Virus record (IMG/VR): IMGVR_UViG_3300025729_000005
Span: 1-32,679 of that record
Direction: 5' to 3' (one strand)
Source: a virus
DNA length: 32,679 bases
Shown: one piece after another, positions 1 to 32,679 of the stretch
Numbering within the stretch: the stretch's first letter is position 1
Layout of the letters: each line of letters starts with the position of its first letter
Program-made: the position numbers and the translations under genes
The notes under the pieces: model-generated
What the model was told of the DNA's origin: nothing
What the model saw: only the letters and a program-made list of their open reading frames with translations
Databases searched by the model: none

Positions 1-705
1 ACTGACGGAGCCACTTCTTCAACTGTATCCGCAAACCAGACGGCGGGTTTCAGCGCCGTTACCTATACCGGCACAGGCTCTGCAACAACAGTTGGTCACG
101 GCCTTGGCGCAGTGCCGCAGTTTATCGCAATTAAAAGCCGTACATATGTAGAAAGTTGGGGCGTATATCCCGGTACTTCGATGGGATACGGCGGACAATA
201 TCGACTGAAGCTTAACGAGATTTCTTCCGTCGCAGCGCAGAGCGGTTTTTGGAATAACACCGACGCAACAAGCAGCGTGTTTAGTCTAGGTACAGAATTG
301 AAGGTAAACAAATCTGGCGAAGATCATGTGGCTTATTGTTGGGCAGAAGTAGAAGGCTTCAGCAAGTTTGGCAGCTACACCGGCAACGGCTCGGCAGATG
401 GCAGCTTTATCTATACGGGCTTCAGACCTGCTTGGATTATGATTAAATGTTCCAGCGTTAATAACTCATGGACGATGTACGACACCGCGCGGCAAACATT
501 TAACCCAAACGGCAAGTATCTACTCGCAGAAACCAACGGTGCCGAAGTCGCCTCGACCACCGTTGAAATTGACATTCTCTCGAACGGCTTTAAAGCGCGA
601 GACAACCAGAACAACATTAACGGCTCCGGCAGAACGTACGTCTTCATGGCATTTGCCGAACACCCCTTTGGAGGCGATGGCGTCGCCCCTGCCACGGCTC
701 GATAG
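1..705 (+). CDS. Tail fibre protein, C-terminal part (5' end outside window)
   Basis: The frame is open from base 1 with no start codon, so this is the C-terminal 234 residues of a longer protein. The GTG at 112 is only an internal codon. The sequence is rich in Gly, Thr and Ser and contains VGHGLGAVPQF, then GNGSADGSFIYTGFRPAWIM, a core repeated in marine phage fibre proteins (DUF7483-like, from memory), and ends FMAFAEHPFGGDGVAPATAR, a typical fibre terminus. It would sit on the virion surface and contact the host. It lies upstream of a tail-chaperone-like gene, a usual fibre/chaperone order. GC content is clearly higher (roughly 50-60% by eye in most lines) than in the tail genes after base 1100, suggesting exchange of the receptor-binding end. 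Confidence 0.75.
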   Translation, partial: TDGATSSTVSANQTAGFSAVTYTGTGSATTVGHGLGAVPQFIAIKSRTYVESWGVYPGTSMGYGGQYRLKLNEISSVAAQSGFWNNTDATSSVFSLGTELKVNKSGEDHVAYCWAEVEGFSKFGSYTGNGSADGSFIYTGFRPAWIMIKCSSVNNSWTMYDTARQTFNPNGKYLLAETNGAEVASTTVEIDILSNGFKARDNQNNINGSGRTYVFMAFAEHPFGGDGVAPATAR

Positions 706-714
706 GAGGAGACA

Positions 715-1281
715 ATGTGGAACTATAATGGTAAAGTAATTAAAGAAGGCCGGGCATGGACGGATGATAACGGTGTCCAGCATCCGGCCAACTGGGGTAT
801 CTGGTCTGAGGACGAGAAGGTTGCTCACGGTCTTGTCTGGGTAGATTCCCAGCCACAGCCTGACAGTCGTTTCTATTGGTGGTCCCAGAACTCTGATGGG
901 ACATACACCAGCACCCCCCGAGAACTAGAAGATCGTCTAGAAGTAGATGACGATGGCAGTCCTATCCTTGATGAGGACGGAGTTCAGATGGTAACTCTCG
1001 GTCTTAAATCTCAGTGGATTTCTCAGATCAAGCAGACTCAGGGCAGTCTTTTGTCTCAAACTGACTGGGCGTATATTCGTAAAGCAGATAATGATACAGC
1101 TATTCCATCTGATATACAGACTTATAGAGATGCTGTTCGTTCAGCAGCAGAAACTATTGAAACAAAAATTACAAACTGTTCTACAATGGATGAGTTTCAG
1201 GCATTGTTTGTAACACCTGTAGACAGTGATGGAACTCCTACTGGCAACGCACCGATCTATGACTGGCCTGAAAGTATTTAA
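715..1281 (+). CDS. Tail-fibre assembly chaperone-like protein
   Basis: 188 residues. A strong AGGAGGAG Shine-Dalgarno precedes the ATG. The N-terminal half is Trp-, Asp- and Gly-rich. The C-terminal half (about residues 100-188) has the pattern LLSQTDWAYIRKADND followed by TYRDAVRSAAETI, which resembles the phage tail-assembly chaperone domain (usually R-x-x-LLAxTDW ... YRQxLR) found just downstream of fibre genes. Such proteins help fibres fold or attach and are often not kept in the virion. The position directly after the fibre gene supports this. Base composition changes inside the gene: GC-rich up to about base 1030, AT-rich afterwards, as if a recombination junction falls between the two domains. 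Function is inferred from the C-terminal pattern and context. Confidence 0.6.
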   Translation: MWNYNGKVIKEGRAWTDDNGVQHPANWGIWSEDEKVAHGLVWVDSQPQPDSRFYWWSQNSDGTYTSTPRELEDRLEVDDDGSPILDEDGVQMVTLGLKSQWISQIKQTQGSLLSQTDWAYIRKADNDTAIPSDIQTYRDAVRSAAETIETKITNCSTMDEFQALFVTPVDSDGTPTGNAPIYDWPESI

Positions 1282-1578
1282 ATGAAATTTATACTAACAT
1301 ATATTTTAATAACTTTGTGGTTTGTATTTCCAGTATCAGCACAACAGCTCTTTTGTTTTAATGAAGATGCTCAAGATATTGAAGAGAGTATACTAAAATA
1401 TAATGAAGAATTTGTTTTTTCAGGAGTAACTACGGCAGGAACTCCCATTACTATTTATAAAGGTAAGGATACTTTTACAATTCTTTTTTTAACTAATGAA
1501 GGAAAGCTTTGTACTGGACCTACTTATATAGGAACTATAATTCCAAAATTAAAACTTAACAACGGAAAAGGTACGTAA
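1282..1578 (+). CDS. Small exported protein, unknown function
   Basis: 98 residues. The ATG follows the previous stop codon (TAA-ATG) with no good Shine-Dalgarno, so translation probably depends on coupling. The N-terminus is a clear Sec signal peptide: MKF, a hydrophobic core to about residue 17, then a VSA-QQ cleavage site near residue 20. The mature part has two Cys residues (in LFCFNED and GKLCTGP) that could form one disulphide in the periplasm. The body looks like a small mixed alpha/beta domain. I do not recognise a family. The gene is embedded in tail genes but encodes a secretory protein, so a role at the host envelope (superinfection exclusion or lysis) is possible but not shown. 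Confidence 0.6.
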   Translation: MKFILTYILITLWFVFPVSAQQLFCFNEDAQDIEESILKYNEEFVFSGVTTAGTPITIYKGKDTFTILFLTNEGKLCTGPTYIGTIIPKLKLNNGKGT

Positions 1579-1579
1579 T

Positions 1580-2509
1580 ATGGCCTCAACTTATACAACA
1601 AACATTAGGCTGACAAAACAAGGTAATGGTGATAATCCTAATACTTGGGGACAGGTTCTCAATAACGGTGTTATTAGTCTTGTTGATGATGCTGTTGCTG
1701 GCTATACCACAGTAAGTTTAGGCAGTGCTGCAACTGTTACGCTATCAGAAAACCAAGGAACAGGAGACCAATCACGATCTGCTATCCTACAATTTTCTGG
1801 ATCAATCGGGACTGCTCACACATCTATCTTTGTTTTAATTCCTAATAATTCTAAAACCTATGTAATTAAAAATGCAGTATCAACTAATGCTACAACCAAT
1901 GCTGTTATTTTACGTGTTGCTGGTAATGCCGGTACTACTGTTGCTAATGGAGGTCATGGTTATTTCTTTACTAATGGCACATCTGTTTATCAACTAGATA
2001 GTACTGGGTTAGGTCTAGGAACCGCTGCTGTACGTAATGTAGGAGTCTGTGCTACAGAAATTCCTGATACCTCTCTTGGTGATATTCGTTATGTAAAGGT
2101 ATCTGCTACAGATACCATCACTGCTGCTAAAACATTTAATGCTACAGTAGCTTATGGCGATGCAGCAATGATTAAAGTATCTAGTGCTGTAAAGTCTTTC
2201 ATTACAACTCTGACTGATGCAGCGTCTGTTGTTTCAGATGCTGATACTGGTAATATTTTTCTAGTAACACTGGGCGGTAACAGAACCTTGGCTGCACCTA
2301 GTAATATGGATGCTGGTCAATCAGGACATTACTATCTAATTCAGGATGCTACTGGTGGAAGAACAATTAGTTTTAACTCTGTATTTAAATTTGCTGGAGG
2401 AACAGTACCTACCGCAACATCTACATCAGGATCAACTGATATTCTTTTCTATACAGCAAGAAGTGCTACCACAATTGATGCGGTAATGCTTAAAAATATG
2501 ACTAGATAA
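1580..2509 (+). CDS. Tail fibre or other minor structural protein
   Basis: 309 residues, starting one base after the previous stop. The N-terminus (TTNIRLTKQGNGDNPNTWGQ, then VLNNGVISLVDDAVAGYTTV) is a pattern I associate with tail or fibre proteins of marine podoviruses. The rest is low-complexity Thr/Ala/Ser/Gly beta-type sequence with no Cys-rich or catalytic motif, ending in a domain with ATGGRTISFNSVFKF. The stop TAA overlaps the next ATG (TAATG), so it is coupled to the 722-residue tail protein. It is likely a virion surface component. The exact position (fibre versus adaptor) cannot be read from the sequence. Confidence 0.6.
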   Translation: MASTYTTNIRLTKQGNGDNPNTWGQVLNNGVISLVDDAVAGYTTVSLGSAATVTLSENQGTGDQSRSAILQFSGSIGTAHTSIFVLIPNNSKTYVIKNAVSTNATTNAVILRVAGNAGTTVANGGHGYFFTNGTSVYQLDSTGLGLGTAAVRNVGVCATEIPDTSLGDIRYVKVSATDTITAAKTFNATVAYGDAAMIKVSSAVKSFITTLTDAASVVSDADTGNIFLVTLGGNRTLAAPSNMDAGQSGHYYLIQDATGGRTISFNSVFKFAGGTVPTATSTSGSTDILFYTARSATTIDAVMLKNMTR

Positions 2510-4677
2510 TGACAAGTAAACTTGCAAAGTTTGAGTTTCAGCAAGGGTTTCATAGAGAGACCACTCAGTTTGCTGAAGGTGATAAATGGTTTGATGGCAA
2601 TCGAGTGCGTTTCCGTGCTCAGAAACCTGAGAACATGCGAGGATACACGACTAGAGTAAGCGCAGCCTTTGACGGTTCTGCTAGAGATTTAGTTACATGG
2701 CGTGATTCAGATAGAATTGCCCGTGCTATTTTTGGTACACCAGATAAACTATACGAAATGAATGGAGATCAGATATATGATATTACTCCTATTACTTCTA
2801 CTGTAACTTTAGCTGGTGTTTTTGGAACAAGTGCAGGACAAACAAGAGTATGTGTATCTGATACGGCACATGGAAGAACGGCAGGTGATTATGTATACTT
2901 TACTTCTGCTTCTGTTTTTGGTGGCAATGTTAGTCTAACAGGAAACGTCTATCCAATTGCTTCTGTTGCTAGTGCTAATGTGTATACATTTAATGTAACA
3001 TCAGCAGCAGGTGCTACGTCTGCTGCAACTGGAGACGCAACATTTAACTATTACATTCCTACTGGTGCGTCAGTAGCTACCAAAGGTCTTGGTTACTCGG
3101 CTGCTATATATAATGCAACTGCACCAACTTCAGTAGGAATCAGTAAGATTACAACAACTGGTAGTAATGCACTTGTTACAGTTTCAACTGATGCAGCGCA
3201 TGGCGGTTCGGCTGGAGACTTTGTAGTTTTTCAGCCAGCCAATACTAGCGTTACCCCTGCTACAGTAGGCGGTAACTTAATACTGTCAAAGCCGTTTATT
3301 GTAAACGCTGCTGGAACTACGGTAAGTGTTGGCGGTCCTCAGTTTCCAATTGTATCTGTAGCAAGTACGCAGATTATTGTAAGTGTTCAGACAGCAGCTA
3401 GTGCAAGTGGAGATGTAACAACTGATATTAATATGACTGCTTTGATTTATCAGCAGAGCAGCGGCAGAGGTTGGAATGTTGCATCTTCTGTAGATGCTAG
3501 TGATATTAATCTAACACTTGCTAACTGGAGTCTTGATAACTGGGGCGAAGACATTGTTGCAAATAGAAAGGGTACTAATATTTTCTATTTTGATAGTGAT
3601 GCCAGTACAACACCTTTACACGCAACAACTGTAACAACATCTCCTATCAGTGTCAACTCTATTATTGTTTCTCCTAACGATAGACATTTAGTTGCACTGG
3701 GTTGTAACTCTTACTCAGCCGCTGCTACAATTAGTGGGCCGTTTGATCCTATGCTTGTTCGTTGGTCAGATCAAGATAACAGAACAAACTGGGTTCCTTC
3801 CTTATCTACTACGGCTGGTGAAGTTGTTATTACTGATGGTACAGAAATTGTAGGGGCAGTGCGGTCTAAGAATGCTATTAATATTTGGACTGATAATTCA
3901 TTATGGACAATGAGTTATGCAGGACCGCCGTTTACTTTTAATTTTGAACAGGTTGGTTCTAATTGTGGTTTAGTAGGACAGCATGGTGCTATTGATTACA
4001 ACGGTGTTACATACTGGATGGGTAGTGATAACTTCTATTCTTTTGCTGGTCAAGTAGAAACATTGAATTGCACAGTTAGAAGATATATTTTTGAAAATAT
4101 GAATCAAGACTATACTGATAAAGTATTTGCTGGTATTAACTCTGAGTTTCAGGAAATTATCTGGCTCTATCCTTCACTTAACAGTACTGAGTGTGATAGT
4201 TATGTTATCTATTCTCCTGAAGAAGGGTACTGGGTTTATGGGGATATGATCTTTACTACCTTTGCTGATAGAGAAGTGTTTGGTAATACAATTACAACTG
4301 GTGCTACAGTTAGCAGTAACTTAGTATATGACAATGAGCCATCTGGTGTATTTACTGCAAACGGTGAAACACTTACTTCATTTGTAGAGTCAGGTGATTT
4401 TGATATTGATGATGGTAATGCTCTCATGTATATGAGCAGACTTATTCCTGATTTTGATTTAAGCGGCGGTAAAATTAAACTAAAACTTATTACTAAACAG
4501 TTTCCAGAAAGTACGGAAAAAACTACAAAAGAATTTGATGTGACAGAAACAACTCAAAAAGTTGATTTAAGGTCAAGAGGAAGGCAAGGGGTAGTAAGGG
4601 TATCTTGTGATTCAAATAATGCTAGTTGGAGATGGGGATCAATCCGACTGGCAGTCCAAGGTGATGGTGAAAGATAA
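2509..4677 (+). CDS. Tail stabilisation/hub-like protein (P22 gp10-type guess)
   Basis: 722 residues, starting in a TAATG overlap. The N-terminus has the motif WFDGNRVRFRAQKPENMRGY, shared by podovirus tail proteins of the P22 gp10 'stabilisation' kind, which plug and extend the portal/tail tube. A segment at about residues 440-520 (VGAVRSKNAINIWTDNSLWT, GPPFTFNFEQVGSNCGL, then a YWMGSDNFYSF blade-like motif) also fits these beta-propeller-like tail proteins. The middle (about 95-300) is a Thr/Ala/Ser-rich insertion with two similar blocks containing AHGRTAGDYVYF and AHGGSAGDFVVF, suggesting an internal duplication. The stop overlaps the next start as TAATG. The family assignment is by motif memory. 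Confidence 0.55.
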   Translation: MTSKLAKFEFQQGFHRETTQFAEGDKWFDGNRVRFRAQKPENMRGYTTRVSAAFDGSARDLVTWRDSDRIARAIFGTPDKLYEMNGDQIYDITPITSTVTLAGVFGTSAGQTRVCVSDTAHGRTAGDYVYFTSASVFGGNVSLTGNVYPIASVASANVYTFNVTSAAGATSAATGDATFNYYIPTGASVATKGLGYSAAIYNATAPTSVGISKITTTGSNALVTVSTDAAHGGSAGDFVVFQPANTSVTPATVGGNLILSKPFIVNAAGTTVSVGGPQFPIVSVASTQIIVSVQTAASASGDVTTDINMTALIYQQSSGRGWNVASSVDASDINLTLANWSLDNWGEDIVANRKGTNIFYFDSDASTTPLHATTVTTSPISVNSIIVSPNDRHLVALGCNSYSAAATISGPFDPMLVRWSDQDNRTNWVPSLSTTAGEVVITDGTEIVGAVRSKNAINIWTDNSLWTMSYAGPPFTFNFEQVGSNCGLVGQHGAIDYNGVTYWMGSDNFYSFAGQVETLNCTVRRYIFENMNQDYTDKVFAGINSEFQEIIWLYPSLNSTECDSYVIYSPEEGYWVYGDMIFTTFADREVFGNTITTGATVSSNLVYDNEPSGVFTANGETLTSFVESGDFDIDDGNALMYMSRLIPDFDLSGGKIKLKLITKQFPESTEKTTKEFDVTETTQKVDLRSRGRQGVVRVSCDSNNASWRWGSIRLAVQGDGER

Positions 4678-4952
4678 TGGCAAGATACCCTACTTTATTT
4701 AAAAGAAGTTATTTTAAAGACCCTATTGAAATGTATAGTAGTATTCAAAGATGGGGATCAGTTTTAGTACAAGAGCTAAACTCAAGAGATTTACAAGTTA
4801 ATAGTAAACCAGCTACAAATATTTATACTGTTGTTACAGTAACAGAAATTGGTAGACCACAGAAGGGTGACATAGCATATTCAGCAAGCACTGGTAAGTT
4901 TAAAGGATATGTTAGTTTAGGAGTAGAGACATCATGGCAAAATCTGAATTAG
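4677..4952 (+). CDS. Small virion-associated protein, unknown
   Basis: 91 residues, coupled to the upstream tail gene by a TAATG overlap. It has no signal peptide or membrane segment. A C-terminal stretch (GRPQKGDIAYSASTGKFKGY) resembles the short 'property of the object on the tail' motifs that many marine phages carry after a tail hub gene, ending in a Trp-rich strand. I cannot name a function. Location between two structural genes and tight overlap suggest a late-expressed virion or assembly protein. Confidence 0.6.
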   Translation: MARYPTLFKRSYFKDPIEMYSSIQRWGSVLVQELNSRDLQVNSKPATNIYTVVTVTEIGRPQKGDIAYSASTGKFKGYVSLGVETSWQNLN

Positions 4953-5137
4953 GAACACATTTTAGTTTAGTAAACGATAGTACGTATTTTGGTAATCTTA
5001 ATACGGGACAGTTTATTGATCCTACTCGTCATAACTTAAATGAAAAGAACCAAACATTTGGAAATATAAAGAAAATACAGTATAATAGTAATGATTACTT
5101 AGGTTCTCCTGAATCAGATTATGGACAGAATAAATGA
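4934..5137 (+). CDS. Small hypothetical protein in tail operon
   Basis: 67 residues, hydrophilic and Asn-rich, with no recognisable domain. The start overlaps the end of the upstream gene by 19 bases, and the stop overlaps the next ATG (ATGA), which argues it is translated. The nearest ribosome-site-like sequence, GGAGTAGAG, lies inside the upstream gene at a workable distance. Function unknown. Confidence 0.55.
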   Translation: MAKSELGTHFSLVNDSTYFGNLNTGQFIDPTRHNLNEKNQTFGNIKKIQYNSNDYLGSPESDYGQNK

Positions 5138-5946
5138 ACATGCCAGTAGATCAAGCTATGAAGTATAGAAACATGGCTAATACACAGCCTATGGAAGCCA
5201 TGAGAGTAGCGCAAGGTGTGCCTAACCCTATGACGGGTATGCCTAATCCAATGGCTCCTGTGCAAGCTCCTATGGCTCCTCAAGCACCTTCTGGACTGGC
5301 TGGTGTGCCTATGAATACACAGGCTCCTATCCCTGTTCCTATTCCTATGTCAGGCAGAGATATGGCAGAGATGGATGTAAAGCAGAATGTAAATGAAATT
5401 CTTACAGCTACGCTTCCTGATGGAGACTCACTAGCAGCTAAGGCACTTGAAGTTCTGACTAAAAATTCCGGTGTGGATATTACTGAAGCAGTAGAAACAC
5501 AGTATAGTTTAGCTGATACTCAAGCAGCCCAGCCGTTTATGGAAATGGCTATGATGGAAGATACTGATCCTATGGAATTTAATGCTAGGTATGGTGGTGG
5601 TATTATGGGACTGAAGGCTGGTGGAGAGTTCTCAGGTAGAGTTGAAGGAGACGGTGGTGGCATGGAAGATAATGTATACATGCCTATTGTTGAACGAGCT
5701 ATGGGACAGCAAGTAGGTACACTTGACAATCCTAAACAAGTAGGTACACTAGCAGTTAGCCCTTCTGAGTATGTAATTGATAGTCATACAATGGCAGCAC
5801 TAGGAAATGGTAATGCAGATGAAGGTGCAGATATCATGGATAATGTTGTAAAAGATATTCGTAAAGATGCTTATGGAAATACTAAACAGCCTAATGAAAT
5901 TAATGGCTTGGCTTCCTTAACATCTTCAATAAATGAGAGGACATAA
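5134..5946 (+). CDS. Conserved marine-phage virion-type protein, Pro/Met-rich N-terminus
   Basis: 270 residues, coupled to the previous gene by ATGA; a second in-frame ATG at 5140 is an alternative start. The first 70 residues are low-complexity Met/Pro/Ala/Gln. The C-terminal half has the conserved-looking blocks GGGIMGLKAGGEFSGRVEGD and VSPSEYVIDSHTMAALGNGN, a pattern I recall in many marine phage and cyanophage proteins of unknown function next to tail and injection genes. No catalytic motif is visible. It is probably a structural or scaffold-like component, inferred from position only. Confidence 0.6.
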   Translation: MNMPVDQAMKYRNMANTQPMEAMRVAQGVPNPMTGMPNPMAPVQAPMAPQAPSGLAGVPMNTQAPIPVPIPMSGRDMAEMDVKQNVNEILTATLPDGDSLAAKALEVLTKNSGVDITEAVETQYSLADTQAAQPFMEMAMMEDTDPMEFNARYGGGIMGLKAGGEFSGRVEGDGGGMEDNVYMPIVERAMGQQVGTLDNPKQVGTLAVSPSEYVIDSHTMAALGNGNADEGADIMDNVVKDIRKDAYGNTKQPNEINGLASLTSSINERT

Positions 5947-5948
5947 CG

Positions 5949-8504
5949 ATGGGTTTCCTATCTTCACTATTTGGTAGTTCTAAGAGTCAACCGCAGACTA
6001 CTGTGGTTCAACAGACACAAAAGCTACCTGAAGAGATTGCGCCAAAGGTTGCAGAAATTGCCGATGAGGCAAAACGACTTTACGATGAGCGTGTTGCTGA
6101 AGGCTATGTTCCTTATGAAGGTGCAACTATTGCTCCGTTTACTCAACAGGAACTAGATGCTCAAGCAGGTATTGAAGGTCTTGTAGGCTTATCAGCGCCT
6201 ATTCAGCAAGAAGCTCTTGGTATTATACGCCAACAGGGTGAACAGTTTACGGCTGATACTGCACAACAGTATATGAATCCTTATCAGCAAGCTGTTATTG
6301 ATATTGAAAAACGTAAAGCTCAAGAAGATTTTGAAAATAGAATCTTACCTCAGTTTGAAAAGCAAGCAGTAAGTGCTGGTGGTATGAGTGGTCTTGGTTC
6401 TAGGGCTGGTGTACAGGCTGCATTACTTGGCGAAGCTCAAGGCCAACGTCTTGGAGATATTCAATCTAAAGGCTTACAGAAAGCTTTTCTTCAGGGTCGT
6501 CAAGAATTTAATGCTCAAAAAGCTAGAGAACGAGGACAAGCTCAAGATTTAGCTAAGGCGGGGCCAGCTATGTTTGCTTCTGGTGTAGCAGAGCAGGGTG
6601 CTTTAACAGGCGTTGGCGAACAACGTAGAGGACTAGCACAGGAAGCTTTAGACGAGGCTTACTTTAGATTTCTTGAGGAGCGTGGTGAACCACAGGCTGC
6701 ATTAGCAGAGTATTCTGGTACTGTATATGCTAATCCTTTAAATAATATTCCTTCCATAAATAAACAAACTACTGCTCCGGGGCAGCAAGGTCCAAGCTCA
6801 GGGTCACAGTTACTTGGCCTTGGTCTACAGGCTGCTAGTATGTACTATGGTGGTGGCTTTGGAGGTGCAGGAATGGGCGCTGGTGTGACTAGAGCCGAGG
6901 GCGGTCGTCTTAATGAAGGTTTGTCTGGTGTGGTGCAGAGAAAGGTCGGAAGTGCTATTGGTGAGGTTCCAGTACAACCACTAACAGAAAATCCATATGG
7001 GGTTGGATTAAGTAGCGAAGATGCAAGACGCATTAGAGAGCTTGGTAAGTTAGTGTCAGACCTAAGAAACGCAAATAAACCTGAAGAAGCTGCAAGAGTT
7101 CAATCAACTATAAATAGACCCGCTACTGAAGGACCGTCAATTGTTATTGATGATCCTACAACTAGAAGCGGTCGAAGGGCTGAAGATTTACCTTTAGGTT
7201 TAAGTGTTTCAACTCCTGAAACTGGAACGGGTGGTTTACAGACTATTGAACAAGTAGACACAGCTTCATTAACTCCAGAAGAAATAAAAGTAATTAATAA
7301 TACACCTACTAAACTTAATGTACCAATTGATGATTCTGTAGACGGCGGATCGGGACAGGGTTCAAATATTATTACTAAACCTGCTACTCCTCCTCCTAAT
7401 GAAAAACCATATAATTTAGGAACAGATATTCTTAGACGACTAGCTGGTATGGATGACAGAGTTGCTAGTGAAGTTGCTGCTGCAAGAGCAGAAGATTTAA
7501 CATATAGAACAGATCGTAATAAACTTATGGCAGATCAGCGTGAAGCTGAGTCAAAAGCATTTAAGGAATTGTCTGATAGCCAGACTAAACGACTTGCTGA
7601 TGAAATGCTTAGACGTAGAGAAGAAATTACTGGTCGTGATGGCAACATAACTTTGTCTAAGGCTTTTGGTGTGGCTGCTAAATCATTCAGTGATCCTAAT
7701 TTAAGTATTGTCCAGCAACTTTCTGGTGCTATGGGTGGTATGAATGAAACAATGGTTGCTGAAAGATTGTTGCAAAGAGAACAGCTTAGTGAACTTGATA
7801 AGGAAGAGTTTGATAAAGAGACTGTTATTATTGATAGAAAACTAGAAAGAAATCTAGAGACTATGCAAAAAAATAATGCACAGGATTTATCTGTTCTTAA
7901 CCTAGACCGTGCTGGACAAAAAGAACTTGCTGCTCTCCCTGCACAGAAAAGAAAAGACATACTTGAAAATGCAGCTTCTCTTGCCAGTATTTTTGATGAT
8001 CTACTTCCTGATAGTACTAAAGCTTTTGATATTACTGCAACAAGAGAAGATTTAAGAGGCGCTATTGCACAAAAGTTTGGATTTACATTGGATAGACAAA
8101 CAGGAATAATAACAAAAAATGGTAATCCTTTACAAGGAGCCGATGCTAGAAGAATGTCTAATCTTTCAGAATATGCTATTAAAATACTAAATAATAGATA
8201 TCAAGCAAACCCAACTGCACAAGGCGCTTCTGCTGCTTATGTTGATGCACAGGAAACGGCTGAAGCAGCCAGAAAAAGAATGGACGCACTTGGTTCTGAT
8301 CCTACTGAGAAACAATTAGAAACAGCAATGTGGGGCAGTGCTGCACCTGCTGCTACAGCTACTAAACTAGTGCCTACGCCAAAAGCTATTAGCGACCTTC
8401 GTGAAACTTTAAAAGGAACACCTGCTGAAATTGAACAAAATAAAAATTTTTACATAGAGGCATTTGGCGAAGAAGCATATAAGCAAGCTATAGCAACTTT
8501 TTAA
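5949..8504 (+). CDS. Internal virion / DNA-injection-type protein
   Basis: 851 residues, starting two bases after the previous stop. The first 270 residues are helical and Gln/Ala/Glu-rich (PYQQAVIDIEKRKAQEDFEN, then SRAGVQAALLGEAQG), typical of the ejected internal proteins of podoviruses. Residues about 280-330 are a Gly-rich linker (YYGGGFGGAGMGAG), then a disordered Pro/Thr region to about 490, then a long charged coiled-coil-like region (about 500-660). It is followed directly by the even larger 1401-residue protein, the usual pairing of two ejection proteins. No enzymatic motif was recognised. The role is inferred from architecture and order. Confidence 0.6.
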   Translation: MGFLSSLFGSSKSQPQTTVVQQTQKLPEEIAPKVAEIADEAKRLYDERVAEGYVPYEGATIAPFTQQELDAQAGIEGLVGLSAPIQQEALGIIRQQGEQFTADTAQQYMNPYQQAVIDIEKRKAQEDFENRILPQFEKQAVSAGGMSGLGSRAGVQAALLGEAQGQRLGDIQSKGLQKAFLQGRQEFNAQKARERGQAQDLAKAGPAMFASGVAEQGALTGVGEQRRGLAQEALDEAYFRFLEERGEPQAALAEYSGTVYANPLNNIPSINKQTTAPGQQGPSSGSQLLGLGLQAASMYYGGGFGGAGMGAGVTRAEGGRLNEGLSGVVQRKVGSAIGEVPVQPLTENPYGVGLSSEDARRIRELGKLVSDLRNANKPEEAARVQSTINRPATEGPSIVIDDPTTRSGRRAEDLPLGLSVSTPETGTGGLQTIEQVDTASLTPEEIKVINNTPTKLNVPIDDSVDGGSGQGSNIITKPATPPPNEKPYNLGTDILRRLAGMDDRVASEVAAARAEDLTYRTDRNKLMADQREAESKAFKELSDSQTKRLADEMLRRREEITGRDGNITLSKAFGVAAKSFSDPNLSIVQQLSGAMGGMNETMVAERLLQREQLSELDKEEFDKETVIIDRKLERNLETMQKNNAQDLSVLNLDRAGQKELAALPAQKRKDILENAASLASIFDDLLPDSTKAFDITATREDLRGAIAQKFGFTLDRQTGIITKNGNPLQGADARRMSNLSEYAIKILNNRYQANPTAQGASAAYVDAQETAEAARKRMDALGSDPTEKQLETAMWGSAAPAATATKLVPTPKAISDLRETLKGTPAEIEQNKNFYIEAFGEEAYKQAIATF

Positions 8505-8519
8505 TAAAGGAAATGTATA

Positions 8520-11500
8520 GTGGCTGAAAATCCTTTTCTTAAACTAGCAGAACCTGCTACCGCTAAAAATCCTTTTTTAGAATTAGCAGAACCTGTTCTT
8601 AAAAATAACCAACCTGTTCCTAGTACTTCTAAAAATCCCTTTTTAGAATTAGCGGAGCCTGTTCCTAGTACTTCTAAAAATCCTTTTTTAGAATTAGCGG
8701 AGCCTGTTCCTAGTCCTATGGCACAGGCAGCAGCAGAAGGTCCACAACCTACTGATGCAACATTTACTATGGATAGTCTTGATACTAATAAAGCATGGAT
8801 TGATTCTGCTAGAAAGATTTATCAAAGTGAAAAGGGTCCAATACCTATTGAAATGCAGCGTGATCCAGCCAAGCTTGCTCAGTGGCTGAAGGAAAGACAT
8901 TCTGAGATTGGTTGGAGTCTTGCAAATGTAGCTGGTAAAGGTATAGTTGAAACTGCTTTAACTACATTTGATATGAAGGACGATGCCAAGCAAGCATGGA
9001 TCAAATCACTTGATATGTATGAAAAGACTGACAGTGATTGGGGTTCAAGAGCGCGGGCCGCTAAACAAATAGCACTTGATCCTACTACATGGGGCAGTTT
9101 AGTATTTGGTTTTGGTGTGGGTGGCGTAGCTAAAATGGCTGGTCAAAGAGGGGCATCTAAGGTTGCAATTAATTTATTTAAAAAAGAATTAGTTAAAAGT
9201 CTTACACAAGCAGGGTATAAAAAAGGTGCAGTTAATCGTGCTGTTACCGAAGGTGTGTCTCGTGCTATCCCAGCAGAAATTTTAAAAGCACATGCTAAAT
9301 CTGCTGCTACAAGAGCTGCTGTTAAAAAAGTTGGCAAAGCTGCTGCTACAGGTGCTGGTTATACGGGAGCATTTGATGCTTCTGAACAACAGTTTGGCAT
9401 GAATATTGATGATAGCAAAGACTTTAACTACGAACAATTTGCAGCTATGACAGGATTAGGTGCTGGTGTTGGTCTTGGTCTGTCTGGTATTGGTAAGGGT
9501 ATTAGCAAGCTCAGAGGTAAACAATCTGAACTAGCTAAGTTTGAAGATGACATTGTAGGGCAAGCAGATACTGAAGCAGCTTTTCGTAAGAAAGGATATT
9601 TCCGAACTCCTGAAGTTCAGAAAAGATTAGAAGACGCTGAAGAAGCTGCTTTCAAAGACCTTGATACTACTGGTCCTAATGTAGATAACCGTGGAAAAGT
9701 AATTGAAACTATTGGCAATGCAAACACATTCCTTGGTAGGTTGCTGAGAAGTGATGGTGCTTTAGCTAAACCTCTTGCAGATGCTAATGTAAGAAGAGAA
9801 AATATTGATGCCTTACAGCTTCAAGGTAAAAGATTATTCAAAGCTTTTAAAAAAGAATACAAGACATTAGGTCAGGCTCAGAAAGATAAAGTTAATAATT
9901 ATCTAAGTACTGGTGAAGGTGGAGATGAATTTAGTGAGGGCTTTATAAAAGTTTCAAATGAGATTAAAGAATACATTAAGAAAAACGAAGAAACTTTTAA
10001 TATAGCAGCAGGTCTTGAAGGACAAAGTAAATTAGGAATTGGTCACAAAAACGGTGAAGCATATTTTACTAGATTTTATGAAGCAGAAAATAATCCTGCA
10101 TATTTAGAGCTAGTAAAAAAAGCTCTTTATTCTAAAGAAGGTGATAAAATTACTTGGAGCAAGGCTAAGAGCAGCGAAATAATAAACAGAGTTACTAATA
10201 TGAGAAAGCAGTTAGAAAAAAAAGGTGTAGCTGCTGAAGACCAAGACGAAGTTATTTTAGGTATAGTTAAAAATCTTGCAAAGGGTGAGAATGATTTATT
10301 TACTGATGCAGTAGTAGAAGCATCTACTAAAGTTGTTAGACCTAAAATAACTAAAAATTTAAAAGGAAGAACACTAACTGATACAGAGTATGATAAAGCA
10401 GTTAGAGAGTTACTTGGTGAAGTAGATGATCCTTTAAAGGGAATACAAAAAACTTTTGAAACTCAGACAAGATTAATAGGACAGGCTCAGTATTTAGCAG
10501 ATGTAGATAAGTATGCTAGAGAAGCTTTAAAACAATCTGGAAAAGAATTTGTAGATATTCCTATGGGTGGCTTGATTCCTAAACTTCCTACTCGTATTGA
10601 AAGAATAGACAAGAAAAAAATTGTAGCAAAAAAAGAAAACATTGTAGATGCAAAAGGTAATGTAGTAAGATTTACAAGTGGACCTAATAAAGGAAAGATT
10701 AAACAAAAAACTGTTTATGAAAGAGAAGATGACGGGTTAAACGATTTTATACAAAAAAGTTTAGGCAACAGAGCAAGCTCTGCTAGTGTTCTACAAGGTC
10801 TGTATGTAGCTCCTAACATGGCTACATATATTCGTAATGGTATTAATCTGTTTGATGGTAGCAGAGAAGTTAATAAGTTTATGGCTCCTGTTCAAAACCT
10901 AGCCGCTATTGGTCAGGCATCTCAAACAATTTTTGATATTCCTGCCTATGCTTTAAACACAGTAGGTGCAGTAACAATGGCTGCTGCTAATGGTCACATT
11001 ATAAATCCATTTGCTTACAAAGCTGCTAAAGAAGCAGTAAAAAATACAGTAGAACAGCTCATATTAAAAGACAAAAATGCTATTATAAAATTAGAAAAGT
11101 TAAAAAGAGCAGGGCTGATTGAGTCTGATTTGTCTGCCGAACTAATTAGAACTAATGTCAATAGGTCTTTAGTTAATCCTAAAAATATTTTAACTAAGGG
11201 CTACAGAAATGCAATGGAAAAAGCAGGTAAAGCTTATGGTCAGCCTGATACCTTTGCTAAGTTATTGTCTTTTGAAAGTGAGTTAAACTCTGTAAGAAAA
11301 ATGTTTGGTAAAAATTTATCAGAGGAAGATTTAATAAATCTAGCTATTGATAGAACAAGGGCTACTATTCCTACATACAATGCTGCGGCTCCTCTTGCTC
11401 GTCAGCTATCTCGTTTGCCTATTGGTACATACGCTTTGTTCCCTTCTGAGATTGTACGCACAAGCAAAAATATTATTAAAGTAGGGGTAACTGATATTAG

Positions 11501-12725
11501 AGATGGTATTAAAGATGGAAATGCTGCACAGATTAGAGCAGGGTTAAATCGCCTAGCTGCTTTTGGAGCAGTAACTGCTGGTACAGAAGCTATGATTAAT
11601 AACTCTAATGAAAACTTAGGTATTGACAAAGACACTGCTAACGCTCTTGAGCAAGTAATGGCTCCTTGGTACAAGAACACTGTACGTCAACACAATACTG
11701 GTCTTGTAGAAAATGATCAGGGAGATATTATAACTAACTTTAGAAACTCTTCTCAGTATGATGCTTATGATTTTGTTAAGCAACCGATTAGAGTTATAAC
11801 TGGAAAGCTTCTTGCTGGTGAGAATGTAACAGACACAGAAGTAGATGAAGCCTTGTCTGGTTTAGCTGCTTCTGCTGTCGGTCCTTATACCAATCCAAAG
11901 TTTTTAACACAAGCTTTGTTGAATATTATAGATGGGGATACTCAAGATCAAGGAGGTATTTATTCTGGTGCAGTTGGTGAGCAAGGGCTGTCCTTAGAAA
12001 ACACACAACGAGCTTTGCTAGAATTAGCTGAGTCTTTTGAACCCGGAACTACACAGATTATTAGACAATACTGGGCGTCTCTTAAAGCTGAAGAGAAAGC
12101 TGAAGAAGTAGAATTAGCTGCCAGAACCTCTAAAGGATTTCCACTTGAACGTAAAGATATTGAGTGGCATATGGGGACAGGCATTAAACCTCAGACTATG
12201 AATGTTGATAAGTCTATTGGTTATACTTTATCTCAAGATGTAAAAGCAATTCAGCAAACTGGTAATGAATTTGTAAGTTATTTAAGAGACTTGCCTAGCG
12301 AAGTTTATAGTCCAGAACGTCGTCAAGATATCTTAGATAAGTATAGATACTATCAAGACTTAAAGTATAAAGGTATGCAAGACCTTGCTGGTAAAATAGA
12401 TCGCATTAAACAAATAAAATACACTGATGCAAAAGGACAAGATAAAACTATTGATGGTACTAAACTTTATAGAATTATAAGTGATGATGGCTGGTATGAT
12501 GTTAAGGATGACATTATTTATGCTGGATATGCTGGCAATCCGCTTGATATTGTTGGCAATAGCTCATCTAAGGAAGGTGTCTTTATGCCTGATGATCCAG
12601 CCGATGAGGTTATAAATCAATATATAAGAAGCAAAAGTTTACCTAGAGAATTAGTTAATGATTTGTATAACATATATCAAGAGTATGCTGGTATATCTTT
12701 AAGACCTCAAGCAGAAAAAAATTAA
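8520..12725 (+). CDS. Large internal core / ejection protein, 1401 aa
   Basis: The start is GTG at 8520, preceded by AAAGGAA at good distance. The N-terminus carries four copies of NPFL-[KE]-LAEP (starting at residues 4, 17, 39 and 54), a motif I associate with ejected core proteins of marine podoviruses. The region around residues 200-280 is Ala/Lys/Gly-rich, with amphipathic helices that could insert into membranes. The centre is a long charged helical stretch, and the C-terminus (after about 1250) is Asp/Tyr-rich and globular-looking. Size (T7 gp16 is about 1300 aa) and position after the 851-residue protein support a DNA-injection role. I saw no clear lytic transglycosylase Glu motif, so peptidoglycan activity is not claimed. 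Confidence 0.6.
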   Translation: MAENPFLKLAEPATAKNPFLELAEPVLKNNQPVPSTSKNPFLELAEPVPSTSKNPFLELAEPVPSPMAQAAAEGPQPTDATFTMDSLDTNKAWIDSARKIYQSEKGPIPIEMQRDPAKLAQWLKERHSEIGWSLANVAGKGIVETALTTFDMKDDAKQAWIKSLDMYEKTDSDWGSRARAAKQIALDPTTWGSLVFGFGVGGVAKMAGQRGASKVAINLFKKELVKSLTQAGYKKGAVNRAVTEGVSRAIPAEILKAHAKSAATRAAVKKVGKAAATGAGYTGAFDASEQQFGMNIDDSKDFNYEQFAAMTGLGAGVGLGLSGIGKGISKLRGKQSELAKFEDDIVGQADTEAAFRKKGYFRTPEVQKRLEDAEEAAFKDLDTTGPNVDNRGKVIETIGNANTFLGRLLRSDGALAKPLADANVRRENIDALQLQGKRLFKAFKKEYKTLGQAQKDKVNNYLSTGEGGDEFSEGFIKVSNEIKEYIKKNEETFNIAAGLEGQSKLGIGHKNGEAYFTRFYEAENNPAYLELVKKALYSKEGDKITWSKAKSSEIINRVTNMRKQLEKKGVAAEDQDEVILGIVKNLAKGENDLFTDAVVEASTKVVRPKITKNLKGRTLTDTEYDKAVRELLGEVDDPLKGIQKTFETQTRLIGQAQYLADVDKYAREALKQSGKEFVDIPMGGLIPKLPTRIERIDKKKIVAKKENIVDAKGNVVRFTSGPNKGKIKQKTVYEREDDGLNDFIQKSLGNRASSASVLQGLYVAPNMATYIRNGINLFDGSREVNKFMAPVQNLAAIGQASQTIFDIPAYALNTVGAVTMAAANGHIINPFAYKAAKEAVKNTVEQLILKDKNAIIKLEKLKRAGLIESDLSAELIRTNVNRSLVNPKNILTKGYRNAMEKAGKAYGQPDTFAKLLSFESELNSVRKMFGKNLSEEDLINLAIDRTRATIPTYNAAAPLARQLSRLPIGTYALFPSEIVRTSKNIIKVGVTDIRDGIKDGNAAQIRAGLNRLAAFGAVTAGTEAMINNSNENLGIDKDTANALEQVMAPWYKNTVRQHNTGLVENDQGDIITNFRNSSQYDAYDFVKQPIRVITGKLLAGENVTDTEVDEALSGLAASAVGPYTNPKFLTQALLNIIDGDTQDQGGIYSGAVGEQGLSLENTQRALLELAESFEPGTTQIIRQYWASLKAEEKAEEVELAARTSKGFPLERKDIEWHMGTGIKPQTMNVDKSIGYTLSQDVKAIQQTGNEFVSYLRDLPSEVYSPERRQDILDKYRYYQDLKYKGMQDLAGKIDRIKQIKYTDAKGQDKTIDGTKLYRIISDDGWYDVKDDIIYAGYAGNPLDIVGNSSSKEGVFMPDDPADEVINQYIRSKSLPRELVNDLYNIYQEYAGISLRPQAEKN
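8613..8702 (+). repeat. 45-bp in-frame tandem repeat in ejection-protein gene
   Basis: Two adjacent 45-base units (8613-8657 and 8658-8702) differ at one base and encode the 15-residue unit PVPSTSKNPFLELAE twice. A third partial unit follows at 8703. Older, diverged copies of NPFLxLAEP lie at 8529 and 8568. The near identity points to recent duplication, and the unit length keeps the reading frame. Confidence 0.85.
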
Positions 12726-12737
12726 GGAGTATTTAAA

Positions 12738-12983
12738 ATGCCTAGCGATCCCACTATGATTTGGAATGCAATACTAAGTATAGCCTGTGGTTCCTTTGTA
12801 TGGTGGGTGCGTGGCATTAGCCAACAGGCACAAGAAACTAAGAGGCGTATTGCCGACACACGAGAAGAGATCGCCAAGACCTATGCGACTAAGGCAGACG
12901 TAGAAAAAGACCTTGGTAAAATTATGGATAGGTTTGATAGACTAGACGCTAAGTTAGATTCATTTTTAGTAAAGGTAAAATAA
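12738..12983 (+). CDS. Membrane-anchored coiled-coil protein (holin/spanin-like?)
   Basis: 81 residues. AAGGAG lies 10 bases before the ATG. Residues about 8-25 (IWNAILSIACGSFVWWV) form one hydrophobic membrane segment, followed by a charged amphipathic coiled coil (about 28-80, ETKRRIADTREEIAKTYATK). Its last base overlaps the A of the endolysin ATG (TAATG). A single-span protein with a soluble coiled coil next to an endolysin fits an i-spanin or a small holin, but there is no family signature. The helix topology (short N-terminus, long soluble tail) favours the spanin reading. Confidence 0.6.
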   Translation: MPSDPTMIWNAILSIACGSFVWWVRGISQQAQETKRRIADTREEIAKTYATKADVEKDLGKIMDRFDRLDAKLDSFLVKVK

Positions 12984-13363
12984 TGTTAGAGAATTTGTTT
13001 TTCACAAAAAAAGAAATGGCCTGTCACGGCACAGGTGAATGTGAAATGGACGATAACTTCATGGAAAAGTTAATAGCAGTCCGTAAAAAGTTTAATACTC
13101 CCATGATTATCAATTCAGGTTACCGACATATAGCTCATAACTCTGCTATCAACGGTGCGCCTAAGTCACCACATATTTATGGTCGAGCAGTTGACGTAGC
13201 TGTGTCGGGTAAAGACGCTTATCGTCTGATTCGTATTGCAATGGAGATGGGTATGACAGGTATCGGTGTAGCTCAGAGAGGGCCAATCGAAAGAAGGTTT
13301 ATTCATCTAGACGATATGAACGGTGAAGACCACCCTCGGCCTCGGGTGTGGAGTTATAAGTAA
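12983..13363 (+). CDS. M15-family peptidase, probable endolysin
   Basis: 126 residues, coupled by TAATG to the membrane protein upstream. It matches the Peptidase_M15_3 type: SGYR at 45-48, then SPHIYGRAVDVAV giving the zinc ligands H64 and D71, and FIHLDD giving H108. It cleaves peptide cross-links or stem peptides of peptidoglycan (D-Ala/L-Ala peptidase activity in this family) at the end of infection. An additional CHGTGEC near residues 14-20 could be structural. There is no signal peptide, so export needs a holin; a 3-TM holin candidate lies just across the convergent junction on the other strand. It is the last gene of the + strand late block. Confidence 0.85.
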   Translation: MLENLFFTKKEMACHGTGECEMDDNFMEKLIAVRKKFNTPMIINSGYRHIAHNSAINGAPKSPHIYGRAVDVAVSGKDAYRLIRIAMEMGMTGIGVAQRGPIERRFIHLDDMNGEDHPRPRVWSYK

Positions 13364-13437
13364 AGGAAATAGCGATATCAACGCTAAGGGGGTAGAGAGC
13401 GCCGTACAGAGCATGTAGCTTGTTTAGGCTAGGTTAC

Positions 13438-13926
13438 CTACCCAACGCTCTCCAACGGCTCTCCTGACGCATCCTCGGCAGCGTTTTCTTCTAAATCTTC
13501 TGCTTCAAAGAACAAATCTGCATAATCTGTCTTAGATAGCAGGTCAATTAGTTTTTCTTGCCCTAATACGTTAAGGCATTTTATAATCTCAGCTTCTAGT
13601 GCTTCTCGGTCTTTCGGTACGCCTGTATCTGAGTTAGCTCCACGTACTCTACCTAGTAATTCAAGTGCTTTGATGGCGCTATTAGTGTGTCCATTAGTGG
13701 CAGCATATGAGTACTGCTTTTCAATTTCTTCAATAACATTAACATTAGTTTCTAGTTCATTCTCTAATGTATGAACTCGTTCTACAACCTCGTCTAGCTG
13801 TAGCAGTCGATAGCCTTGGTTATAGGCTGACTTATCCGAATACCCTGCGGCCTTAGCTGCCTCAGTTGCATTGCGGTGCAGCACATAAGCCTGTGCAAAC
13901 TTCTCTTGCTTTTCGTTTAAGGCCAT
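13438..13926 (-). CDS. Terminase small subunit
   Basis: 162 residues. The N-terminal domain ALNEKQEKFAQAYVLHRNAT followed by EAAKAAGYSDKSAY is the helix-turn-helix signature of the Terminase_2 small-subunit family, which recognises the phage packaging site and hands DNA to the large subunit. The middle is helical and would make the oligomer ring. The C-terminal 35 residues are acidic and may contact the large subunit. It starts two bases after the holin stop and ends the leftward operon, convergent with the late operon. The large terminase is not adjacent and not in the window, which is unusual. Confidence 0.75.
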   Translation of the reverse strand: MALNEKQEKFAQAYVLHRNATEAAKAAGYSDKSAYNQGYRLLQLDEVVERVHTLENELETNVNVIEEIEKQYSYAATNGHTNSAIKALELLGRVRGANSDTGVPKDREALEAEIIKCLNVLGQEKLIDLLSKTDYADLFFEAEDLEENAAEDASGEPLESVG

Positions 13927-13928
13927 TG

Positions 13929-14327
13929 TTATTTCTTCATGTTGTTACGAGCAACGCCCTTCCACTTCTCTGCTGTACGCATCCCACCAAGTCCAAGCAG
14001 GGAAAGAAGCAAAGTCATTAGAGCTTGTGTGTCTAATGTAGGAAGAATAATAATAGGATACCAGATAGCTAGTCCCCAACTTACAATAGGGGCAACAATA
14101 AACTGCCATGATAGTGCAAAGCAACAGACCCACATGATAGCTGGTCTAGCTCCGCTTACAAAAACAGAAGGATGCTTGGCCTGTTCGATGTTAGCCTGTG
14201 CCTGAGCCATGTCTAGTGTAATAAGCTGAGACCTTAATTCAGACTCTAGCTTAACCCGCAGGTCTTTGTCTTCAACAAACTTATCAAGGACTTTACCCGC
14301 CACTCCGATAATTGAATCTACAATCAT
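13929..14327 (-). CDS. Holin, 3-TM GTA-type
   Basis: 132 residues. The N-terminal half is amphipathic (KDLRVKLESELRSQLITLDM), followed by AKHPSVFVSGARPAIMWVC and three hydrophobic segments at about 62-82, 84-98 and 102-116. This order, with the SGARP motif before the first membrane segment, matches the 'holin of 3TMs' family (GTA_holin_3TM, PF11351, by recall). It would form inner-membrane lesions that release the M15 endolysin. The stop of the upstream methyltransferase is followed by GGAG as Shine-Dalgarno. It lies in the leftward operon rather than beside the endolysin. Confidence 0.8.
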   Translation of the reverse strand: MIVDSIIGVAGKVLDKFVEDKDLRVKLESELRSQLITLDMAQAQANIEQAKHPSVFVSGARPAIMWVCCFALSWQFIVAPIVSWGLAIWYPIIILPTLDTQALMTLLLSLLGLGGMRTAEKWKGVARNNMKK

Positions 14328-14336
14328 TATGATCTC

Positions 14337-15080
14337 CTACTTTTGTTTAAGTTTTGTAACTTGTGGATACATCTCTAGCTTATAGCCATCCATAATTAAT
14401 TCGTCAGTTTCTTTATCTACAGTATCGAAGAACAAATATATTTTTAATTCAGGATATTTAAAGGACATGTCAGCAAAGAAGTTTAACCATGACTGAGGCT
14501 CAAAAACAGAGATATGTACGTTAGTTCCATCAGCAAACTTCTTTATCGCAGGGACACACGAAATATTAAAGAAGGCTATCTTACCTGCATAGGATAGAAT
14601 TTCATCCACTACCCACTTCAAGTCTGTCTCTGGAACATGTTCCAACACATCAGTACAAATTACTGCATCAAAGTTACCCTTCTCCCAAGGATCAGGCAGC
14701 GCATTATGCTGCTCATATGCTGGGTCGTACAGTCTAAAAGAATCTAAATTCCAAAGTTCTCCAAGGGGCTTATCTATTTTATCAGATAGTTCTTTAAAGT
14801 CATCGCCATAAAGAACACCCTTACCAGCACCATAGTCTAGCAGACTAATGCAGTCATTTTTTTCTAGATAGTTTCCAATAATACCTACAAATTTTAATAG
14901 GCTCTTACCGTTAAACATTCCTTTAGCTGCGGAGTGCATCTCCTTATATTCCAAGAGAAGCTCATGGTACTTTTCAGATGCGTTGTGCTTATTAGTATGA
15001 GGTGACTTATAATCAATCTCTCTGTCTGGGATAGTTCCCCATTTAGAAATCTTGGTTTCTTCCCAGCTATTATCAGTCAT
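14337..15080 (-). CDS. Class I SAM-dependent methyltransferase
   Basis: 247 residues. Motif I is SLLDYGAGKGVLYG (about 79-92), and the post-motif region VICTDVLEHVPE supplies the usual motif II/post II of class I methyltransferases. SAM binding is therefore well supported; the substrate is not. Its start overlaps the end of the 799-residue glycan-type protein by 8 bases, and together with the glycosyltransferase upstream it forms a trio that could build or modify a surface or virion sugar. A C-terminal segment mentions NVHISVFEPQSWL, seen in sugar or small-molecule methyltransferases. It is not a DNA methylase: no DPPY-type motif. Confidence 0.8.
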   Translation of the reverse strand: MTDNSWEETKISKWGTIPDREIDYKSPHTNKHNASEKYHELLLEYKEMHSAAKGMFNGKSLLKFVGIIGNYLEKNDCISLLDYGAGKGVLYGDDFKELSDKIDKPLGELWNLDSFRLYDPAYEQHNALPDPWEKGNFDAVICTDVLEHVPETDLKWVVDEILSYAGKIAFFNISCVPAIKKFADGTNVHISVFEPQSWLNFFADMSFKYPELKIYLFFDTVDKETDELIMDGYKLEMYPQVTKLKQK

Positions 15081-17472
15081 TGTAGTAATCCTTAAATTGA
15101 GGGCGCTTGTCCCTACTGTTATTTATTTTCCAAAGATCAGCAACCATTGTATTTTCTCCGTGGAAATCTAACACACCTTCCATGCCCTGATCTGAAAAGA
15201 CTTTCTCGCAATCTTGTGCCATAGCTAGAAGCTCACCTGTAGTCCAATAAGTTTTATCTTCTACATTAACTTCAATGTACTTAGGCGTAGGAACTTCTCC
15301 TCCTTCTACATCACCCGTAGTCTCTGTTTTTTCTTCTTTCGTAGGCTCTTCTCTACAACAATCAAAGCCCCATAGATGAATATTTCTAATGCCCATTGTA
15401 TGGAAGACGCCAATAGCTCTCATGGCTGCACACGTACCGCCAGTAATAAGCGTAGCTCCTTGAGGGATGCCAAGGTTATCTTCTACCTTAACCTGCTGAT
15501 TAACAATTTCTTTACCCTGCTCTTCTTCTTGACGAAGGGAATCAGTATAGGCATGCCAACCATAGATAGAAGCCTTGTTCTCAATCAAGTGCTCAGTAAC
15601 AGAAGGATCAGTCATAGAGGCAACAAAGAATCTTGTAGTAGGATCAACGGTTGCAAACAAGTCTTTACGAATAATGTTGTGTGTACTCTTACCTGTAATA
15701 GGTCGAGGGTCTAAGACAACACAGCCCCAAGGCTTGATACCTTGAGCAAGTAGGTGTGGATACGCGTGTTTAACTGTAAGTAATTTAGCATGTGGGTTAT
15801 CACTGATAAATTTTTTCAGTGCATCGTAGTCGATGTACGGCCCAGCAGAAACAATAATACCCATTTCTTTATTGGCAGGATGTTTAGTTACCCACTTTTT
15901 ATCTCCAATAAGTTTCATATTGGTTTGGATATTATTTGTAATGTACTCTCTAGGAACTGAGTCTCTTGGATGTACAATAATAGGCACACGTTTCAATGTG
16001 TCTGGAACTTCTTCCAAGTCTAAATCGCTTAGAACAACCGCAAGATGTGTATGTCCACCATCAACTACCTTATCTCCAGAAGGTAAGATGTATTTTCTAA
16101 CTACACTCTTCTCGTCAAAGACAGTCCACCCATCTTCTACCGCAGGTTTTTCTTCTAATTTCTGTATGGCAATACCATCAAAAACTTTTTTAACACCCTG
16201 AGCTTCTTCCTGTGGAATATTGTCGTCGTCATCCTCTGTAAAGTAATGATCCATGACAACAACTGGAACATCTTTTAAAAACTCATACTCAATCTCTACG
16301 GTTTCTTTACTGTTGCCGCTGCCAATTAAAGCAAAGTCTACAGACTCTAATTGATGTGGATATTTTTTAAGATTATCTAGCTTATAGTGTTTGGCTAGGC
16401 TCTCTCTTACATTTCCTTTTACTATTTCAAAAGAGAAATCTTTCTTCTCTTTCTCTTTCATGTGTTCCTTAAACTCGGCAAGCCTAGCTGAGACAGCCTT
16501 CTCTGTGTTGTGTGACTTAACATTAAATTCTAAAGCATCTGTGGCTGACGTAGCGTCTTCAAACAAATCAAAGCCAACATAATGAACAGTGTCTGTATTC
16601 TCAAATGCTGCCAAAGCCATCTCAACAGCCCGACCTGCATTCCATGTGCCTGTCTCTAGCAGAGTGCTTGGCTTGTAGTGCCTAATTAAGTCAGCAAGCT
16701 GGCGATACCTGTCGGGTAGAATGTCTGGAGATGTTTCGGTATCAGACAGTTGAATAAGCCTGTTACCTTCTTTGTCTCTAAGAGCAGCATTCTTCTTATC
16801 TCTGAGACAAGCAAATAAATCATTAACATAGGAAGACTTACTAGAAATCTCATGTACCCTCATGCCATGAGCTACGTAAATGGTACGAAGCCTATTTAAA
16901 ATAAAGCTGTCATGCCACTCACGATAGTTCAAGAACTCTCCAGAAATAAACGCTCCTCTAAAATCTCCAAGCAAGTCTACTGCTGTCTGTCTAGAAAGAT
17001 TGTAAGCAGCAAAATGACCTGAGTCATCAAGACATACCATATCAATCTTTTCTTTCCCATCAGGAAATAGTTTATCTAGTTCTGCTACTGTAATCTTTTT
17101 CTGTGAGATTACGTCAGGGTCTAGCCAGACCACCCATGCATCAACATTATTAAATGCACACTCTGTTATAGCTAAGACACGAGGCATAAACTTATGTGGG
17201 TCTAGGATATCCTGATATGGAATCTGTCCTCCCTCAGTACCGTTATGTTCTGCGTACTCACTGGAAAAATTAATATAGTCCTCTAGATTATCCAGAGCAT
17301 GGTAAAAAATATTTGACCCTTGAGGTAGGCTATGCTTAGTAATATCCATATCATAGTGATATAAATGAAACTCAATATCCTGAGACCAAGAATCTTTAAA
17401 TTGATTTAGAACTATGTTTCCTGTTTGATTTAGAATGTCTTCGTTAAAACAAGTTACAACTTTATATTTCAT
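15073..17472 (-). CDS. Three-domain glycan-related protein (GT-like, SAM-like, DUF115-like)
   Basis: 799 residues. Residues about 1-230 resemble a GT-A-type glycosyltransferase-like domain, with WVVWLDPDVI as the DxD region and YNLSRQTAVDLL and EWHDSF later. Residues about 265-430 contain LLETGTWNAGRAVEMALAAF, a methyltransferase-24-like SAM fold, with VPVVVMDHYF. Residues about 500-760 match the DUF115/MptE-like domain of flagellin and glycan modification proteins: GIIVSAGPYIDYDAL, LLTVKHAYPHLLAQGIKP, CVVLDP, and GGTCAAMRAIGVFHTMGI. It overlaps both neighbours and likely works with them on one carbohydrate. The substrate is unknown. Confidence 0.65.
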   Translation of the reverse strand: MKYKVVTCFNEDILNQTGNIVLNQFKDSWSQDIEFHLYHYDMDITKHSLPQGSNIFYHALDNLEDYINFSSEYAEHNGTEGGQIPYQDILDPHKFMPRVLAITECAFNNVDAWVVWLDPDVISQKKITVAELDKLFPDGKEKIDMVCLDDSGHFAAYNLSRQTAVDLLGDFRGAFISGEFLNYREWHDSFILNRLRTIYVAHGMRVHEISSKSSYVNDLFACLRDKKNAALRDKEGNRLIQLSDTETSPDILPDRYRQLADLIRHYKPSTLLETGTWNAGRAVEMALAAFENTDTVHYVGFDLFEDATSATDALEFNVKSHNTEKAVSARLAEFKEHMKEKEKKDFSFEIVKGNVRESLAKHYKLDNLKKYPHQLESVDFALIGSGNSKETVEIEYEFLKDVPVVVMDHYFTEDDDDNIPQEEAQGVKKVFDGIAIQKLEEKPAVEDGWTVFDEKSVVRKYILPSGDKVVDGGHTHLAVVLSDLDLEEVPDTLKRVPIIVHPRDSVPREYITNNIQTNMKLIGDKKWVTKHPANKEMGIIVSAGPYIDYDALKKFISDNPHAKLLTVKHAYPHLLAQGIKPWGCVVLDPRPITGKSTHNIIRKDLFATVDPTTRFFVASMTDPSVTEHLIENKASIYGWHAYTDSLRQEEEQGKEIVNQQVKVEDNLGIPQGATLITGGTCAAMRAIGVFHTMGIRNIHLWGFDCCREEPTKEEKTETTGDVEGGEVPTPKYIEVNVEDKTYWTTGELLAMAQDCEKVFSDQGMEGVLDFHGENTMVADLWKINNSRDKRPQFKDYYND

Positions 17473-18241
17473 TAGTCAGTCCATGTAAAAGTAAATAAGA
17501 ATAATCCATATTCCACTCGGAGGCATACTGTGCATCCACAGTTCTCTGACAATTCCAATCTTTAAACCAAGGACCACCAGTTGTGAAGTGAACATTTTTA
17601 GCATCAAGGTTTACATCTGAATGTCCATCAAGCCAGTTCCAGTCCTCTGTGATCTTGCCAATGTCAGATGCTTTATCAGAAAGCCAGCCAAACTTATGTA
17701 GCCAAGACCCACTGTTTGAATTGATCTCATTAATTGTTAGCTTCTTATGTGCAGGGTGAGCACAGTTCCATAGTACAAAGCTAGACCAGTTTTTTCTAAA
17801 ATAATTTTCTTGCAGCTTACCGTCCATCTTAACTGTTTCTGTAGGAGCATAATCATGCTGCACACAAAACAAAGGATAAAAATCTGAGTACTCCTGAGTA
17901 GTATACTCTTCAAACAAATCATTAATGTCTGTCCGCATATACATATCACAGTCCATATATAAAGCCCATCCTTCATACATGTTAAGTGCTGGAACCAAGA
18001 ACCGAGTGAAGCTAAAGTCTGTAGAGAATGGTCGCCCATCCTTGCTGTCAAAAAACTGATCGTCTACAATATCAAACTGTCTGTAGTATAGACCCATGCG
18101 TTCCATTGTAGGTCTCTTGATAGGTAAGATTCTGATAGGCTTTGATGCTGTTCGCTCTATAGAAAACTTACATACATCATAAGCTGTCTGTTCGCGTGGA
18201 TCGTATCCTATGTATACAGTAAATGGTAATTCTTTAGACAT
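17462..18241 (-). CDS. GT-A-fold glycosyltransferase (GT8-like)
   Basis: 259 residues. VYIGYDPREQTAYDVCKFSI at the N-terminus followed by FSFTRFLVP and ALYMDCDMYM, where D97-x-D99 is the metal-binding DxD, is the pattern of GT8-like nucleotide-sugar transferases. A C-terminal FTTGGPWFKDW is also typical. It probably transfers a sugar to a phage or host surface molecule. The start lacks a nearby Shine-Dalgarno: the ATG follows a perfect hairpin by 9 bases, and a GGAAAGGA lies just ahead of the hairpin. It overlaps the next gene by 11 bases. Confidence 0.75.
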   Translation of the reverse strand: MSKELPFTVYIGYDPREQTAYDVCKFSIERTASKPIRILPIKRPTMERMGLYYRQFDIVDDQFFDSKDGRPFSTDFSFTRFLVPALNMYEGWALYMDCDMYMRTDINDLFEEYTTQEYSDFYPLFCVQHDYAPTETVKMDGKLQENYFRKNWSSFVLWNCAHPAHKKLTINEINSNSGSWLHKFGWLSDKASDIGKITEDWNWLDGHSDVNLDAKNVHFTTGGPWFKDWNCQRTVDAQYASEWNMDYSYLLLHGLTNEI

Positions 18242-18290
18242 ATAAATAGTTGTAGAGAGGAAGCTACAACCCCCTCTCTACATCCTTTCC
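18242..18290 (-). promoter_or_regulatory. Leader hairpin between hsp20 and glycosyltransferase
   Basis: In the - strand transcript a perfect 10-bp stem, TGTAGAGAGG (18282-18273) with CCTCTCTACA (18260-18251), encloses a 12-base loop. GGAAAGGA (18290-18283) lies directly ahead of the stem and directly after the hsp20 stop. Nine AU-rich bases (ACTATTTAT) separate the stem from the ATG at 18241. There is no true U-tract, so an efficient intrinsic terminator is doubtful. A folded stem would place the Shine-Dalgarno about 9 bases from the start codon, as known for T4 gene 25. Alternatives are an RNA-processing site or an attenuator. Confidence 0.65.
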
Positions 18291-18701
18291 TTAGTTAATT
18301 TTAATAGTCTTGGGTTGCTTTTCTTTTGGAACTTCTCTTTGAAGTGACAAAGTTAAAATACCATTCATGAGTTTAGAAGCAACAACTTCCATATGCTCAC
18401 TCATCTTAAACTTTTTATAAAAATCTCTTTCCGCAATACCGTTGTATAAATTTTCAGTTTTATTTTTTGTATCTCTGCTACCTTTGACAGAAACCAAACC
18501 ATCTTCAGAGGTAATTGATAATTCTTCTTTAGTAAATCCTGCTACAGCAAGACTTAATTTAAAATTATTTTCGTCAATCTTGGTAATGTTATGTGGTGGA
18601 TAGTTGCTACTAAACTGATCTTTGATATTTTCCAGTTCCTGAAATAAAGAATCAAACCCAATTGCATAGTTACTTAATACTGTTCTTGTAATATTTGGCA
18701 T
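18291..18701 (-). CDS. Small heat-shock protein, Hsp20 family
   Basis: 136 residues from the ATG at 18701, chosen because AAAGGAG precedes it well; an upstream in-frame ATG at 18752 has no such site. The alpha-crystallin domain covers about residues 40-130: FKLSLAVAGFTKEELSITSE, DGLVSVKG, then NGIAERDFYKKFKMSEHMEV, with the hallmark NGILTLSLQREVP (A-x-x-x-N-G-V-L-type motif) and a C-terminal tail with PKTIKIN, close to the IxI anchor. It binds unfolding proteins to prevent aggregation in the infected cell. Its own strong promoter at 18761-18789 suggests expression independent of nrdJ. Confidence 0.9.
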   Translation of the reverse strand: MPNITRTVLSNYAIGFDSLFQELENIKDQFSSNYPPHNITKIDENNFKLSLAVAGFTKEELSITSEDGLVSVKGSRDTKNKTENLYNGIAERDFYKKFKMSEHMEVVASKLMNGILTLSLQREVPKEKQPKTIKIN

Positions 18702-18760
18702 AATATTTTTCTCCTTTGGCGAGTTAGTGAAGCCCCGTTTTAGCAGCTTCATATATATAC

Positions 18761-18789
18761 ATTATATAGTATTTTTACATATAGTGCAA
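18761..18789 (-). promoter_or_regulatory. Sigma-70-type promoter for hsp20
   Basis: On the - strand, TTGCAC (18789-18784) and TATAAT (18766-18761) are separated by exactly 17 bases, giving a perfect -10 box and a 4-of-6 match at -35. Predicted transcription begins near 18754, leaving a leader of roughly 52 bases before the hsp20 ATG at 18701. The site lies in the 95-base gap between nrdJ and hsp20, the largest noncoding gap in this part of the operon. Confidence 0.75.
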
Positions 18790-18796
18790 GTCTTTT

Positions 18797-20473
18797 TTAC
18801 ACTCCACAAACCCCGCCGCTCCCACTAATGTCGCAGATGTCATGTGTCTGTACGTTGTCTTCAAATTCTTCGCCTAGCTTTACAACTGCTTCCGCATAAG
18901 GAACAGCAGTCAAAGGCTGACCACCACGGCACCCGTCAGGGAAGCAAGTAAAGCCACGTAGTCTGTGAGCATACCTAGCCAGTGTCTGTGCAAAGTCTTC
19001 TACACCGTCTTCGTTGTTGCCCTCTGTACCCCATGCAGGAAGATTGATAGTGCTAGAAATAGACATATCTACATACTCCTGCACGTTAGCTTGGAAACTT
19101 AGTCGTCGTTCGTAGTCAGTGGCAAGATCAATTGCTGATTCAATTTTCTCTGGCTTAGTATCATAGAGATCAATCATCTCTTGAGCGGCACTGTCTACCA
19201 CATACTGGTAGTGCCACTTCTTTGACTTGAGGTAGCGTCGTTTGTATGCCACTGCAAATATAGGCTCAACACCTGTGGAAGTTCCAGCCAGAATACCGAT
19301 TGTTCCAGTAGGCGCAACCGCTCTAACCGCTGCTGGTCGTGAAACAGAAAGTGTCTTTGAAAAGTCTCTGGCAATTCTGTCGGACTCTGCCTCGTAAACT
19401 TTAAGCCAGCGGTGCAACTCTGGGGTAGTCTCGTACCTATGTCCTCGTTGGATAAGCCATTCGTGAAGCCCCATGAGTCCCAAGCCAAGCCGCCTGTTTT
19501 TCTCACGGACAGTTTTAATCTTATCATAAGGTAGCTGTGCTCGTAATGTTCCACACAAGAGAAACTTGGTTGCGAGTTGAACAACATCTTTGAGTTGGCC
19601 GAGGTCGTCAATCCTAGCAAAATTAAGACTGCCAAGGTTACAGACATCACTGTCGTCTTCGGATGTAACCTCAGTACAAGCATTACGAAGGGTCTCATTT
19701 TCTTTCTCAAAGAAGTTAAAACTAAATCCGGGTTCGGCACTTCTAAGAGCCTGTTGCACATTGTACCTAAAGACATCTCCAATTTCTCCTGTCTCCCAGT
19801 AATTCAACAACCAATCAGTATCATAATTCACACTGATATTTGTCATATCAAGAGGACAAGGGAAGTCAAAGTCATCTTGCTTAACATCGAAATAAGTCTG
19901 CCCTGTTTTTCCTACAGGCATGTCATTCCAGTTCTTAGCATTAAGGAATTGCATGATGTCTGGATGCTGATGGTTAAGCGAAGCATAGATAGCACTACGT
20001 CTGCTACCACCCTGCATAACCCTGCGGCCAATCTCGTTAATCATCTGCATCTTAGGGATAGGACCACTGGCTATCCCACCTGTGCCTTTAAGGACCGCCC
20101 CTTCTCCACGATAGACAGAGTAATCAATACCAATACCACCACCTGTCATCAAGCATGACTCAGACTTCCAAGACAGGTCAGCCCAATCTTCTCTGGTATC
20201 TTCTTCTGCTCGAAGAAGGTAACAATTATTAAAGAATTTCTTTTCGCGTCCTGCATAGTATAAATATCTACCACCCGGAAGGAAGCGGAGGTTAGACATG
20301 TGGTCAATCAGTTCGTCCTTCTCGTCACGAGTTAGATAGCTCTGACATACATCTTCAACCAGAGTACATGCCAGTTCGTGCATAGTTTCTGCACCTGTGT
20401 GTGAGTATTTAGTATTGAAAATATCTTCACTGAACTTAGACCTGAACTGTGGATTTCTATTTGATTTAAACAT
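18797..20473 (-). CDS. nrdJ: Ribonucleotide reductase, class II (B12-dependent)
   Basis: 558 residues, starting behind GGGGAAG. It converts ribonucleotides to deoxyribonucleotides for phage DNA synthesis. The barrel shows LRFLPGGRYLYYAG, first redox Cys C84 (FNNCYLLR), the active-site triad N264-x-C266-x-E268 (NACTE), second redox Cys C278 in DVCNLGSLN, and VAPTGTIGILAGTSTGVEP. A C-terminal Cys pair (C547 and C556) fits the thioredoxin-accepting tail. There is no N-terminal ATP-cone and no separate NrdB-type subunit nearby, and the length fits the adenosylcobalamin-dependent monomer-like class II type. That type suits an aerobic marine host able to supply or import B12. The class call rests on these features and not on a search. 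Confidence 0.85.
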   Translation of the reverse strand: MFKSNRNPQFRSKFSEDIFNTKYSHTGAETMHELACTLVEDVCQSYLTRDEKDELIDHMSNLRFLPGGRYLYYAGREKKFFNNCYLLRAEEDTREDWADLSWKSESCLMTGGGIGIDYSVYRGEGAVLKGTGGIASGPIPKMQMINEIGRRVMQGGSRRSAIYASLNHQHPDIMQFLNAKNWNDMPVGKTGQTYFDVKQDDFDFPCPLDMTNISVNYDTDWLLNYWETGEIGDVFRYNVQQALRSAEPGFSFNFFEKENETLRNACTEVTSEDDSDVCNLGSLNFARIDDLGQLKDVVQLATKFLLCGTLRAQLPYDKIKTVREKNRRLGLGLMGLHEWLIQRGHRYETTPELHRWLKVYEAESDRIARDFSKTLSVSRPAAVRAVAPTGTIGILAGTSTGVEPIFAVAYKRRYLKSKKWHYQYVVDSAAQEMIDLYDTKPEKIESAIDLATDYERRLSFQANVQEYVDMSISSTINLPAWGTEGNNEDGVEDFAQTLARYAHRLRGFTCFPDGCRGGQPLTAVPYAEAVVKLGEEFEDNVQTHDICDISGSGGVCGV

Positions 20474-20492
20474 ACACTTCCCCTTCGTACTT

Positions 20493-20783
20493 CTATTTAT
20501 TGTAATACAATTCTAAGATTAACTCTGCATAGTGGATAGCTTTCTTAATGTCTTTCTCCCCTTCTCCTTTGGCACGATGGCGTGTAATATACTTTACTAC
20601 ATTACCCTCAAAATAGTCAAGGCTATTAGCATGAATATATTCTACTGGCTGGATGCCGCAGTCTTTGTAGTGATTGCCTCCAACCTGCTTGGTCAGAGTG
20701 TTGTTGGTGTCTTCTTTATAACGTCTTAGATAGTACTCTTCTGATCCTTTTCTAGAGGAGCGTGTTGATCCTTCTTCTGACAT
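20493..20783 (-). CDS. DUF3310 protein (T7 gp1.7-like nucleotide kinase)
   Basis: 96 residues, behind AGGAGATCAAGAGA. The C-terminal 60 residues carry the DUF3310 pattern QVGGNHYKDCGIQPVEYI, YFEGNVVKYITRH, then KDIKKAIHYAELIL. T7 gp1.7, the characterised member, is a dGMP/dTMP kinase. The position next to nrdJ fits a role in making dNTPs. The N-terminal 30 residues (Ser/Arg/Glu-rich) are outside the domain. It overlaps the upstream gene by 32 bases. No Walker motif is visible, as is normal for this family. Confidence 0.8.
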   Translation of the reverse strand: MSEEGSTRSSRKGSEEYYLRRYKEDTNNTLTKQVGGNHYKDCGIQPVEYIHANSLDYFEGNVVKYITRHRAKGEGEKDIKKAIHYAELILELYYNK

Positions 20784-21069
20784 TCTCTTGATCTCCTGTT
20801 TCGATTACCTTCAAAGCAAAGCTCCTTACCTTGTGAGGTTCAAGCCCTGCATGGGTACAGATTATTTCAAAGTCTTCGCTTGTCACACCAACAGATGCAA
20901 AGAACCATGCCTTAGCTTGATCTCTTTCAAGTGTAATACTGCTGGCTTCATGGCTTCGTTTCTCTTTAAACAAGTCTAAGAAAGCCTGTAAGATAACAGA
21001 TACGTATAAAACTTTATGTGGGTCTTTATTTAATTGCTCGTATAAGGATTCTAGTAAAGGCTCATTCAT
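20752..21069 (-). CDS. Hypothetical protein with DNA-binding-like helices
   Basis: 105 residues, all predicted helical, with no membrane segment. The stretch ERDQAKAWFFASVGVTSEDF, followed by IICTHAGLEPHKVRSFALKV, looks like a helix-turn-helix-type bihelical unit that recurs in small marine-phage proteins, but I cannot assign a family. It overlaps the GIY-YIG gene by 8 bases (start) and DUF3310 by 32 bases (end), so it is probably co-translated with the nucleotide-metabolism genes. A regulatory role is a guess. Confidence 0.55.
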   Translation of the reverse strand: MNEPLLESLYEQLNKDPHKVLYVSVILQAFLDLFKEKRSHEASSITLERDQAKAWFFASVGVTSEDFEIICTHAGLEPHKVRSFALKVIETGDQENVRRRINTLL

Positions 21070-21460
21070 CTAAATTAAAATCCTGTACTGGTCTGTAGAA
21101 CTTACCGCCTACCCAGTTGTTGTAGTAGGCTGGCTCATCTGTACCTTCCAGTGTAGCAGTCAGAACATGTCGTGTTACTTGGTGGTAGCACTCATAATAC
21201 TTCATGCTTCTTTTATTTTTAAACTCTCCTAGAATTTCAAATCTAAAATTATCTTTACCGTGCTTATCAATGTCTTCCTTGAGGTGACGACTAGAACCTG
21301 CATATACTTTCCAGTTGGATTCAGACTTCTTCTTACCCTTACGGAAAGACCAGTACTGCTTACAGCCTATGTAGGCTTTCTTTGTTTTCTTGTTTGTAAT
21401 GCAGTAAACAAATCCAAAGTATTTGTGGATGTTGATGTCCTTGTCGTACTCCCAGTGCAT
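21062..21460 (-). CDS. GIY-YIG-like endonuclease (SegE-type)
   Basis: 132 residues. FGFVYCITNKKTKKAYIGCK (about 15-34) is the GIY-YIG core (here FVY...AYIG), followed by WKVYAGSSRHLKEDIDKHGK and DNFRFEIL, then YYNNWVGGKFY. This combination resembles the phage SegE-like putative endonucleases. They nick or cut DNA and may act as free-standing homing enzymes or repair nucleases. The catalytic Tyr pair and the later Arg/Glu region are present. Its ATG directly follows the stop of the RecB-like nuclease, so it is part of the operon rather than a recent intrusion. Confidence 0.7.
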   Translation of the reverse strand: MHWEYDKDINIHKYFGFVYCITNKKTKKAYIGCKQYWSFRKGKKKSESNWKVYAGSSRHLKEDIDKHGKDNFRFEILGEFKNKRSMKYYECYHQVTRHVLTATLEGTDEPAYYNNWVGGKFYRPVQDFNLDE

Positions 21461-22324
21461 TTAGTATGCAACCTCTTCAACATCAGGTGTCTTGTTTACT
21501 TGGACAAGATGTCTTTTACCCGACGCATATTTAAATGTACGTAAGCCTTGGCCCTGATTTGCATCTTGCCAACATTCTCTGTTATGGCGGCAATAAACAC
21601 AACCAATAGGAAGACGCATGTTACCAGACTTACCGTCAGGAACAGCAGAGTAGCACCTATCAGGGATTGCGGACGACGGTTCAACCACTTCCTTGAGTTC
21701 TTTGATACGTTCAGACGCATTTATCATCTCCATTGAATGTACTTTTGATAGACATATCTCACCAGTTGATTTATCAATGACCAAGAACCCAGCCTCGCTC
21801 AATCCATTTGCTTGTGCATAGGCTGAAATCTGTGCGATGTAACCGAAAGGATCGTCGTTCACTAGATCGTTGCGCTTAAACTTATCAAAGCTCCTGCCAG
21901 ATGCACTCTTACAATCAATAAGGACACCATCAATAAGTGAATCTTGATGTCCCTTAACACCCTCTAAGGTTAGCTCTCGTTGCTGGTCAGTGACTGTATG
22001 TCCTGAGACAGTAGCACATAGCAACAACAGTTCTTCTAAGATATATCCGTATAAGAATTTAATTCTTGTGCTTGGTTGAATATGATCTTCAGTTGTTTGG
22101 TCTCTTGAGTCATACCATAACTGTCTGTTTGGTTTGCCAATGGCTGATAGCCGTAGACCTCTACGATCCCTTGGAGTTTCGTTCATGAAGTCTTTAACGT
22201 GTGTCTTCAACATCTCTCCAAAGGTATCAATGTGCTTGTCTACCTCGGCTTCATCCATATCAATAGGATCAAAAGTAAATAGCTTATAAATATCTTCAAC
22301 TAAAGTATCAATTGTTTTTGTCAT
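21461..22324 (-). CDS. RecB/Cas4-like PD-(D/E)XK exonuclease
   Basis: 287 residues. The catalytic core is E98 (YILEELL), D128 and D132 in GHQDSLIDG, then D137-C-K139 (VLIDCKSASG), the motif II-III region of Cas4/RecB-type nucleases. A C-terminal Cys cluster GCVYCRHNRECW near residues 250-262 may hold an iron-sulphur cluster as in Cas4, with other Cys residues contributing. It probably trims DNA ends in replication or recombination. It is placed between ssb and the GIY-YIG gene. The start (22324) has no nearby Shine-Dalgarno and directly follows a hairpin. Confidence 0.75.
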   Translation of the reverse strand: MTKTIDTLVEDIYKLFTFDPIDMDEAEVDKHIDTFGEMLKTHVKDFMNETPRDRRGLRLSAIGKPNRQLWYDSRDQTTEDHIQPSTRIKFLYGYILEELLLLCATVSGHTVTDQQRELTLEGVKGHQDSLIDGVLIDCKSASGRSFDKFKRNDLVNDDPFGYIAQISAYAQANGLSEAGFLVIDKSTGEICLSKVHSMEMINASERIKELKEVVEPSSAIPDRCYSAVPDGKSGNMRLPIGCVYCRHNRECWQDANQGQGLRTFKYASGKRHLVQVNKTPDVEEVAY

Positions 22325-22370
22325 AAAAATTAGAGGGACACCTAAATTAATAGATGCCCCTCTTCTCCTT
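22325..22370 (-). terminator. Hairpin with U-tract, possible terminator or SD-bridging leader
   Basis: In the - strand transcript AGAGGGGCATC (22363-22353) pairs with GGTGTCCCTCT (22342-22332), an 11-bp stem with two G-U pairs and a 10-base loop. It is followed by AATTTTT and then the nuclease ATG. A strong AAGGAGA (22370-22364) lies just ahead of the stem. The stem plus T-run is a textbook intrinsic terminator, placed after ssb. Yet the nuclease has no other ribosome site, and folding would bring AAGGAGA to 7 bases from its ATG. Both roles are possible. Confidence 0.7.
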
Positions 22371-22375
22371 TTAAA

Positions 22376-22879
22376 TTACGAAGCTAAGGGGAAGTCTACT
22401 GCTTCGTTACTCGTGTACCCATCAGGGACCACATCAAAGTCAGGACCGCTGCTTGCATACTCAACAAGCTCACGTACCTGCAAGGCGTCAAGGTATCCCT
22501 TAACACCTTCTTTACCGCCAAAGGTCCATGCTTTAGCAAAAGCTTTTGCACATACCTTTGAACCATTACCAATCAAGGTATTGGCAGGGAAAGAATTACG
22601 TTGTGCGTCTACTACTCGAACGCTACGGGGATCACCATTGTAGTTAGTGGTAAACTGTTTCAGTGTAACAAAGTCACCGCGCTTATCTTCTGGCTTCTGT
22701 GCTGTTACATTCTTAACAGACAGTCCTGCATCCTGTGCAATCTTTAAATTGTCTGGATCAAGATTACAAATGTCAATCGTGTACTCAGGCTTCTCAGGGT
22801 TAATCATGTTAGGCTCAAACACCTTTGCCCAGTAAGCTTCACCAGTAATAAAAATAGGGTCTGGATATTCTTTAGTCAT
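22376..22879 (-). CDS. Single-stranded DNA-binding protein (T7 gp2.5-like)
   Basis: 167 residues. It resembles the DUF2815/gp2.5-like phage SSB group: FITGEAYWAKVFEPNM, then EYTIDICNLDPDNLKIAQDA, GDFVTLKQFTTNYNG and LIGNGSKVCAKAFAKAW make an OB-fold-like succession. The C-terminus DFDVVPDGYTSNEAVDFPLAS contains acidic and aromatic residues but is less acidic than the T7 gp2.5 tail. It coats single-stranded DNA and coordinates polymerase and helicase. It is preceded by its own promoter and AGGAGAAAT ribosome site, and separated from the polymerase gene by 145 bases. Confidence 0.7.
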   Translation of the reverse strand: MTKEYPDPIFITGEAYWAKVFEPNMINPEKPEYTIDICNLDPDNLKIAQDAGLSVKNVTAQKPEDKRGDFVTLKQFTTNYNGDPRSVRVVDAQRNSFPANTLIGNGSKVCAKAFAKAWTFGGKEGVKGYLDALQVRELVEYASSGPDFDVVPDGYTSNEAVDFPLAS

Positions 22880-22938
22880 TTTAATTTCTCCTAGAGTTTC
22901 TATTTAGTTTCCATCTTGTCTACTACACAAGAACAAAC

Positions 22939-22967
22939 ATTATAACATAAGGTTGATATGAAATCAA
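22939..22967 (-). promoter_or_regulatory. Sigma-70-type promoter for ssb
   Basis: On the - strand TTGATT (22967-22962) and TATAAT (22944-22939) are 17 bases apart. The -10 box is perfect. Predicted transcription starts near 22932, giving a leader of roughly 53 bases before the ssb ATG at 22879, which is almost the same length as for hsp20. It sits in the 145-base gap behind the polymerase gene. Confidence 0.75.
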
Positions 22968-22968
22968 C
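22952..22968. promoter_or_regulatory. Palindromic operator-like site over the ssb -35 box
   Basis: GTTGAT-TTCAT-ATCAAC (on the - strand) is a perfect 6-bp inverted repeat with a 5-base spacer. It covers the -35 box and the upstream part of the spacer of the ssb promoter, where a bound dimeric repressor would block polymerase. No matching regulator is obvious in the window, and a palindrome of this size could be coincidental. Confidence 0.4.
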
Positions 22969-23024
22969 ACTTCCTTGTACTTTATTTTTACATCATACTC
23001 TCTTTAAGTAGGCCTGTCAACTTA

Positions 23025-24656
23025 TTAATGGGTCTCTGCCCATGTTTTTCCTACTTTATATTCTGAATCTAAGGGGCAGATAACTCCTAGTATTTTCTCA
23101 GTGTCCAGAATAGCTTGCTTGGTTATCTCACAAAACTGAGGAGTATCTTCTATGCTAACTTCAAACTGATACTCATCGTGAATAGAACCTACAAGCTTGG
23201 CATTTAGTTTCATCTCATTGATTTGCTTTGTCATCTGAACCAACCATTCCTTACAGATGATTGCTCCTGCACCTTGCAACAAGGTATTGAGCGCAGCATG
23301 TTCAGACCGTATCTGCAACCACCTACCATCTAATCCTTTGATGGACCCTTGGGTTGCAGCTTCAGTGACTTGTGTACGAAGTCTTTTCAGAGCTGGCATG
23401 TTGCTTAGAAACCTTTCTATAAGCTCTCTGCCCTGTGCCGCTCCACCTCCAACAACCTTACCAATCTTAGCAGGACCAGCACCATAGAGAAAGGCATAGA
23501 TAAAAGTCTTTGCCTGATCTCTGTTGGTGAGACCTGCCATCTTCATGTTGGCTGTGTGTACATCTCCATTAACTACTTCATGTATATACTCCTTGTCTTT
23601 CATGTAATGTGCAAGGCACCGTAGCTCTAGACCAGAAGCATCAGTACCAATTAAATTATAATTGTCTGGATCAGAGATGGTCCATAGTGATCTGAACTCT
23701 TTACCATAAGGACTGTACGAGGCTGGGACTTGTGCCATGTTAGGACTATTGTGAGCCATACGGCCCGTGATAGTCTTTAGTGTCATTACCTTGCCTCGTA
23801 CCTTGCCGTCATCGTGACACTCTTTGATCCACGATTTGAGCATGCCTGTTCTCTTCTGTAGCAGGAAAAACCTACTGAACATCTGAGCTTCTGGCATCTT
23901 GATGTGGCTTAGAGTTTCTTCATTGACAATAACATTACCTTTGTCTGTATGCTTAGTAGGCTTCCAGCCTTTAGCCATCAGGCGTTCTGCTATCTGCTTA
24001 CGAGAAGCAATGTTGAAGGGTATGTATTTAATCTTTGTCTTTAGCTGTAGTTCTTTAGGCGGGAACATCTCAGTTGCTGTAGCCACTAAGCCTTCCTCTT
24101 CTTCTTGTAACTCAGACAACAGCATCATGGCTCCACGAAGGTTAAGAGTAAAACCATTCTTCTCTTGCTGATCTACGATAGCTCTAACACAATTTTCTAA
24201 GCGTATGCTTTTTGTAGAAAACTTTACTCCCTCTTTGTCTAGCTGTTGTGCTACCTTGTGTGTAAGCCTAACGTCCTGCTTACAATACTCTAGCATCTCT
24301 GGCGTGTAACAATCAAACTCTTTGAACTCTATCTTAGTATCACTCAGTCTCTCGCCCCATGCCTTGAGGGAATGTCCTCCTTCTCTGACAGGGTTAAACA
24401 ACTGTGATTCAATGAGGGTGTCACGAATCTGTCGTAGCTGTATTGTAGAACCTATCAGTCTGTTTAAGACAGGTGCATCAAAGCTAATGCCATTGTGCAT
24501 TATAAATTGTTCTACATTCTTAGCCCACGAAACAAACTCGTGACACTCCTCACCTACCCACGACCACTCAGTACCGTTGTCGTAGTCTCTTGCTACGATG
24601 CAGTGGATAACTGTAGCATCAATAGCATCTGTTTCTATGTCTACAATAGCTCTCAT
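23025..24656 (-). CDS. Family A DNA polymerase (T7-like, with 3'-5' exonuclease)
   Basis: 543 residues. The exonuclease domain has D6-I-E8 (VDIETD), D60 (HNGISFDAPVL) and Y124-x-x-x-D128 (YCKQD). Polymerase motifs: SRKQI...; TGRMAHNSPNMAQVP (about 297-311); motif A TDASGLELR with D339; motif B R379-DQAKTFIYAFLYG with K383 and Y387; motif C H493-D494-E495. A Tyr at the position equal to E. coli F762 is like T7 Tyr526. It is shorter than T7 gp5 (704 aa), with a compact thumb region. It replicates the phage genome, together with the primase-helicase two bases upstream and the SSB downstream. Confidence 0.93.
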   Translation of the reverse strand: MRAIVDIETDAIDATVIHCIVARDYDNGTEWSWVGEECHEFVSWAKNVEQFIMHNGISFDAPVLNRLIGSTIQLRQIRDTLIESQLFNPVREGGHSLKAWGERLSDTKIEFKEFDCYTPEMLEYCKQDVRLTHKVAQQLDKEGVKFSTKSIRLENCVRAIVDQQEKNGFTLNLRGAMMLLSELQEEEEGLVATATEMFPPKELQLKTKIKYIPFNIASRKQIAERLMAKGWKPTKHTDKGNVIVNEETLSHIKMPEAQMFSRFFLLQKRTGMLKSWIKECHDDGKVRGKVMTLKTITGRMAHNSPNMAQVPASYSPYGKEFRSLWTISDPDNYNLIGTDASGLELRCLAHYMKDKEYIHEVVNGDVHTANMKMAGLTNRDQAKTFIYAFLYGAGPAKIGKVVGGGAAQGRELIERFLSNMPALKRLRTQVTEAATQGSIKGLDGRWLQIRSEHAALNTLLQGAGAIICKEWLVQMTKQINEMKLNAKLVGSIHDEYQFEVSIEDTPQFCEITKQAILDTEKILGVICPLDSEYKVGKTWAETH

Positions 24657-24658
24657 AT

Positions 24659-26317
24659 TTAGAAAGGAATATCTTGATCATCTTCATTATCAACAAAAGG
24701 ATTGTCAATCTGTGTCATACGTCCTGTCTCACTGTCGTAATGGAGATGTGTCGATACTCCTGTGTCTCCTGTGTAACGGTTCTTCAAGATGCGTAGTGTA
24801 GTTGTGTTGGCTTCTACAGGGTCGGTAGCCTGTTGGTTACGCTCCAATGCTATCACACTGTCACTGAGATGTGCAATAGATGCTGACCCACGAAGGTGTG
24901 ACAGGCTTACCTCACGACCATCCTCATGGCCCTTGTCGCCTGATGGACGACGTAGGTGGCTGACAAGTAGCAAGCCAATGCCTGTCTCCTCAACAAGAGA
25001 ACGTAGCTTAGTCATAAGGATATCAATAGACTTACGCTCATCACCTTTATCTTCCTGTCCTGATACAAGGATGGACAGATGATCGAGGAAAATCCATTTA
25101 CAATCAAGAGCCTTTGCCATGTAACGAACACGGTCTAGTATCTCGTCGTTAGAGATAGAACCAAAGTGATCGAAGGCAAAGAACCTACCAGTACCTACTG
25201 TCTTCTCCTGCCAATCATTCAACTGTTCTTGTGTGAACTGGTCCCTGATCTCTTTGATATACAATCTTGCGTTAGCTTCCACTGACATAAGATTGAATGC
25301 AGTGTTACGTACACTTTCTTCTAGTGCTAGTACACCAATGTTGTACTTAGTAGTACACATAATATGATGCATAAGTTCTCGAATGATACTACTCTTACCC
25401 ATACCAGCACCACTAGTAAACGTAACTAGTTCACCTGTACGCATACCATATGTCTTCTCGTTGAGCTTAGACCAAGGGTACTGGACTGATTCAAAGTATG
25501 CTTCGTCATACAACGAAGAACCTAGCTCATTAAGATTTAAGATACCTGCTGGTGTGTAGGACTTAGCGTTCCACCATGCCTCAACAAACTGCTGACGCTG
25601 ACCTGTCTTCAGGTACTCATTAGCATCCTTCATGGCAAGATGGACAATCTTACATTTGTTAGGCTCAAACAGTTGGCCTACCTTCTGTGCTGCTTCGCGT
25701 CCTTCCTTGTCATTGTCAAAGCACAGAACAATGTTATCAAACATGTTAAGGAAATCAAATGATTCCTTACAGTTCTTTACTGCTGCACCAGCACCGTTCT
25801 TGAGAGAGACAACGGGCCACTTGGAACCCAGTATCTCATAAGCTGACATAGCATCAAGCTCACCCTCACAGACAGTAACATACTTACCCTTGCGAGGGAA
25901 TAGATGCTGACCAAACAAACCTGCATCGGAGAGGTTGCCCTCTGACCAGAACTTCTTACCTTCAACGCCTCTGATCTTACGACCAATCAACTCACCGTCT
26001 GATCCTCTGTAAGAGTATAGGTGATGGGTAATGGTAGCATTGTTTTTAACAACTGATACACCATAGAGCTTGGCCGTATCAGCAGCAATCTTACGATCAC
26101 CGAGATCAGAAATAACAGCGTTGTCATACTTATTCAAAGGCTTTGTCTTATCAATAGATACAACTGTATTAGTTTGCATACTTGTTTCCTCATTGGATGG
26201 GATAAATTCTTCACATTTGTGACAGTACTGGTGACCATCTGAGTACAAAGAGTTTGCATCAGAAGAGCCACAAGATTTACATGGTAGGTGGTGTACGAAA
26301 GTTGCTGTGTCTGTCAT
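24659..26317 (-). CDS. Primase-helicase (T7 gp4-like)
   Basis: 552 residues. The N-terminal zinc finger has C13, C16, C32 and C35. The TOPRIM domain has VCEGELDAMS (E151) and CFDNDKEG (D201, D203). The helicase domain has Walker A SGAGMGKSS (302-310), Walker B WIFLDHLSIL, the SHLRRPSG arginine region and the H4-like SLSHLRGSASIAHLSD. The C-terminus is acidic and ends in Phe (DNEDDQDIPF), as in T7 gp4, where such a tail contacts the polymerase. It makes RNA primers and unwinds the fork. A second start at M47 could give a helicase-only form, as T7 does, but no Shine-Dalgarno evidence was sought for it. Confidence 0.93.
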   Translation of the reverse strand: MTDTATFVHHLPCKSCGSSDANSLYSDGHQYCHKCEEFIPSNEETSMQTNTVVSIDKTKPLNKYDNAVISDLGDRKIAADTAKLYGVSVVKNNATITHHLYSYRGSDGELIGRKIRGVEGKKFWSEGNLSDAGLFGQHLFPRKGKYVTVCEGELDAMSAYEILGSKWPVVSLKNGAGAAVKNCKESFDFLNMFDNIVLCFDNDKEGREAAQKVGQLFEPNKCKIVHLAMKDANEYLKTGQRQQFVEAWWNAKSYTPAGILNLNELGSSLYDEAYFESVQYPWSKLNEKTYGMRTGELVTFTSGAGMGKSSIIRELMHHIMCTTKYNIGVLALEESVRNTAFNLMSVEANARLYIKEIRDQFTQEQLNDWQEKTVGTGRFFAFDHFGSISNDEILDRVRYMAKALDCKWIFLDHLSILVSGQEDKGDERKSIDILMTKLRSLVEETGIGLLLVSHLRRPSGDKGHEDGREVSLSHLRGSASIAHLSDSVIALERNQQATDPVEANTTTLRILKNRYTGDTGVSTHLHYDSETGRMTQIDNPFVDNEDDQDIPF

Positions 26318-26320
26318 AGC

Positions 26321-26500
26321 TTACTCACTGTTAGATACAATTTCATAGAGTTTCTTATAATCTGTGCGCCGCTCTGAGTAGAGAGCATAATACAATTTGC
26401 TGTAATAGTCAAGAGTTTCTTCGGCTTCGCCTCTTGTTCTGATGCCCTTACTCACTAAAGTATTTGTATTGATATTTCTAACTGCCCATTTTTTTACCAT
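26321..26500 (-). CDS. Small basic protein coupled to thyX
   Basis: 59 residues from the ATG at 26500, whose A is shared with the thyX TGA stop (TGATG); an upstream in-frame ATG at 26527 would run into thyX and is less likely. The sequence (KKWAVRNINTNTLVSKGIRT, then TRGEAEETLDYYSKLYYALY) is basic and Tyr-rich, without a membrane segment or known motif. It ends three bases before the primase-helicase start. Function unknown. Confidence 0.6.
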   Translation of the reverse strand: MVKKWAVRNINTNTLVSKGIRTRGEAEETLDYYSKLYYALYSERRTDYKKLYEIVSNSE

Positions 26501-27144
26501 CACATCGCTCCTTGTAAAGCTCTCCATGACACAGGAAATCTTTGTTCGAGTTGCCTATTTATATTCTTAACTACATCCCTTGTCTCCTTCTGCGTATCAC
26601 TAGCTAGGCGTAGCTTACAAACCCTAGCAAAGGCTGCGATGCTACCACTCCAGTACCATTCAGTATACATACCTTGTGGTAGCACAGCCCTAGCCTGTTC
26701 TTCACATACTCCTTGGGAAAGTAAAGATTTGTATGCTTCTGTGGCATGGTCTATAGCGTTTTTGTAGATGTTACTCATAATTTTTGGTGACATTACTAAC
26801 TCTTCTGATGATCCTTGTTTCTTATCGTCAGCAACTTTACGCCATTCTTCTGTGTACCACATCTCTGGATCATCAGACACATAGCGACGGCTCACCTCGT
26901 TCCACACCAACCCTACCTGATGCTTACCAAGTTGTCTAGCTACAAAGATAGGCGCTCTCATGTGGAACTGTGCGGAGCAGTGTCCGAACGGTGTCCAATG
27001 ATTGTGCTTGGCAAGATAGTTAATTAACTTAGCATCTTTGTCAGAGATTGGTTTACTTTTGGGTGAGCGTTTGTTGAACGATACCCTTGCTGCGTTTACA
27101 ACAGTAACATCACTGCCCATGTGGTCTATAAGTTTAGCCGTCAT
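26500..27144 (-). CDS. thyX: Flavin-dependent thymidylate synthase ThyX
   Basis: 214 residues. It makes dTMP from dUMP using FAD and methylenetetrahydrofolate. HNHWTPFGHCSAQFHMRAPI (48-67) is the typical start of the nucleotide site, and the ThyX signature appears in diverged phage form as R70-QLGKHQVGLVWNEVSRRY88 (canonical RHR-x-x-S-x-NE-x-S-x-RY). C-terminal ARAVLPQGMYTEWYWSGS and EQRFPVSWRAL also fit. The RHR is replaced by KHQ, a variant I have seen in phage ThyX sequences. It complements the class II reductase in the same operon. No host-type ThyA is present. Confidence 0.9.
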   Translation of the reverse strand: MTAKLIDHMGSDVTVVNAARVSFNKRSPKSKPISDKDAKLINYLAKHNHWTPFGHCSAQFHMRAPIFVARQLGKHQVGLVWNEVSRRYVSDDPEMWYTEEWRKVADDKKQGSSEELVMSPKIMSNIYKNAIDHATEAYKSLLSQGVCEEQARAVLPQGMYTEWYWSGSIAAFARVCKLRLASDTQKETRDVVKNINRQLEQRFPVSWRALQGAM

Positions 27145-27319
27145 TGAAAGTTTCCTCCCATAGATTATCTACAAAGCCTTCCTTGTCCTCCATGATCTCG
27201 TCAATCTCTTCCTTGGCAAGCTTCTTAGCTTCCTTGGCCGTGTAGCCTTCGTCACTGTACTGTCTAGTGAGATCACGAAACAAATGGTTACGTTCTTTTT
27301 CCCATAGATTTTTTGCCAT
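27134..27319 (-). CDS. Small charged helical protein
   Basis: 61 residues from the ATG at 27319 (AKNLWEKERNHLFRDL...). This start is chosen because the stop of the 44-residue gene upstream shares a base with it (TAATG). Lys/Glu-rich (YTAKEAKKLAKEEIDEIMED) and predicted helical, with no known motif. It overlaps the thyX start by 11 bases. Function unknown; its location in the replication operon suggests early expression. Confidence 0.6.
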   Translation of the reverse strand: MAKNLWEKERNHLFRDLTRQYSDEGYTAKEAKKLAKEEIDEIMEDKEGFVDNLWEETFNDG

Positions 27320-27453
27320 TACTCTGCCCACTTACCTCTGTTAATTCCTAGTTGCGCGTTTAGTTTTTTAATTGTTTCTTCTTTATCTTCTATAGCTTTC
27401 TTCAAGATAAAAATATACTGCTCCAGCTTTAGAATTTTCTGTGCATCATTCAT
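27319..27453 (-). CDS. 44-aa coiled-coil peptide
   Basis: The reading frame NDAQKILKLEQYIFILKKAI ... LNAQLGINRGKWAE is 44 residues long and one heptad-like coiled coil (Leu/Ile at spaced positions, with EDKEETIKKL). Its ATG overlaps the stop of the secreted hydrolase (ATGA), and its TAA overlaps the next ATG (TAATG). Such double coupling is good evidence that it is translated. Function unknown; it could pair with another small protein. Confidence 0.65.
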   Translation of the reverse strand: MNDAQKILKLEQYIFILKKAIEDKEETIKKLNAQLGINRGKWAE

Positions 27454-27923
27454 TGCTTTGCTTTCTTATAAAAGATATGCTCACCCACTGTATCCATAAG
27501 CACAAACTCTTTAGACACAGCCCATGATGGCGAGACATATACTGCATGATAATGTGTAGCTCCTAAAGTATTACGTAACATCACACCATCTAATGTTAAT
27601 TGAACTACTTTAACAACGTCTTCTAACGCTTTACTATTGTTCATACTCTCAGTCTTACCGTCGCACCAGTAGGAGAATTGACATTTGTTTCTTACTGGTT
27701 TTCCTTCCCAATACATGCCTTGTTTAACTACTCCGCATATAGTATTTGGGAAAGATTTATTGTACATTCTTTCTAGAATTACATTAGCTACTGCTAACTT
27801 TCCTATTAAAGTTTCTGACCTAGCCTCAAAGTAAACTGCTTCGACTAAGCATGTACGTTCATCTGCTTTTGCAGGACTGATAAACAAGAGCAGTAACAGG
27901 CTGCTTAAAATATATTTAAACAT
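27450..27923 (-). CDS. Exported cell-wall hydrolase (SleB-like)
   Basis: 157 residues. A Sec signal peptide (MFKYILSSLLLLLFISPAKA-DE) is followed by the Hydrolase_2/SleB pattern: CLVEAVYFEARSETLIGKLA (E28, E33, likely catalytic Glu in the YFEAR-x-E motif), VANVILERM, FPNTICGVV, CQFSYWCDG, and GATHYHAVYVSPSW...HIFY. It is a lysozyme-fold enzyme that cuts the glycan strand or related bonds of peptidoglycan from the periplasm. It lies in the early/replication operon, far from the M15 endolysin. Paired Cys residues could form disulphides. A role in lysis or in local wall remodelling is possible. Confidence 0.85.
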   Translation of the reverse strand: MFKYILSSLLLLLFISPAKADERTCLVEAVYFEARSETLIGKLAVANVILERMYNKSFPNTICGVVKQGMYWEGKPVRNKCQFSYWCDGKTESMNNSKALEDVVKVVQLTLDGVMLRNTLGATHYHAVYVSPSWAVSKEFVLMDTVGEHIFYKKAKQ

Positions 27924-28111
27924 TAATGTATCCTTAAAATTTCAAGACCAGATATATAGTTTCCGAAGAAAGGTTCAAGAATTTCTTGCATGAATTGCTG
28001 TGCTTCTAGCATAGTTTCAAATGTTTCTAAGCTATCACCATCCTCCGATACGAGAGGTGTTGTTTCTTCAAGGTCTGGTTCTTCAGGAACCTGTACTATA
28101 ATGTATGACAT
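27923..28111 (-). CDS. Small acidic protein, unknown
   Basis: 62 residues from the ATG at 28111, selected because AGAGGAGCAGCC precedes it; an upstream ATG at 28129 is possible. The N-terminus SYIIVQVPEEPDLEETTPLV is followed by an acidic middle and a helical end (AQQFMQEILEPFF). It has no recognised domain. Its TAA shares a base with the ATG of the hydrolase (TAATG), and its start overlaps the 166-residue gene by 16 bases. Confidence 0.55.
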   Translation of the reverse strand: MSYIIVQVPEEPDLEETTPLVSEDGDSLETFETMLEAQQFMQEILEPFFGNYISGLEILRIH

Positions 28112-28596
28112 GGCTGCTCCTCTGGACATTTTTCTAGGTCAAGGATGGGTAGGTTATAGCAATCAGCACGTACTGTAAAGTTATTGTCTCCATCCGTCTG
28201 CCCCTTTTTAAGAAACCGTGCGTCTTCTATATACTTTTTCTTATCGTAGTGTCCCAGTACCCAGCATCTTTTGTTGTCATAGGACACACGGGTAAAGATA
28301 TAGACATCACACTTCTGGTTAGGATTAAAGTTAGATACTGAGCACTCGTAGTAATCTCTAGGAGCTACTGATGTACGTTTAGTTTTAACATCAGCAGTTC
28401 TTTTATCTGGCAGCACTAGGTCGTACTGATAAGTGTGCTGTATCTCACCACCATATATTTTCTGTGCTGCTATCTCTCCGAGGAACCCAGCGAGACTACC
28501 ACCACCTGACTCGATAGAGTTGTTAAGAACTCCCATCTCCTCTGCTAATTTAGAGGCCAAGGCTCTATCAGAATCAGTCAGGTCCATAAATTTCAT
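28096..28596 (-). CDS. PD-(D/E)XK-like nuclease candidate
   Basis: 166 residues. GFLGEIAAQKIYGGEI supplies a conserved E41, then YQYDLVLPDKRTADVKTKRT gives D59 and D69-x-K71, and YECSVS follows. The pattern E...D...(D/E)xK is that of restriction-endonuclease-like folds and matches several phage proteins annotated only as hypothetical. It could be a Holliday-junction or DNA-end nuclease. A Cys-rich end (KCPEEQPC) follows. The start ATG shares a base with the preceding mini-ORF stop (TAATG). Activity is inferred, not shown. Confidence 0.55.
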   Translation of the reverse strand: MKFMDLTDSDRALASKLAEEMGVLNNSIESGGGSLAGFLGEIAAQKIYGGEIQHTYQYDLVLPDKRTADVKTKRTSVAPRDYYECSVSNFNPNQKCDVYIFTRVSYDNKRCWVLGHYDKKKYIEDARFLKKGQTDGDNNFTVRADCYNLPILDLEKCPEEQPCHTL

Positions 28597-28616
28597 TATA
28601 CCATACCACCCACATT
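28592..28616. repeat. Cassette flank repeat, left copy
   Basis: This 25-base stretch matches 31594-31618 at 21 of 25 positions in the same orientation. On the - strand both encode [HD]NVGG[MV]V followed by TAATGA. The two copies mark the two ends of the GC-rich block. Confidence 0.75.
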
Positions 28617-28634
28617 ATGCCGTACTGATTTCAT
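28596..28634 (-). CDS. 12-codon mini-ORF (MKSVRHNVGGMV), probable junction scar
   Basis: MKSVRHNVGGMV is coupled at both ends: its ATG overlaps the stop of the 269-residue gene (TGATG), and its TAA overlaps the nuclease-like start (TAATG). Residues 1-6 equal the start of the 60-residue repeat protein (MKSVRH), and residues 7-12 resemble the end of the cupin protein (DNVGGVV). This looks like the left joining point of the cassette. It may be translated merely to pass ribosomes on. Confidence 0.5.
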   Translation of the reverse strand: MKSVRHNVGGMV

Positions 28635-28635
28635 C
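28617..28635. repeat. 19-bp exact direct repeat, copy 1
   Basis: The sequence atgccgtactgatttcatc occurs here and again at 29634-29652, 1017 bases apart, in the same orientation. In both places its reverse complement encodes the MKSVRH start. A crossover between copies would delete the 269-residue gene with repeat ORF 3. Confidence 0.9.
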
Positions 28636-29443
28636 AGGTACGAACTTCCAACGCACGGAGAATATCCGTATCGACATCATACCCCCACGCATTGGCCTGT
28701 AAGGCTGTTTCCATATCAGGTGGGACAGGAAGGGCAAACCGACGACCAGTCCCACACTTGACGCGGAGGAATCGTTCAGGGTCCATGTCTGGAAGCTGAA
28801 CCTCGACGAGCGTCCCAATCATGGGGTCGTCGTCTTCGTCGATAATCTTGGCGTCCAGCTGTTCAAGGATATTATCCCAGCCGACCATCTCACAGGCCAC
28901 CCGGCGCTGCTCAATGTTCGGCCAGTGGAGTGCTTCTTCAGGCGTTGGCGGGGTGGCTAGCCACTGCTCCGGGAAGTCTGTTCCGTGCCAACAGTACAGG
29001 GAGAAGCCGTCAGAGTACCGTAATGCGGGACCTGTCTCCGAGTGCAGGTTGTGCTCATCATCAAAGTGCATTTCTGCGGGACGTTCATAGACGATGGCAA
29101 GTCCGTCATACATCGCAACTGGTCCGCCGTGACGGGCAATGTCCAGAAGAGGACGGATTTCTTCTATCCCATCAAGGCCAATAACTTCGTCGAAGTAGTT
29201 ATAGAACGACAAATATCCTGCCGACAAGTTGCCCCAGAAGATGGCACAGAGATGCTCACGCTCCGGGCTTTTTCGGAACTCGACGGTCGGTACTTTAAGT
29301 CCGGCCTGAGTGTAGGCCCGAGCAATGGCATCCACCGTTGCGTCCCGATCAACCGGGGCAGTGGATAGACCGATGTCGATCCACATCTCTACGTACTCGT
29401 CCAGACGTGCTTCCTGTTCTGGCGTGATGGATTCAATTTTCAT
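28634..29443 (-). CDS. DUF6745-like protein B (269 aa)
   Basis: The start at 29443 is chosen because AGGAGAACTAAC precedes it. A longer in-frame reading from 29635 would only read repeat DNA in another frame (Gly-Ser-Thr runs). The N-terminus ITPEQEARLDEYVEMWIDIG, then LSTAP, resembles the start of bacterial DUF6745 proteins. The core has LHSETGPALRYSDGFSLYCW, then HG and WPNIEQRR, and the end FLRVKCGTGRRFALPVPPDM and LEVRT. It is homologous along its length to the 285-residue protein at 30253-31110. GC is high (about 58% in sampled lines). No catalytic motif is known; function unknown. Confidence 0.8.
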   Translation of the reverse strand: MKIESITPEQEARLDEYVEMWIDIGLSTAPVDRDATVDAIARAYTQAGLKVPTVEFRKSPEREHLCAIFWGNLSAGYLSFYNYFDEVIGLDGIEEIRPLLDIARHGGPVAMYDGLAIVYERPAEMHFDDEHNLHSETGPALRYSDGFSLYCWHGTDFPEQWLATPPTPEEALHWPNIEQRRVACEMVGWDNILEQLDAKIIDEDDDPMIGTLVEVQLPDMDPERFLRVKCGTGRRFALPVPPDMETALQANAWGYDVDTDILRALEVRT

Positions 29444-29468
29444 GTTAGTTCTCCTGTTACTGATGTGA

Positions 29469-29651
29469 TTACACCTGTACGTCTGACCTGACCCGGACCC
29501 GGTCCCAGACCCGGTCCAAGACCCGGTCCCAGACCCGGTCACTGACCCGGCCACTGACCCGGCCCCAGACCCGGACGTAGACCCGGTCACTGACCCGGCC
29601 ACTGACCCGGACACAGACCCGGTCCCTGACTTCATGCCGTACTGATTTCAT
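29469..29651 (-). CDS. Tetrapeptide-repeat protein 3 (60 aa, V-x-D/G-R type)
   Basis: [12 protein letters not shown] followed by degenerate four-residue units such as [WSL]-[DG]-R-V (GRVSDRVYVRVWGRVSGRVS). Its ATG overlaps the stop of repeat protein 2 (ATGA). Compared with the other two it has Arg instead of Gln in the repeat (V-W-D-R). The start is homologous to repeat proteins 1 and 2 (M-x-x-V-R-[YH]-[QE]-V-R-D). It has no signal peptide or Cys pair. It would be strongly basic and regular, perhaps a helical or solenoid rod. Function unknown. Confidence 0.6.
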   Translation of the reverse strand: MKSVRHEVRDRVCVRVSGRVSDRVYVRVWGRVSGRVSDRVWDRVLDRVWDRVRVRSDVQV

Positions 29652-29652
29652 C
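29634..29652. repeat. 19-bp exact direct repeat, copy 2
   Basis: Second copy of atgccgtactgatttcatc, covering the start codon and first five further codons of repeat protein 3. The partner is at 28617-28635. Confidence 0.9.
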
Positions 29653-29941
29653 GTGTCTTCTCCCAGACCCGGTGATAGACCCGGTCCCAGACTTGGTCCC
29701 CGACTTGGTCCCAGACTTGGTCCCAGACTTGGTCCCTGACTTGGTCCCCGACTTGGTCCCAGACTTGGTCCCAGACTTGGACCCAGACTTGGTCCCCGAC
29801 TTGGTCCCAGACTCGGTCCCTGACTTGGTCCCTGACTTGGTCCCCGACTTGGTCCCAGACTTGGTCCCAGACTTGGTCCCCGACTTGGTCCCAGACTCGG
29901 TCCCAGACTTGGTCCCTGACTTGGTAACGGATATTAATCAT
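29648..29941 (-). CDS. Tetrapeptide-repeat protein 2 (97 aa, V-x-D-Q type)
   Basis: [16 protein letters not shown] is followed by about 20 copies of [WRG]-D-Q-V and ends in YHRVWEKTR. The ATG overlaps the repeat-1 stop by 8 bases, and the ribosome site AGAGGAAC lies inside the last codons of repeat protein 1. The repeat would put a Val every fourth residue. The protein is almost free of other residues, so it probably forms one extended regular structure. A fused version of such repeats within DUF6745 proteins is recalled from bacteria. Function unknown. Confidence 0.65.
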
Positions 29942-30225
29942 CTTGTTCCTCTCTTAGGCTGTCCCCAACTTGGCCCCCGACTTGGTCCCAGATTTGGTCC
30001 CAGACTTGGTCCCTGACTTGGGGCCCAACTTGGCCCCCGACTTGGTCCCAGATTTGGTTCCCAACTTGGACCCCGACTTGGTCCCAGACTTGGTCCCAGA
30101 CTTGGTCCCAGACTTGGTCCCTGACTTGGTCCCCGACTCGGCCCCCGACTTGGACCCTGACTTGGGGCCCAACTTGGTCCCCTACTTGGTCCCAGATTTG
30201 GTTCCCAACTTGGTCCCTGACTTGG
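29665..30225. repeat. Tandem 12-bp DNA repeat array
   Basis: Units close to gacttggtccca/g/c repeat with a 12-base period across 29665-29925 and 29960-30225, interrupted by the start region of repeat gene 2. A more degenerate GC-richer version (gacccggtccca-like) covers 29490-29630. Because 12 is a multiple of three, all frames stay open: the + strand reads VPDL and a third frame reads GTKS. Copy changes would not shift the frame. The first array shows a higher-order repeat (the GNQIWDQVG[DG]QVGPQVR block occurs twice). Confidence 0.9.
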
Positions 30226-30242
30226 TAACGGACATCAATCAT
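29934..30242 (-). CDS. Tetrapeptide-repeat protein 1 (102 aa, V-x-D-Q type)
   Basis: [20 protein letters not shown] starts a run of [WRG]-[DNP]-Q-[VI] units ending in [20 protein letters not shown] precedes the ATG by ribosome-site distance, and the leader is nearly identical to that of repeat protein 2 (29942 region), which points to gene duplication. The ATG lies 10 bases after the DUF6745-like protein A stop. Gly is more frequent here (V-G-D-Q), and the block GNQIWDQVG recurs. It is hydrophilic enough to be soluble. Function unknown. Confidence 0.65.
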
Positions 30243-30252
30243 CTTGTACCTC

Positions 30253-31110
30253 TCACGTCCGAACTTCTAACTTACGAAGAGTGTCGCCATCAATATCGTA
30301 AGTCCAAGCGTTGGCTTCCAAAGCTGTGTTGATATCCGGGGGCACCTGTAAAGCAAACTCCCGGCCAGTCCCACACAACACCCGAAGAAACCTCTCCGTA
30401 CCTACGTCTGGGATATGGGCTTCCAGCAGTTCCCCAATCATAGGATCGTCATCCCTATCAATCGTCTTGGCATTCAGTTCCTTAAGGATGTTCGCCCACC
30501 CTACGATCTGACAGGCAGCTAACCGCTGTTCCATATTGGGCCACTGGAGGGCTTCCGAAGCAGAAGGGGGGTGATCCTCCACCCAGTCTTGCGGGATAGT
30601 TGTCCCATGCCAAATGTAGACGGAATAGCCATCGCTGTACTGGATAGCAGGACCATCCTCGCAATGGAGAAGCCGGGCATCATCAAACTTAAGAAGGGTT
30701 GGACGCTCCTGTACCACACAAAGAGTATCGAAGTAAGCTACCCAACCACACAGCTTGGCTATTTCTAGCAATGGTTTGATAGTCTCCATATTCTTCAGCC
30801 CAACGACAGTTAAAAAGAAATCGTAGTGCCCAAGACTACCAGCATCGTGGTTGTTCCATGCAAAGCTTTCGAACGCGGCGGTTCGGGAGATCCCTCGCTG
30901 CTCAAGTAGGTCAAGGGCAGCATTAGGAGAGGGGACATACGCAATTTCTTTTGGGGGTTCCCTACCTGCGTTTGTGTACACGGCGGCCACAGCCGAAGGA
31001 ATTTTATCCTTGTCAGTAGGCGCAGTTGATAGTCCAATTTCCAACCAACGGTCGCGATAGACAGGCATAAGCGCCTCCTGCTCGGGAGTTAGTTTTTCTA
31101 TTTTAGACAT
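30253..31110 (-). CDS. DUF6745-like protein A (285 aa)
   Basis: SKIEKLTPEQEALMPVYRDR, then LEIGLSTAPTDKDK, at the N-terminus; NHDAGSLGHYDFF in the middle; LLHCEDGPAIQYSDGYSVYI, then WHG and WPNMEQRLAACQIVGW; and FLRVLCGTGREFALQVPPDI with the end LEVRT. It is the homologue of the 269-residue protein B, most alike in the last 150 residues. A GAGGAAC Shine-Dalgarno lies 8 bases upstream. In bacterial DUF6745 proteins, as I recall, repeat runs sit between the GLSTAP part and the DAG-x-L-x-x-YD part; here that place is short and the repeats form separate genes downstream. Function unknown. Confidence 0.8.
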   Translation of the reverse strand: MSKIEKLTPEQEALMPVYRDRWLEIGLSTAPTDKDKIPSAVAAVYTNAGREPPKEIAYVPSPNAALDLLEQRGISRTAAFESFAWNNHDAGSLGHYDFFLTVVGLKNMETIKPLLEIAKLCGWVAYFDTLCVVQERPTLLKFDDARLLHCEDGPAIQYSDGYSVYIWHGTTIPQDWVEDHPPSASEALQWPNMEQRLAACQIVGWANILKELNAKTIDRDDDPMIGELLEAHIPDVGTERFLRVLCGTGREFALQVPPDINTALEANAWTYDIDGDTLRKLEVRT

Positions 31111-31172
31111 AAGAATGTTCCTCAGTGGTAGTAGGGAGAATCCCCGGAGGGTCCCTCCCCAGTTATGACAGG

Positions 31173-31523
31173 TTAGTCGGAGGCCCGGCGGAATCCCTCA
31201 GACGTGTATTCGCGCTGACGGCGTACCTCATACTTGCCTGTCCCAACCAAAAGTGTTTCGTGGGTATCGTGTGAACGCTCATGCACGATCTCCGTGGGGG
31301 CTTCCACCTCGAAGAACAGGCGGTACAAGTCCTCGTCACTTGTCTCCTTAGGACGGTAAGCTTTGACTCGGTCCTTCACCATCGTGTGGTTATGTCCTGT
31401 CTCGCTGTGGGCAACCACGTACTGGCCTTTCTCGGCCTCGTACGGTTCGACATCATCGGGGATGTCGTCAATCCGGATGATGAGGAAGTCGCCTTGTGCT
31501 GCGATTCGATCAAAACTTTTCAT
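31173..31523 (-). CDS. Small conserved-type protein with HSETGHNH motif
   Basis: 116 residues behind AGGAGAACTACC. Features: KSFDRIAAQGDFLIIRIDDI, HSETGHNH (39-46), then FFEVEAPTEIVHERSHDTHE and GTGKYEVRRQREYTSEGFRR. I recall bacterial and phage proteins with the last motif (YEVRRQREYTPEGWRR) as small neighbours of DUF6745 proteins, which fits here. The histidines could bind a metal, but nothing proves it. High GC like the rest of the cassette. Function unknown. Confidence 0.75.
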   Translation of the reverse strand: MKSFDRIAAQGDFLIIRIDDIPDDVEPYEAEKGQYVVAHSETGHNHTMVKDRVKAYRPKETSDEDLYRLFFEVEAPTEIVHERSHDTHETLLVGTGKYEVRRQREYTSEGFRRASD

Positions 31524-31588
31524 GGTAGTTCTCCTGTCTTTTGTTGTGGTGTGGATTGTAGCTCTAAGGTCTCGGCGAAGTCAATCAT
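31520..31588 (-). CDS. 22-aa micro-ORF before the cassette
   Basis: The frame MIDFAETLELQSTPQQKTG-ELP starts at 31588 and its TGA overlaps the next ATG (ATGA). It fills most of the gap between the cupin gene and the HSETGHNH gene. It has no good Shine-Dalgarno of its own, and the next gene has its own AGGAGAA inside this frame, so translation is doubtful. It could be a chance frame or a coupling leader. Confidence 0.25.
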   Translation of the reverse strand: MIDFAETLELQSTPQQKTGELP

Positions 31589-31593
31589 TGAGG

Positions 31594-31618
31594 TTCATTA
31601 TACCACGCCGCCTACATT
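31594..31618. repeat. Cassette flank repeat, right copy
   Basis: Partner of 28592-28616 (21 of 25 identical). It is the end of the cupin gene (DNVGGVV-stop) plus the TAATGA that in the left copy begins the nuclease-like gene. Confidence 0.75.
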
Positions 31619-31942
31619 GTCCCTAATGATATCATTAAAGTTAAGCTCTGCCCAATAAATTTCAAGGGCTTTGGTTTCCTGACAGGCTTCAAAAGAATGC
31701 TTCTCTCCAGCAGGAACCACACACATATCTCCCATAAACAAATGTGTTTCGTCTATCAAGCCATAGTCTTTATGTCGTTTAATAATTAACTCTCCTTCCA
31801 AGACATAGAAAGCATTGATCTTACTTTGATGTGCATGTGTGCTACAAAAACCACCGAGATCAATGTTAATTTCATGGATTTCAATGGCTGGTGTTTGCAG
31901 CAAGGGGCGTGTGCTTCCCCAAACTTTTCCTTCAATGTTCAT
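31598..31942 (-). CDS. Small cupin-fold protein
   Basis: 114 residues. The cupin motifs are STHAHQSKINAFYVLEGEL (H36, H38 and E49) and GDMCVVPAGEKHSFEACQET (H82), giving the usual 3-His/1-Glu metal site of a single-domain cupin. Such proteins range from sugar isomerases to metal-binding proteins; the ligand cannot be told. The ATG overlaps the stop of the 57-residue gene upstream (ATGA). GC is ordinary for this phage, so it belongs to the backbone and not to the cassette. Its end is duplicated at the far side of the cassette. Confidence 0.8.
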   Translation of the reverse strand: MNIEGKVWGSTRPLLQTPAIEIHEINIDLGGFCSTHAHQSKINAFYVLEGELIIKRHKDYGLIDETHLFMGDMCVVPAGEKHSFEACQETKALEIYWAELNFNDIIRDNVGGVV

Positions 31943-32112
31943 TGGTCATCCTCATTTACTATAATATTAAAAGCTTTGTAAATAAACTCATTCAACTCTT
32001 CGGTATCATCAGGGTTGTATCCAAATGAGAATACAAAATCTCTAACGGATTCCCACGGGACATCTAATTTAGGATTGGTTGTCCACTCATAATAGATTAC
32101 ATTGCCAGACAT
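31939..32112 (-). CDS. 57-aa hypothetical protein
   Basis: SGNVIYYEWTTNPKLDVPWE...FSFGYNPDDTEELNEFIYKA...NEDDQ, 57 residues. The ATG shares a base with the stop of the 65-residue gene (TGATG), and the TGA overlaps the cupin ATG (ATGA). It is acidic, Trp/Tyr-containing and soluble. No family recognised. Double coupling supports translation. Confidence 0.65.
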   Translation of the reverse strand: MSGNVIYYEWTTNPKLDVPWESVRDFVFSFGYNPDDTEELNEFIYKAFNIIVNEDDQ

Positions 32113-32309
32113 CAGTCACCTACCTTTATACCACAGTATTTAATTATATATTCTCGTGCCTCTTCTCTTGCACGTTCGCCGCCCTCTTGCTGGAGCGTAT
32201 CTAAAATCTCACTCATTACCCATGCCTTACGGCGTGAGGCTTTACCCTCTGCCATCAGTTCATCGACCCGGAGTGATGTAGGTGTCGTCGATCCATTGCT
32301 CATATTCAT
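32112..32309 (-). CDS. Small helical protein, start uncertain
   Basis: 65 residues from 32309; ATGs at 32303 (GGAG at 7 bases) and 32255 (47-residue product, just after the upstream stop) are alternatives. The C-terminal part KASRRKAWVMSEILDTLQQE, then AREYIIKYCGIKVGD, is basic-acidic and helical. No family recognised. The TGA overlaps the 57-residue gene start. Confidence 0.5.
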   Translation of the reverse strand: MNMSNGSTTPTSLRVDELMAEGKASRRKAWVMSEILDTLQQEGGERAREEAREYIIKYCGIKVGD

Positions 32310-32475
32310 TCTCCATGATTAGAATTTCACTCTCAACCCAATGGTTTACCTCGTCTAGTTGTATATCACTAGACACACTACAGTAATGCTCCAGCACTGG
32401 AGTTATCCACGGATCATAGACTTCATTAAGATACTTTAAAACTTCTTCTTTACTTTCAAACTTAGTTGTTGTCAT
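32260..32475 (-). CDS. 71-aa acidic hypothetical protein
   Basis: TTTKFESKEEVLKYLNEVYD ... HWVESEILIMENEYEQWIDD; 71 residues, acidic and Trp/Tyr-rich, no known motif. The ATG overlaps the stop of the upstream gene (ATGA). It may overlap the downstream gene by up to 50 bases, depending on that gene's start. Function unknown. Confidence 0.6.
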   Translation of the reverse strand: MTTTKFESKEEVLKYLNEVYDPWITPVLEHYCSVSSDIQLDEVNHWVESEILIMENEYEQWIDDTYITPGR

Positions 32476-32654
32476 GTCAATACCTTCTCTTTTAATTCTA
32501 TTTCTACAGTCATGTCGTCATCGTGAAAAATCTTATGCTCAATCTCATTACCTTCAATATCGGTAACAGTTACCTTTGTAATAGTATAGGAAGGGTTACG
32601 ATGGGTATCACATACGATCTTACTAGCCTTAAAACTTGTGGTCTCACTATACAT
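32472..32654 (-). CDS. 60-aa hypothetical protein
   Basis: The start at 32654 is preferred since GGAGAAGGAA directly precedes that ATG; the upstream ATG at 32666 has this site inside its own codons. The product (YSETTSFKASKIVCDTHRNP..., VTVTDIEGNEIEHKIF...) looks like a small beta-rich domain. No family recognised. It couples to the 71-residue gene by ATGA. Confidence 0.55.
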   Translation of the reverse strand: MYSETTSFKASKIVCDTHRNPSYTITKVTVTDIEGNEIEHKIFHDDDMTVEIELKEKVLT

Positions 32655-32679
32655 TTCCTTCTCCATTTTCTTATGTATA

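Follow-up and report, generated by a model that had tools for sequence, protein, structure and literature searches.

Stand-alone tetrapeptide-repeat genes in a viral genome appear to correspond to a tract found inside related DUF6745 proteins

The window analyzed here, a stretch of viral DNA of 32,679 nucleotides, contains three consecutive open reading frames that consist almost entirely of four-residue units, which raises the question of whether such frames are genes and what their products could do. The three frames are flanked on either side by a DUF6745 gene, and the features of this region are the following:

28634..29443, minus strand: DUF6745 protein A, 269 aa; Pfam PF20530 with E 5.2e-26 (scanned as 28634-29449); without internal tetrad tract
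29469..29651, minus strand: repeat ORF 1, 60 aa, x-x-R-V tetrads, basic
29648..29941, minus strand: repeat ORF 2, 97 aa, Trp-rich W-D-Q-V tetrads, acidic
29934..30242, minus strand: repeat ORF 3, the first of the three to be transcribed, 102 aa, acidic, with Gly-rich x-x-Q-[VI] tetrads
30253..31110, minus strand: DUF6745 protein B, 285 aa; Pfam PF20530 with E 1.1e-24; without internal tetrad tract
31173..31523, minus strand: 116-aa partner gene, next gene upstream of DUF6745 B; motifs H-S-E-T-G-H-x-H and D-x-H-E

The coordinates given in an earlier note for the three coupled ORFs, 29469-30242, proved correct, with ORF 2 overlapping ORF 3 by 8 bases, and ORF 1 overlapping ORF 2 by 4 bases in a stop/start pair. 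The common start that it had described, M-x-x-[VI]-R-[YH]-[QE]-V-R-D, is present in all three ORFs. The unit that it had proposed, [WRGS]-[DG]-[QR]-V, was followed strictly by 14 of 25 tetrads in ORF 3, 19 of 24 in ORF 2, and 8 of 15 in ORF 1, while the looser form x-x-[QR]-[VI] fits more of them (22/25, 22/24, and 12/15, respectively) and makes up 80-91% of the three ORFs. A run of six such looser units was found in any frame in none of 200 dinucleotide-preserving shuffles of the window, and Tandem Repeats Finder described the region as 12-base arrays. The repeat period is four residues, and the five-residue period of pentapeptide repeats was not found. Purine-rich, Shine-Dalgarno-like stretches (GAGAGG, GAGAGG, and GGGAGAAG) precede the three starts. 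Another contig, L016, is the same as the window over the 1882 bases compared, which cover the whole ORF 1 and most of ORF 2, and it stops within the repeat array. A separate repeat of 45 bases in 2.3 copies, with a KNPFLELAEPV motif, is located at 8613-8714 on the plus strand, early in a 1401-aa ORF of unknown function.

Because further frames are also open across the repeats, the window alone cannot decide whether they are coding. The frame was therefore compared in 78 stand-alone ORFs located beside other DUF6745 genes, with nine near-copy loci left out. The tetrad frame was kept in these ORFs, while the other five frames contained stops in 76, 74, 54, 78, and 78 of them. The frame-breaking changes in relatives that the earlier note had named as evidence for noncoding DNA are thus the opposite of what was observed. 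The stand-alone copies have a common start, with the consensus MKSVxxQV, frequently overlap end to start, and carry phage-specific tails, such as ..HEISS (L209), ..DDYHE (L197), and ..EEDLDVD (L239), while a strict Shine-Dalgarno-like motif was found 5′ of only 20 of the 78. Since the frame is held in diverged relatives in which other frames are closed, and since the variation avoids third codon bases, the three ORFs are very likely real protein-coding genes.

To what the repeats correspond was learned from the neighboring genes, outside the coordinates to which the earlier note had looked for an explanation. The two flanking proteins matched PF20530 with 91.7 bits (28634-29443) and 87.4 bits (30253-31110), against a curated cut-off of 27, while no PF20530 match was found by Pfam search in the three repeat ORFs. 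Both proteins have the usual N- and C-terminal parts, and the tract is absent. In many relatives, the N-terminal part is followed by about 7 to 85 tetrads and then by the DUF6745 domain, and each tetrad of this cis form has one or two variable residues joined to fixed ones, such as S-Q-V, A-Q-V, D-S-V, A-N-I, or A-A-T; a gene for a partner of ~110 aa is located close to it. The tracts are lineage-specific, including x-S-Q-V, x-[AD]-Q-V, x-S-Q-L, x-[DA]-S-V, x-[AD]-N-I, x-[DA]-N-L, x-A-A-T, x-S-A-T, and x-N-A-V; an S-S-L tract is located within the DUF6745 protein of phage record MW202476, and a D-Q-L tract within that of a mycobacterial prophage. At the same site the DUF6745 protein of Ma-LMM01 (gp174) has a non-repeat insert, and a Deinococcus DUF6745 protein has, as judged by eye, leucine-rich-like repeats ahead of the domain. 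The domain occurs in many phages and also on 11 bacterial plasmid records (actinobacterial, cyanobacterial, and Deinococcus). Compared with these cis proteins, the window has tetrads of the same kind, the same domain as neighbor, and the same partner gene, but its DUF6745 genes are without the tract, and stand-alone genes of such tetrads are located nearby. As judged from sequence, the repeat ORFs appear to correspond to the insert of DUF6745 proteins and not to the domain. Many contigs (L153-L161, L171, L173-L176, and others) end inside the DUF6745 tetrad tract; hence, it seems to be a point at which assemblies break, and tracts may be longer than reported.

The relation between the tract in cis and the repeat genes in trans was then counted in a DUF6745-first sample, which consisted of the best 80 of 234 viral loci and 15 genomic ones; two of these 95, L156 and L204, gave no ORF, which left 93 loci in 66 clusters. 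By a rule tuned to xxQV-like tetrads, stand-alone genes occurred at 13 of 22 tractless clusters, compared with 0 of the 44 clusters that have an internal tract (Fisher 2e-8, with kinship ignored). As many tract contigs begin inside the tract and so miss one flank, loci flanked on each side by 2.5 kb or more were counted separately, and stand-alone genes were present at 0 of 20 tract loci versus 12 of 20 tractless loci. Where they occur, xxQV-like genes number from 1 to 12 per locus, on both strands and on either side of DUF6745. The tractless loci L183/L184 and L202 have stand-alone genes of a different tetrad, x-N-A-T (seven ORFs in L183 and five in L202), and their nearest kin carry internal x-A-A-T-like tracts. 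A post hoc count that also included these xNAT arrays, as well as arrays located beyond the locus or falling short of the rule, reached 18 of 22 tractless clusters; it added L183/L184, L202, L191, L201, and the L215 cluster, the last via record G020 of L223, since in the record of L215 itself no array was found with the xxQV DNA pattern or the repeat-gene profile. No arrays were found at the remaining tractless clusters, L190, L219, L236, and L162, the last of which retains three units. The Ma-LMM01 DUF6745 protein is also tractless; the xxQV DNA pattern had no match in Ma-LMM01, and no xxQV arrays were found in the mycobacterial prophage either. When the repeat scan was loosened, four tract loci came up. 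Of these, L231 was masked N, and L179 and L227 were seemingly other low-complexity ORFs rather than stand-alone repeat genes; the fourth, L233, from a bacterial MAG, contains at 5203-5916 a 237-aa ORF that includes a separate stretch of M-L-R-G tetrads, with a DUF6745 gene on the same contig, and it was left uncounted.

On a tree of 68 DUF6745 domains, on which the post hoc array loci were coded as trans and L162, with its three units left, as cis, the trans state required five changes. At least four of these were forced by well-supported branches, and one uses the different tetrad x-N-A-T. When only tree-independent pairs were compared, 2-4 of 5 (mean 3.6) were in the expected direction and none in the opposite, with p of 0.125 at best. 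That the same split seems to have arisen several times suggests that the tract could be a swappable recognition part that can act in trans.

The association was also seen when the sampling began from the repeats. The earlier note had considered proteins made of nothing but such units rare, which does not hold for uncultured phages, as a pattern scan of viral contigs listed at least 120 stretches. From the matches listed, 31 records with stand-alone arrays and 31 controls, which were other low-complexity hits, were picked by eye, while the other 58 listed stretches (fused, truncated, or ambiguous) were left out of both sets; L095/L104, L102/L124, and L069/L085 are seeming near-copies in this sample. 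Among the records so picked, DUF6745 was present in 15 of the 31 array records and the partner gene in the same 15, and neither was present in any of the 31 controls. The other 16 array records were without DUF6745 and partner; five of these are 27-103 kb long, and many others are fragments. A repeat-gene profile compared with 18 records of tractless or remnant loci matched 13, one of them doubtfully. The match in the L162 record (9.9e-4), located in a 474-residue frame, is probably the DUF6745 gene's own remnant. One phage record had 23 profile matches and another had 15, some of the matches crossing stop codons.

The third member of the module is the 116-aa partner, which was found by tblastn of the fetched loci at 88 of the 93 DUF6745 loci. 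It belongs to PHROG 27831, of unknown function, and had no match in Pfam, NCBIfam, or PADLOC, and none among PDB sequences at E ≤ 0.2. Its invariant columns include H39-S-E-T-G-H44-x-H46, H81, R83, D86, and H88-E89, and the HSETGHxH and DxHE motifs look like a metal site. In small searches of chosen proteins (11 for the plasmids, and 4 for Ma-LMM01 and the prophage), the partner profile matched Ma-LMM01 gp175, beside the DUF6745 protein gp174, with 52.8 bits, and a protein beside DUF6745 in the mycobacterial prophage with 35.8 bits. On plasmids it matched the gene ahead of DUF6745 in Deinococcus (38.1 bits) and in two Streptomyces (32.6 and 30.7 bits), and weakly in Nocardia (16.5 bits), while on a Mycolicibacterium plasmid the gene directly before DUF6745 was not the partner by this profile; hence, the partner is present on four of the five DUF6745 plasmids examined, on one of them weakly. 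On the Streptomyces and Deinococcus plasmids of L283, L284, and L287, the DUF6745-partner pair adjoins STM4011-STM4015, a set of five that includes two radical SAM proteins and a hydrolase. Among named phage records, tblastn found the partner only in one environmental record.

Further genes of the window were noted as well. Upstream of the partner, at 31598-31942 on the minus strand, is a small cupin protein (Pfam Cupin_2; PHROG 7851, cysteine dioxygenase), which was matched at none of the 93 other DUF6745 loci. On the same strand, 14337-18241 is a row of three genes, for a methyltransferase-like protein (Pfam Methyltransf_23, below cut-off), a 799-aa protein without a PHROG match, and a 259-aa protein without a Pfam match, and 18291-18752 encodes an Hsp20 small heat-shock protein.

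The pattern of sequence change was examined in internal tracts and in stand-alone genes. In 1145 units of internal tracts from 42 loci, a set that includes the near-copies L169/L232, L170/L172, L237/L238, and L192/L193, and from which units that departed from the consensus were removed, a script placed the most variable codon first. In this codon minor bases, which differ from the lineage consensus, were counted 564, 420, and 92 times at positions 1, 2, and 3, and one-step codon pairs differed at these positions 117, 66, and 20 times. Third-base changes, many of them potentially silent, are thus few, while amino-acid changes are abundant. The data for 864 stand-alone units, with ten near-copy loci left out, gave entropies of 1.80, 1.57, and 1.42 bits and of 1.65, 1.46, and 0.91 bits at positions 1, 2, and 3 of the two most variable codons, while Q and V were mostly constant. 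Fixed third bases together with changing first and second bases suggest that variety is selected for, which is also a feature of arms-race genes. In the repeats of the window, CAA and GTC have shares of 0.98 and 0.86, while in its other ORFs these are 0.46 and 0.11; a similar skew was observed in 14 of 15 relative loci examined, with L164 differing (nine near-copy loci were left out of this comparison). CAAGTC as a universal DNA motif was rejected, as it is common in xxQV arrays but not in L164, and the cores of other lineages differ (GCCACT). Since other lineages keep other cores, the rule looks like a fixed core with variable bases; it is our guess that the synonymous sites are fixed via homogenization by recombination. 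Among five contigs with identical DUF6745 600-mers, the array ORFs differ in length and number, which may be due to assembly errors, while in the near-identical sets L195/L197, L224/L226, and L199/L200 the arrays do not differ.

AlphaFold2 predicted ORF 2, as a single chain, to be one uninterrupted helix from residue 2 to 96, with a mean pLDDT of 90.8 and a pTM of 0.41, a prediction that does not bear on assembly. For the cis protein of L180, the N-terminal part was confident and the DUF6745 domain had pLDDT mostly above 90, while the tract was predicted as two helices with block pLDDT mostly 53-68. In a helix with a four-residue period, the stripe made by equivalent residues turns by 40 degrees per unit. 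A rod with a 4.0-residue repeat would thus have no straight hydrophobic face, a point against the binding-rod reading given below. A fold search with the DUF6745 model gave no PDB match at E ≤ 0.001, while in a viral fold library it found, at the same threshold, the LMM01 DUF6745 protein (6.4e-15) and two uncultured-phage fragments; no match of DUF6745 was found among PDB sequences. VIA-align hits of the tract helix to 7mto (Z 4.1, rmsd 7.5, 55 aligned) and of the C-terminal part to 6pon (Z 3.9, rmsd 3.7, 61 aligned) were both read as common arrangements.

Sequence searches with the repeat ORFs gave no match above the curated cut-off, where one exists, in Pfam, PADLOC, or NCBIfam; the weak matches there (Cas2-like, DUF4816, GvpQ, and others) were judged composition-driven, and the best PDB sequence matches of ORF 2, to 4dou (3.7e-4) and 9mvt (5.3e-4), were also taken as composition. 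The matches of ORF 2 to two short PHROGs of unknown function, 5189 (3.9e-6) and 33514 (1.9e-5), were better and may represent true kin. No match to named phages was found by blastn of the region or by tblastn of ORF 2, the latter being uninformative because BLAST filters low complexity. A literature search, which covered sources other than most subscription papers, found neither the string DQVWDQV nor such repeats, and no paper naming DUF6745 or giving its function.

Both DUF6745, as a catalogued domain family, and hypervariable phage tetrapeptide-repeat proteins, as a kind, are already known. According to the accessible part of the source, Tweety gp54 (Che8 gp57, PMC gp51) is built from 12-base units with six constant bases and a unit number that differs among relatives (PMC2884959), and the available portions of later reports give it 40-48 tetrads and describe escape mutants with more or fewer units that beat a prophage defense (PMC9262239, PMC8549241). 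The likeness lies in 12-base units that change at first and second codon bases, as also observed here (PMC2884959, accessible part). The difference is that gp54 is a single protein, in which AA[GWQ][SY] tetrads are combined with unique ends, and no tetrad-only gene family is described in the portions available. In a comparison of gp54 with DUF6745 alignment A4, hhalign gave a probability of 0.4%, and gp54 had no Pfam match. Bordetella phage variable region 2 (bbp36) is similar in having short repeats of variable number in a phage gene, but, as far as the accessible text goes, its element has 24 bases; it is set beside the repeat ORFs here by description (PMC2884959). Pentapeptide- and leucine-rich-repeat proteins share short repeats with fixed and variable positions, but in the repeat ORFs the period is four, a helix is predicted, and there is no Pfam family above cut-off. 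The trans, multigene form of the tract may deserve more than the status of a variant.

The explanation that we prefer, although we consider it about evenly balanced between right and wrong, is that the three ORFs represent the tetrapeptide tract of a DUF6745 module in detached form and encode diversifying binding rods that act in trans. Each product would be a helical rod that joins DUF6745, the partner, or both, and whose binding surface is formed by variable residues (W, R, G, E, Y, D, S) presented in a row, while 12-base slippage and recombination would alter the number of units and genes with the frame intact. The earlier note's proposal of diverged roles or assembly into one structure was half right, in that the ORFs are a set of diverged copies; joint assembly is weighed below as a scaffold. 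The target of the rods would be fast-changing, most likely a component of host defense or of host takeover, which is the weakest step of the proposal; a role in conflict with host defense is our guess by analogy, and this step is drawn from the likeness to Tweety gp54. In a narrower form of the same explanation, which is possible but on the doubtful side, the repeats and DUF6745 would neutralize a host or prophage defense, with the unit number setting the range. The unit-number mutants of gp54 and its similar mutational style, as given in the accessible parts of the sources cited above, are consistent with this, as is the position of the module before the replication genes in the minus-strand gene order of the window. 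However, gp54 is not a DUF6745 protein by the searches above, no credible PADLOC match was found, and the plasmid setting next to STM4011-STM4015 does not resemble one for phage counter-defense. Moreover, the early genes of Ma-LMM01 are gp054-gp063 in the available part of the source (PMC5780444), which places gp174 and gp175 outside the host-takeover class.

The other explanations depart further from the preferred one. That the acidic helices of ORFs 2 and 3 and the basic helix of ORF 1 form a fiber or sleeve, as a virion or scaffold component, is improbable: the opposite charges (K+R/D+E of 16/8 in ORF 1 versus 11/20 and 7/18 in ORFs 2 and 3) and the helix predicted for ORF 2 would suit it, but the ORFs share strand and side with the replication genes and are distant from the virion genes, which are on the plus strand, the tract is inside the DUF6745 protein in many relatives, and DUF6745 also occurs on the bacterial plasmids. 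In addition, R-V units predominate among the copies of L013, which is the closest relative of DUF6745 A, so that the charge pair is not conserved there. A minisatellite that is selfish or neutral, in which 12-base DNA would spread by slippage and several frames would be open by chance, would explain the strikingly uniform CAA and GTC codons and the further open frames of the window. It is very improbable, considering the frame kept in relatives with other frames closed, the common starts, phage-specific tails, and overlapping stop/start pairs, the depletion of third-position variation at the variable codon, which is the opposite of the neutral expectation, the complementarity with the DUF6745 tract, and the different core, GCCACT, of another lineage. 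We give even less credence to the stand-alone ORFs being a relic, the decaying debris of a former, dispensable internal tract. Some arrays do contain degenerate copies (L197, L006, L009), but debris would not multiply to the 15 and 23 profile matches of two phage records, and it would not account for intact frames, for arrays that occur on either strand and on either side of DUF6745, and for five parallel changes.

Returning to detached rods as the preferred reading, a protein part that shuttles between an internal tract and a separate gene family is unusual and offers a natural experiment, in which the parallel splits suggest action in trans. The split arrays mark the changing part and hence where to seek its target. 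A broader form, which we regard as unlikely but worth stating, is a phage repertoire system, in which DUF6745 and the HSETGHxH partner would form a conserved core that takes up interchangeable helical tetrad rods, encoded in cis as a single long tract or in trans as many small genes, and the rods would gain new binding specificities by shuffling 12-base units with the hot-spot alphabet W, R, G, E, Y, D, and S. If this were true, the all-tetrad gene families would be a new class of diversifiable recognition proteins.
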